From positions 1 to 46,433 of the forward strand of contig JAHJJD010000011.1 of assembly GCA_018822845.1 (NCBI GenBank): a stretch of 46,433 nt of DNA, in the 5' to 3' direction. The notes below the pieces were generated by a model. That model ran no database searches. It was not told where the DNA came from and saw only the letters and a program-made list of their open reading frames with translations. The stretch comes from Gammaproteobacteria bacterium. Its GTDB lineage: Bacteria > Pseudomonadota > Gammaproteobacteria > Thiotrichales > Thiotrichaceae. Below, piece by piece: positions 1-46,433 of the stretch (position 1 is the first letter of the stretch; each line of letters begins with the position of its first letter). The position numbers and the translations under genes were made by a program.

Positions 1-1
1 A

Positions 2-277
2 GGTTTCCTCACCATCAACGGCACCCAGACCCAATCCGGCAAGGTGCATTCGCTGGCGCACCGGCTGGGGGAGTTGGCGGGAACGCCGGTGACGGCGCTG
101 CGCCTGTCGCCACAAGCGCAAGGCATGGCGGAAGTGGTGGCTGTTTTCCGGGAAGCGCTGGATGGTGGCTTGCCTGCCACGCAAGCAGCGGCGAGGCTGC
201 AAGCGCATTTGCCTGCTCCGGCCTGTGACGGTTACTGGCTGGGTACGGCTGGCCTGGACTACGTACACAACCTGTAG
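2..277 (+). CDS. ubiV: C-terminal part of a U32 peptidase-family protein, probably UbiV
   Basis: Only the last 91 codons are in the window; the gene enters from the left edge in frame 2 and stops with TAG at 275-277. The fragment contains NGTQTQSGK, an RLSPQAQGM segment followed by EVVAVFREALDG, and ends near CDGYWLGTAGLDYV. These resemble the C-terminal part of the U32-family protein UbiV as I remember it. UbiV works with UbiU and UbiT in oxygen-independent hydroxylation steps of ubiquinone synthesis, which fits the anaerobic genes that follow. The Fe-S cysteines of UbiV would lie upstream, outside the window, so they cannot be checked. Another U32-family member is the main alternative. The stop codon lies at the edge of a palindromic repeat. 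Confidence 0.6.
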   Translation, partial: GFLTINGTQTQSGKVHSLAHRLGELAGTPVTALRLSPQAQGMAEVVAVFREALDGGLPATQAAARLQAHLPAPACDGYWLGTAGLDYVHNL

Positions 278-300
278 GGGCAGGCCCCCGTGCCTGCCCT
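274..300. repeat. Short palindromic repeat overlapping the ubiV stop codon
   Basis: Arms GGGCAGGC (278-285) and GCCTGCCC (292-299) pair perfectly around a 6-base loop. The unit begins GTAGGGGC, like the right arm of the repeat in ccmH at 17903-17910, and the TAG inside this start is the stop codon of the upstream gene. There is no T-run after the stem, so a simple intrinsic terminator is less likely than a mobile palindromic repeat. The rest of the gap up to 458 shows nothing recognisable. Confidence 0.6.
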
Positions 301-458
301 ATTCTTGGCGGATAGCAATAGTTCAGGCATGGTTTCTCCTGGGTTCCGACCTGCACACGACGGATCTTGTCAGTAGTTCAATAACCGGTGCCCCCCCAGC
401 CCTACCCTCCCCCATGATGACTACGGGCAGCAATAACAGGCATACCTGCCAACTATAT

Positions 459-1511
459 TCATGCCAGGCCACTGAATTCCCGCCGTACCGGATACGTTTT
501 GCGTAACTGGTCAAAATGTTTGCCATGTTCTGCTGCATTGTCACGCAACATGGCCACCATGCGCCGGTCATCCTCGCGGATGTCATAGGCGTGAAGCACA
601 TCGCGCCGATGGTCGTGTCCGGCTGCCATGGATAAGGGTTGCTGGAATGCCAGCGGGGATGGCCATTGCGGCTCCACTTGCAGGAACTGGCAGCAAGCAC
701 GGTAAACCATTTCTGTCCCCCTTACTTTGCCGTCGAGGCTGTAACCGGCAATGTGCGGCGTTCCCAGCAGGGTGTGGCGCAACAGTTCAAGGTTGATGGC
801 GGGTTCATTTTCCCAAGTGTCCAGTATAACATCGAGGTCAGAACGGGCTTGCAGGCGTGCCAGCAGGGCGTTTTCCTCCACCACCCCGCCGCGTGAGGCA
901 TTGAGCAGCAGGGTTCCAGGGTGCAGGGCGGCAATGCGGGCAGCATCCAGCAGGCGGAAGGTCGGGTGCTGGCCGTTGCGGGTGAATGGTACATGCAGGG
1001 TGACAACATTGCAGGCCAGTGCTGCCTCGATCGGGTACAAGCCGGTGTGCCCCTGTTCCTGTAAGGGTGGGTCATTCACAACACAATACATACCCATTTT
1101 TTCGCATAATTGCCTGACCCGTGAACCAACATTGCCATGCCCGATAATGCCTATGCTACGGCCCTGCAAGGGTTTTTCCTGTATCAGGGACCAGTGGCAG
1201 AGTGCTGCCAGCACATATTCGGCAGCCGATACGGCATTACAGCCGGGAGCACGGGCAAAACCGATACCCTGTTCCCGCAGGTAGTCTAGGTCAATGTGGT
1301 CAAACCCCGCTGTGGCGGTGGCGACAAAGCGCACGGGCGTACCTGCCAGCAGTTGCGCATTGACTTTGGTGACAGAGCGTACCACCAGGATGTCAGTCTC
1401 TTGTAAGTCGGCATTGCACAGGGCACGTCCAGCCAGCAGCCGGGTTTGACCCAGTGTACTGAAGGCTTCGGCAGCGTAAGGGATGTTTTCATCAAGTGTA
1501 ATTGTCAGCAA
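459..1511 (-). CDS. pdxB: Erythronate-4-phosphate dehydrogenase
   Basis: PdxB oxidises 4-phosphoerythronate with NAD in the DXP-dependent route to pyridoxal phosphate. The 350-residue protein is a D-2-hydroxyacid dehydrogenase: it starts LTITLDENIPYA, has the NAD-binding GIIGHGNVGSRV near residue 125, the conserved NASRGGVVEE around residue 205, the acidic catalytic segment at DTWENEP, and GTPHIAGYSLDGK with the active-site histidine. A PdxB-type C-terminal dimerisation region follows. The start is TTG at 1511, the first possible start after an in-frame stop, preceded by GGGAG at 8 bases. It lies directly downstream of the GTPase gene and is probably cotranscribed with it. Confidence 0.93.
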   Translation of the reverse strand: MLTITLDENIPYAAEAFSTLGQTRLLAGRALCNADLQETDILVVRSVTKVNAQLLAGTPVRFVATATAGFDHIDLDYLREQGIGFARAPGCNAVSAAEYVLAALCHWSLIQEKPLQGRSIGIIGHGNVGSRVRQLCEKMGMYCVVNDPPLQEQGHTGLYPIEAALACNVVTLHVPFTRNGQHPTFRLLDAARIAALHPGTLLLNASRGGVVEENALLARLQARSDLDVILDTWENEPAINLELLRHTLLGTPHIAGYSLDGKVRGTEMVYRACCQFLQVEPQWPSPLAFQQPLSMAAGHDHRRDVLHAYDIREDDRRMVAMLRDNAAEHGKHFDQLRKTYPVRREFSGLA

Positions 1512-1514
1512 GGT

Positions 1515-1565
1515 TCAGGCTCCCAATTGTTCGGCAAAGGTGTTGAGGTGCTTGGCAAGGTTCAT
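1515..1565 (-). other. 16-codon ORF between the GTPase gene and pdxB
   Basis: An ATG at 1565 overlaps the GTPase stop as ATGA and opens a 16-codon frame (MNLAKHLNTFAEQLGA) ending in TGA at 1515-1517. It is in the same frame as pdxB, whose TTG lies two codons after this stop. It may be a short leader that carries ribosomes from the GTPase gene to the weak pdxB start, or a chance frame. The GGGAG that serves pdxB lies inside it. Confidence 0.3.
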
Positions 1566-2200
1566 TCCAGATAAACCATATTCCACAGTTTTTTCAGCAA
1601 CTTTTTATCGGGTGGCGGAGTGTCAGACTGTTCAGGGGGCGCAACAGCCTGTGTAACGACTTCCGTTACAAGTGGTGGCAGGGGGGCTAAGTCAACAGGT
1701 GGCTGCGGTTGGCGACAAGACGCCAGCACCTGGGTGAGCAGGGCAAGGATGTCAGCCTGGTTACGGGCATCAACCGGAACCAGTTCCACCGCTATTGGCA
1801 GGTTGTCCTGTGCCCACTGTCGGTAACGCTCCAAAGGCTCTGTGCGGGTATGATCGCAGTGGGTTATGCCTACCACCACCTGCTGACTTGCAAACAGATG
1901 GGGAAATTTGGCGGTATGGCGTTTCAGGTCACGGAAGGGGTTGTTACGGCGATTATCCAGCATAACAAGCAAGCCACTGGCACTCTGGATCAGGACATCC
2001 CCGATAGGGTCAAAAGAACCTTCCCCGGAAATACCGTACAAATGAGCCTGTTCTGTGGGACTCAGGTTGACAATACCATAATCTACCGGCATCCCACCCA
2101 GCATCGTGGATGATGCCTTGCCGCCATCACTGACAGACTGCACTGCCGTCGTTTTTCCCGCACCATCAGGCCCGGCAATAATAACGTTATATCGTTTCAC
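1562..2200 (-). CDS. Small GTPase of the COG2229/MglA-like type
   Basis: The product (212 residues from the chosen start) begins VKRYNVIIAGPDGAGKTT, with GPDGAGKTT as the P-loop. LYGISGEGSF occupies the place of the switch II segment, usually GTPGQ in this family, and THCD is the base-recognition motif. The fold and spacing match bacterial Ras-like GTPases related to MglA and COG2229. The C-terminal 60 residues are proline-rich and end in a basic stretch (KKLLKKLWNMVYLE). The frame is open up to 2260, but GTG at 2200, with GGAGG 11 bases before it, places the P-loop at the usual distance from the start. Such GTPases often sit next to a Roadblock/LC7 gene; none is here. Its role is unknown. 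It diverges from the nrd operon across a shared FNR-like box. Confidence 0.7.
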   Translation of the reverse strand: MKRYNVIIAGPDGAGKTTAVQSVSDGGKASSTMLGGMPVDYGIVNLSPTEQAHLYGISGEGSFDPIGDVLIQSASGLLVMLDNRRNNPFRDLKRHTAKFPHLFASQQVVVGITHCDHTRTEPLERYRQWAQDNLPIAVELVPVDARNQADILALLTQVLASCRQPQPPVDLAPLPPLVTEVVTQAVAPPEQSDTPPPDKKLLKKLWNMVYLE

Positions 2201-2262
2201 TTTGTATCCTGCCTCCCTGCACTTTGTGTGCGTACCTAGTGTAGCTTCCTTTCTGTCCACTA

Positions 2263-2280
2263 CCTTGACTTAAGTCAAGG
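2263..2280. promoter_or_regulatory. FNR-like operator, 18-bp perfect palindrome
   Basis: TTGACTTAAGTCAA (2265-2278) flanked by CC and GG forms an 18-bp perfect palindrome. It matches the FNR/ANR consensus TTGAT-N4-ATCAA except for the fifth base of each half site. Its centre (2271.5) lies 41.5 bp before the start predicted from the -10 element at 2301-2306, the class II activation position. It also lies about 40 bp before a possible start (about 2231) for the divergent GTPase-pdxB unit, which has a TACACT -10-like sequence at 2243-2238. Confidence 0.75.
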
Positions 2281-2292
2281 TTGATCGCCTGA

Positions 2293-2340
2293 ATTCTACA
2301 TATAGTGCTTTATTATAGATTTATGCACTATATATAGTAT
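2293..2340. promoter_or_regulatory. Two NrdR boxes and a -10 element ahead of the nrd operon
   Basis: Box 1 is 2293-2308 (ATTCTACATATAGTGC) and box 2 is 2325-2340 (GCACTATATATAGTAT). By my count they match the NrdR consensus ACACwATATaTwGTGT at 12 and 14 of 16 positions. Their centres are 32 bp apart, three helical turns, as is usual for paired NrdR sites. Box 1 covers a TATAGT -10 element at 2301-2306, and box 2 lies just after the predicted transcription start near 2313. NrdR would therefore repress what FNR activates. Confidence 0.8.
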
Positions 2341-2362
2341 TCACAACGAGGTACCACTAACG

Positions 2363-3259
2363 ATGTATAGCCCTTTCCTACCCAATAATGATACGCAGTA
2401 CCAACGCTGGCGTGAGCAAAAGCTGCAACACTACCCGGTGTATCTGGAAGACCTGATCGTGGAAGTCCACGATCCGCGCCACCTGACAGACATCGAACAC
2501 CAAGCCATGCTGGAGCGTTGCCGCAAGGCCAATATGGCCATTTACGCCGGAAAAACCGGCGATGATCCCGACCGTTCCATCCCGCACCGGATGGCGCAAC
2601 AATTCGGCTTGCAGCACCTCGACCACAACTGGCTGGCGGATGATGACGGGCTGACATCCCTGACCGTTGCGGCGGCGGATGGCGGGGCACGCGAACATTA
2701 CATTCCCTATAGCAACCGTGCCATCCAGTGGCATACCGACGGCTATTACAATGCCCCGGAACGACAAATCCATGCCCTGCTGTTGCATTGTGTGCAAAGT
2801 GCGCCGGAAGGTGGCGAAAACCGTCTGCTGGATCACGAAATAGCCTACCTGCACCTGCGCGACCAGAACCCGGACTATATCCACGCCCTGATGCAACCGG
2901 ACGTGATGACCATCCCCGCCCGTATCGACGGCGCAACAGTGGCGCGGGCGGAAAACGTCGGCCCGGTATTTTCCGTTGACCCGCTGACTGGAGATTTGCA
3001 CATGCGCTACACCATCCGGGGCAGGAATGTAGTGTGGAAAGATGACCCGCTGACCCTCCAGGCACTGGCTGCGCTGGGCGACTGGCTGGAATGCGGCTCA
3101 AACTACATCTTCCGGGGCAAGCTGGAACCGGGCATGGGGCTGGTCAGCAACAACGTACTGCATGACCGCAGCGGCTTTGAGGATACGCCGCAACAGCGCC
3201 GCCTGCTGTACCGCGCCCGTTTCATGGACAGGCTTCCGGGTACAGGGGTAAGAGGGTAA
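2363..3259 (+). CDS. TauD/TfdA-family Fe(II)/2-oxoglutarate dioxygenase
   Basis: The 298-residue protein has the iron-binding set of the TauD superfamily: His124 and Asp126 in AIQWHTDGYYN, a distal His267 in NNVLHDRSGF, and arginines at 280 and 284 (RRLLYRAR) that can bind 2-oxoglutarate. No signal peptide is visible, so it should be cytoplasmic. The substrate is unknown. It is the first gene after an FNR- and NrdR-controlled promoter and is followed after 57 bases by nrdD, with no promoter seen between. An oxygen-using enzyme in an anaerobic reductase operon is odd. It might scavenge oxygen or act on a nucleotide-related metabolite, but neither is shown by the sequence. Confidence 0.8.
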   Translation: MYSPFLPNNDTQYQRWREQKLQHYPVYLEDLIVEVHDPRHLTDIEHQAMLERCRKANMAIYAGKTGDDPDRSIPHRMAQQFGLQHLDHNWLADDDGLTSLTVAAADGGAREHYIPYSNRAIQWHTDGYYNAPERQIHALLLHCVQSAPEGGENRLLDHEIAYLHLRDQNPDYIHALMQPDVMTIPARIDGATVARAENVGPVFSVDPLTGDLHMRYTIRGRNVVWKDDPLTLQALAALGDWLECGSNYIFRGKLEPGMGLVSNNVLHDRSGFEDTPQQRRLLYRARFMDRLPGTGVRG

Positions 3260-3316
3260 GGACACCCGATACCATCAGTGTTCTACCACATTTTTTAATG
3301 GCAGGAATCCCGAACC

Positions 3317-5356
3317 ATGCAACATCAATACGGGTCATCAACACACTCCCCCCCGGCCACAGTCCGCAAACGCAACGGGTCAGAGGCAGAATTTGATGCC
3401 GGGAGAATCCACTCGGCCATTCTGCGTGCCGGGCAGGCAACAGGTGAATTTGGTGAGGACAAGGCCAGCCTGCTGACGGCGCAGGTCGTCAAGGTGCTGG
3501 GCCACAGCAACCGTGGCGTACCACCGGATATCGAGCGTATCCAGGATGTGGTCGAACAGGCACTGATCAGTGCCAATCACCTGAAAACAGCACGCACCTA
3601 TATCGTTTACCGCGAGCAGCATAAAAAACTGCGTAAAGACCGGCGCACGCTGGTGGATGTATCCAGTTCAATCAACGAATATCTTGAACGCGCCGACTGG
3701 CGGGTCAGCGCCAACGCCAACCAGGGTTACTCACTGGGTGGCCTGATCCTGAACACCTCCGGCAAGATGGTCGCCAACTACTGGCTGAACCATGTTTACG
3801 CCCCGGAGGCGGGTGAAGCACATCGCCAGGGCGATATCCATATCCATGACCTTGACATGCTGGCGGGCTACTGTGCTGGCTGGTCGCTGCGCACCCTGTT
3901 GCATGAAGGGCTGAATGGTGTGCCCGGCAAGGTCGAGGCCGCCCCGCCAAAGCATATGTCCTCCGCTGTCGGCCAGATCGTCAATTTCCTCGGCACACTA
4001 CAGAATGAATGGGCCGGTGCACAGGCATTCAGTTCCTTTGATACCTACATGGCACCATTCGTGCGCAAGGACAGGCTTGAATACGCAGAGGTGCGCCAAT
4101 ATATCCAGGAACTGATCTACAACCTCAACGTGCCGTCACGCTGGGGAACCCAAACCCCCTTTACCAACCTTACTTTCGACTGGGTTTGTCCCGAGGATTT
4201 GCGTGGACAGATACCCGTGATCGCTGGCGAAGAGATGCCATTCTCCTATGGTGACCTGCAAAGGGAAATGGATCTGATCAACCGCGCCTATATCGATGTC
4301 ATGACTGAAGGCGATGCGAAAGGCCGGGTGTTCACCTTCCCGATCCCGACTTACAACATCACGCCGGATTTTCCCTGGGACAGCGAAAATGCGGAACGGC
4401 TGTTTGCAATGACAGCCAAATACGGGTTGCCTTATTTCCAGAACTTCCTCAATTCCGAACTCAAGCCAAACATGGTGCGCTCCATGTGCTGTCGCCTGCA
4501 ACTTGACCTGCGTGAGTTGCTCAAACGTGGCAACGGGCTGTTCGGCTCGGCTGAACAGACGGGTTCGCTAGGTGTGGTCACCATCAACTGCGCGCGCCTT
4601 GGCTACCTGTACAAAGGTGACGAAGCCGGATTGATGCGGCGGCTTGACGAACTGCTGTCCATCGCACGCAACAGCCTGGAGGTCAAGCGCAAGGTAATCC
4701 AGCGGTTTATGGATGCGGGACTGTTCCCTTACACCAAACGCTATCTGGGTACCTTGCGCAATCACTTCTCCACCATCGGCGTCAATGGCATCAACGAGAT
4801 GATCCGTAATTTCAGCGATGATGGATACGACATCACCAGTAACCAGGGAAGCGCCTTCGCCGGACGCCTGCTGGATCATATCCGTGGGCGCATGGTGGCG
4901 TTTCAGGAGCAGACCGGCAACATGTACAACCTGGAGGCGACCCCGGCTGAGGGGACGACCTACCGCTTTGCCAGGGAAGACCGCAAGCGTTATCCCGGTA
5001 TCCTACAGGCGGGTACGTCCGGGCATCCTTACTACACCAACTCCTCACAACTGCCGGTGGGCTTTACTGACGACCCCTTTGCAGCACTGACGCACCAGGA
5101 ACCGCTGCAACAGAAATATACCGGTGGCACTGTGCTGCACCTGTACATGCGGGAGCGCATTTCCAGCACGGAAGCCTGCAAAAAGCTGGTGCGCCGCAGC
5201 CTGGAACGTTTCCGCCTGCCCTACCTGACCATTACCCCAACCTTTTCCATCTGCCCCAAACACGGTTATCTGGCCGGGGAACATGAGTTCTGCCCGCGCT
5301 GTGATGAAGAATTGTTACGAAAAAAACAGGAGGAATCCTTATGCAACAGCCATTGA
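3317..5356 (+). CDS. nrdD: Anaerobic ribonucleoside-triphosphate reductase, main part, without glycyl-radical motif
   Basis: NrdD reduces ribonucleoside triphosphates to deoxy forms in the absence of oxygen. The 679-residue product has an N-terminal ATP-cone (about 13-105, VRKRNGSEAEFD onward), the catalytic barrel with VRSMCCRLQLDLREL and GSLGVVTINCARLGYL, and a C-terminal metal site in which CPKHG and CPRC would supply the ligands. The first pair is Cys-His rather than the usual Cys-Cys. The protein stops 21 residues after the CPRC motif without the RVxGY glycyl-radical sequence that every working NrdD needs. That sequence is encoded in the overlapping small gene at 5341. AGGA precedes the ATG. 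NrdG would activate the complex. Confidence 0.92.
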   Translation: MQHQYGSSTHSPPATVRKRNGSEAEFDAGRIHSAILRAGQATGEFGEDKASLLTAQVVKVLGHSNRGVPPDIERIQDVVEQALISANHLKTARTYIVYREQHKKLRKDRRTLVDVSSSINEYLERADWRVSANANQGYSLGGLILNTSGKMVANYWLNHVYAPEAGEAHRQGDIHIHDLDMLAGYCAGWSLRTLLHEGLNGVPGKVEAAPPKHMSSAVGQIVNFLGTLQNEWAGAQAFSSFDTYMAPFVRKDRLEYAEVRQYIQELIYNLNVPSRWGTQTPFTNLTFDWVCPEDLRGQIPVIAGEEMPFSYGDLQREMDLINRAYIDVMTEGDAKGRVFTFPIPTYNITPDFPWDSENAERLFAMTAKYGLPYFQNFLNSELKPNMVRSMCCRLQLDLRELLKRGNGLFGSAEQTGSLGVVTINCARLGYLYKGDEAGLMRRLDELLSIARNSLEVKRKVIQRFMDAGLFPYTKRYLGTLRNHFSTIGVNGINEMIRNFSDDGYDITSNQGSAFAGRLLDHIRGRMVAFQEQTGNMYNLEATPAEGTTYRFAREDRKRYPGILQAGTSGHPYYTNSSQLPVGFTDDPFAALTHQEPLQQKYTGGTVLHLYMRERISSTEACKKLVRRSLERFRLPYLTITPTFSICPKHGYLAGEHEFCPRCDEELLRKKQEESLCNSH

Positions 5357-5559
5357 ACCCGCCATGCTTCGGCTTCGCTCAGCAATCGTCCCCCTTGCAA
5401 GACCACGAGCGCCAGCGTTGCGAAGTGTGGACGCGGGTGATGGGCTACCACCGCCCGGTCAGTTCATTCAACCCCGGCAAGCAAAGCGAACACGCTGAAC
5501 GCATCCCCTTTGTGGAAAACGCCCCCCGTCTGGAAGGAAAACGCCTGTGTTACAACTAG
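5341..5559 (+). CDS. nrdD: Separately encoded glycyl-radical domain of NrdD
   Basis: This 72-residue product contains QRCEVWTRVMGYHRPVSSFN, the C-terminal glycyl-radical segment normally fused to NrdD; the radical glycine would be Gly35. The gene is in the -1 frame relative to nrdD, overlaps its last 16 bases, and overlaps the nrdG start by 13 bases. A full AGGAGG (5328-5333) stands 7 bases before its ATG, which argues for independent translation rather than a damaged gene. The first 22 residues are a proline/glutamine-rich lead-in. It should fold onto the main NrdD subunit much as GrcA replaces the radical domain of pyruvate formate-lyase. An A7 run at 5320-5326 also leaves open a -1 frameshift fusion. 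Confidence 0.85.
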   Translation: MQQPLNPPCFGFAQQSSPLQDHERQRCEVWTRVMGYHRPVSSFNPGKQSEHAERIPFVENAPRLEGKRLCYN

Positions 5560-6164
5560 GCGGAATGGTTCCCCTGACCACCATCGACTTTCCGGGGCAT
5601 CTGGCGGCAGTGCTGTTCTGCCAGGGTTGCCCGTGGCATTGCCGCTATTGCCATAACCCACACTTGTTGCCCACCAATGTAGCGGGCAAAATCCCGTGGG
5701 CAGAGGTGATCAGCTTTTTGCAGGAACGTGTCGGGTTTCTGGATGGGGTGGTGTTCAGTGGCGGTGAGCCATTGCTACAGCCGCGCTTGCCGGAAGCCAT
5801 GCAGGCGGTGAAAGCCCTGGGATTCAAGGTTGCCCTGCACACGGCAGGCATTATCCCGGCACGGCTGGCAAAAGTCCTGCCGCTGGTGGACTGGGTGGGG
5901 CTGGACATCAAGGCCCCGCTCCATGCCTACAAAAGGGTCACGGGATTGGCAGGCAGCGGCTTCAAGGCGGAGGAAAGCCTGGATTTGCTGCTGGCTGCCC
6001 GGCATGTCGATTATGAAATCAGGACAACGGTTGACCCCGGCCTGTTGGGGGAGGTGGATATTCAACAATTGACGACCTTGCTGGCAAGGCGCGGGGTAAA
6101 GCGGCATGTGTTGCAGGATTGTCGGCCAGCATTAAATCTTGATAAATATCAACAATTACCCTAG
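5547..6164 (+). CDS. nrdG: Anaerobic ribonucleotide reductase activating enzyme (radical SAM)
   Basis: NrdG uses a [4Fe-4S] cluster and S-adenosylmethionine to create the glycyl radical on NrdD. The 205-residue product has the radical-SAM triad in FCQGCPWHCRYCHNP (CxxxCxxC, counted from GCPWHC) near residue 28, a GGEP motif in VVFSGGEPLLQ, and a continuing partial barrel. The length and the TTIDFPGHLAAVLF start match the NrdG2-type activases often paired with NrdD proteins of this kind. The start is GTG at 5547 with GGAAGG upstream, overlapping the small nrdD gene. An FNR-type box for the next operon lies inside its last 26 bases. Confidence 0.92.
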   Translation: MLQLGGMVPLTTIDFPGHLAAVLFCQGCPWHCRYCHNPHLLPTNVAGKIPWAEVISFLQERVGFLDGVVFSGGEPLLQPRLPEAMQAVKALGFKVALHTAGIIPARLAKVLPLVDWVGLDIKAPLHAYKRVTGLAGSGFKAEESLDLLLAARHVDYEIRTTVDPGLLGEVDIQQLTTLLARRGVKRHVLQDCRPALNLDKYQQLP

Positions 6165-6191
6165 CCATACCCGCGCCTTGACCTGAGTCAA
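6139..6191 (+). promoter_or_regulatory. Two FNR-like boxes ahead of napF
   Basis: Box 1, TTGATAAATATCAA at 6139-6152, is a perfect consensus FNR site lying within the 3' end of nrdG. Box 2, TTGACCTGAGTCAA at 6178-6191, is a variant with the same TTGAC/GTCAA halves as the site at 2265. Their centres are 39 bp apart. A weak -10 (TAGCAT, 6215-6220) places box 2 about 42 bp before the predicted start and box 1 about 81 bp before it. The nap-ccm unit is therefore likely activated without oxygen. Confidence 0.75.
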
Positions 6192-6233
6192 GTACAGGGT
6201 TACCTCCCCCAATCTAGCATTCCCCTGAAGTAT

Positions 6234-6263
6234 TACTCCTGAAGAAATACCTCGACAGGAGTA
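6234..6263 (+). promoter_or_regulatory. Inverted repeat in the napF leader
   Basis: TACTCCTG (6234-6241) and CAGGAGTA (6256-6263) form a perfect 8-bp inverted repeat with a 14-base spacer, 26 bases before the napF start and after the predicted transcription start. It could be a leader hairpin or an operator. No T-run follows. Confidence 0.4.
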
Positions 6264-6289
6264 GGACAAAAGAGGGGAGAAATAAGTCG

Positions 6290-6814
6290 ATGCAGTCACC
6301 AAATATGGGGCGGCGGGCATTTCTGCGAGGCAGCAGCCCGCGTTTCAGTCCATCCGCCATCCGCCCGCCGTGGGCTTTGCCGTTTGCCAGTTTCGTTGTG
6401 GCTTGTACGCGCTGTGATGACTGCATTCGTGCCTGCCCGCAACACATCCTGCAACGCGGCGATGGTGGCTACCCCGAACCCCGTTTCCACTCCGGCGAAT
6501 GCACCTTTTGCGGTGAATGCGCTGCGGTGTGCAAAGCTGGGGCATTCCAGCCGCCAGCACATACTCCGCGTGATGCCTGGAAGCTGGCAGTCAGCATTGC
6601 CCCCACCTGCCTATCCCTTAACGGGGTAGTGTGCCGTAGCTGTGGCGATCATTGTGATGCACACGCCATCCGCTTCCAGTTACAGACCCGCGCCATCGCC
6701 GTTCCCCATATTGACCCGGCAAGCTGTACCGGTTGCGGAGCCTGCCTGAGCGTTTGCCCGGTCAACGCCGTTGAAATCCAGAACATCTCCCATCAGGAGG
6801 AACAAGCCGCATGA
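6290..6814 (+). CDS. napF: Ferredoxin-type protein NapF
   Basis: NapF is a cytoplasmic iron-sulfur protein thought to help mature NapA. The 174-residue product has four cysteine clusters: CTRCDDCIRAC, CTFCGECAAVC, CRSCGDHCDAH and CTGCGACLSVC. The third departs from the standard spacing, as is common in NapF. The N-terminus contains GRRAFLRG, which looks twin-arginine-like but has no hydrophobic segment after it. It opens the nap operon and its stop overlaps the napD start as ATGA. Confidence 0.9.
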   Translation: MQSPNMGRRAFLRGSSPRFSPSAIRPPWALPFASFVVACTRCDDCIRACPQHILQRGDGGYPEPRFHSGECTFCGECAAVCKAGAFQPPAHTPRDAWKLAVSIAPTCLSLNGVVCRSCGDHCDAHAIRFQLQTRAIAVPHIDPASCTGCGACLSVCPVNAVEIQNISHQEEQAA

Positions 6815-7098
6815 CAGCCACTCCCAACACAGTCCTTGCCAATATCTGCGGCGTACTGGTGCATATCCGCCCGGAACAGCGCGCAACCATGGAACAGCAA
6901 TTGCTGACGATTCCCGGACTGGAAATCCACGCCGCCAATGAAGTCGGCAAACTGATTGTTACCGTGGAAGCCGACGACTACCAGCAGGCTGCCGACTCCC
7001 TGTCCCAGTTGCAAACCATGAAGGGCGTGCTGTCCGCCTCCCTGATCTACCACCATGCCGAAGAACTCGAAGTTACCCAGAGTGAGAGCCAACCATGA
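6811..7098 (+). CDS. napD: NapA signal-peptide chaperone NapD
   Basis: NapD binds the twin-arginine signal peptide of NapA and holds back export until the molybdenum cofactor is in place. The 95-residue protein has the small ferredoxin-like fold sequence pattern of the family, with [12 protein letters not shown] at the start and a [11 protein letters not shown] strand near residue 45. AGGAGG lies before its start, which overlaps napF; its end overlaps napA by 4 bases. The tail ([12 protein letters not shown]) is acidic. Confidence 0.9.
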
Positions 7099-9683
7099 AA
7101 CTGACACGCCGAGACTTTATCAAGACCAATGCCATCGCCGCGACGGCTGCCGCTGCGGGTATCTCCATTCCCTGGTTGAGCGCCAGGGCCGAAGACGCTG
7201 CTGAAGGCGACAAGGACATCCGCTGGGACAAGGCAGCCTGCCGTTTCTGCGGCACCGGCTGTTCGGTGCTGGTCGGGGTCAAGGATGGGCGCGTGGTCGC
7301 CAGCCAGGGCGACCCGGATGCGCCGGTCAACCGTGGCCTCAACTGTATCAAGGGTTACTTCCTGCCAAAAATCATGTACGGCAAGGATCGCCTGACCACG
7401 CCGATGCTGCGCAAAACCGGCGGCAAGTACGACAAGGAAGGCGAATTCACCCCGGTTTCCTGGGAAGAAGCTTTTGACATCATGGCCGAAAAATGGAAAG
7501 CCGCACTGAAAAAGGATCAGGAAATCAACAAGGGCAAGCCACCCGAAGAAATGGTTTCCACCATCGGCATGTTTGGCTCCGGGCAATGGACGGTGTGGGA
7601 AGGTTATGCCGCTTCCAAGCTGATGAAGGCTGGTTTCCGCTCCAATAACATCGACCCGAATGCGCGCCACTGCATGGCCTCAGCGGTAGCAGGCTTCATC
7701 CGCACTTTTGGCGCTGACGAGCCGATGGGCTGCTATGACGATCTGGAGCACGCCGATACTTTCGTGCTGTGGGGTTCCAACATGGCGGAAATGCACCCGA
7801 TCCTGTGGTCGCGCCTGACCGACCGCCGCCTGACCGGAAAAGATGTAAAGGTGCATGTGCTGTCCACCTACGAACACCGCAGTTTCGAGCTGGCAGATAA
7901 TGCGCTGGTGTTCAAGCCGCAGACTGACCTCGCCATCCTCAACTACATCGCCAACTACATCATCGAAAATGATGCGGTCAACAAGGACTTCATCGAAAAG
8001 CACGTCAACTTCATGCAGGGCGCAACCAACATCGGTTACGGTTTGCGCCCCAAGCATCCGCTGGAACAGGCATCCAATGCCAACGGCTACCCCGGCGAAG
8101 ACGGCAAGCCCAAGGGCAACCCCGGCAAGATGGATCCGATTGATTTCGAGGCGTACAAGAAATTCGTCAGCGAATACACCGTCGAAAAAGCCAGCGAACT
8201 GTCTGGCGTGCCGGTCGAAAACCTGGAAATGCTGGCCAAGGAATACGCCGACCCCAACCGCAAGGTGGTTTCCTACTGGACTATGGGTTTCAACCAGCAT
8301 ACCCGTGGCACCTGGGCGAATAACCTCGTCTACAACATACACCTGCTGACCGGCAAGATTTCCCAGCCGGGCAATGGGCCATTCTCCCTGACCGGGCAAC
8401 CTTCCGCCTGCGGCACAGCGCGGGAAGTCGGCACCTTCGCCCACCGCCTGCCTGCCGATCTGGTGGTGGACAAGAAGCCGCACCGTGACTTCGCCGAAAA
8501 AATCTGGGGGCTGCCAGAAGGTGCCATCCCCGGCAAGATTGGCTACCACGCAGTATTACAGAACCGGATGCTAAAGGACGGCAAGCTCAACGCCTACTGG
8601 GTACAGTGCACCAACAACATGCAGGCCGCCGCCAACATGAACGAGGAAGGCTGGCCGGGCTACCGTAACCCGGCCAACTTCATCGTGGTTTCCGACCCTT
8701 ACCCCACCGTTACCGCAATGGCCGCCGACCTGATCCTGCCCACCGCGATGTGGGTGGAAAAGGAAGGCGCATACGGCAACGCTGAACGCCGCACCCAGTT
8801 CTGGCGGCAACAGATCAATGCGCCGGGTGAGGCCCGATCCGACGTATGGCAGGTGGTGGAATTCTCCAAACGCTTCAAGGTCGAGGAGGCTTGGCCGGAA
8901 GAGCTGCTGGCGAAAAAACCGGAACTGCGCGGCAAGACCCTGTACGAAGTGCTGTACCGCAACGGCGCGGTGGACAAGTTCCCCAAACAGGAAGTGAAAG
9001 ACGACTCCGGCAACGTCTACGCCAACAAGGAGATGGAAGACTTCGGCTTCTACCTGCAAAAAGGTCTGTACGAAGAATACCGCCGCTTTACCCTGGAAGG
9101 GCCGAAAAAAGGCCACGACCTGGGCGAGTTCGACCACTACCACAAGGTGCGTGGCCTGCGCTGGCCGGTGGTGGACGGCAAGGAAACCCTGTGGCGTTAC
9201 CGTGAAGGCTTCGACCCATATGCTTCCGGCGCGGAAAAGGGCGATGTGGTGTTCTACGGCAACGAAGACGGCAAGGCCAAGATCATCGCCCTGCCCTACG
9301 AACCGCCTGCCGAATCGCCTGACAAGGAATTCCCGCTGTGGCTGTGCACCGGTCGCGTGCTGGAACACTGGCATTCCGGCTCCATGACCCGCCGCGTGCC
9401 TGAACTGTACCGGGCAGTGCCGGATGCGGAAGTGTTCATGAACCCGGATGACGCCAAGGAACTGGGGCTGCAACGCGGGATGCCGGTCAAGGTATCCAGC
9501 CGCCGGGGCGACATCGTGGCGCGGGTGGAAACCCGTGGGCGTAACAAGCCACCGCGCGGGCTGATTTTTGTGCCATGGTTCGACGCCAGCCGCCTGATCA
9601 ACAAGGTCACACTGGACGCTACCTGCCCGATTTCCAAGGAGACCGACTTCAAGAAGTGTGCGGTCAAGGTGGAAAAGGCATAA
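7095..9683 (+). CDS. napA: Periplasmic nitrate reductase catalytic subunit NapA
   Basis: NapA reduces nitrate to nitrite in the periplasm. The 862-residue protein starts with a twin-arginine signal (TRRDFIKT, followed by an alanine-rich hydrophobic run ending near SARA). The [4Fe-4S] motif is CRFCGTGC with a fourth cysteine in LNCIKGYF. The molybdenum ligand should be the cysteine in [12 protein letters not shown]. The molybdopterin guanine dinucleotide-binding segments, such as [15 protein letters not shown] and the C-terminal [15 protein letters not shown], are intact. Its length (E. coli NapA is about 828) includes a modest extra loop near residues 335-352. Electrons come from NapB, fed by NapC and possibly NapGH. 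Confidence 0.96.
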
Positions 9684-9692
9684 GGCACGAGC

Positions 9693-10541
9693 ATGGATAC
9701 CGCACGCCGCCAGTTTCTTCTCTCCACACTGAAGACAGCCAGTGCAGTCGGGCTGGGCGCTTTGGTGCTGGGGCTGTATAGCCGCCAGTCACGCGCCCTG
9801 CCCGCCCCTGCCCTGCGCCCGCCCGGTGCATTGGCGGAGGATGATTTTCTTGGCGCGTGCGTGCGCTGTGGTTTGTGTGTGCGGGATTGCCCCTATGACA
9901 CCCTGAAACTGGCGAAAGTGGGCGAAGCGGTGGCGCTGGGTACGCCCTATTTCACCGCCCGCGACATTCCCTGCGAGATGTGTGAAGACATTCCCTGTGT
10001 GAAAGCCTGCCCAACCGGGGCGCTGGATCATAACCTGACCGACATCAACCAGTCCCGCATGGGGTTGGCGGTGGTGATTGACCAGGAAGGTTGCATCGCC
10101 TTTCAGGGTTTGCGCTGCGAAGTTTGTTACAACGTCTGCCCGGTGCGCAGCAAGGCGATTACGCTGGAAAAGCAGCACAACGAGCGTACCGGCAAACACG
10201 CTTTCTTCATCCCGGTGGTGCATTCCAGCGATTGCACCGGCTGCGGAAAATGTGAGGAAGCCTGCATTGTCGACGGCGAAGCTGCTATCAAGGTCGTACC
10301 ACTCACGCTGGCGAAAGCGGGTGGTTCCGCCCATTACCGTTTCGGCTGGAAGGAAAAGGCGCGGGAAGGCAAGTCACTGGTCGCACCGGATACGGAGCAC
10401 CAGTACAACTTGCCGGAAGGGATGCGTTACGACTACGAAGGCAAGGGTTTGATTATTGACCCGCAGCCGCAGGAAGGTTTGCCAGTGGGCGATGTGCCAG
10501 CAGATGCGCTTGAATCGCTGAACAGGAAAGGAGCGCCGTGA
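9693..10541 (+). CDS. napG: Iron-sulfur protein NapG
   Basis: NapG is a periplasmic [4Fe-4S] protein that with NapH passes quinol electrons towards NapC/NapB. The 282-residue product has a twin-arginine signal (ARRQFLLS) and four cysteine clusters: CVRCGLCVRDC, CEMCEDIPCVKAC, CEVCYNVC with an earlier GCIAF cysteine, and CTGCGKCEEAC. It follows napA after 9 bases, and its TGA shares a base with the napH ATG. Confidence 0.93.
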   Translation: MDTARRQFLLSTLKTASAVGLGALVLGLYSRQSRALPAPALRPPGALAEDDFLGACVRCGLCVRDCPYDTLKLAKVGEAVALGTPYFTARDIPCEMCEDIPCVKACPTGALDHNLTDINQSRMGLAVVIDQEGCIAFQGLRCEVCYNVCPVRSKAITLEKQHNERTGKHAFFIPVVHSSDCTGCGKCEEACIVDGEAAIKVVPLTLAKAGGSAHYRFGWKEKAREGKSLVAPDTEHQYNLPEGMRYDYEGKGLIIDPQPQEGLPVGDVPADALESLNRKGAP

Positions 10542-11422
10542 TGGATAGGCAAAGAAGCTGGTGGCAAACGTACAAATACCTGCTGCTGCGCCGTATCAGC
10601 CAGATCGGTATTTTGCTGCTGTTTCTGCTCAGCCCGTGGATCGCGCAACAAACCGGGGTGTGGGTGATGAAAGGCAACCTCGCTTCCAGCCTGACGCTGG
10701 GAATGTTGCCGCTAACTGATCCTTATGTGCTGATGCAATCCATTCTTGCCGGACAATGGCCGGTCAGTACCGCTTTCATCGGCGCGGCGATTGTGCTGGT
10801 TTTCTACCTGCTGGTGGGTGGCCGGGTGTATTGCAGTTGGGCGTGCCCGATCAATATGGTGACGGATGCAGCGGCATGGTTGCGTACCCGCCTCAATATC
10901 AAGGGTGGCGCGCATCTGGGGCGGGAAACCCGTTACTGGATTCTGGGTTTCACCCTGCTGCTGGCGCTGCTGACCGGCACGATTGCCTGGGAGCTGGTTA
11001 ACCCGGTGTCAATGGTGTTCCGGGGGCTGGTGTTCGGCATCGGGCTGGGCTGGGGCGTAATCCTGGCGGTCTTCCTGCTGGATTTGCTGGTCAGACGTCA
11101 TGCCTGGTGCGGGAGTTTGTGTCCGGTGGGTGCGTTTTACAGCCTGCTGGGTGAAGGCAGTTTGTTGCGCGTCAGCGCTTACCAGCGGGCGCAGTGTGAT
11201 GACTGCATGGATTGTTTCAAGGTTTGCCCCGAGCCGCAGGTGATCAAGCTGCCGCTCAAGGGCGAAACCAAAGGCGTTGGCCCGGTGATTACCTCGGGAC
11301 AATGCACCAATTGCGGGCGCTGCATCGATGTGTGCGCCAAAGATGTTTTCCGGTTTGATGTGCGTATGCACAATGCTACTCACAACGTACTTGCCAAAGA
11401 AGTGAAAGAGGTCGTGTCATGA
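10541..11422 (+). CDS. napH: Membrane quinol dehydrogenase component NapH
   Basis: NapH is an inner-membrane protein with four predicted helices and cytoplasmic iron-sulfur clusters. The 293-residue product has membrane segments near residues 19-38, 73-95, 130-150 and 165-185. The conserved CSWACPINMV and CGSLCPVGAF loops are present, as are two ferredoxin motifs, CDDCMDCFKVC and CTNCGRCIDVC. A GTG at 10538 is also possible, but ATG at 10541 has the better distance (7 bases) to AGGAG. The end overlaps napB by 4 bases. Confidence 0.93.
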   Translation: MDRQRSWWQTYKYLLLRRISQIGILLLFLLSPWIAQQTGVWVMKGNLASSLTLGMLPLTDPYVLMQSILAGQWPVSTAFIGAAIVLVFYLLVGGRVYCSWACPINMVTDAAAWLRTRLNIKGGAHLGRETRYWILGFTLLLALLTGTIAWELVNPVSMVFRGLVFGIGLGWGVILAVFLLDLLVRRHAWCGSLCPVGAFYSLLGEGSLLRVSAYQRAQCDDCMDCFKVCPEPQVIKLPLKGETKGVGPVITSGQCTNCGRCIDVCAKDVFRFDVRMHNATHNVLAKEVKEVVS

Positions 11423-12072
11423 AAAAAAGCTTTATCCTGAACATTGTTCTCAGCCTGGCGTTAAGCAGCATGTCTGCCGCCCTGTTCGCTGACGACGCGG
11501 CCAAAGATGCCAAACCGGCAGAAGCGGCAACAGCGCCAGCAGCGGAAACAACCACCCCGGCAGTGGATGCGCCAGCAGCAGAAAGCGCGCCTGCTGAACA
11601 AACGGCGGCAACGGATGCAACGGCTACCGATGCGGCAGCCCCGGCAGCAGCAGCCAGTGATGTCAACGCCAGTGCTGCGCCCAAAGAGGTATTTGCCTTT
11701 GATGGCCAGGTCATTGAAATCGGCGGTGCCGCCCCGGATGCTGACAGTGCAATTCCGGATAACAAACGCTGGTCAGACAGCGAAGTCGTTGACCGCAACT
11801 ACTTCCAGCAGCCGCCGATGATCCCGCACAAGGTGGAGGAATACCGCATCACCGCCAACAATAACAAGTGCATGTCCTGCCATAGCTGGGACAATTACAA
11901 GAAAAACAACGCCACCAAGATCAGCCAGACCCACTTTAAGGATCGTGATGGCAAGGACCATTCCAGCCTGGCTGCCCGCCGTTATTTCTGCAACCAGTGC
12001 CATGTGCCGCAGGTTGATGCCCCGCCGCTGGTGGAAAACGAGTTCAAGCCCGTGAAGGAACTGAACAAATAA
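11419..12072 (+). CDS. napB: Dihaem cytochrome NapB with a long Ala/Pro-rich linker
   Basis: NapB is the periplasmic electron donor to NapA. The 217-residue protein has a signal peptide (cleavage near LFA-DDA), and haem-binding CMSCH (151-155) and CNQCH (191-195) set in the usual NapB surroundings. Axial histidines are available in PHKVEEY and THFKD. Between the signal peptide and the NapB domain is a low-complexity stretch of about 63 residues (25-88) made almost only of Ala, Pro, Thr, Glu and Asp. As I recall, ordinary NapB proteins are about 50-60 residues shorter and lack this. The linker might tether or extend the domain. Haem attachment depends on the ccm genes downstream. Confidence 0.92.
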   Translation: MKKSFILNIVLSLALSSMSAALFADDAAKDAKPAEAATAPAAETTTPAVDAPAAESAPAEQTAATDATATDAAAPAAAASDVNASAAPKEVFAFDGQVIEIGGAAPDADSAIPDNKRWSDSEVVDRNYFQQPPMIPHKVEEYRITANNNKCMSCHSWDNYKKNNATKISQTHFKDRDGKDHSSLAARRYFCNQCHVPQVDAPPLVENEFKPVKELNK

Positions 12073-12098
12073 TCATTTGAACAACGGGAGGTTCCATC

Positions 12099-12686
12099 AT
12101 GTTGAAAGGTTTGAAAGGCTTGCTAAGCAAGTGGTCGGTACTGACCGTACTGATTGTCGGTATGGTGCTGGGGGTCATTTTCTGGGGTGGTTTCAATACT
12201 GCACTGGAAGTGACCAACACCGAATCCTTCTGCATTTCCTGCCACGAAATGAAGGATAACGTGTATCAGGAATACCGCAACACCATCCACTACGCCAACC
12301 GCACCGGGGTACGCGCAAGCTGCCCGGACTGCCATGTGCCGAAGGACTGGACGCACAAGATCATCCGCAAGATCAAGGCCAGCAACGAGCTGTACCACAA
12401 GATGCTGGGTACGATCGATACCCCGGCCAAGTTTGAGGAAAAGCGGCTGGAACTGGCTACTCATGAGTGGGATCGCATGAAGAACACCGATTCGCGCGAA
12501 TGCCGCAACTGCCACAACTACGATTCGATGGACTATTCCATGCAGGGACGGCGTGGTTCTGACCAGCACATGAAAGGCTTTGAAGAAGGCAAGACCTGTA
12601 TCGACTGTCACAAGGGCATTGCCCATGAATTGCCCGATGTTACTCCATTGACGGATGAGCAGAAGAAAGACTATAACCTCGATTAA
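12099..12686 (+). CDS. napC: Tetrahaem quinol dehydrogenase NapC
   Basis: NapC is a membrane-anchored tetrahaem cytochrome of the NapC/NirT family that oxidises quinol and reduces NapB. The 195-residue product has one N-terminal membrane anchor (about 12-31) and four haem sites: CISCH, CPDCH, CRNCH and CIDCH. The first is followed by EM, consistent with the unusual methionine ligand of the quinol-side haem. It lies 26 bases after napB, with GGGAGG upstream. Confidence 0.95.
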
Positions 12687-12707
12687 CCATTTATGGCGAG
12701 GGATCCC

Positions 12708-13352
12708 ATGCTACTGGAAGTTGTTGGCTTACATTGCACACGCGGTTACCGCGCCTTGTTCAGCGAGCTGGCGTTCACGCTGGAAGCCGGGCAGTTGTTG
12801 CTGGTGGAAGGCCATAACGGCAGCGGCAAGACCACCCTGCTGAAAATGCTGGCGGGATTGCGCGAAGCGGATGACGGGCAGGTCTTGTGGGACAAACAGC
12901 CGATCCAGGCATGGGGCGCGGAATACCGCCAGCAGTTTGTGTGGCTGGGGCATTCCAACGGTATCAAGGATGACCTGACGGCGCTGGAGAATTTGCACAT
13001 GATGCAGGCGCTGGGCGGGGAGCAGGCTGGTTTCCCCTGTAGAGACGCAAAATCTTGCGTCTCTACGTCAACCGTGCTGGAACGGATGGGGTTGGCGGGG
13101 AATGGGCATCGTTTCCCGCGCCATTTCTCGGCTGGCATGAAGCGCCGACTCGCCCTTTCCCGCCTGCTGTTGTCCAGCGCCCGTCTGTGGATTCTCGACG
13201 AACCGCAGGCAGCACTGGACAGGGCTGGCATACAAATGTTTGAATCCATGCTGAGCGAACATTTACAGCGAGGGGGCAGCGCCATCATGACATCCCATCA
13301 CGAAGTCGGGCTGCGAGGCCCGCACATCCAGCGACTGGTACTGGCAGCCTGA
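12708..13352 (+). CDS. ccmA: Haem exporter ATP-binding protein CcmA, with an in-frame repeat insertion
   Basis: CcmA is the ATPase of the CcmABCD complex that releases holo-CcmE. The 214-residue product has Walker A (GHNGSGKTTLL), signature FSAGMKRRLALSRLL and Walker B LWILDEP. A frame is open from ATG 12693, but the ATG at 12708 has GAGGG close before it and gives the family's usual start (MLLEVVGLHC). Residues encoded by 13039-13066 (CRDAKSCVST region) come from a perfect palindromic repeat between the helical domain and the signature motif. Family members lack these residues, and the frame is kept. The stop overlaps ccmB. Confidence 0.93.
   Translation: MLLEVVGLHCTRGYRALFSELAFTLEAGQLLLVEGHNGSGKTTLLKMLAGLREADDGQVLWDKQPIQAWGAEYRQQFVWLGHSNGIKDDLTALENLHMMQALGGEQAGFPCRDAKSCVSTSTVLERMGLAGNGHRFPRHFSAGMKRRLALSRLLLSSARLWILDEPQAALDRAGIQMFESMLSEHLQRGGSAIMTSHHEVGLRGPHIQRLVLAA
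13039..13066. repeat. Palindromic repeat inserted in frame in ccmA
   Basis: Two perfect 12-base arms (GTAGAGACGCAA at 13039-13050 and its complement at 13055-13066) surround the loop AATC. The motif resembles interspersed GTAGAGACG palindromes that I recall from filamentous cyanobacteria and Beggiatoa relatives. It is translated through as part of CcmA. Confidence 0.85.
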
Positions 13353-14029
13353 TGCAGGAAACCAACGCTTTCACAACCTTGTTGAAACGGGACTTCATGG
13401 TTGCGTTCCGCCACCGCAATGAAATCTTTAACCCACTGCTGTTTTTCTCACTGGTGACGCTGCTGTTCCCGCTCGGTATTGGCCCTTCCCCCACGCTGTT
13501 GCAAACCATTGCGCCGGGCATTCTATGGGTGGCGGCGCTGCTGGCGGCCTTGCTGGCGGCGGATAACCTGTTCAGGACGGATTACGAAGACGGCACGCTG
13601 GAACAACTGGTGCTTAGCCCGCAGCCCTTGCCGCTGATGGTTACGGCCAAGGTGCTGGCGCACTGGCTGGTCAGTGCGGTTCCGCTGCTGTTACTGGCTC
13701 CGGTACTGGCGGTGTCGTTCGGGCTGGATGCGCACGCCATCGGGGTGGCTGAACTGACCCTGTTGCTGGGTACGCCGGTGCTGAGTTTCGTCGGTGCAAT
13801 TGGCGTGGCGCTGACCGTCAGCCTGAAACGCAGCGGCATGTTGCTGGCCTTGCTGGTGCTGCCACTGTACGTACCGGTGCTGATTTTTGGCAGTAACGCC
13901 ATTGATACCGCTGCCGCCGGGTTGCCGGTCAGCGGGCAGTTATACCTGCTGGCGGCGCTGCTGGTGCTGGCGGTGACGCTGGCTCCGGTGGCGATTGCTG
14001 CGGCTTTGAGGATGAGTGTTTCACAATGA
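13352..14029 (+). CDS. ccmB: Haem exporter membrane protein CcmB
   Basis: CcmB is a membrane subunit of the CcmABCD complex. The 225-residue product begins with the characteristic cytoplasmic segment LLKRDFMVAFRHRNEIFNPLLF and then has six predicted hydrophobic helices. The DYEDGTLEQLVLSPQPL loop of the family is present. Its ATG shares a base with the ccmA TGA and its end overlaps ccmC by 4 bases, so translation is probably coupled. Confidence 0.93.
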   Translation: MQETNAFTTLLKRDFMVAFRHRNEIFNPLLFFSLVTLLFPLGIGPSPTLLQTIAPGILWVAALLAALLAADNLFRTDYEDGTLEQLVLSPQPLPLMVTAKVLAHWLVSAVPLLLLAPVLAVSFGLDAHAIGVAELTLLLGTPVLSFVGAIGVALTVSLKRSGMLLALLVLPLYVPVLIFGSNAIDTAAAGLPVSGQLYLLAALLVLAVTLAPVAIAAALRMSVSQ

Positions 14030-14808
14030 TCAAGACAGAAGCTGCCCCATCGAATTCCGGTTTGTTCAAGCTTTGGTATCACCGCATGGCTTCCCCGGTC
14101 TGGTTTTACCGCATTTCCGGCAAGCTGCTGCCGTGGCTGTGGGCGCTGTTCGCGGTGCTGCTGGTGACTGGCTTGTACGGCGGGCTGGTGACAGCCCCGG
14201 CGGATTACCAGCAGGGCGATTCCTTCCGCATCATTTACGTACATGTACCGGCGGCCTGGCTGTCGATGTTCGTCTATATGGTGATGGCGGTCAGCGGCGC
14301 GATTGCGCTGATCTGGCGCATCAAGCTGGCGGAAATGGTGCTGGTCAGTTGTGCGCCGATCGGGGCCAGTTTCACCTTCATTGCGCTGGTGACAGGCTCG
14401 TTGTGGGGCAAGCCGATGTGGGGAACCTGGTGGGTATGGGATGCGCGCATGACTTCGGAACTGATCCTGCTGTTCCTGTATCTGGGTGTCATTGGCCTGT
14501 ACAGCGCGATTGAAGACAAACGCATGGCTTCGCGGGCGGTGGCGATCCTGGCGCTGGTCGGCATTGTCAACATTCCCATCATCCATTATTCGGTGGAATG
14601 GTGGAACACGCTGCATCAGGGCGCGACCGTAACCAAGTTCGACAAACCTTCCATCCACATCGACATGCTGATTCCGCTGTTACTGATGGCTGGCGCATTC
14701 AAGGTATTTTTTGCGATCAGCCTATTGCTGCGCACCCGCAACGAACTGCTGGAACGGGAACTCCCGCGCAAGTGGGTGAAACAACTGGTGGAGGAAAACG
14801 ATGGCTGA
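14026..14808 (+). CDS. ccmC: Haem-handling protein CcmC
   Basis: CcmC places haem on apo-CcmE. The 260-residue protein has six membrane segments and the WWD-type haem motif WGTWWVWDARMTSELIL. Conserved histidines flank it (YVHVPAAW before and IHYSVEWWNTLHQ after). The last 8 bases overlap ccmD. Confidence 0.95.
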   Translation: MIKTEAAPSNSGLFKLWYHRMASPVWFYRISGKLLPWLWALFAVLLVTGLYGGLVTAPADYQQGDSFRIIYVHVPAAWLSMFVYMVMAVSGAIALIWRIKLAEMVLVSCAPIGASFTFIALVTGSLWGKPMWGTWWVWDARMTSELILLFLYLGVIGLYSAIEDKRMASRAVAILALVGIVNIPIIHYSVEWWNTLHQGATVTKFDKPSIHIDMLIPLLLMAGAFKVFFAISLLLRTRNELLERELPRKWVKQLVEENDG

Positions 14809-14974
14809 GTTTTTCCACATGGGCGGCTATGCCCTGTATGTCTGGAGTTCCATCGGTATCACGGCAGTCGTGTTGCTGTTGAATGTGTTGTTGCCGTTGC
14901 AGAAACACCGCGAGATGTTGCGGCGGGCGGCGGATTTTCATGAGCTGGAGGGGGGAAACCATGACACCCGTTAG
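14801..14974 (+). CDS. ccmD: Small haem-exporter subunit CcmD
   Basis: This 57-residue frame sits where ccmD is expected. It starts at ATG 14801, 8 bases before the ccmC stop, with GAGGAAAA just upstream. The product begins MAEFFHMGGYALYVWSSI, matching the family pattern (FxxMGGYAxYVW), has one membrane helix (about 15-33), and ends in a basic then acidic tail. CcmD stabilises CcmC with CcmE and helps release holo-CcmE. It overlaps ccmE by 14 bases. Confidence 0.92.
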   Translation: MAEFFHMGGYALYVWSSIGITAVVLLLNVLLPLQKHREMLRRAADFHELEGGNHDTR

Positions 14975-15401
14975 AAAAAAACGCTTATGGCTGATCCTGG
15001 CGCTGGTGCTGGGTGTCGGCGTCTCCGCAGCACTGGTGCTGCAAGCTTTCAACCAGAACATGATGTTTTATTATTCGCCGAAAGACATCAAGGCAGGGCA
15101 AGCGCCTGCCAACCACGATTTCCGGGTCGGCGGGCTGGTGGTGGCGGGCACGGTCAAACGCGACCCCAGCAGCCTGGATGTGCATTTCGACGTGACCGAC
15201 CTGACCGAGACCGTGACGGTGAAATACACCGGCATCCTGCCTGACCTGTTCCGCGAGGGGCAAGGCATCATCGCCCGTGGCAGGTTGTTGCCGGATGGAG
15301 TGGTCGAAGCGGCGGAAGTGCTGGCCAAGCATGATGAAAACTATATGCCACCGGAAGTGGCGGATTCGCTGCCGCACAAGCCTGCCGAGGAGGCGCAATG
15401 A
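14961..15401 (+). CDS. ccmE: Haem chaperone CcmE
   Basis: CcmE carries haem covalently in the periplasm to CcmF/H. The 146-residue product starts MTPVRKKRLWLI, followed by one membrane anchor. The C-terminal domain has the haem-binding histidine and tyrosine in KHDENYMPPEV. A longer frame is open from 14883, but those residues have no CcmE character; the ATG at 14961 has GGGGGGAAA before it. The end overlaps ccmF by 4 bases. Confidence 0.95.
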   Translation: MTPVRKKRLWLILALVLGVGVSAALVLQAFNQNMMFYYSPKDIKAGQAPANHDFRVGGLVVAGTVKRDPSSLDVHFDVTDLTETVTVKYTGILPDLFREGQGIIARGRLLPDGVVEAAEVLAKHDENYMPPEVADSLPHKPAEEAQ

Positions 15402-17326
15402 TCCCTGAAATCGGTCACTTTGCCCTGATCATGGCGCTGGTGGTGTCGGTAGTGCTGACGGTGCTGCCGCTGCTGGGTGCGACCTTCAGCAATGAACGCT
15501 GGGTTGCGCTGGCCAAACCGGCGGCGCGGATGCAGTTGCTGTTCATGCTGCTGGCTTATGGCTGCCTGACTTACGCTTTCATTACCTTTGATTTTTCGGT
15601 GCGCTATGTGGCTTCCACTTCGCATTCGAGCTTGCCGCTGCTGTACCGGATTTCCGGGGTGTGGGGGGCGCATGAAGGCTCCCTGCTGTTGTGGGCGCTG
15701 ATCCTGAGTTTGTGGATGGGGGCGGTGACGGTGTTCAGCCGCAGCATTCCACGGGTGATGCTGGCGCGGGTGCTGGGGGTGATGGGCTTTGTGGCGGTGG
15801 GGTTCCTGCTGTTTTTGCTGGTGACTTCCAACCCGTTTGAGCGGCTGATTCCTGCCCCTGCGGATGGGCGTAGCCTGAACCCCTTGCTGCAAGACCCCGG
15901 TTTGGCAATCCACCCGCCGATGTTGTACATGGGCTATGTGGGCTTTTCGGTGGCGTTTGCGTTTGCGGTGGCGGCGATGCTGGGCGGCAAGCTGGATGCG
16001 GCGTGGACGCGCTGGGTGCGCCCGTGGACGAATATTGCCTGGATGTTCCTGACCCTCGGCATTGCGCTGGGTAGCTGGTGGGCGTATTACGAACTCGGCT
16101 GGGGTGGTTGGTGGTTCTGGGATCCGGTGGAAAATGCCTCGCTGATGCCGTGGCTGGTCGGTACGGCACTGATCCATTCGCTGGCGGTGAGTGAAAAGCG
16201 TGGGGCGTTCAAGGCGTGGACGGTGTTGCTGGCGGTGTTTGCGTTTTCGCTGAGTTTGCTGGGAACCTTCCTGGTGCGTTCCGGGGTGCTGACTTCAGTG
16301 CATGCGTTTGCCAGCGATCCGGGGCGTGGGCTGTTTATCCTGCTGTTCCTGGCTACCGTGGTGGGCTTGTCGCTGACGCTGTATGCGTTCCGGGCTGACC
16401 GCTTCAAATCAGATGTCAGTTTCCAGTTGTTTTCGCGCGAAACCGGCTTGTTGTTGAACAATGTGATTCTGGTGGTGATGACGGCAACCGTATTGCTGGG
16501 GACGCTGTATCCGCTGGTGCTGGATGCATTGGGTGTCGGCAAGCTGTCGGTGGGGCCGCCGTATTTCAACAGCGTGATGGTGCCGCTGGGGATTCCGTTG
16601 GTCATCGTCATGGGGCTGGGCGTGCTGTTGCGCTGGAAACGTGACTCCATCAGCCGCTTGGGAACAGACCTTGCCCTGCTGGTGATTATCGCCGTTGGGG
16701 TGGGTTTGTTGTTTTCCCTGCTGTTGCACTATGACTGGGAGGGATATGACTGGGAGGGAATGGCAGCCATCGGTTTGATCATGGCGGTGTGGATTGCGGT
16801 CACCACCCTGTTCTGGGTGTGGAAGCAGAAGCGTACTGCTTCCGTCTGGGGGGCAGCGCTGGCGCACGCCGGTATGGCGATCATGATTATCGGCATCAGC
16901 CTGACTTCGCTGTACAGCAGCGAAAAGGACATCCGCCTGTCCGCCGGGCAGCAATACCAACTGGCTGGCTATGACTTCCAGTTTCAGGGGGTAAAGAAGG
17001 TTTCCGATGTCAGCTATGACGCTTATCAGGGGATTGTGGACATTAGCCGTAACGGTCAGCCGGTCAGCCATCTGGAGCCGCAAAAGCGGGTTTACCGGGT
17101 GCAGACCATGCCGATGACCGAAGCCGGGATTGACGCCGGTCTGTTCCGCGACCTGTTCGTGGCGCTGGGTGAGCCGCTGGAAGGGGATGCGTGGAGCCTG
17201 CGGGTTTACCACAAGCCGTTTATCCGCTGGATATGGCTGGGGGCGATATTGATGGCCGTCGGTGGAATACTGGCGGCGGGTGACCGGCGCTACCGGTTGA
17301 AGGTAGAGGGGCGTTCCCATGCTTAA
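15398..17326 (+). CDS. ccmF: Haem lyase membrane component CcmF
   Basis: CcmF transfers haem from CcmE to apocytochromes and reduces it. The 642-residue protein is rich in membrane helices (about 15) and has the WWD motif WGGWWFWDPVENASLMPWL near residue 230, with VWGAHEGSLLLW and PLLYMGYVGFS-like segments (IHPPMLYMGYVG) carrying conserved histidines. A periplasmic domain precedes the final helix. It overlaps ccmE by 4 bases and ccmG by 8. Confidence 0.96.
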   Translation: MIPEIGHFALIMALVVSVVLTVLPLLGATFSNERWVALAKPAARMQLLFMLLAYGCLTYAFITFDFSVRYVASTSHSSLPLLYRISGVWGAHEGSLLLWALILSLWMGAVTVFSRSIPRVMLARVLGVMGFVAVGFLLFLLVTSNPFERLIPAPADGRSLNPLLQDPGLAIHPPMLYMGYVGFSVAFAFAVAAMLGGKLDAAWTRWVRPWTNIAWMFLTLGIALGSWWAYYELGWGGWWFWDPVENASLMPWLVGTALIHSLAVSEKRGAFKAWTVLLAVFAFSLSLLGTFLVRSGVLTSVHAFASDPGRGLFILLFLATVVGLSLTLYAFRADRFKSDVSFQLFSRETGLLLNNVILVVMTATVLLGTLYPLVLDALGVGKLSVGPPYFNSVMVPLGIPLVIVMGLGVLLRWKRDSISRLGTDLALLVIIAVGVGLLFSLLLHYDWEGYDWEGMAAIGLIMAVWIAVTTLFWVWKQKRTASVWGAALAHAGMAIMIIGISLTSLYSSEKDIRLSAGQQYQLAGYDFQFQGVKKVSDVSYDAYQGIVDISRNGQPVSHLEPQKRVYRVQTMPMTEAGIDAGLFRDLFVALGEPLEGDAWSLRVYHKPFIRWIWLGAILMAVGGILAAGDRRYRLKVEGRSHA

Positions 17327-17855
17327 ATATTTTGTTCCATTAGGCGCATTCCTGCTGCTGGTTGCCCTGCTGGCGGTGGGGTTGAAACTCGACCCGCGCG
17401 AAGTGCCTTCGCCCTTCATCGGCAAACCGGCTCCGGCGATTGAGGCCGTGCAGCTTGATGCGGCGGCGGGTACGTTTTCCAGCACCAGCCTCAAAGGCAA
17501 GGTCTGGCTGTTGAATGTATGGGCATCGTGGTGTGGCGAATGCCAACGTGAACATCCCGTGCTGACCGAGCTGGTGCAGGGGCAAAACCTCACGGCGGTT
17601 GGCCTGAATTACAAGGACGCAGCCAGCGACGCCAACCGCTGGCTGGCGCAGTTCGGCAACCCGTTCACCAGCATTGTCGCTGACCCGCAAGGCAAGGTCG
17701 GGTTGGACTGGGGCGTGTATGGCACGCCGGAAACCTTCATTATCGACCAGCAGGGCATCATCCGTTACAAGCACATCGGCCCCATGAGCCAGAAGGCCGT
17801 GACGGAAAAAATCCTGCCGCTGCTGGCTGAATTGCGTAACGGGGGTAAGCCATGA
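17319..17855 (+). CDS. ccmG: Thiol-disulfide oxidoreductase CcmG (DsbE)
   Basis: CcmG is a membrane-anchored thioredoxin-like protein that keeps the apocytochrome or CcmH cysteines reduced. The 178-residue product has an N-terminal anchor (about 4-22), the active site WASWCGECQREHP, and the family's acidic and proline residues (GVYGTPETFIID). It overlaps ccmF by 8 bases and ccmH by 4. Confidence 0.94.
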   Translation: MLKYFVPLGAFLLLVALLAVGLKLDPREVPSPFIGKPAPAIEAVQLDAAAGTFSSTSLKGKVWLLNVWASWCGECQREHPVLTELVQGQNLTAVGLNYKDAASDANRWLAQFGNPFTSIVADPQGKVGLDWGVYGTPETFIIDQQGIIRYKHIGPMSQKAVTEKILPLLAELRNGGKP

Positions 17856-18382
17856 CATACCTGAAAGAGGGCAAATGTTATTCGCCCCTACAAGGGATCT
17901 CCGTAGGGGCGAATAACATTCGCCCTCTTCACTACCTGCTCCTGATATTGATGTTATTGTTGCCACTGCCAGCCCCTGCCAGTATCGAAGTCCACCAGTT
18001 CAATACGCCCGCACAGGAAGCCCTCTACACCGACCTGATTGCCGAATTGCGCTGCCTGGTGTGCCAGAACCAGAATCTGGCCGATTCCAATTCGGAACTG
18101 GCGCAGGATTTACGCGGCAAGACCTACGAAATGGTGATGGCGGGTTCTTCACATACCGAGATTATCGACTTCATGGTGACGCGCTACGGCGATTTCGTGC
18201 TGTACAACCCCCCGGTCAGGCAAAGCACCTTACTGTTGTGGCTGGGGCCGTTGTTGTTTTTGTTGCTGGGGTTGGGCATCCTGTTTGCATTCCTGCGCAG
18301 GAAATCGCGCCAGACCAGCCAGCCCCTGTCCGATTCAGACAGGCAACGCGCCGAACAACTGCTGAGCGGGGATAAACCATGA
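17852..18382 (+). CDS. ccmH: Cytochrome c maturation protein CcmH, with a repeat in its N-terminus
   Basis: CcmH holds apocytochrome thiols through its LRCLVCQNQNLADSNS motif. The 176-residue product is the short form without the TPR part, which is the separate ccmI. The ATG at 17852 overlaps ccmG as ATGA. Between this start and the signal-peptide core (LHYLLLILMLLLPLPAPA) lie about 21 residues encoded by a large palindromic repeat at 17865-17929. The hydrophobic core therefore begins near residue 28 instead of near residue 5. A membrane helix near 126-146 follows the periplasmic domain. Whether the repeat-derived segment is translated or a later start is used is not clear; no ATG, GTG or TTG is well placed after the repeat. 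Confidence 0.92.
   Translation: MTYLKEGKCYSPLQGISVGANNIRPLHYLLLILMLLLPLPAPASIEVHQFNTPAQEALYTDLIAELRCLVCQNQNLADSNSELAQDLRGKTYEMVMAGSSHTEIIDFMVTRYGDFVLYNPPVRQSTLLLWLGPLLFLLLGLGILFAFLRRKSRQTSQPLSDSDRQRAEQLLSGDKP
17865..17929. repeat. Long palindromic repeat inserted in the start of ccmH
   Basis: Arms of 27 bases (17865-17891 and 17903-17929) are complementary with one mismatch and flank an 11-base loop. The right arm begins GTAGGGGCGAATAACATTCG, the same opening as the repeat at 274. The frame stays open through it. A hairpin this stable just after a start codon could slow translation of ccmH. Confidence 0.88.
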
Positions 18383-19245
18383 CTTTCTGGATGATCATTT
18401 TCCTGTTGGTGGCGTTGGCGGTGGCTGGACTGCTGATTCCACTGTTACGTCAACCCAAAGCGCAGCCGGAGGCAGAACGCAACGCGCAGAACATCCAGAT
18501 TGCCCGCGAACAACTGGCGGAACTGGAGCGCATGAATGCATCCGGGGAACTGGATGCAGCCGAATACCAGACCCGCGAGGAAGAACTGGAAAAAGCCCTG
18601 CTGGCTGACCTGCAAGCGGATGGAGCAACGCCCTCCCCTTCCACTAAAACATCCTCAGCGTATCTGGCGGCCATTGCGGTGGGCATATTCGTCCCGGTTG
18701 CCGCCTTTGGGCTGTATGCCTGGCTGGGCACACCTGAAGCCCTGCAAGTGGCGGCACAAGAACAGGGTTTGCCATCTGACCATCCCTCCATGGATGGTAA
18801 CCAGCAAGCCCCTGACATTGGCAAAATGGTGGAAGGCTTGAGTAAAAAACTGGAAGCCAACCCCAATAACCCGGACGGCTGGCACATGCTGGGGCTTTCC
18901 TACATGAACATGGGGCGCTACACCGACGCTGCCCAAGCCTACCGTAAACTGGCGGAACTACAGCCGGGCAATGTGGAAGTCATGCTGCTGCTGGCGGATG
19001 CGCTGGCCATGGGCAACGATGGCAAAGTAGCGGGCGAAGCCGAACAATTGGCACTTCAGGTGCTGGCTAAACAGCCTGAAAATGTCACGGCATTGTGGCT
19101 GTCGGGGTTGGGTGCTGCGGAAAAAAACGACACGGCCAAGGCATTGGAATACTGGAAGGTTTTACTGCCAATGCTCGATGATAGCCCGGAGGAACAGGCT
19201 GAGGTCAAAAGCCTGATCCAGCAGTTTGAGGAGAAACAGCCTTAG
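18379..19245 (+). CDS. ccmI: Apocytochrome c chaperone CcmI (TPR protein)
   Basis: CcmI holds apocytochromes for haem ligation. The 288-residue product has an N-terminal helix (2-22), a cytoplasmic loop with a coiled-coil pattern (AEAERNAQNIQIAREQLAEL), and a second helix near 94-113. A periplasmic TPR region follows (NNPDGWHMLGLSYMNMGRY and PENVTALWLSGLGAAEKN). In E. coli this region is the C-terminal half of CcmH. It overlaps ccmH by 4 bases and ends the nap-ccm unit. Confidence 0.92.
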   Translation: MTFWMIIFLLVALAVAGLLIPLLRQPKAQPEAERNAQNIQIAREQLAELERMNASGELDAAEYQTREEELEKALLADLQADGATPSPSTKTSSAYLAAIAVGIFVPVAAFGLYAWLGTPEALQVAAQEQGLPSDHPSMDGNQQAPDIGKMVEGLSKKLEANPNNPDGWHMLGLSYMNMGRYTDAAQAYRKLAELQPGNVEVMLLLADALAMGNDGKVAGEAEQLALQVLAKQPENVTALWLSGLGAAEKNDTAKALEYWKVLLPMLDDSPEEQAEVKSLIQQFEEKQP

Positions 19246-19291
19246 AAACCCTTACACCGCTTTCCCACAAACCGGATAAAGTCGGGTGGTC

Positions 19292-19313
19292 TTGCAGAAG
19301 CATACATCTGCAA
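19292..19313 (+). repeat. Inverted repeat after ccmI
   Basis: TTGCAGA (19292-19298) and TCTGCAA (19307-19313) pair perfectly around 8 bases. It is the only structured element in the 119-base gap between ccmI and the response-regulator gene. It lacks a T-run, so it may be a weak terminator or an operator for the two-component genes. Confidence 0.35.
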
Positions 19314-19364
19314 CATTAACATTCCGTCACTTCCCAAATTTCGCCAGTGGTTTATGCTTGAAGC

Positions 19365-20048
19365 ATGAACATATTAATCGTTGAAGATGACCGCCAAACC
19401 GCCAGCTTCATCCAGAAAGGGTTGATGGAAAGCGGTTATGTGGTTGACCATGCCGCCGATGGTGAAGACGGCTTACATCTTGCGCTGCAAGGCAGTTATG
19501 ACGCCCTGATCGTTGACCGGATGCTGCCCAGACGGGATGGCCTTTCCCTAATCCAGACCTTGCGCTCACAGGGAATGCGGACGCCGGTACTGATCCTCAG
19601 CGCCTTGGGCGAAGTCGACAACCGGGTGGAAGGCTTGCGCGCAGGCGGTGACGATTATCTGGTTAAACCCTACGCATTCAGTGAACTGCTGGCGCGCTTG
19701 CAGGCATTACTGCGCCGCACCCAGCCAACACAGGAACAAACCACCCTCAAGGTGCGCGACCTGGAAATGGATCTGCTCAAACGTCGCGTGACCCGCAACG
19801 GCACGGCCATCAATCTGCAACCACGCGAATTCAACCTGCTGGAATACCTGATGCGCCATGCCGGTCAGGTCGTGACCCGCACCATGTTGCTGGAAAAGGT
19901 CTGGGACTACCATTTCGACCCGCAAACCAACGTGATCGACGTACACATCAGCCGCCTGCGCAGCAAGATCGACAAAGATTTCGACGCGCCCTTACTGCAC
20001 ACTATCCGGGGCGCGGGGTATCTGCTGCATGATCCGCAAACTGTTTAA
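19365..20048 (+). CDS. OmpR/PhoB-family response regulator
   Basis: The 227-residue protein has a receiver domain with acidic residues 8-9, phosphoacceptor Asp51 (IVDRMLPRRDG) and Lys101 (LVKPYAF). A winged-helix DNA-binding domain follows (PREFNLLEYLMRHAGQVVTR, then HISRLRSKID). It overlaps the kinase gene by 20 bases. The pair resembles metal or envelope-stress systems of the CusR/QseB type, but the signal cannot be read from the sequence. Position after ccmI does not prove a link with cytochrome maturation. Confidence 0.9.
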   Translation: MNILIVEDDRQTASFIQKGLMESGYVVDHAADGEDGLHLALQGSYDALIVDRMLPRRDGLSLIQTLRSQGMRTPVLILSALGEVDNRVEGLRAGGDDYLVKPYAFSELLARLQALLRRTQPTQEQTTLKVRDLEMDLLKRRVTRNGTAINLQPREFNLLEYLMRHAGQVVTRTMLLEKVWDYHFDPQTNVIDVHISRLRSKIDKDFDAPLLHTIRGAGYLLHDPQTV

Positions 20049-21417
20049 CACCTCGGTTTTCCGTCTGTCGATGGTCTACGCGCTGCTATTCAGCACGGTG
20101 GCTGCGGGCGCACTCGGTTTCATTTACTGGATGGCGAAAGGGCAAATGCAGCAACAGACCGACGCCCGTCTGCAACTGGAAACCGATGTGCTCATGAGCC
20201 GTTACCGTACCTCCGCCATCGAAGGTCTTGTGCAGGTCATCCAGATACGCAACAGTGATGGGGGTTCGCGCTTCCTCATTTCCAACCTGGTGCATCGCCA
20301 GCAGCAGGACTTAACCCGTGAGCTCGATTTTGAAACACTCAGCCCGGATCATACCCAGGCATTCGCCACTGTCCCCCTCAGTAAAATTACCGGCACCAGC
20401 AAGGATACCCAGCCAGTCCGCCTGTTATGGACACAACTTTCCGGCGGCTATCAATTACTGGTCGTTACCGATCTGAAAGAACAACACACCCTGCTCGACC
20501 GCCTCTACCAGACAGTTATTGCAGCCATCGCGACCATTTTTGCCCTGGCGTTGCTGGGTGGTAGCTTCATGGGTTACAACGTCTTGCACCGAATTAATGC
20601 TGTCGGCAAAACGGCCAATGAAATCGTCAGCGGCAATCTCGCCCGGCGGATGCCCGTCACCAAGCGCAATGACGAATTTGACCGCCTCAGCCGTGTGCTC
20701 AATTCCATGCTGGAACGCATCGAACAACTGATGCAGGGGATGCGCGAAGTCACCGACAATCTGGCCCATGACCTGCGCAACCCGCTCAACCGCCTGCGTA
20801 ACCGGCTGGAAGCCAGCCAGTACGAACCGCAGGACAAAACCGATTACCCGTACCTGGTTCAGGACACGATTCAGGATCTGGACGAACTGATCAAGACATT
20901 CAACGCCTTACTGAGCATTGCGCAAATGGAATCAGGTGTACAGCGTGAAGACTGGGCGGATGTGAACCTTGCCAGCCTGACGGATGAACTGGCTGAACTC
21001 TACACCGTGGTCGCAGAAGAAGACGGTCTTACCCTGACGCATCAGGCCGAACCGGGAGTAAGCATACACGGTAACCGGCAGTTGCTGGCGCAGGCCATTA
21101 CCAACCTGCTGGACAATGCAGTGAAATACACCCCTTCCGGCGGAAGCATTCACCTAAACACTACCCGGCAGGCTGATAAAATCAGCATTAGCGTCGCCGA
21201 CAACGGGCCGGGTATTCCGCCAGACAAGCGTGAGCAGGTATTCAAACGCTTTAACCGGCTGGATAACGCCCGCAGCACACCGGGTAACGGGCTGGGGTTA
21301 AGCCTGGTAAAAGCAGTCACCGAACTGCATGGTGCAGACATCCTGCTGGAAGACAACAACCCCGGCCTGAAAGCCAGCCTGCGCTTCCCGCTTAATACTG
21401 CACGCCTTTCTGAATAG
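20029..21417 (+). CDS. Membrane sensor histidine kinase
   Basis: The 462-residue partner of the preceding regulator has two membrane helices (about 12-36 and 163-185) around a periplasmic sensor of about 125 residues. It then has a HAMP domain (184-236), the phosphoacceptor His247 in NLAHDLRNPLNRLR, and a complete ATPase domain with N-box NLLDNAVKYTP, DNGPGIPPDKREQVFKRF and GNGLGLSLVKA. The periplasmic domain has no motif I recognise. The 3' end overlaps the convergent lipoprotein gene by 26 bases. Confidence 0.92.
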   Translation: MIRKLFNTSVFRLSMVYALLFSTVAAGALGFIYWMAKGQMQQQTDARLQLETDVLMSRYRTSAIEGLVQVIQIRNSDGGSRFLISNLVHRQQQDLTRELDFETLSPDHTQAFATVPLSKITGTSKDTQPVRLLWTQLSGGYQLLVVTDLKEQHTLLDRLYQTVIAAIATIFALALLGGSFMGYNVLHRINAVGKTANEIVSGNLARRMPVTKRNDEFDRLSRVLNSMLERIEQLMQGMREVTDNLAHDLRNPLNRLRNRLEASQYEPQDKTDYPYLVQDTIQDLDELIKTFNALLSIAQMESGVQREDWADVNLASLTDELAELYTVVAEEDGLTLTHQAEPGVSIHGNRQLLAQAITNLLDNAVKYTPSGGSIHLNTTRQADKISISVADNGPGIPPDKREQVFKRFNRLDNARSTPGNGLGLSLVKAVTELHGADILLEDNNPGLKASLRFPLNTARLSE

Positions 21418-21826
21418 TTTCCCTGGTTTCCTCGGCAACCTCCTTCGCAGTATTCACGGTAGCGCGGTTTACCGCCTGTATCAGATTGTTTTCCGCAACT
21501 GGTGCGCCATTGATCGTCATGCCGGTAGGGGTATTGGCATATTCGCCGAAAGTATTGCGGTAGTCCATATCCTGGCTACTCAGGCCATAAGTGCAGACAG
21601 CCTGGGAAACTGTGCCTTGCTCCTGCCCGACCAATGAGAAATCAAGGATAACCTGCATTTGCACACCTTTCTGTTCAGTCTGCTTTTCAGCATGCCAGAC
21701 AATGCCTTTGTCGTCGGATAACGCTACCAACACCGCCTTGCAGGTCTTGGCCGGATTATCCAGATTATGACCACCCGAACAGGCCACCAGCATCCCTGCC
21801 ACCAGGATGATTGCCAACTTGCGCAT
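21392..21826 (-). CDS. Small lipoprotein of unknown function
   Basis: The 144-residue product begins MRKLAIILVAGMLVACSGG, a lipoprotein signal with LVAC as the lipobox. The mature part has two further cysteines (KTCKAVL and QAVCTYG) that could pair, and a C-terminal charged helix (VNRATVNTAKEVAEETRETIQ). I do not recognise the family. It is convergent with the histidine kinase gene and shares 26 bases with its 3' end. Confidence 0.7.
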   Translation of the reverse strand: MRKLAIILVAGMLVACSGGHNLDNPAKTCKAVLVALSDDKGIVWHAEKQTEQKGVQMQVILDFSLVGQEQGTVSQAVCTYGLSSQDMDYRNTFGEYANTPTGMTINGAPVAENNLIQAVNRATVNTAKEVAEETRETIQKGVQY

Positions 21827-21887
21827 TTCCTACCTCTCACTTGCCTTTCATCATGCCGTAAAACCGGCAATGCGTTATGATTAAGAT

Positions 21888-22226
21888 ATGATGAACTCAA
21901 TGAGAACAGAAAAAATGCATGAAGAAAAGCATAAATATCTAATAGATCTGGAAAAAGCGCTTGGTGCAAGACTGGTGGGTGTTACCCGTGATCTGGCAAG
22001 TACTCATAGTGCAGATTCTGCCGAACAGGTAACTGAACGTGAGAACGAGGATGTTTTACGTAATCTTCAGGAAGAGACCCGACTGGAGCTGAAACAGGTA
22101 CGCTCAGCCATCAAGCGTATCGAAGCTGGTGAGTATGGCATTTGCAGCAATTGCGGAGCCGAAATCAGCGCAGGCCGACTGGCGGCACTTCCCTATGCCA
22201 CACTTTGCATTAGCTGTGCAGAATAA
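21888..22226 (+). CDS. DksA/TraR-type zinc-finger protein
   Basis: The 112-residue product has a helical N-terminal half with heptad character and a C-terminal C4 zinc finger: CSNC, 17 residues, then CISC. The EAGEYGICSNCGAEISAGRL segment is typical of the DksA/TraR family that binds the RNA polymerase secondary channel. It is shorter than E. coli DksA (151). The coiled-coil tip does not show the usual Asp-x-x-Asp-x-Ala pattern clearly, so its effect on initiation is uncertain. ATG 21888 is used; later in-frame ATGs are possible and no strong ribosome site decides. Confidence 0.8.
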   Translation: MMNSMRTEKMHEEKHKYLIDLEKALGARLVGVTRDLASTHSADSAEQVTERENEDVLRNLQEETRLELKQVRSAIKRIEAGEYGICSNCGAEISAGRLAALPYATLCISCAE

Positions 22227-22232
22227 TCGGGC

Positions 22233-22252
22233 TGGCAGTCAGTCGACTGCCA
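22233..22252. terminator. Hairpin between convergent genes
   Basis: TGGCAGTC (22233-22240) pairs perfectly with GACTGCCA (22245-22252) across AGTC. It lies just past the zinc-finger gene and covers the last codons and stop of the pseudokinase gene on the other strand. It may end transcription from either side. The T-run is missing, so confidence is low. Confidence 0.35.
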
Positions 22253-23954
22253 CAACGAAAGTATTTTCCCCAATCTGAGTCACCTTTTTCGAGGCACGGT
22301 TTGCGCTTCCACCAGAAGCGCCAACTACCACGAAAGTCCCAGGGCTGACAGCTACTACCCTGTTGGGGGCTGGCAGCTTTCTTGCGGCCTGGGGCTGTGG
22401 ATGGGATATTTGCCTTGCCCCGTTATTATTGACTGAGGCCATCTGCCTGGATTGCTCACGTGCCGGGCTGACGGCGGCATACCGCCGAGCCTTTCGGGAA
22501 ACATCCGCCGTCTTGCGGCTGTCAGTAGTAGATGACGATGAAACCGTTTTCTCCGGGCGCGTCACCGTTTCCTTGTCGGCCTCAGCCCGTTTTGTAACGG
22601 CTACTGCCGCTGGCACTTCGCGACGAACATCCACCTTCTCGGGTTCGACGCTGGTGGCCTCATCAGATTTGGATACAGCCGGTTTTTCGGAAACAGTTCC
22701 GACACTCGCAATGATTGCCTCTTCGATTACCCTGTCATGCTCCTGTGAACCTGACGGTTCTTTATCCGAAACAGCAGGGGCAATTGCCAGCAGTTCATTG
22801 CTGGACAAGCTGTCTGCGACATCAGGAACCAAAGGAGCTGTTTCAAGCGCAAGCTCAGGCATTACCAAAGGCTCCGCCACGGGAGCTTCTGAATACTGAG
22901 CCGATACGGGTGATCGCTGATCAAGCTTGGCAAGTGTCGTCGACGTAGTTCCGGCTGACTGATACAGGGAATAGGAGCCATAACTTATCAGAATGCCAAG
23001 CCCTGTCATTACAGCGGCTTTGGCTAACATGCCATTTTTACTTGTTACCCTGGACCCGTGCTTTTCTGCCAGGTCTTCCATTCCCGCGAGGCTGCCGGTA
23101 AATCCTTGTAACAGGGTATAAGGTGAAGCCTGCCGCTTACTGCGCTGGAGCGACAATCCCTGTTGCAGGGATTTCCAGCCACCACCCAAATGCGCTAGTG
23201 GCAGTGGCGACAAGCGGGTAGTTGCAGCTTCTGAGGTATCAGTATCGCCAAATGGCTGACGGCCACTCAAAAGCTGATAAGCAATGCAGGCAATCGAAAA
23301 GGTATCATCCTGGGATGAAGGCAAAACGCCACGCGCCACTTCAGGGCTGATATAGGGTGATTGTAGAACCAACGGGGCATTAGCCGACCCTGTAACACCC
23401 GTCAGGATACGCAACACTACTGCCATCGGGGCATTCAGCAATTTGCAGTTATTTCTAGAGCACAATACGGCACCCGGTTCGAGAAAACCGAAACCGCCAC
23501 GTGACATAAACTGCTTGGCTGCACGGAAAATGTTGAAAAGGATAGCCTGCGCTTCCTGCGGGGAAAATTGCCGCCCGCCCCTTTCCTGCATCAGTTCTGT
23601 GATGGTCTTGCCAACGCTTTCATTGTAGATCACCCAGTATGTATCAGTATCCCGATAGGCACCTGCAATGCTCAAGGGGGAGTCGGGCCGGTCAAATTCT
23701 TCCAGAACCCGCTGTAACGTGCTTTCAAATGCTGGAAACCCGGCAAGTTTGGGAGAAACTTCGGCCAGAATCAGGGAACTTTCGCTTCCATCTGCTTCCA
23801 GCGTCATCCGGTCACGGGCACGGAAAAATGTCGCTAACGAGGTTTCAGCCAGAAATGCCTCCAGAACATACTGCCCTGCAACTACCCGGTTTTCCGCCAC
23901 TACGTCCGAATCATGGATTTCATTCATATGAGACACCACCCTGTTTTGACACAT
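22239..23954 (-). CDS. Transmembrane protein with a catalytically degenerate Ser/Thr kinase domain
   Basis: Residues about 24-290 follow the protein-kinase fold, best seen at SPYISPEVARG with QDDTFSIACIAYQLLSGRQPFG after it, which matches the APE segment and helix F. The catalytic residues are absent: no lysine in the AxK position (LILAEVSPKL), GFGFLEPGAVLCS where HRDxKxxN should be, and KLLNAP where DFG should be. A membrane helix spans about 309-331. A Ser/Ala/Glu-rich tail of about 200 residues follows, and the C-terminus carries two TFVVV/TFVVAVD motifs. It is most likely a pseudokinase with an extracytoplasmic tail. An ATG at 23927 is an alternative start. Its partner and role are unknown. 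Confidence 0.75.
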   Translation of the reverse strand: MCQNRVVSHMNEIHDSDVVAENRVVAGQYVLEAFLAETSLATFFRARDRMTLEADGSESSLILAEVSPKLAGFPAFESTLQRVLEEFDRPDSPLSIAGAYRDTDTYWVIYNESVGKTITELMQERGGRQFSPQEAQAILFNIFRAAKQFMSRGGFGFLEPGAVLCSRNNCKLLNAPMAVVLRILTGVTGSANAPLVLQSPYISPEVARGVLPSSQDDTFSIACIAYQLLSGRQPFGDTDTSEAATTRLSPLPLAHLGGGWKSLQQGLSLQRSKRQASPYTLLQGFTGSLAGMEDLAEKHGSRVTSKNGMLAKAAVMTGLGILISYGSYSLYQSAGTTSTTLAKLDQRSPVSAQYSEAPVAEPLVMPELALETAPLVPDVADSLSSNELLAIAPAVSDKEPSGSQEHDRVIEEAIIASVGTVSEKPAVSKSDEATSVEPEKVDVRREVPAAVAVTKRAEADKETVTRPEKTVSSSSTTDSRKTADVSRKARRYAAVSPAREQSRQMASVNNNGARQISHPQPQAARKLPAPNRVVAVSPGTFVVVGASGGSANRASKKVTQIGENTFVVAVD

Positions 23955-24136
23955 TTTCCCTTTAGACCCATTAATTATGCCTATATTTCAGTAAAATATT
24001 AAGCATAAATATTAGAAAACAATTTATGGGGAATAATAAATATTTCTTGCTGTATTTTTCATACAGACAATCTTGCCCATCTTTCAGTAAAATGTGCCGA
24101 TTGATCCAGAACTTTACGCTATTAGGGGAAATTTAC
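23955..24136. other. AT-rich divergent intergenic region
   Basis: This stretch is clearly richer in A+T than its surroundings and separates divergent genes, so promoters for both probably lie here. The 12-base word TTTCAGTAAAAT occurs twice (23986-23997 and 24082-24093). A frame open from 24026 into the next gene has no protein-like features before 24137. Confidence 0.4.
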
Positions 24137-24448
24137 ATGAAATTGAATATGGCTGCCGTTGCTTTGGCAGTACTAAACCTTCATGCATGCACGGTCGTCG
24201 CGCCCGCCATAGCGCCTGCACCCAAGGCAGATATGACTCTGACCAACCCGGCTATAGCCCGCGCCGCCAACCCTGCGTCCATGAACTGTATCCAGCAGAA
24301 GGGCACGTTACAGATTGAACGCAACGCCCAAGGTGAAATTGCTTATTGCCTGTTGCCCAGCGGCAAGCGCTGTGAAGAATGGGACATGTTCCGGGGCAAT
24401 TGCCCTACCCGCACCGTGAACGTCGGCCTGAAAAAATTCGGTTTCTAG
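24137..24448 (+). CDS. DUF333-type small lipoprotein
   Basis: The 103-residue product has an N-terminal hydrophobic segment ending in LHAC, a possible lipobox. The mature part carries the DUF333 pattern: NPASMNCIQQKG, then YCLLPSGKRCEEWDMFRGNC. Proteins of this type are small envelope proteins of unknown role. ATG 24137 is chosen because AGGGGA stands before it. The stop overlaps the convergent spoVR stop in a shared CTAG. Confidence 0.8.
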   Translation: MKLNMAAVALAVLNLHACTVVAPAIAPAPKADMTLTNPAIARAANPASMNCIQQKGTLQIERNAQGEIAYCLLPSGKRCEEWDMFRGNCPTRTVNVGLKKFGF

Positions 24449-25974
24449 ACATTCAACATGTCACCGACAAGGTGATAGCTGCGCACGATACGTCCATCTT
24501 CCTCTACTGAATGGAGATGGACGTCATACCCCCACAAGCGATGCACATGACGCAGCATTTCATTGACCTCATTGTTCAATGGCCGTCGGCTATTCAGTAC
24601 ATGCTGCAAGGTGAGTGAACGGTCGCCGCGCAAGTTGACCCGTGACACCTGAATATCCGGTTCCTGCTGGCTAAGGTTGTATTGCTGGGAAAGCGATTCA
24701 CGCAAACGGCGATAGCCCTCATCGTTGTGGATCGCCATGACATTAATGGTGTTTTTGCGGTCATCGTCTTCCAGTGCGAAGAAATGGAAATCCCGCATGA
24801 TTTTGGGCGACATGAATTGCAGGATGAAGCTTTCGTCCCGGTAATTGCGCATCACATAATCCAGCGTGGACAACCAGTCGCTACCAGCAATATCCGGGAA
24901 CCAGCGCCGGTCTTCCTCGCTCGGGTTTTCACAAATACGGCGGATGTCAGTCATCATGGCAAAACCAAGCGCATATGGATTGATGCCGGAATAGTACGGG
25001 CTGTCAAAACCCGGCTGCATGACCACATTGGTATGTGAAGTCAGGAATTCCATCATGAACCCCTCGTTCACCAGGCCTTCGTCATACATCTCGTTGAGAA
25101 TGGTGTAATGCCAGAAAGTCGCCCAGCCTTCATTCATTACCTGCGTCTGGCGCTGCGGATAAAAATATTGCGCAACCTTGCGCACGATGCGGATAATTTC
25201 CCGCTGCCAGATTTCCAGTGCCGGGGAGTTTTTCTCGATGAAATAGAGAATGTTTTCCTGTGGCTCTTCAGGAAAATACCGCACGGCGCGTTCCCCTTCC
25301 TGCTCTCGCCCCCGGTGCGGCAAGGTGCGCCACAGGTCATTGATATGCTGCTGGATATAGAGTTCCCGCTCGGCCTGACGCTGCTGCTCTTCCGCTGCGG
25401 AAATCGGCGCAGGCCGCTTGTAACGGTCAACACCGTAATTCATCAGCGCGTGGCAGGAATCCAGCAGTACTTCTACGGCTTCCACACCGTAGCGCTCTTC
25501 GCACTGGCTGATATAGTGCTTGGCGAACATCAGGTAGTCGATAATGGCTTCCGCATCTGTCCAGGTGCGGAACAGGTAGTTGCCCTTGAAGAAGGAATTG
25601 TGCCCGTAACAGGCATGCGCTATCACCAGCGCCTGCATGGTCAGGGTATTTTCCTCCATCAGGTAGGCAATGCAGGGATCTGAATTGATGACGATTTCAT
25701 ACGCCAGCCCCATGCGCCCACGGCTATAGTTCTGTTCCACATTGACGAAATGTTTGCCGTAAGACCAGTGGTTGTAGAACACCGGCATACCGATGGAGGC
25801 ATAGGCATCCATCATCTGGTCGGAACGGATGATTTCGATCTGGTTGGGATAGGTATCCAGCTTGAACTTGTCACGGGCGATCCGGGCGATTTCACGCTCG
25901 TAAGTCTGGATGGTTTCAAACGTCCATTCTGAACTGGTCGAAATGTAGTTTTTCTCCTTGACAGATTCAGCCAT
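24445..25974 (-). CDS. spoVR: SpoVR/YcgB-family protein
   Basis: The 509-residue protein belongs to the SpoVR family, known from spore cortex formation in Bacillus and as YcgB in E. coli. Typical features are HACYGHNSFFKGNYLF and the NEGWATFWHYTILNEMYDEG segment with histidines and acidic residues that look metal-binding. It is the third gene of the prkA-yeaH-spoVR operon. The ATG at 25974 overlaps the yeaH stop (TGATG), and GAGGAG lies 8 bases before it. The biochemical role is unsettled. Confidence 0.93.
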   Translation of the reverse strand: MAESVKEKNYISTSSEWTFETIQTYEREIARIARDKFKLDTYPNQIEIIRSDQMMDAYASIGMPVFYNHWSYGKHFVNVEQNYSRGRMGLAYEIVINSDPCIAYLMEENTLTMQALVIAHACYGHNSFFKGNYLFRTWTDAEAIIDYLMFAKHYISQCEERYGVEAVEVLLDSCHALMNYGVDRYKRPAPISAAEEQQRQAERELYIQQHINDLWRTLPHRGREQEGERAVRYFPEEPQENILYFIEKNSPALEIWQREIIRIVRKVAQYFYPQRQTQVMNEGWATFWHYTILNEMYDEGLVNEGFMMEFLTSHTNVVMQPGFDSPYYSGINPYALGFAMMTDIRRICENPSEEDRRWFPDIAGSDWLSTLDYVMRNYRDESFILQFMSPKIMRDFHFFALEDDDRKNTINVMAIHNDEGYRRLRESLSQQYNLSQQEPDIQVSRVNLRGDRSLTLQHVLNSRRPLNNEVNEMLRHVHRLWGYDVHLHSVEEDGRIVRSYHLVGDMLNV

Positions 25975-27263
25975 CACGCCATCTCCTCACCTGTATGTTT
26001 CTTGAACAATTCGCGGAACACCGGGTAAATCTCCGCATTGTTGCGTACCCGTTGAATGGCGAACCGGTCGGCAAAATCACCTTGCAGGTGCTCATACAGA
26101 TACCACAAGCCCTGCGGATCGCGGTCGCCGATTTCAATATAAGTGTAGTACTGAACAAATGGCAGAACGTCATGCACCAGCGCATCATGGCAGTGCTGGT
26201 TATCTTCGTGCCAGTTATCACCATCGGACGCCTGCGCCACGTAGATATTCCACTCATCCGGCGCAAACCGTTCCTTGATGATTTCACCGGTTAGGTTGAG
26301 TGCGCTGGAAACCACCGTACCGCCGGTTTCACGGGCGTAGAAAAAGGTTTCCTCATCCACTTCCTGCGCCTGGGTGTGGTGGCGGATAAACACCACGTCA
26401 ATCTTTTCGTAATTCTTTTTCAGGAACAAATACAGCAGGAAAAAGAAGCGCTTGGCCGTATCCTTGATTTCCTGCGTCATGGAACCGGATACATCCATCA
26501 CGCAAAACATGACCGCCTTGGGTGACGGCTTGGGGACTTTTATCTTGAGATTGTACTTGAGGTCGAAATCGTCCAGCCACGGAATGGCATGCATACGCAC
26601 ATTCAGGTGTTCGAGCTCAGTTTTTAAAATCAGGCGCTGCTCTTCGACTTCATCGCAGGCTTCGCGTGTATCCAGCTCCTCCAGTTCCGCCAGCACTTCA
26701 CGGCGGCGGCGACGCTCCTTGCCACGCAGGGCAATCCGGCGGGCATGGGCGCTGCGCATGGAACGCACGATATTGATCTGTGCCGGGTTGCCTACTTCGC
26801 TGACCCCGGCGCGTTTGTAATCAAACGAATCCATGCTCAGCAACTGGCGTTTGACCATATTGGGCAGAGCCAGATCTTCAAACAGGTATTCGAGGAATTC
26901 CTTCTGCGAAATCTGGAAGACAAAATCATCCATGCCGTCGCCAGAATTGGAAGCATCCCCGGAGCCACTTCCGCCACCTCCCCCACCGGGTGGACGCTGA
27001 ATACGGTCGCCTTCGATGAACTCCTTGTTGCCGGGGTGAACCACATCGCGCCTGCCGCCCTGCCCGTGGCGGAACACAGGCTCGGAAATGTCGCGCTTAG
27101 GGATCGTGATGCTTTCCCCCTGCTCCATATCCGTAATATTGCGGCGGCTGACCGCATCCGACACGGCGCGGCGAATCTGTTTCTGGTAGCGCTTGAGGAA
27201 GCGTTCCCGGTTTACCAGACTCTTGTTCTTGCTGTTCAGTCGACGGTCAACGATGTAAGCCAT
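25974..27263 (-). CDS. yeaH: YeaH/DUF444 protein with a von Willebrand A domain
   Basis: The 429-residue protein has a basic N-terminal region, a glycine/serine-rich linker (92-108) and a C-terminal von Willebrand factor A domain. The metal site DxSxS is at residues 257-261 ([10 protein letters not shown]). It is a YeaH homologue and lies 15 bases after prkA. YeaG and YeaH together support survival under long nitrogen starvation in E. coli. No catalytic activity is evident. Confidence 0.94.
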
Positions 27264-27278
27264 GCAGCTCTCCTTTAT

Positions 27279-29204
27279 TTACTGCGACTTGCGTACCCGC
27301 AGATACCATTCAGCCAACAGGCGCACCTGCTTCTCGGTGTAACCACGCTTCATCATGCGTTCAACGAAGTTGTCGTGCTTGCGCTGCTCATCCGCCGTGG
27401 ATTTGGCACCGTAGGAAATGACCGGCAACAGGTCTTCGGTACTGGAGAACATTTTCATCTCAATCACGCGACGCAGCTTTTCATAGCTGGTCCAAGCCGG
27501 GTTGCGGCCACCGTTGTTGGCACGGGCGCGCAGTACGAAGTTAACGATCTCGTTACGGAAATCTTTCGGATTGCTGATGCCTGCCGGTTTCTCGATTTTT
27601 TCCAGGTCGCCGTTGAGCGCCGCCCGGTCGAGAAATTCGCCAGTCTCAGGGTCGCGGAATTCCTGATCCTGAATCCAGAAGTCGGCGTAGCTTACATAGC
27701 GGTCGAACAGGTTCTGGCCATACTCGGAATAGGATTCGAGGTAAGCCGTCTGGATTTCCTTGCCGATGAAATCAACATAGCGCGGTGCCAGATATTCCTT
27801 GATGAAGCGGATGTAACGATCCTGCACTTCACGCTGGAATTGTTCCTTCTCAATCTGGCGCTCCAGCACATACATCAGGTGTACCGGGTCAGCCGCCACT
27901 TCGGTCGCATCGTAGTTGAACACTTTCGACAAAATCTTGAAGGCGAAACGGGTGGAAAGACCGCTCATGCCCTCATCCACGCCAGCCGCATCCTGGTATT
28001 CCTGGATGGTTTTGGCTTTTGGATCAATATCTTTCAGGTTTTCACCGTCGTAGATACGCATCTTGGAAAACAGGTTGGAATTGTCCGGCTCCTTCAGACG
28101 CGACAGCACAGTAAACTGCGCCAGCATCTTGAGGGTATCCGGTGCGCATGGAGAAGCAGCCAGAGAACTGTTTATCAGCAACTTTTCGTAAATCTTGACC
28201 TCTTCAGCCACCCGCAGGCAGTAAGGCACCTTGACGATGGAAACACGGTCAATGAACGCCTCGTTGTTGCGGTTGTTCTTGAAAGTCTGCCATTCCGATT
28301 CATTGGAGTGCGCCAGAATGATGCCCGAAAACGGAATGGCACCAATGCTTTCCGTACCGTTGAAATTGCCTTCCTGGGTCGCAGTCAGCAGTGGATGCAG
28401 CACCTTGATTGGTGCCTTGAACATTTCCACAAACTCCATCAAACCCTGGTTGGACAGGCACAAACCACCGGAATAGCTGTAGGCATCCGTATCGTTCTGC
28501 GGGTAATCCTCCAGCTTGCGGATATCGACCTTACCGACCAGCGAGGAAATATCCTGGTTGTTTTCGTCACCCGGTTCGGTTTTGGATACAGCAATCTGGT
28601 TCAGGCGTGAGGGGTAACGCTTGACCACGCGGAATTTGCTGATGTCACCGCCGAATTCGTGCAGGCGTTTAACCGCCCACGGTGACATGATGGTTTTCAG
28701 GTAACGCTGCGGGACGCCATAATCCTCTTCCAGAATCGCACCATCTTCCTCGACATTGAACAGGCCCAGCGGGGATTCATTGATCGGGGAACCCTTGATG
28801 CAATAGATTGGTGCTTTCTCAATCAGCGCTTTCAGACGCTCGGCCAACGAAGACTTGCCACCACCGACCGGCCCCAGCAGATACAGTACCTGCTTGCTTT
28901 CTTCCAGCCCCTGTGCTGCATGACGAAAGAAGGACACTATCTGCTCGATACTGTCTTCCATACCATAAAATTCGGAAAATGCAGGATAACGGCGTATAAT
29001 CTTGTTCGCAAAAATCCGGCTCAAACGCGGATCGCGGGAAGTGTCTACCAACTGTGCCTCACCAATCGCATACAACAAACGCTCGGCAGCAGTTGAGTAA
29101 GCCATTGGGTCTTCCTTGCAAATGTCCAGGTATTCTTGCAGGGAATATTCTTCTTCTTGTAAAGCTTCGTAACGGGACTGATAGTGACTAAATATATTGC
29201 TCAT
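27279..29204 (-). CDS. prkA: PrkA/YeaG AAA+ serine protein kinase
   Basis: The 641-residue product is a full-length PrkA. An AAA+ domain carries the Walker A motif GPVGGGKSS at 111-119, and a C-terminal region shows weak kinase-like similarity in the family. The family includes E. coli YeaG, a stress kinase also reported to act as an ATP-dependent protease in Bacillus. It leads the operon with yeaH and spoVR. A sigma-54 promoter lies about 90 bases upstream, in line with nitrogen control of yeaGH in E. coli. Confidence 0.95.
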   Translation of the reverse strand: MSNIFSHYQSRYEALQEEEYSLQEYLDICKEDPMAYSTAAERLLYAIGEAQLVDTSRDPRLSRIFANKIIRRYPAFSEFYGMEDSIEQIVSFFRHAAQGLEESKQVLYLLGPVGGGKSSLAERLKALIEKAPIYCIKGSPINESPLGLFNVEEDGAILEEDYGVPQRYLKTIMSPWAVKRLHEFGGDISKFRVVKRYPSRLNQIAVSKTEPGDENNQDISSLVGKVDIRKLEDYPQNDTDAYSYSGGLCLSNQGLMEFVEMFKAPIKVLHPLLTATQEGNFNGTESIGAIPFSGIILAHSNESEWQTFKNNRNNEAFIDRVSIVKVPYCLRVAEEVKIYEKLLINSSLAASPCAPDTLKMLAQFTVLSRLKEPDNSNLFSKMRIYDGENLKDIDPKAKTIQEYQDAAGVDEGMSGLSTRFAFKILSKVFNYDATEVAADPVHLMYVLERQIEKEQFQREVQDRYIRFIKEYLAPRYVDFIGKEIQTAYLESYSEYGQNLFDRYVSYADFWIQDQEFRDPETGEFLDRAALNGDLEKIEKPAGISNPKDFRNEIVNFVLRARANNGGRNPAWTSYEKLRRVIEMKMFSSTEDLLPVISYGAKSTADEQRKHDNFVERMMKRGYTEKQVRLLAEWYLRVRKSQ

Positions 29205-29229
29205 ATTTTTCCCCTTCGTGGTTGACAGC

Positions 29230-29248
29230 GTGCAGAAACATTCTGCAC
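29230..29248. repeat. Palindrome in the prkA leader
   Basis: GTGCAGAA (29230-29237) and TTCTGCAC (29241-29248) pair perfectly around ACA. It lies 26 bases before the prkA start and after the predicted sigma-54 start site, so it may form a leader hairpin or bind a regulator. Confidence 0.5.
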
Positions 29249-29294
29249 CGCAACATCCTTCATGGATTCTTCCATAGTTCGATACTGACAGCTT

Positions 29295-29309
29295 GCAAGG
29301 CGAATGCCA
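29295..29309 (-). promoter_or_regulatory. Sigma-54 promoter of prkA-yeaH-spoVR
   Basis: Read on the minus strand, TGGCATTCGCCTTGC matches the consensus TGGCACGN4TTGC with the correct GG-N10-GC spacing. Transcription would start near 29283, giving a leader of about 79 bases. E. coli yeaGH is also transcribed by sigma-54 with NtrC. Confidence 0.75.
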
Positions 29310-29531
29310 AATGGCTACAAACTGATAGTAGTTGTTGAACCCTCATATCTGTTTGGACTACAGATGCACCCAAAAGTGTAGTTTTTGTTTCGTCATTTGT
29401 AATTATGCCTGCTTGTTTGTATTTATTCTGTTCACAATTTAGCCTAGCTATCAGGCAGTCGCAGAAAAATCTGATGGGCGGGAAAAGCATGCTAAAGTCA
29501 ATGCATCAAAACATAATAACAGGAGTGCTGT

Positions 29532-31331
29532 GTGAAACTTGCCACCTTCAACCTCTACCAGTTCGTCGCCCCCGGCTATTACTGGTATGAACGGGACGAG
29601 CACAACACCTATACCACCGCCGAGTGGCAACAGAAAACCAACTGGATCACTACCCGGCTGCGCCAGATGGATGCCGATATCGTTGGATTTCAAGAAGTTT
29701 TCAGCATCCCGGAACTGCATGAACTCTGCGCCAGAGCCGGTTACCCGCATTTTGTCACGGTAGATGAAGCGGGCGCAAACGCCGCTGACGACAGGGTTTA
29801 TTGCAAATCCGTCGTCGCACTGGCATCCCGCTTTCCAGTCAGCGCCATCCATCCGGTTGACATTCCTGCCGAGGTGCGCAACGACTTGCCGATACCACAC
29901 AATTTCCGTTTCAGCCGGAAACCCATCTGCGCTGATATTGATACCCCCGACCTTGGCAAGGTTACTGTGTATGTGTTGCACCTAAAATCCAAGCGTCCTG
30001 TCAGTCTGGATATGCATTACGCAGACAAGCTGGAATGGCGTTACCGGGTGCGCGACACCCTGCGCCGCTTGTCACGCGGCACAATAGCCTCGCTGCTTCA
30101 GCGCGGCATAGAGGCCACCCTCATCTACCATCACGCCACCCACTGGCTGGAACAGGGCAAAGATAGCCCCATTATAGTGCTTGGTGATTTTAACGATGCA
30201 CAGGATTCCCACCCTTTTGGTGCACTGACCATGCAAGATCGAATTTTCAGCATTGGTGGGCTGGAACCTGAAGAATGGCCAGAGGGAATTGGCACATTCC
30301 TGCACGAATACCGGCTGGCGGATACTTTCCGGCTGGCACCCAACATGCGTCACCGGGTACGTCCATTTACCAAAATACACCGTGGGGAAGGTGGCGTGCT
30401 GGACTACATCCTCGTCTCCAATGCCTTGAACAGCAAAAACCCTGAGGCACAGGCAGAAGTTACCCACTATCAGGTCTGGAACAAGCACCTGGATGCCGAT
30501 GGCATCGAAGACCGCCTGCAATCCGACCACGGGCAGGTTTGCGTGGAATTATTGCCCTGCAATGCACCATCCATCCATGCACCCGAGGTGCAGCAAAAAC
30601 CGGCACATACGGTCAACGCACTGGCCGACATCGTTACCCGGCAGGATTTCGTGGAATACGCTGGTGGCGTGTTCCAGTCGCACCTGCATTTTCGCCAGTG
30701 GAGCAGCGAGGACAAATGGAAATATTTCTGGTCGTTCTTTTTTGACACCGAACACGGCTGGGTTACGTCCATTTATGGCACAGTGCCAGTCAGCGAACTC
30801 TATCAAAAACAGCGGCATAGTATTGAACACATCATTCCGCGCGATTTCCTCGACCGCTATCTGGCGCGCAAGGGTGCGCCCCGCCATGTACGTTATGGTG
30901 CGACTGTCAACCCGTTCAACCTTGCCCCTTCGGAACGCGGCCTCAATGCCAAACGTTCCAATTTCGGGTTCGATTTCGAGGATAACCACATCGTGCGCCC
31001 CTACCATATGGAACTATACCCGGAAAGCTTTTCCGGCACCGGTTTCGACGCCGACCACGAATGGGTGATCCCGTCACGCAACCGGGGCGACATTGCGCGT
31101 TCCATCCTGTATATGCTGCTGATCTATGAAATCGACGAACTGTACAACCGGCACATCGACACGCTGGTTCACTGGGCGAAACTCGACAGCCCCAGCGCGT
31201 GGGAAATTGCCTACAACAACTGGGTATACGCCCACAGAGGTATCCGCAACCCGTTCATCGACACGCCGGAAAATGCCTTGGTATTACTTGACAACAGGGA
31301 TTTACTGCTATCACTGGAGGTGGAGAAATAA
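29532..31331 (+). CDS. Fusion of a DNase I-like (EEP) domain and an endonuclease I-type domain
   Basis: Residues 1-340 form an endonuclease/exonuclease/phosphatase domain: FNLYQ, Glu55 in FQEV, His150 in VLHLKSK, GDFNDAQ (Asp219, Asn221), Asp291 in LDYIL and SDH at 331-333. Residues about 365-599 resemble the endonuclease I family: SIEHIIPRDF (Glu432, His433), NPFNLAPSERGLNAKRSNFGF from 460. Both active sites look complete. There is no signal peptide, so it should act in the cytoplasm. GTG 29532 has GGAG 6 bases before it. The substrate may be DNA; repair, nucleic-acid salvage or defence are all possible. Confidence 0.75.
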   Translation: MKLATFNLYQFVAPGYYWYERDEHNTYTTAEWQQKTNWITTRLRQMDADIVGFQEVFSIPELHELCARAGYPHFVTVDEAGANAADDRVYCKSVVALASRFPVSAIHPVDIPAEVRNDLPIPHNFRFSRKPICADIDTPDLGKVTVYVLHLKSKRPVSLDMHYADKLEWRYRVRDTLRRLSRGTIASLLQRGIEATLIYHHATHWLEQGKDSPIIVLGDFNDAQDSHPFGALTMQDRIFSIGGLEPEEWPEGIGTFLHEYRLADTFRLAPNMRHRVRPFTKIHRGEGGVLDYILVSNALNSKNPEAQAEVTHYQVWNKHLDADGIEDRLQSDHGQVCVELLPCNAPSIHAPEVQQKPAHTVNALADIVTRQDFVEYAGGVFQSHLHFRQWSSEDKWKYFWSFFFDTEHGWVTSIYGTVPVSELYQKQRHSIEHIIPRDFLDRYLARKGAPRHVRYGATVNPFNLAPSERGLNAKRSNFGFDFEDNHIVRPYHMELYPESFSGTGFDADHEWVIPSRNRGDIARSILYMLLIYEIDELYNRHIDTLVHWAKLDSPSAWEIAYNNWVYAHRGIRNPFIDTPENALVLLDNRDLLLSLEVEK

Positions 31332-31335
31332 TGGA

Positions 31336-31740
31336 TCAGAACTTCAGCTGCCATTCAACCCGGTCTTTTTTCAGGCGAAACCGCCCAACCTTGCTGCGAT
31401 TGATAGCTGGAAATAGTTTATCAGTAACTTTGTCAGTAAGTTTATTGTAAGCATCTTCGCGAATCTCAGCCACGTTCTGGTCGGAACGCTCCTTGCACTC
31501 GTCATAGCTCAAACCTACCGGACACGCTGTCTGTTTCAAAAACAGATCCAGATTATTACTTCCCTGCCGAAGCGGTAAATTGGGGCGGATTCCAAGAGCG
31601 CGGAACCCAAGCTCCCCCTCTGACGCCTGACCAGGCACACTAAATGCTGGCATACCACCCACTGTATTTTTTGTTGCATTGGCGGCACAACCGGCAACCA
31701 GCAAACAAACCACCCAGATCATAAAAAAGCCCTTACTCAT
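31336..31740 (-). CDS. Small lipoprotein of unknown function
   Basis: The 134-residue product from ATG 31740 starts MSKGFFMIWVVCLLVAGCAAN, a lipoprotein signal with LVAGC. The mature part has a conserved-looking pair of cysteines (TACPVGLSYDEC) and a basic C-terminus. The frame is open to 31785, but the extra residues are encoded by tandem repeats and are unlikely to be real. It converges on the nuclease gene with a 4-base gap. I do not recognise the family. Confidence 0.65.
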   Translation of the reverse strand: MSKGFFMIWVVCLLVAGCAANATKNTVGGMPAFSVPGQASEGELGFRALGIRPNLPLRQGSNNLDLFLKQTACPVGLSYDECKERSDQNVAEIREDAYNKLTDKVTDKLFPAINRSKVGRFRLKKDRVEWQLKF

Positions 31741-31760
31741 CTGCCCCTGCTTTATTCCAT

Positions 31761-31799
31761 ACAATCTGTCACAACAATCTGTCACAACAATCTGTCACA
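31761..31799. repeat. Three exact tandem copies of a 13-base unit
   Basis: ACAATCTGTCACA is repeated three times without change (31761-31773, 31774-31786, 31787-31799). It lies 21 bases before the lipoprotein start, where its promoter should be. On the minus strand the unit reads TGTGACAGATTGT. It could be a set of operator sites or slipped-strand repeats. Confidence 0.85.
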
Positions 31800-31888
31800 C
31801 TTATAAACTTTATAGGCTATTCCCTTGCGGGATGCGAGTAAATCTTGTGCCGACATACTGGGGGGTTTCTTAAACGCGCAGTGAATCC

Positions 31889-31894
31889 TATAAT
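31889..31894 (+). promoter_or_regulatory. -10 element of proS
   Basis: A consensus TATAAT is 34 bases before the proS start. The matching -35 region is weak (TTCTTA at 31867-31872, spacing 16). It is the best housekeeping promoter candidate in this gap. Confidence 0.45.
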
Positions 31895-31927
31895 CTGCTG
31901 TTTCCATTCCCGGACAAAGAAAGAACA

Positions 31928-33640
31928 ATGCGAGTTTCCCGATTCCCCATTTCCACCCTGCGTGAAACCCCGGCAGACGCCGAGGTCATCAGCCACCAAT
32001 TGATGCTGCGCGCTGGCCTGATCCGCCGCCTCGCTTCCGGTTTGTATACATGGATGCCGTATGGCCTGCGGGTGCTGCGCAAGGTCGAAGCCATCGTGCG
32101 TGAAGAGATGAACAACGCTGGCGCTGTCGAAGTGCTGATGCCTTCCGTACAACCGGCTGAACTGTGGCAGGAATCAGGCCGCTGGGAAAAATACGGCGCG
32201 GAACTGTTGCGCATCCGTGACCGCCACCAGCGCGATTTCTGCTATGGCCCAACGCACGAAGAAATCATCACTGATTATGCCCGCAAGGAATTGAGCAGCT
32301 ACAAGCAGTTGCCGATCAATTTCTACCAGATTCAAACCAAGTTCCGCGATGAAGTACGCCCACGTTTCGGCGTGATGCGTGCGCGCGAATTCCTGATGAA
32401 GGATGCCTATTCCTTCCACCTCACACAGGAATCCTTGCAGGAAACCTATGACGCGATGTTCGCGGCTTACTCGCGCATCTTCCAGAGGCTGGGGCTGGAT
32501 TTCCGCCCGGTACAAGCCGATACCGGCTCCATCGGTGGCAACGCCTCGCACGAATTCCACGTATTGGCCGATTCCGGCGAAGACGCCATCGCCTTCGCAT
32601 CTGGTAGCAACTACGCGGCGAACATCGAGTTGGCGGAAGCAGTTTCCCTGATCGCCGAACGCGCTGCCCCAACCGAAACCATGCGCGAAGTCGACACGCC
32701 CAATGCCAAAACCATTGAAGAACTGGTGGCCCAATTCGACCTGCCAATCGAAAAGACTGTCAAAACCCTGATCGTGGCAGCGGCTGAAGATGCAGAGGCT
32801 GATTTCATCGCCCTGCTGGTGCGCGGTGACCACACCCTCAACGAAATCAAGGCCGAAAAGCTGCCCGGTGTAGCTAACCCCTTACGCTTTGCCCGCGAAG
32901 ATGAAATCCGCCCATTGATTGGCGCTGGCCCCGGTTCACTCGGCCCGGTTGGCCTGAATATTCCTCTCATCGTTGACCGCACTGTCGCCAACATGTCCGA
33001 CTTCGGCGCGGGCGCAAACATTGACGGCAAGCACTATTTCGGCATCAACTGGGAACGTGATGTCGCCCTGCCCCAGGTTGCCGACCTGCGCAATGTCATG
33101 GAAGGCGACCCCAGCCCGGATGGCTGCGGCACACTTGCCATCGTGCGCGGCATTGAAGTCGGTCACATCTTCCAGTTGGGCAAAACCTATTCCGCCAAAT
33201 TGAACGCCACCGTGCTGGATGAAAGCGGTCGGGCGCAAGTCATGACCATGGGGTGCTACGGCATTGGCGTTTCCCGCGTAGTGGCTTCTGCCATTGAGCA
33301 GAACAACGACGAATTCGGTATCCGCTGGCCTGCGGCGATTGCACCGTTCACCGTGGTGATTGCCCCGCTGAACATGCAGAAATCACCGGAAGTCGCTGCC
33401 AAGGCGGAAGAGCTGTACGCCGAACTGCAAGCAACGGGAGTGGATGTGCTACTGGATGACCGCACCATGCGCCCCGGTGCGATGTTTGCCGACCATGAAC
33501 TGCTGGGCATCCCACACCGTATTGTGGTGTCGGATCGCGGCTTGAAAGCTGGCGAACTGGAGTACAAGGCACGCAGCGGCGGTGATGCCGAAAAGATTCC
33601 GATGGCTGATATTGTTAAATTTGTGAAGGATAAACTGTAA
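31928..33640 (+). CDS. proS: Prolyl-tRNA synthetase
   Basis: ProS charges tRNA-Pro. The 570-residue protein is the bacterial type with the class II motifs: motif 1 near [22 protein letters not shown], motif 2 [24 protein letters not shown] region, and motif 3 [13 protein letters not shown]. The editing insertion between motifs 2 and 3 is present (TVKTLIVAA to the GPVGLN segment), so it can clear mischarged Ala-tRNA-Pro. The C-terminal anticodon-binding domain is complete. Its stop overlaps the purH ATG by one base. Confidence 0.97.
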
Positions 33641-35229
33641 TGACGACTGTTTCCAACCTGCCCGTAACCCGCGCCCTGTTGAGTGTTTCCGACAAGGCTG
33701 GCGTGGTGGAATTCGCCCGGTTCCTGCACCAGCAAGGTGTAGAACTGCTATCGACTGGCGGTACGGCCAAATTGCTGGCAAACAGCGGTATTCCGGTCAC
33801 TGAAGTCTCCGACCACACCGGTTTCCCGGAAATGATGGATGGCCGCGTCAAAACCCTGCACCCCAAAATCCACGGCGGCCTGCTCGGGCGGCGCGGCATG
33901 GACGATGCAGTCATGGCGGAACACGGTATCGCCCGCATCGACCTGATCGTGGTCAACCTCTACCCGTTTGAAGCCACTGTTTCCAAACCCGGCTGCACGT
34001 TTGAAGACGCTGTGGAAAACATCGACATCGGTGGCCCGGCCATGGTGCGCGCTTCCGCAAAAAACCACGCCCACGTCACCATCGTCACCGAACCGGGCGA
34101 CTACGGGCGCATCCAGGCCGAGATGGAAACCAGCGGCAACTGTATCAGCCCGGAAACCCGTTTCGACCTCGCCATTAAGGCGTTTGAGCATACCGCGCGT
34201 TACGACGGCATGATCGCCAACTACTTCGGCTCCCGTGTGGATGGCGCAAGTCACGCACAGCCAGCGACATTCCCGCGCACTTTCAGCCTGCAAGTACAGA
34301 AGAAACAGGATTGCCGTTACGGTGAAAACAGCCATCAAGCAGGCGCTTTCTACGCTGAATACAACGCTCCAGCTGGCAGCATCGCCACCGCCACCCAGAT
34401 TCAGGGCAAGGAACTTTCCTACAACAATATCGCCGACACCGACGCCGCGCTGGAATGCGTGAAGCAGTTCGACAGCAGCATTCCGGCCTGCGTCATCGTC
34501 AAGCACGCCAACCCGTGCGGCGTGGCGATGGGTGTCAGCCTGCTGGAAGCCTACAACCGCGCTTACAGTACCGATCCGGAATCTGCCTTCGGCGGCATTA
34601 TCGCCTTCAACCAGCCGCTGGATGGCGAAACGGCCAAAACCATCGTTGACCGCCAGTTCGTGGAAGTGATCATCGCACCAGGCGTTTCCCCCGAAGCTGT
34701 CGCAGCGGTTGCCGCGAAAAAGAACGTGCGCCTGCTGACCGTCGACCAGTGGAATGCAGGTAATACCGACCGGCTCGATTTCAAGCGTGTCAATGGCGGC
34801 CTGTTGGTACAAACAGCGGACATTGCCCTGCTGAACGAACTGAAAGTCGTCACTGAGCGCCAGCCAACCGAAGCAGAACTGAGTGACCTGCAATTCGCCT
34901 GGAAAGTCGCCAAATTCGTCAAATCAAACGCCATTGTTTACGCCAAAAATGATATGACCATTGGCGTGGGCGCTGGCCAGATGAGCCGCGTCAATTCAGC
35001 GCGTATTGCTGGCATCAAGGCCGAACACGCAGGTCTGGAAGTACCGGGTTCCGTAATGGCTTCCGACGCCTTCTTCCCGTTCCGCGACGGTATCGACAAT
35101 GCCGCAGCAGCGGGCATCAAAGCGGTGATTCAACCAGGCGGCTCAATGCGTGATGAAGAAGTCATTGCCGCCGCCAACGAACACGGCATGGCTATGGTCT
35201 TCACTGGCATGCGCCACTTCAGGCACTAA
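33640..35229 (+). CDS. purH: Bifunctional AICAR formyltransferase / IMP cyclohydrolase
   Basis: PurH carries out the last two steps of IMP synthesis. The 529-residue protein has an N-terminal methylglyoxal-synthase-like cyclohydrolase domain ([35 protein letters not shown]). A C-terminal formyltransferase domain follows with the catalytic KHANPCG motif and [12 protein letters not shown]. The TAATG overlap with proS suggests coupled translation. The 3' end overlaps a convergent hypothetical gene by 4 bases. Confidence 0.97.
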
Positions 35230-35591
35230 CGCGGGCGGAAAGGTATCTGGAATAACGCACGCAATCCGTCCCGCAGCCTGTTACCGGGCGGCGGGGCTTG
35301 CTGTGTTTCGGGGAATATTTCGCGTGGTGAGTAACCAAAAGTCTGGTTGAACAGGGAAAAGTCGATACGGAAAGTATCACCCTCACCATACTGGCTAAGC
35401 AGCTCAACCAGCGGCATTTCGCGCTTGTGGGATGACGTGACTGCCTTGATGAAGCCTTGTTCACTTAGTTCGGTAATAGCCTCGACCTTGCGGCGGTGGT
35501 TGTGCTCATCCATGATCTGCCAGCAAATAAGGCCATTCTGCCGGGATTCCTGTTCGTGGGTAATGGTTTGCAGCGTAAACGTTTTGACCAT
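35226..35591 (-). CDS. Hypothetical protein
   Basis: The 121-residue product has no signal peptide, no membrane segment and no motif I recognise. The first 85 residues look globular ([32 protein letters not shown]), and the C-terminus is proline- and arginine-rich. It is convergent with purH and upstream of bpt in the same direction. Coding is supported by length, base use like its neighbours and the tight junction with purH. The 88-base gap to bpt contains nothing clear. Confidence 0.55.
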
Positions 35592-35679
35592 CTTGTTATT
35601 CTCATTGGGTTGGGTGGGGTAACCCTGAACTTAGCACAAAAACCCGACAAAACCACCTGCTTTCAGACGACTTGCATGC

Positions 35680-36402
35680 TTACTTTTCCAACCTTGTCCA
35701 TACGCCGTTGACCAAGCCTTCAATGGGCTGGAAACGGGTCTTATAATTCATTTTGTCTGACTCTGCGATCCAGTAACCAGGGTAGACATACTCCAGCCCC
35801 AATTGCTGCGCGTAAACAATCTGCCACAGGACGGCATATGTTCCCAACCCACGCTCATTCCCTTCGGTTGGTGAAAAAAAGGTATAAACGGAAGACAAGC
35901 CGTTTTTCAATTGATCCATCGCAGCCACAGCCAGCAGGGTGGAACCGTGACGAAACTCAACCAGCGCCGTATTGCACCAGCGCGTCAGCAGGAATCCGGC
36001 GAAAGTATCAGTACTGTCAGTATCCATTCCCCCGCCCGCATGACGGCAGCGGATGTATTTGTGATAAAGCTGCGCATACTCCGGCTTGAAACCTTCCAGA
36101 TTAAGCCTGACTTGCAGGTCACTATTTTTCTCGAAATTACGTCGTTGTGAACGATTCGCGCGGAATTCATTCACCGGAATGCGGGTGGAAACACAGGCGT
36201 TGCAATGCTTGCAGTGCGGGCGGTAAACATCTGCTCCACTACGGCGGAAACCGCTGTTGAGCAGGCGCGAATAGAGTGCGTCGGTCATGTTGTAACCGGG
36301 GTCGACCAGCAGGTTCATGGCTTCCCGACCAGTCAGATAAGGACAAGGGTGTACGGCGGTAATGTAGAGATTAAGACTGCTTTCTGCCGCCATCCTGTTC
36401 AT
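35680..36402 (-). CDS. bpt: Aspartate/glutamate leucyltransferase (Bpt)
   Basis: Bpt adds leucine to proteins beginning with Asp or Glu, marking them for ClpAP in the N-end rule pathway. The 240-residue product has CPYL near the start, the cysteine group YRPHCKHCNACVSTRIPV, and the C-terminal acyltransferase fold with LGTYAVLWQIVYAQQ and YWIAESDKMNYK. The ATG at 36402 has GGGAG 9 bases upstream and lies 2 bases after the fnr-like gene, so the two are cotranscribed. Confidence 0.93.
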   Translation of the reverse strand: MNRMAAESSLNLYITAVHPCPYLTGREAMNLLVDPGYNMTDALYSRLLNSGFRRSGADVYRPHCKHCNACVSTRIPVNEFRANRSQRRNFEKNSDLQVRLNLEGFKPEYAQLYHKYIRCRHAGGGMDTDSTDTFAGFLLTRWCNTALVEFRHGSTLLAVAAMDQLKNGLSSVYTFFSPTEGNERGLGTYAVLWQIVYAQQLGLEYVYPGYWIAESDKMNYKTRFQPIEGLVNGVWTRLEK

Positions 36403-36404
36403 GA

Positions 36405-37109
36405 TCAGCAACTCCCGCTGGAACAGGCTGCCTTGCGCAACCCAGCGACATTCTGTACCTGAATGCTGCCACGCTGTTCGATGATGAAGCCCTGCCGTTT
36501 CCAGTCTGACAGGAAGCGGCTGACTGTCTCAATCGTCAACCCCAGTAATTCCCCGATTTCCCCCCTGGAAAGCGGCAATGGCACCCAACCGTCTACGCTA
36601 TTTTCACACCAGCGGATCAGGAAGGAAGCCAGCCGTTCCCCGGCCTTTTTTGCCCCCAGTTCCAGCATCATGTCTTCAGCTTCACGCAAGTGCTGGATCC
36701 AGCGCTTCATCATGGTGTTTTCGATTTCTGGATTCTGCTTTTTCAAGGACATCAGATCTTGCAAAGGCAACCGGCAAACTTCGATTTCCCCGAGAGGAAT
36801 TGCCGTATGATTGTAGCTTTCCCCGGCGAAACCGTCGAAACCGAACAAATCGCCGGTACGCAACACACGTACAATCTGGGTGCGCCCATTGGGCAGCGTC
36901 TTGATCAACTTGACCAGGCCCTTGCGCAGGGTAAAAGCATTAGCGGAGGCATCGCCTTGATGGTAGATCGTTTCATCAGAAGCGTAGGTGACGACAGAAG
37001 GGTGAAATGACTGGATTTCTGCCAAGCGATTGACCGGCAACTGGGCAAAAATGCTCAAATGCCGAATCTGGCAGGATTGGCAATGCCCCCTGCCCTTGAT
37101 GTTTGACAT
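36405..37109 (-). CDS. fnr: FNR-type transcription regulator with an incomplete N-terminal cysteine set
   Basis: The 234-residue protein has a cyclic-nucleotide-binding-like domain, a dimer helix (MMKRWIQHLREAEDMMLELG) and a winged helix with recognition segment ETVSRFLSDW. Glu194, Ser197 and Arg198 predict binding to TTGAT-N4-ATCAA sites such as those found upstream of nrd and nap here. FNR of E. coli holds its [4Fe-4S] cluster with Cys20, 23, 29 and 122. Here Cys10, Cys13 and Cys112 correspond, but the third position is Ser19. ATG 37109 is chosen because GGAGAGG lies just before it. It could be an FNR with a different fourth ligand, or a family member that does not sense oxygen. Confidence 0.88.
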   Translation of the reverse strand: MSNIKGRGHCQSCQIRHLSIFAQLPVNRLAEIQSFHPSVVTYASDETIYHQGDASANAFTLRKGLVKLIKTLPNGRTQIVRVLRTGDLFGFDGFAGESYNHTAIPLGEIEVCRLPLQDLMSLKKQNPEIENTMMKRWIQHLREAEDMMLELGAKKAGERLASFLIRWCENSVDGWVPLPLSRGEIGELLGLTIETVSRFLSDWKRQGFIIEQRGSIQVQNVAGLRKAACSSGSC

Positions 37110-37144
37110 ACCCTCTCCTTCATGTCCGTGGTGCATATTACAAT

Positions 37145-37161
37145 ACAGTAAATATTACTGT
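37145..37161. promoter_or_regulatory. Palindrome upstream of the fnr-like gene
   Basis: ACAGTAA and TTACTGT form a perfect 7-base inverted repeat around ATA, 36 bases before the fnr-like start. It does not match an FNR site. It is a candidate operator for the fnr-bpt unit. Confidence 0.5.
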
Positions 37162-37231
37162 GTTCAGTCACTAAGGACAAAGCCTAAAACGCTGGAGCGG
37201 GTATGGCAAGAGACCGATATATCAGCGTGTG

Positions 37232-37873
37232 TTATTGCGCAAGGCTTTTCACAACCACAAACGCCCCGCGCAAGTCACCCTCCTTGAAGCCGGTCGCCTT
37301 GTCAGCCGGGTACAATTCACCCAGCCTGACTGTCACCGCCGGGCTGATTTCTGTACCGTGGCATTTAAGGCAGAGTGCGCCGGTAGGAATGGCTTTCATG
37401 AAGCGGAATTCGTTGTCCACGATTTCGGCATAACTCAGGGTAGCCGGGTCTTCGCCTGCGGTTTTGCGGGTTTCAAAATCGTTCAGGATAGCAACCTGCC
37501 AATCGGCTGGTGCATTGTCAGGGTTGCGGTTTTTGAGACTGGTGCGACTAACCTGCATCCCTTGTTCGGTGGAAACCTTGCTGGCAATTTCAGGAGCTTT
37601 GGTGTTGCACACGTTCAGGGCCTCGACCGGCCCGCCAGCTTCCATGGCTGCCTGCAACTCACTTTTCAGTGTCCCACCCAACGCCTGTACAGCGGCCTTG
37701 GCGCTTTCCACCAGCGCGCCCTTGTCAGCCGGAGCTGGCGGCGTGGCTGGCGCAGCCTGGGTCTGCTCAACCCTGGGAGCTTCAGCAGGTGCCTGGGACT
37801 GTTTGCTTTCCTCACCGCCGCCACAGGCTGCAAGCAAAACGGCCATGCTAATGGCAGATAACTGTTTTTTCAT
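37232..37873 (-). CDS. Monohaem lipoprotein of the Tll0287-like (DUF3365) type
   Basis: The 213-residue product has a lipoprotein signal (LLAACGGG), then a Pro/Ala/Gln-rich linker (about 22-50). A domain of the DUF3365/Tll0287 type follows, with ALNVCNTKAPEIA, SLKNRNPDNAPADWQ and a c-type haem motif CLKCHGTEI. Such domains are thought to act as haem sensors or electron carriers in the periplasm. It lies upstream of the fnr-like gene in the same direction, 122 bases away. Its haem depends on the Ccm proteins. Confidence 0.85.
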   Translation of the reverse strand: MKKQLSAISMAVLLAACGGGEESKQSQAPAEAPRVEQTQAAPATPPAPADKGALVESAKAAVQALGGTLKSELQAAMEAGGPVEALNVCNTKAPEIASKVSTEQGMQVSRTSLKNRNPDNAPADWQVAILNDFETRKTAGEDPATLSYAEIVDNEFRFMKAIPTGALCLKCHGTEISPAVTVRLGELYPADKATGFKEGDLRGAFVVVKSLAQ

Positions 37874-37998
37874 GTTTATACTCTCTCTACAAAATAAAGC
37901 ACTGGCTTTTAAAAATGCCAGAGACTACCAACTCATACATTGATGAGTATCAAAGTCATGGCCGAAGTGTACGAAAAAACTGCATTCAAGTCGCCCGC

Positions 37999-39696
37999 TT
38001 ATTGGGTAATGCTGAGCGCCTGACCGATTACACGTCCGTCAGAAGCCGCATCCACTGCCCCGCTGTGCTTATCCAGAATCACCGCCTGCATATTGCCCCA
38101 GGTGTTTTCCTGTGGCGACGATGTGTGCCCCATTCCCTCCAGTTCGAGCAGGGTTTCAGCATCGAGCGCCTCAGCTTCGTACTGGATGCTGTCGGGCAGG
38201 TATTGGTGGTGGAAACGCCCGCGATTGACGATACGGTTGGCATTTCCCCCGTCGGCGAATTCCAGCGTGCCCAGCAGCAGCATGGTGATGATCCGGCTAC
38301 CGCCCGGCGTGCCGATAATGGCTATCCGCTTGTCATCTTCGAGGAAAGTCGGGGTCATGCTGGAGAGCATCCTCTTGCCCGCTGCAATCGCGTTGGCTTC
38401 CGCACCAACCAGCCCGTACACGTTGGGTGTACCGGGACGGATCGAGAAATCATCCATTTCGTTGTTGAGCAACACGCCAGTTCCCTTGGGGATGAAGCCG
38501 GAGCCAAACGGGTAGTTGATCGAAAGCGTGGCGGCCACGCGATTGCCATCCTTGTCCAGGATTGAAAAGTGGGTGGTATTCTCGCCCTTGCCGGATACGC
38601 TTTCGGCGACTGGTTTCAAAGTGGAACTGGAGGTAGCCACATCATCCTTGATGCTGGCACGCAGGCTCGCTGCATAATCCTGGCTGAGCAGTTTTTCGTA
38701 AGGAATTTCCACAAAATCGGGGTCACCAAGGTATTCGGCGCGGTCACGGTAGGCGCGGCGCATGGATTCCACCTGCCAGTGGATACGCTGGGCTTCCGTT
38801 GCTTTCGGCAGGTCGTAGGCAGAGAGGATGTTGAGCATTTCCAGCAGCACGATACCACCCGATGATGGCGGGGCAGCCGTGGTAATGTTGATGCCACGGT
38901 ATTCACCACGCACCGGCTTGCGCTCTTTCACCTGATAGGTTTTCAGGTCATCCAGCGACCAGATGCCGCCTGCTTCCCTGACTGCATCGACCATTTGCCG
39001 GGCGAAACTGCCTTGGTAGAACCCGGCGCGGCCTTGTTCCGCCAGCAATTCCAGCGTGGCAGCGAGTTCAGGCTGACGGATGGTTTGACCGATTTCCGGC
39101 AGTTTGTCATCGGGTAACAGGATGCGGCTGGTTTCGGGGTACTTGCGCAACAGTTCCTGCCGGGATTGCAGGTGGCCAAGCATAGCCTTGTCGAGCGGGA
39201 AACCGTCCCGTGCCAGTTTGATCGCGGGGGCCAGTGAATCACGTAGCGGCAGCTTGCCATAATGACCCGCCAGGTAATCCAGCGTGGCGGGCACGCCCGG
39301 AATCCCGGCTGCCAGCGGGCCTTCCAGCGAAGCCTTGGCGATCGGTTCGCCCTGCGCATCCAGATACATGTCGCGGGTGGCTGCGGCTGGCGCGCTTTCT
39401 CGCCCATCCAGCATGGTTTCAAAGCCATCTTCGGCACGATGCAGCAGCCAGAAACCACCACCACCCAGACCGGAACCATACGGCTCGACCACACCTAATG
39501 CAGCGGCGGCAGCTATGGCTGCGTCGAAGGCATTGCCGCCCTTGTCGAGCGTTTGCCTAGCGGCGGCGGTTGCCAACGGGTGTGCGGTGGCGATTCCGGC
39601 GTCCCCTGCCCATGCGGAAACGGGGGCGGCTACCCATAACAAAATAAGTAAACAGGCAACTCGTAGGGTGTGGTGCAGATGATTCGATTTATTCAT
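37999..39696 (-). CDS. ggt: Gamma-glutamyltransferase
   Basis: GGT cleaves gamma-glutamyl bonds, mainly of glutathione, in the periplasm. The 565-residue precursor has a signal peptide (cleavage near AWA-GDA), GSGLGGGGFW, and the self-cleavage site before Thr374 (GENTTHFSILDKDGN), whose threonine becomes the nucleophile of the small subunit. GTPGGSRI, in the small subunit, is also present. No good ribosome site is seen before ATG 39696. The upstream 153 bases separate it from the divergent esterase gene and contain nothing clear. Confidence 0.95.
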   Translation of the reverse strand: MNKSNHLHHTLRVACLLILLWVAAPVSAWAGDAGIATAHPLATAAARQTLDKGGNAFDAAIAAAAALGVVEPYGSGLGGGGFWLLHRAEDGFETMLDGRESAPAAATRDMYLDAQGEPIAKASLEGPLAAGIPGVPATLDYLAGHYGKLPLRDSLAPAIKLARDGFPLDKAMLGHLQSRQELLRKYPETSRILLPDDKLPEIGQTIRQPELAATLELLAEQGRAGFYQGSFARQMVDAVREAGGIWSLDDLKTYQVKERKPVRGEYRGINITTAAPPSSGGIVLLEMLNILSAYDLPKATEAQRIHWQVESMRRAYRDRAEYLGDPDFVEIPYEKLLSQDYAASLRASIKDDVATSSSTLKPVAESVSGKGENTTHFSILDKDGNRVAATLSINYPFGSGFIPKGTGVLLNNEMDDFSIRPGTPNVYGLVGAEANAIAAGKRMLSSMTPTFLEDDKRIAIIGTPGGSRIITMLLLGTLEFADGGNANRIVNRGRFHHQYLPDSIQYEAEALDAETLLELEGMGHTSSPQENTWGNMQAVILDKHSGAVDAASDGRVIGQALSITQ

Positions 39697-39849
39697 TTAT
39701 ACCAACATATAGTCAATAGTAATGGACTGAGCGTGACTAACACTGCCATTGTAGGTTCATTATCGCAGGGCTGCCAATCTTCACCCTGGTTGCGGTGATT
39801 GCTCGACACGGTAAACTGTTCCTGCAATCAAACCTGACAAGGAACCACC

Positions 39850-40515
39850 ATGCCCTATTTGCCTGCTGTCGAAGTTGAACCCACCTCCCCCGCTACCGCC
39901 ACCGTCATCTGGCTACATGGCCTGGGTGCGGATGGACACGACTTTGAACCCATCGTCCCTGAACTGTGCCTGCCGCCGGAACTCGCCATCCGTTTCATTT
40001 TTCCACATGCGCCCGCGATTCCCGTAACCATTAATGGCGGCTATGTGATGCCCGCCTGGTACGACATACTGGCGATGGACATTGACCGCAAGGTGGACGT
40101 AACGCATCTGGAAGCTTCTGCCCACGAAATCGGCAAACTGATTGAGCACGAAATCGCACGCGGCATTCCCAGCGAACGCATTGTGATTGCCGGTTTTTCG
40201 CAAGGTGGTGCGGTCGGCTATCAGGTAGCACTGGCCTACCCCAAGCCGCTGGCAGGCTTGCTGGCAATGTCGACCTATTTCGCTACTGCTGACACCATTC
40301 AGCCCAATGCTGCCAATGCGCACTTGCCAATCCACATTTTTCACGGCACACAGGATTCCGTTGTGCCTGAAATACTGGGCATCAAGGCGTACCAAACCCT
40401 GAAAACCCGAGGGTATCAGCCTGCGTATTCGGAGTACCAGATGGAGCACAACGTTTGTGCTGAAGAAATCGCAGAGATTGCGCAGTGTTTACAGACATGG
40501 TTGGCAGCAGCGTAA
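39850..40515 (+). CDS. Carboxylesterase/phospholipase-family hydrolase
   Basis: The 221-residue alpha/beta hydrolase has LHGLGADGHDFEPIVPEL (oxyanion region), the nucleophile in IAGFSQGGAV, an aspartate in GTQDSVVP and a histidine in EYQMEHNVC. This matches the short-chain carboxylesterase family (Pseudomonas EstB and E. coli YpfH relatives). It has no signal peptide. AAGGAACC precedes the ATG. The natural substrate is not evident. Confidence 0.92.
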   Translation: MPYLPAVEVEPTSPATATVIWLHGLGADGHDFEPIVPELCLPPELAIRFIFPHAPAIPVTINGGYVMPAWYDILAMDIDRKVDVTHLEASAHEIGKLIEHEIARGIPSERIVIAGFSQGGAVGYQVALAYPKPLAGLLAMSTYFATADTIQPNAANAHLPIHIFHGTQDSVVPEILGIKAYQTLKTRGYQPAYSEYQMEHNVCAEEIAEIAQCLQTWLAAA

Positions 40516-40571
40516 TAGCCGCAGAACATGCTACGATCCATCCATTATCTAAACTTATTGGATTGGCCCGC

Positions 40572-41981
40572 ATGAAACCACGTAATAACCGAATTGGCGG
40601 CTGCCGCGTTGGAGCTGTTCCCCCCGATGCCAAACGCCGCAAGATCGGGCGCTCAGCGGAGAAGGCCCTGCCCCCCAAGGTCGATTTGCGCCCCTATCTG
40701 ACGGACGTGGAAGAACAGGTTGGCTCCAGCTGCGTGGCGAATGCTTGCGCTGGTGCCTATGAATACCTCGCCAAACGCCACCTGGGTGAAGCGGGCGATG
40801 TTAGCCGCCTGTTCATCTACTTCAATGCCCGCCTTGAATGTGGCGATGAGGATGAAGACGAAGGCACCAGTATGCAGGCTGCCATTGATGGCTTGAAAAA
40901 ATACGGTGCCTGTCACGAAGACTTATGGCCCAACGACGAAGATTACATTACCGAAGAGCCTGCTACCGAAGCCTATGACCACGCCGCCAGATTCAAAATC
41001 GCCGAAGCGGAATATGTCGAAACCGATCTTGATTTGTACCGGCACACCCTGGCGGAAGGCTACCCCATCGCGTTTTGCCTGAATACCTTTACCTCGTTTG
41101 ACAACGCCAGCGACAATCGCGGACGTGTTCCCCTGCCCAAAAAAACAGAGCAAGTGCGAGAAGAACACGGTTGGCACGCCATGCTTTGCGTCGGCTATCT
41201 GGACAAGGACAAAATGTTCATCGTGCGCAATTCATGGGGCAATGAATGGGGCGACAGGGGCTACTGTTACATCCCTTACAAATACGTCATCCACGATGAT
41301 CTCAACGGGCATGACACCTGGGTCGTCAAAGCCCTGGAAGATATGGATTTTACCGCTGACATCGAATCAGACGACGACAGCTCCTATTTTGCCGAGGATG
41401 GCTCCATCCAGTTGTTTGACTTCTACGTCGCCACCGAAGAGGTTGAAGATTTCGCCACGGCATTGGAAGAATTGTGCGAACAGCATGCCAATGAGGAAGA
41501 GTTCTACTTCGACTACGAGGAAAGCGAAGAAGACGGCATCACTTACGCCATCATCAGCAATTTCGACATATCGCTGGATGACCCGGATGCGTTTCTGGAA
41601 GAGCTCGACGCGCTCTGCAACGAATGGGCCGATGATGAAAATTACGATTTCAACATAGAAGGCTACGACGATTCTGAAGAAGAGTCTGAAGACGAGGAAG
41701 AGGAAGAGGAAGAGGAAGAGGCTTATACCCTGGCCTTGACCGGCTTTTATGTTTATACCGAAGAGGGTGAAAAAGTCGTAGGAAAAATAGACAAACTTTG
41801 TTCGAAACACACCACCGACGACGACTACACCTTCGAGTGGGAAGAAGACGAAGACGAAAACGGAACCTATGTCGAATTTTCCACCTTCGAAATCAGCCCG
41901 GACGACGAGGAAGCATTCCTGGAAGCGCTGGAAGCTCTCTGCGAAAAGCTGTGTGACGACAGCGGTTACAACTGGGATTAA
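40572..41981 (+). CDS. Papain-like (C1A) cysteine peptidase with two acidic C-terminal repeats
   Basis: Residues 36-255 form a C1A peptidase domain: Gln49 and Cys54 in EEQVGSSCVANAC, His202 in GWHAMLCVGY and Asn220 in VRNSWGNEWGDRGY. No signal or propeptide is visible. The C-terminal half holds two related units of about 80 residues (282-361 and 388-469). Each runs from FYV-TEE through a DD-AFLE-L-ALC pattern, separated by a Glu/Asp run that includes nine consecutive glutamates. The frame is open from 40485, inside the esterase gene, but ATG 40572 gives the first protein-like sequence. No strong ribosome site decides. The role is unknown. Confidence 0.8.
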   Translation: MKPRNNRIGGCRVGAVPPDAKRRKIGRSAEKALPPKVDLRPYLTDVEEQVGSSCVANACAGAYEYLAKRHLGEAGDVSRLFIYFNARLECGDEDEDEGTSMQAAIDGLKKYGACHEDLWPNDEDYITEEPATEAYDHAARFKIAEAEYVETDLDLYRHTLAEGYPIAFCLNTFTSFDNASDNRGRVPLPKKTEQVREEHGWHAMLCVGYLDKDKMFIVRNSWGNEWGDRGYCYIPYKYVIHDDLNGHDTWVVKALEDMDFTADIESDDDSSYFAEDGSIQLFDFYVATEEVEDFATALEELCEQHANEEEFYFDYEESEEDGITYAIISNFDISLDDPDAFLEELDALCNEWADDENYDFNIEGYDDSEEESEDEEEEEEEEEAYTLALTGFYVYTEEGEKVVGKIDKLCSKHTTDDDYTFEWEEDEDENGTYVEFSTFEISPDDEEAFLEALEALCEKLCDDSGYNWD

Positions 41982-42000
41982 GCATCCCTCAACTGCCCAA

Positions 42001-42040
42001 CGGTTTCAGCCGCGCCAGCGGCAGATGAAGGCTGAAACCG
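42001..42040. terminator. 11-base inverted repeat between convergent genes
   Basis: CGGTTTCAGCC (42001-42011) and GGCTGAAACCG (42030-42040) are perfect complements with an 18-base loop. They straddle the end of the methyltransferase gene, 20 bases after the peptidase stop. The stem is strong enough to stop transcription, but no T-run follows on either strand. Confidence 0.45.
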
Positions 42041-42845
42041 GGCGTCCGTCGGCGAGGATTTCCACTTCGTCCAGCAAGATTTCCGCCCCGGCGAAATGTT
42101 CTGCCAATTCACCCGGCCTGAGCAGAAAGTTGGGGTTGCGTGGGCGGCCTATCGCGGTATTTTCGCAGCCCTGCATGAAAGTCTGGTAGATCACGACTCC
42201 ACCCGGCTTGAGGAGACGTTTCATCCACGCAAACAGCGGGCGGTGCAGATAACGGGCGACGCAAATCAGGTCAAACGTAGCCGCAGCGTAGTCGGCGAAA
42301 GGGTCTGCGCCAGTTTCAAGGTCGCGGCATTCGGTGTGGATGTTGACCTGCTGGCTGGCGGCCAGACGTTGGGCTCGTTCCAGTGCGCCTTCGATGTAGT
42401 CGATGCCGGTCATCTCCCAGCCGTGGGTGGCGAGGTATACCATATCGCGCCCCGAACCACAGCCGATGTCCAGCCCCTTACCGGGCGTAATGCCGTGAAT
42501 GGGGGCAATTTCTTCCACAAAGCGGGCAATCAGCGGCGCGGGCTTCCACAAGCGTAAGGAATCTTCGCCCGTCTCCAGTTTGCCCTGCGCCTGCAATTCA
42601 GCAGCCAGTTGCGGCGTCCACTCCATTTGTTCCACCACCTGATAGCCTTTGCGGCTCAGGAACTCACTGGCCTCGCGTAAACTGTCGGCGTCCCCGCACA
42701 AGGCGACAGGTTCGCTGGCTTTGGGCAATTCGTGCATGCGCTGCGGCATTTCAGCAGCGGGAATGGAGCTTGCCCCCGCGACATGCCCGTGGCGGAAAGC
42801 GTCGAGCGCACGGCAATCTATGAGTGGTGATTTATGTATAAGCAT
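42006..42845 (-). CDS. Rhodanese-methyltransferase fusion protein
   Basis: Residues 1-75 resemble a small rhodanese domain (LIDCRALDAFRHGHVAGA and a loop with Cys50 in VALCGDADS). Residues 100-279 are a class I methyltransferase with LDIGCGSGRDMVYLA for S-adenosylmethionine, GIDYIEGALERAQ, and FDLICVARYLHRP. The methyltransferase part is related to TehB/thiopurine-type enzymes. The pair suggests a sulfur-, selenium- or tellurium-containing small substrate, but this is inference. It is convergent with the peptidase gene. Confidence 0.8.
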   Translation of the reverse strand: MLIHKSPLIDCRALDAFRHGHVAGASSIPAAEMPQRMHELPKASEPVALCGDADSLREASEFLSRKGYQVVEQMEWTPQLAAELQAQGKLETGEDSLRLWKPAPLIARFVEEIAPIHGITPGKGLDIGCGSGRDMVYLATHGWEMTGIDYIEGALERAQRLAASQQVNIHTECRDLETGADPFADYAAATFDLICVARYLHRPLFAWMKRLLKPGGVVIYQTFMQGCENTAIGRPRNPNFLLRPGELAEHFAGAEILLDEVEILADGRPVSAFICRWRG

Positions 42846-42978
42846 GAAATCTTCTATTCCGGCTGTGTATGCGACAGTATTGTAGCCTGATCAGCATTTT
42901 CCCATACTTTTTGTGCCCTCACGCTGTCTGGCCTAAAGTCGTTAAGAGTATTTTCGTCATGAGCAAAGGAGCAAAGCC

Positions 42979-43470
42979 ATGAAATACGAAAAACTGTTGG
43001 CCACGGCAGGTATCCTGTTACTCAGTGGTTGGGTCAGCATGGCCCCCGCTGATGACGCCGCCAAACCAGCCGCCGCAGGGGCAGCCATGAACGCAGCCGA
43101 AATGGCCACCCTGGCAAGCCCGCCAGCACCTGAAGGTGCAAAGGTTTACATCATTTCCCCTGAAGACGGCGCGGAAGTCAGCAGCCCGGTCAAGGTCGTA
43201 TTTGGCCTCAGCGGCATGGGTGTTGCCCCGGCGGGCGTGGACAAGGAAAAAACCGGTCATCACCACCTGATCATTGATGGCGGCGATGAACTACCCCTCA
43301 AGGGAATGCCCATGGGTTCTGACATCAAGCATTTTGGCGGCGGCCAGACTGAAGCGGAAATTGAGCTGGAGCCGGGGAAACATACCTTGCAGCTATCGCT
43401 TGGCGACAAGAACCATGTGCCGTTTGATCCGCCACTGGTGTCAGGGAAGATCACTATTACGGTGAAGTAG
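42979..43470 (+). CDS. Periplasmic DUF4399 protein
   Basis: The 163-residue product has a signal peptide (cleavage near APA-DDA), an Ala-rich lead-in and a DUF4399 domain: VYIISPEDGAEVSSPVKVVFGL, GHHHLIIDGG, HFGGGQTEAEIEL and the end segment PLVSGKITITVK. The histidines could bind metal. Function is unknown. AGGAG lies 7 bases before the ATG. Confidence 0.88.
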   Translation: MKYEKLLATAGILLLSGWVSMAPADDAAKPAAAGAAMNAAEMATLASPPAPEGAKVYIISPEDGAEVSSPVKVVFGLSGMGVAPAGVDKEKTGHHHLIIDGGDELPLKGMPMGSDIKHFGGGQTEAEIELEPGKHTLQLSLGDKNHVPFDPPLVSGKITITVK

Positions 43471-43479
43471 GGAAAAAGC

Positions 43480-44625
43480 TTAGGCAAACCGCAGGGTTAC
43501 GCGGAACAGTTCACCGATTTCTTCAAAGCATATCCGCTCTTGCATTAGCTTCAGCATCATTGGTATTCCCCTGCCCAACCCGTCGAAATAGCGCAGGTTA
43601 TCGAGGTATTTCATCAGAAAAATGTTGCGGGGCGCTGAATTGCCATAGCGGATTTTATCCAGCGTCAGGGTATTCGCCAGTTTGCCTGGTGAAGTAATTT
43701 CAATGCGGTCACTGAACACATGCACCTGAATCTTCCGCTGGCTGAGTGAATAGTCACGGTGGGCAACCGCATTCACAACCGCTTCCCGCAAAACTTTAAG
43801 CGGAATCAGTATGGTTTCACTACGGCGAGTCCCTTCGATAGTCGACGGATTGGGCATAAATAGCTGGAGTAACGCAACCGTCTTGTCGATCAAATCGGGC
43901 AATGTACCCTGTACTTCTTTCTTGTCCGCCAAGTCGTCGGTAATGTCATTACCTTTGAAAACAGCAAACATGATTGCACTGTGTGGCAAACGGCGCTGGG
44001 GTTGTTTACCAAACATCAGCAAGCCACCTACCGTAGTAACCTGTTTGCCTTCCAATTCGGTGAGAATGTCCGCATTCAGCAACAGGCTTTGCTGTTCGTC
44101 TTCGGACAAATCGAGAAATGCAGTTTCGTAATACGTCCGGTAATAATGGTCGACCAGACGGAAATCAATGCCTTCAATGCCAGTATCTGCAACTGGAGCA
44201 GTATCGAAATGCACCAGCCCCGCCTGCTGGAATAACCGGCTCAATTCTTCTTTGGTTGCCATGCGGTTGGTGGAGCCGACCCGCAGCCAGTATTTACCAT
44301 CCAGCGTCTGATAAGGTTTGTCCCTTCCCTTGGGAACAGTGACAGCACATACTGTTTTATCGGCTATCACGGTATGACTGACCTCTACCTGCAATGCAGG
44401 CATAATATTGTTACGGCTGATATTAGCGACCCATTCATCAAGACTGGCAGTATGGATACCTGAAATACTTCCGTCATCATCCACCCCAATCAGCAAGGTA
44501 CCACCCAGTGTATTGGCAAAGGCCACCAACTCCCGTGCTACAGACTCGGGACGAACATCGGCGGATTTGAATTCGACCTGCGCATTTTCGCCTTGGTCAA
44601 TGAGTGGCTTGATGGTGTCTGACAT
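43480..44625 (-). CDS. AlbA_2/RecG-like regulator with a C-terminal GHKL-type ATPase region
   Basis: The 381-residue product has an N-terminal AlbA_2 (Schlafen-like) domain: NAQVEFKSADV, ELVAFANTLGGTLLIGVDDDG and a Tyr-Trp-Arg-Gly-like YWLRVGSTNRMA. The C-terminal part has LREAVVNAVAHRDYS, RIEITSPGKL and YFDGLGRGIPMM, matching HATPase_c_4. Proteins with this layout are often labelled 'transcriptional regulator' or 'ATP-dependent DNA helicase', but no helicase motifs are present. It is convergent with the DUF4399 gene. ATG 44625 is chosen; the ribosome site is weak. Confidence 0.85.
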   Translation of the reverse strand: MSDTIKPLIDQGENAQVEFKSADVRPESVARELVAFANTLGGTLLIGVDDDGSISGIHTASLDEWVANISRNNIMPALQVEVSHTVIADKTVCAVTVPKGRDKPYQTLDGKYWLRVGSTNRMATKEELSRLFQQAGLVHFDTAPVADTGIEGIDFRLVDHYYRTYYETAFLDLSEDEQQSLLLNADILTELEGKQVTTVGGLLMFGKQPQRRLPHSAIMFAVFKGNDITDDLADKKEVQGTLPDLIDKTVALLQLFMPNPSTIEGTRRSETILIPLKVLREAVVNAVAHRDYSLSQRKIQVHVFSDRIEITSPGKLANTLTLDKIRYGNSAPRNIFLMKYLDNLRYFDGLGRGIPMMLKLMQERICFEEIGELFRVTLRFA

Positions 44626-44780
44626 GAGCAATCAACAAAACGGCCTGTAATACGCCGGACTATAGCACAGATACCCCATTACCCGGCACGCTACGCCATG
44701 CTTTCGTCCGTGTTAAACTTATCGGGCGGATTCACGGTCATACAAAGAATCTCCATACACCTTCACCGATATTCACAAAC

Positions 44781-45353
44781 ATGCAAAAAATCATCCTGCT
44801 GCTCTTCCTGCTACTGCCATCCGCTGTATTCGCAGTGCAACCCGAACGCCCTGCCGACTGGGCCAAACCGGTTGCAGCCCACCACCTGCAAAACTTCTGG
44901 CAGGTCAGCCCACTGCTGTACCGTTCCGCCCAGCCGTATGTGGATGGCTTCCGTGAGCTGCCAAAACTCGGCATCGGCGAAGTGCTGGATTTACGCCTGT
45001 ATCATCTGGATGTGCCTGCGGAAGATATTCCGTTGACCTTGCACCGCGCACCGCTGTTTGCCAGCAGCATCAATGAGGAAAAAGTCATCAGCGCCTTGCA
45101 GGTTATCGCCAATGCCAAACGCCCGGTGCTGGTGCACTGCCTGCATGGTTCCGACCGCACCGGGCTGGTGGTCGCCATGTACCGCGTGGTTTGTCAGGGC
45201 TGGAGCAAGCAACAGGCGATTGCGGAAATGGTGGGTGGTGGGTATGGCTATCACAGCGTGTTCGAGAATATTCCTGACTTCATTGAGAAGGTCGATGTGG
45301 AGGCGGCAAGGCAGGAAGTACACGGGGCGGCGTGTCCGGCAGCGGGGAATTGA
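44781..45353 (+). CDS. Exported dual-specificity/tyrosine phosphatase-like protein
   Basis: The 190-residue product begins with a signal peptide (IILLLFLLLPSAVFA) and has the cysteine phosphatase loop VHCLHGSDRTG (HCx5R). LYRSAQPYVDGF near residue 50 is typical of this periplasmic group. The general-acid aspartate may be in LDLRLYHLDVP. The substrate could be phosphoprotein or a phosphorylated small molecule in the periplasm. The 155-base gap before it shows no clear promoter. Confidence 0.85.
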   Translation: MQKIILLLFLLLPSAVFAVQPERPADWAKPVAAHHLQNFWQVSPLLYRSAQPYVDGFRELPKLGIGEVLDLRLYHLDVPAEDIPLTLHRAPLFASSINEEKVISALQVIANAKRPVLVHCLHGSDRTGLVVAMYRVVCQGWSKQQAIAEMVGGGYGYHSVFENIPDFIEKVDVEAARQEVHGAACPAAGN

Positions 45354-45387
45354 GTATACTCATACTCTCCAATCACGAGGAAAGATC

Positions 45388-45966
45388 ATGGGCAACACAG
45401 TACGCCAACAGGAATTCAGGGAAGCCACCTATGAAGACCTGCTTGCCCTGCCGGAACACCTGACCGGCGAAATCATCAATGGCGAATTGTATACCCAGCC
45501 GCGCCCGACGCCTGCTCATGCCCGCGCCTCCTCTGCCCTTGGCGCAAAATACGTTCCGCCTTTCGATTTTGGCGACAACGGCCCCGGCGGCTGGATTATT
45601 CTGGATGAGCCGGAACTGCACCTGGGCGACCGACCCCACATCATCGTGCCCGATATTGCTGGCTGGAAACGCACACGGATGCCCAGACTGCCGGAAACAG
45701 CCTGGTTTGAAACTGCGCCGGATTGGGTGTGCGAGGTTATTTCGCCCTCCACCGCTGGCAAGGATCGGGTCAAGAAAATGCCCTTGTATGCGGAATTCGG
45801 CGTGCAGCATTTATGGCTGGTTGATCCAGCGGAACGGACGCTGGAAGCCTATCGGCTGCATGAGGGGCAATGGTTGCGGATTGGCGCGTGGGTGGATGAT
45901 GACATCGCACGAATTGAGCCGTTTGCAGCGGTGGAACTCACTCTAACGACCTTGTGGTCGGCGTAA
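45388..45966 (+). CDS. Uma2-family PD-(D/E)xK protein
   Basis: The 192-residue product has the Uma2 (DUF820) pattern: YEDLLALPEHLTGEIINGELY, VPDIAGWKR with a conserved aspartate, and WVCEVISPSTAGKDRVKKMPLYAEFGV. This is the restriction-endonuclease-like core with Asp, Glu and Lys in place. Uma2 genes are abundant in cyanobacteria and filamentous bacteria; the function is not established. ATG 45388 follows GAGGAAA. Sequence upstream of it in the same frame belongs to the phosphatase gene in another frame. Confidence 0.88.
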   Translation: MGNTVRQQEFREATYEDLLALPEHLTGEIINGELYTQPRPTPAHARASSALGAKYVPPFDFGDNGPGGWIILDEPELHLGDRPHIIVPDIAGWKRTRMPRLPETAWFETAPDWVCEVISPSTAGKDRVKKMPLYAEFGVQHLWLVDPAERTLEAYRLHEGQWLRIGAWVDDDIARIEPFAAVELTLTTLWSA

Positions 45967-45967
45967 A

Positions 45968-46433
45968 CTAGCGCGCAGCCTTTGCCGCCTCACACCGTTG
46001 TTTATCTTCCTCCCGTTTGTAAGCACAACGCTCTTCCAGAAAACGCACTACCTGCCCCAGTTTGGTTTCATCGGGGTTTGGCATATCCAGCAGCGGGCGC
46101 AGCTTGCGTGTCTCATCCGTCCAGGTAATATGATACCCCATGTACGGGAACAATGATGGGGGGGGGGGGCATATTTAATCTGCAACTCATCCCGATCCAT
46201 TTCCCAGACAAAGCGCAAAACAGCCGAAACATCGGAAGGGTCGAAATCATAGACGAGACGGAAAACAGGGCTGGCAAAATCCCACACACGCACCGTGTTG
46301 TCAGACGAACCGCTGGCGATAAACTTGCCATCAGGACTGTAAGCCACGGAGATAACTCTTCCGGTATGGCCTTGCAGGGTTTTCAGGGTTTCGCCCGTGC
46401 CCGCATCCCACACACGCACCGTGTTGTCATACG
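45968..46433 (-). pseudogene. WD40-repeat protein, 3' end, frame broken at a poly-G/C tract
   Basis: The gene enters from the right edge. One complete WD40 repeat (GHTGRVISVAYSPDGKFIAS through NTVRVWD) and part of another are visible, then a conserved-looking segment ending LQIKYAPP. On the coding strand a run of 12 C follows (46169-46158). In the frame as read, translation continues with unlike sequence to a stop at 46048-46050. With 10 or 13 C, the frame would join the segment FPYMGYHITWTDETRKL, which ends at 45968 with an alpha-helical charged tail (EERCAYKREEDKQRC). The break may be a sequencing error, a true mutation or phase variation. Confidence 0.75.
46158..46169. repeat. 12-base poly-G/C tract
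   Basis: Twelve consecutive G on the plus strand (C on the coding strand) encode prolines in the WD40 gene. It is the longest homopolymer I noticed in the window. Confidence 0.9.

Follow-up and report, generated by a model that had tools for sequence, protein, structure and literature searches.

A probable two-chain class III ribonucleotide reductase with its glycyl-radical domain encoded by a separate small gene

Class III ribonucleotide reductase (RNR) is described, in the parts of the literature that were accessible, as a single NrdD chain plus an activase. The locus analyzed in the present study raises the question of how such an enzyme might operate when the chain recognizable as NrdD does not contain the radical loop. 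The window, i.e. the whole stretch of 46,433 nucleotides from a member of the Thiotrichaceae (assembly GCA_018822845.1, contig JAHJJD010000011.1), carries an nrdD core gene, a very short gene and nrdG in succession (Table 1). The original prediction held that the main NrdD lacks RVxGY, that a 72-residue gene with its own AGGAGG encodes this motif, and that the radical of a two-chain enzyme accordingly sits on a small detachable subunit. The first two statements are borne out by the reading frames, since RVxGY is absent from the main ORF and the C-terminal loop is present on the separate chain; the third is supported by the comparative evidence presented below, with the biochemistry inferred.

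Table 1. Features of the nrdD-nrdG locus (positions are those of the window)
Feature	Position	Strand	Remarks
nrdD core	3317..5356	+	679 aa; ATP-cone, NRDD barrel and zinc motif; without glycyl-radical loop
Zinc-ribbon-like motif at end of core, C646-P-K-H-G-Y ... C659-P-R-C662	5252..5302	+	read from sequence
A7 run at junction, sole slippery-looking element	5320..5326	+	missing from same-genus relatives
Shine-Dalgarno AGGAGG of GRD gene	5328..5333	+	7 nt before ATG
Stand-alone glycyl-radical domain (GRD) gene	5341..5559	+	72 aa; RVMGY; PF13597 profile 530-560
Predicted radical glycine codon GGC (G35 of small chain, RVMGY)	5443..5445	+	sequence
nrdG2, radical-SAM activase	5547..6164	+	205 aa; start GTG 5547; TIGR02495

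Several features of the window place the locus among class III systems. First, the main ORF matches positions 2-529 of the 562-position profile PF13597 with 582.9 bits and the small ORF matches the remainder with 32.7 bits; both exceed the curated cut-off of 26.2 bits, and the two thus represent complementary pieces of one profile. Second, the core contains an ATP-cone (PF03477, residues 15-104, 73.8 bits), scores 1132.7 bits against the PRK08270 model, which is covered to position 658 of 684, and matches 4coi, 4u3e, 8p23 and 1h78 in phmmer searches. The zinc motif (residues 646-662) aligns with that of fused homologues, and zinc binding by C646...C662 is inferred without binding data. Third, the small protein retains RCEVWTRVMGYHRP...N-x-G-K, and the radical-glycine column is invariant among 28 aligned GRDs. 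At E 0.1, the only Pfam family matched by the small chain was NRDD (PF13597), i.e. not the Gly_radical domain of the pyruvate formate-lyase (PFL) type, and a PDB search with the GRD profile returned no match at the same threshold. The activase is of the NrdG2 type (201.9 bits against a cut-off of 131.15). With the NRDD domain, ATP-cone, RVxGY loop, zinc motif and linked NrdG, the window therefore qualifies as a class III NrdD locus. The GRD gene shares 16 nt with the preceding core ORF and 13 nt with the following nrdG. Immediately after nrdG, at 6290-12072, comes what looks like a cluster for periplasmic nitrate reductase (ferredoxin-type protein, NapD, NapA-type molybdopterin oxidoreductase, two more Fe-S proteins and NapB; NapD, NapA-type and NapB by Pfam), and the locus therefore fits anaerobic growth on nitrate. 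A Sulfuricurvum plasmid (L019) likewise has a split nrdD-nrdG followed by napA.

Herein, we propose that the locus encodes a two-chain class III (anaerobic) RNR, composed of an NrdD core and a GRD subunit and activated by NrdG. We consider this explanation highly probable, in the absence of any protein-level data. The gene arrangement itself is observed, and the GRD is most likely an obligate, detachable subunit of the core, the biochemistry being untested. The large chain would provide the ATP-cone, the catalytic barrel with its cysteines and the zinc motif, and the 72-aa chain would provide the radical glycine loop and the C-terminal tail; the three overlapping genes have separate starts. 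NrdG, a radical SAM enzyme, would most likely set the radical on the small-chain glycine, and the small chain is inferred to dock during or after this activation. The docked loop in the barrel would then allow the glycyl radical to oxidize an active-site cysteine, like the fused domain of known NrdD; in the Prevotella copri enzyme, a zinc site in the GRD precedes the buried loop that bears the radical glycine (PMC11226230, in its accessible part). Complex formation, radical transfer and NTP reduction are inferred for the split enzyme. Because the GRD is a separate and cheap polypeptide, a copy cleaved by oxygen might in principle be exchanged for a new one while the core is retained, and this exchange is also an inference.

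An indication of function comes from Cupriavidus necator. The H16 locus is split into a 676-aa core and a 66-aa GRD, 142 nt apart and listed as separate CDS in RefSeq, and NrdDG of this strain is described as indispensable for complete denitrification (PMC2864759, a source available in part, citing Siedow 1999). Therefore, the split enzyme appears to work in vivo, with the reservation that the accessible statement covers NrdDG as a whole and does not single out the small gene. The available portion of the same paper assigns Rmet_5137 and Rmet_5139 to NrdDG in strain CH34 and skips the intermediate number; at the CH34 locus (L102), the GRD is located within its own 202-codon frame.

A fused protein might still be made from the split frames, through programmed -1 frameshifting on the A7 run or through stop-codon readthrough, and the small ORF would then merely be a C-terminal extension. 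The A7 run is indeed placed to shift the core into the GRD frame, and in G348 and G416, which belong to a different NrdD subtype, readthrough is possible because core and GRD share one frame with a single in-frame TAG and a weak Shine-Dalgarno sequence (SD). However, the run is absent from same-genus relatives, and the junctions elsewhere do not show the constant frame relation and conserved slip site that programmed frameshifting demands. Among 100 junctions read out of 103 cores without an attached GRD (near-copies included), all three relative frames were used (27, 40 and 33), and the distance from the end of the core to the start of the small gene ranged from -41 to 410 nt, with a median of 31 nt and 18 overlaps. 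The FRAMESHIFTING reading was rejected on the same free variation of frames and spacings in these 100 junctions. One to three stops separated core and GRD at all 25 same-frame junctions read, which argues against readthrough. The small genes start with ATG (98) or GTG (2), and an SD of at least 4 nt precedes 98 of the 100, compared with 13 of the 109 ATGs that lie out of frame in these stretches; L005 belongs to the two small genes without one. The start was picked partly by its SD, which favours this result, though hardly to this extent. Physical separation of the genes was also observed: in G365, a GRD-nrdG pair lies 9 kb away from the core, the genes in the interval being, on visual inspection, U32 peptidase (ubiU/ubiV-like), hemN-like and FNR-like, and GRDs exist without any core. 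The continued synthesis of a fused chain is thus very unlikely, and independence of frame and spacing is an observed property of the split genes.

The small protein might instead be a GrcA-like repair factor, with the core obtaining its radical in some other way. This question bears on the likeness to GrcA drawn in the original prediction. GrcA/YfiD and T4 Y06I are, like the window GRD, small free GRD proteins acting in trans with a large core; the autonomous glycyl radical cofactors of PFL work in trans (PMC12338860), and T4-like vs.6 matches the Gly_radical domain (PMC1524935), as far as the accessible text of these papers goes. Extra stand-alone GRD copies were, moreover, found in prophages and plasmids. 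However, GrcA rescues an enzyme that owns a radical domain by substituting for its damaged GRD, whereas the window core has no glycine to be rescued and the window GRD, of the NrdD type rather than the PFL type, is the sole GRD: a PF13597 search of the window genome returned two matches, the core and the small ORF, and no second GRD. Fused homologues, in addition, show the same GRD as the enzyme's own domain. With no radical glycine in the core itself, the host GRD is no spare part. The comparison with GrcA therefore does not hold for the host GRD and better suits the GRDs of prophages, plasmids and viruses, and we regard a pure repair role at this locus as very unlikely.

Natural fusions were observed, and they connect the two chains. 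One fused gene of the Chromatiaceae sample (L232), with a core of 83% identity, runs from CPEC into the GRD without a linker. In four others (L017, L072, L085 and L090), roughly 10-18 additional residues stand between the zinc motif and the radical loop; therefore, the break falls in a tolerant loop between these two elements. The fused L090 aligns through the GRD to the Thermotoga maritima structures, 4coi included. Its AlphaFold model has a mean pLDDT of 65.3, and docking remains without structural support because block means over the last 53 residues are only 27-58. In a tree of 101 of the 113 cores, four changes between fused and split forms were needed. The fused forms are basal, the split extends through most of one large clade, and the fused Acidiphilium and Parvularculaceae/Maricaulis sequences are nested within this clade. 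The tree was built by a quick method in which some long branches meet, and the fused L232 and other cores were lost to length and trimming filters.

The split recurs in the relatives of the window genome. This NrdD was found at E 1e-50 in 9 of 57 related genomes, the window's own counted, and 5 of the 15 same-genus relatives searched carry it, all in split form (G002 twice, G005, G007, G010 and G015). The overlap is 16 nt wherever measured in the genus (window, L006, L007, L008 and L011). In two relatives from other families (genomes G042 and G055; loci L003 and L004), the genes are separate, with their own SD and gaps of 28 and 25 nt, and a third such relative (L009) is fused. The dN/dS ratio of the small ORF ranges from 0.05 to 0.36 and is below 0.4 in all 15 pairs of six genus copies, the lowest ratios being saturated because three of the five comparisons involving L008 have dS above 1; the small ORF is under purifying selection. 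Sequencing or assembly error, or pseudogene decay, cutting one nrdD in two can draw on the homopolymer at the junction, the 130 contigs of the window genome, the ambiguous N in the same stretch of G005 (L005), which puts core and GRD in one frame with a stop still between them, and the G007 core found in two pieces, but is practically untenable, because independent genomes share the arrangement with different junction sequences, relatives without A7 are also split, often as non-overlapping genes, dN/dS is low and the SD is conserved. The split is thus no artefact, and assembly error, pseudogene and programmed frameshifting were all rejected on the relatives, dN/dS, junction frames and in-frame stops.

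Two further observations concern the genus copies. A 21-nt repeat-like in-frame insertion near the GRD N-terminus is present in the window (5367-5383), L005 and L006, with a core like CTTCGGCTTCGCTCAGC; the 17-base core has no match in the window except itself. Compared with L005-L008, L055, L068, L075, L116, L117 and L032, the window core is a mosaic. To approximately residue 500 it is nearer to Chromatiales-like homologues than to the copies of its own genus, and the last stretch, above all residues 651-679 (79-90% versus 45-62%), matches the genus copies. Judged from these alignments, the core may have been exchanged while the 3' end and the GRD gene were kept.

The proposed two-chain enzyme resembles, and departs from, several known systems. 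The barrel, zinc motif and RVxGY-type loop are shared with the NrdD-NrdG systems of T4, T. maritima (4coi/4u3e) and P. copri (8p23), and the ATP-cone of P. copri NrdD and the adjacent radical-SAM activase of class III systems are also found at the window. In the solved NrdD enzymes, however, the GRD lies within the NrdD chain, whereas it is a second polypeptide here. The split class II RNR of Pseudomonas aeruginosa, NrdJa/NrdJb (PMC9669993 and PMC4009431, both available in part), likewise comprises two consecutive genes, with the C-terminal domains on a small chain. Class II RNR depends on adenosylcobalamin and works without a stable protein radical (PMC3019208, accessible part), so the NrdJ small chain is no radical carrier. 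Six split nrdD genes are reported among 128 phage genomes with RNR genes (PMC3653736). According to the available portions of the sources, breaks in phage nrdD and nrdA are sporadic and mostly ascribed to introns, inteins and homing endonucleases; unlike these pieces, the window split has no intervening element and falls at a conserved domain boundary.

How widespread is the arrangement? When named genomes were scanned with an eight-GRD alignment, at least 569 confirmed places were returned. The best 80 of these, together with eight plasmid loci chosen from 29 records, were classified: 83 of the 88 loci are split, 4 are fused (Acidiphilium, Parvularculaceae, Maricaulis and Marinicaulis) and 1 is a lone GRD, with nrdG downstream at 87. 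These figures are no census because the loci chosen were those most similar to the window GRD. Less biased samples were searched with PF13597. Among 398 Pseudomonadota genomes, 57 matched: 13 are split like the window, 41 give one unbroken match (fused), 2 have the other NrdD subtype (G348 and G416) and 1 is a weak fragment (G389). The split is therefore not general to NrdD, several other lineages of which retain a fused GRD.

Within particular families, the split form prevails. In the Pseudomonadaceae sample (99 genomes, the family of Pseudomonas indica), 37 genomes have nrdD and all 36 readable genomes are split, one at a contig end being left out; four genomes with an apparent single match have a stop between core and GRD. 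In the Chromatiaceae sample (96 genomes, the family of a Thiorhodovibrio MAG), 57 have nrdD and 52 of 53 readable genomes are split, G483 being fused and four cut by contig ends (G477, G496, G499 and G551) being left out. Most calls in these two samples were made from match rows, and the 25 same-frame and two abutting junctions (G467 and G555) were read. G477 and G499 were rejected as GRD-less exceptions since their contigs break off at the core stop or no more than 135 nt from it; fusion in G199 and others was rejected on stops in the DNA, and G264 (L230), doubtful at first, proved to be split on reading. The conservation of the arrangement is thus observed, and split NrdD appears, from genome sequences, to be present in a large part of the proteobacteria. 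Split nrdD is expected in P. aeruginosa from its family and has not been shown there. A Dnr-box pattern, taken from the accessible part of PMC5645315 as a means of recognizing P. aeruginosa, gave no match when six large genomes of Pseudomonadaceae and a further three loci were searched.

Other variants were noted in these surveys. Split nrdD occurs in MAGs labelled Thermoflexus (Chloroflexota) and Omnitrophota (L022 and L034); the Thermoflexus-labelled MAG is probably mis-binned, its sequence sitting among Rhodocyclaceae-like ones. Large, intein-like inserts that keep the reading frame were observed around profile position 156-158 in the cores of G478, G485, G492, G494, G518, G532, G538, G549, G550, G552 and Thiomargarita G458; the insert of G518 measures about 310 aa. 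The different NrdD subtype also looks split in G348 and G416 (L236 and L106), with TAG and a new ATG between the two parts in one frame, and in G716, which has separate core and GRD matches; two relatives of the same family are fused.

Lone GRDs were also observed in phages, prophages and plasmids. In the Chromatiaceae sample, G486 and G516 each have one GRD beside the core and two elsewhere, and all four additional copies have phage genes in their vicinity (portal, minor head, major head, neck, tail and endolysin). G532 has a further GRD on a second contig, with the same match coordinates as in plasmid pAt1 of Allochromatium tepidum, and an A. vinosum plasmid carries one GRD alone. Two scans of IMG/VR gave 108 loci, comprising 71 lone GRDs (five records counted twice), 20 too near a contig end, 9 missed by the pattern, 5 fused, 2 with the core elsewhere and 1 split. 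The nine missed loci keep the glycine, eight in frames of 44-107 aa and L208 in one of 277 aa, in which a core was not checked for; glycine retention in lone GRDs is partly built in because the loci were found by motifs around it. All 50 IMG/VR records searched whole (6.8-108 kb), which may be fragments, contain one PF13597 match, the GRD alone. Phage structural genes lie near the GRD at 7 of 8 loci checked; the virus contigs L120, L158 and L174 carry tail fibre, virion structural, major head or terminase genes, and L154 carries a gene for a DNA methyltransferase, a weak match to a transcription regulator and families without known function. These lone GRDs were drawn from IMG/VR, prophages and plasmids and not from INPHARED (50,697 records), where the window GRD found nothing at E 1e-3; two further queries yielded 3 and 10 matches, all of them weak (best E 2e-4, unread). 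Some of these bear the annotation phage NrdD, and one is a hypothetical protein from a Gordonia phage.

When five phage GRDs were compared with the PHROG families, four matched phrog_4132, whose function is unknown, and the prophage GRD of L114 matched none; positions ~111-155 of the phrog_4132 profile match the NrdD-type glycyl-radical domain. Many phage and prophage GRDs (L113, L114, L115, L128, L134, L140, L148, L165, L179 and L185) have an extra cysteine-rich N-terminal segment missing from aligned host GRDs, perhaps a zinc ribbon in place of the core's. We hypothesize, with somewhat more belief than doubt, that a lone NrdD-type GRD of a phage or prophage plugs into the split host core and replaces the host GRD. 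Such action is inferred by analogy with PFL and T4 Y06I, which restores oxygen-fragmented PFL according to the title of Wagner 2001, cited in the accessible part of PMC12338860.

To date, no description of a split NrdD with a separate bacterial GRD, or of lone NrdD GRDs in phages, was found in the accessible parts of the open-access literature, subscription papers being excluded. The word "split" is absent from the RNRdb paper of 2009, and the available portions of the P. aeruginosa papers PMC5645315 and PMC4860495 mention nrdD and nrdG only. The expectation that split forms may exist in databases proved correct, as the small gene has an entry of its own, a short nrdD, in RefSeq-derived annotation. 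The sequence fact is thus already in databases; the class III RNR variant recognized here is conserved and widespread, with an unexpected viral extension.

The two-chain reading has several consequences. Work naming nrdD and nrdG alone would miss the predicted radical subunit, and nrdD-nrdG constructs without the small gene should be inactive. A swappable radical subunit makes GRD docking, dATP control and the repair of oxygen damage by exchange testable. Moreover, the lone phage GRDs suggest a viral use of this exchange and give phrog_4132 a probable function; if the hypothesis is true, a gene of about 44-100 codons would suffice for a phage to re-arm the anaerobic dNTP supply of the host, or to take it over, without carrying nrdD or nrdG.
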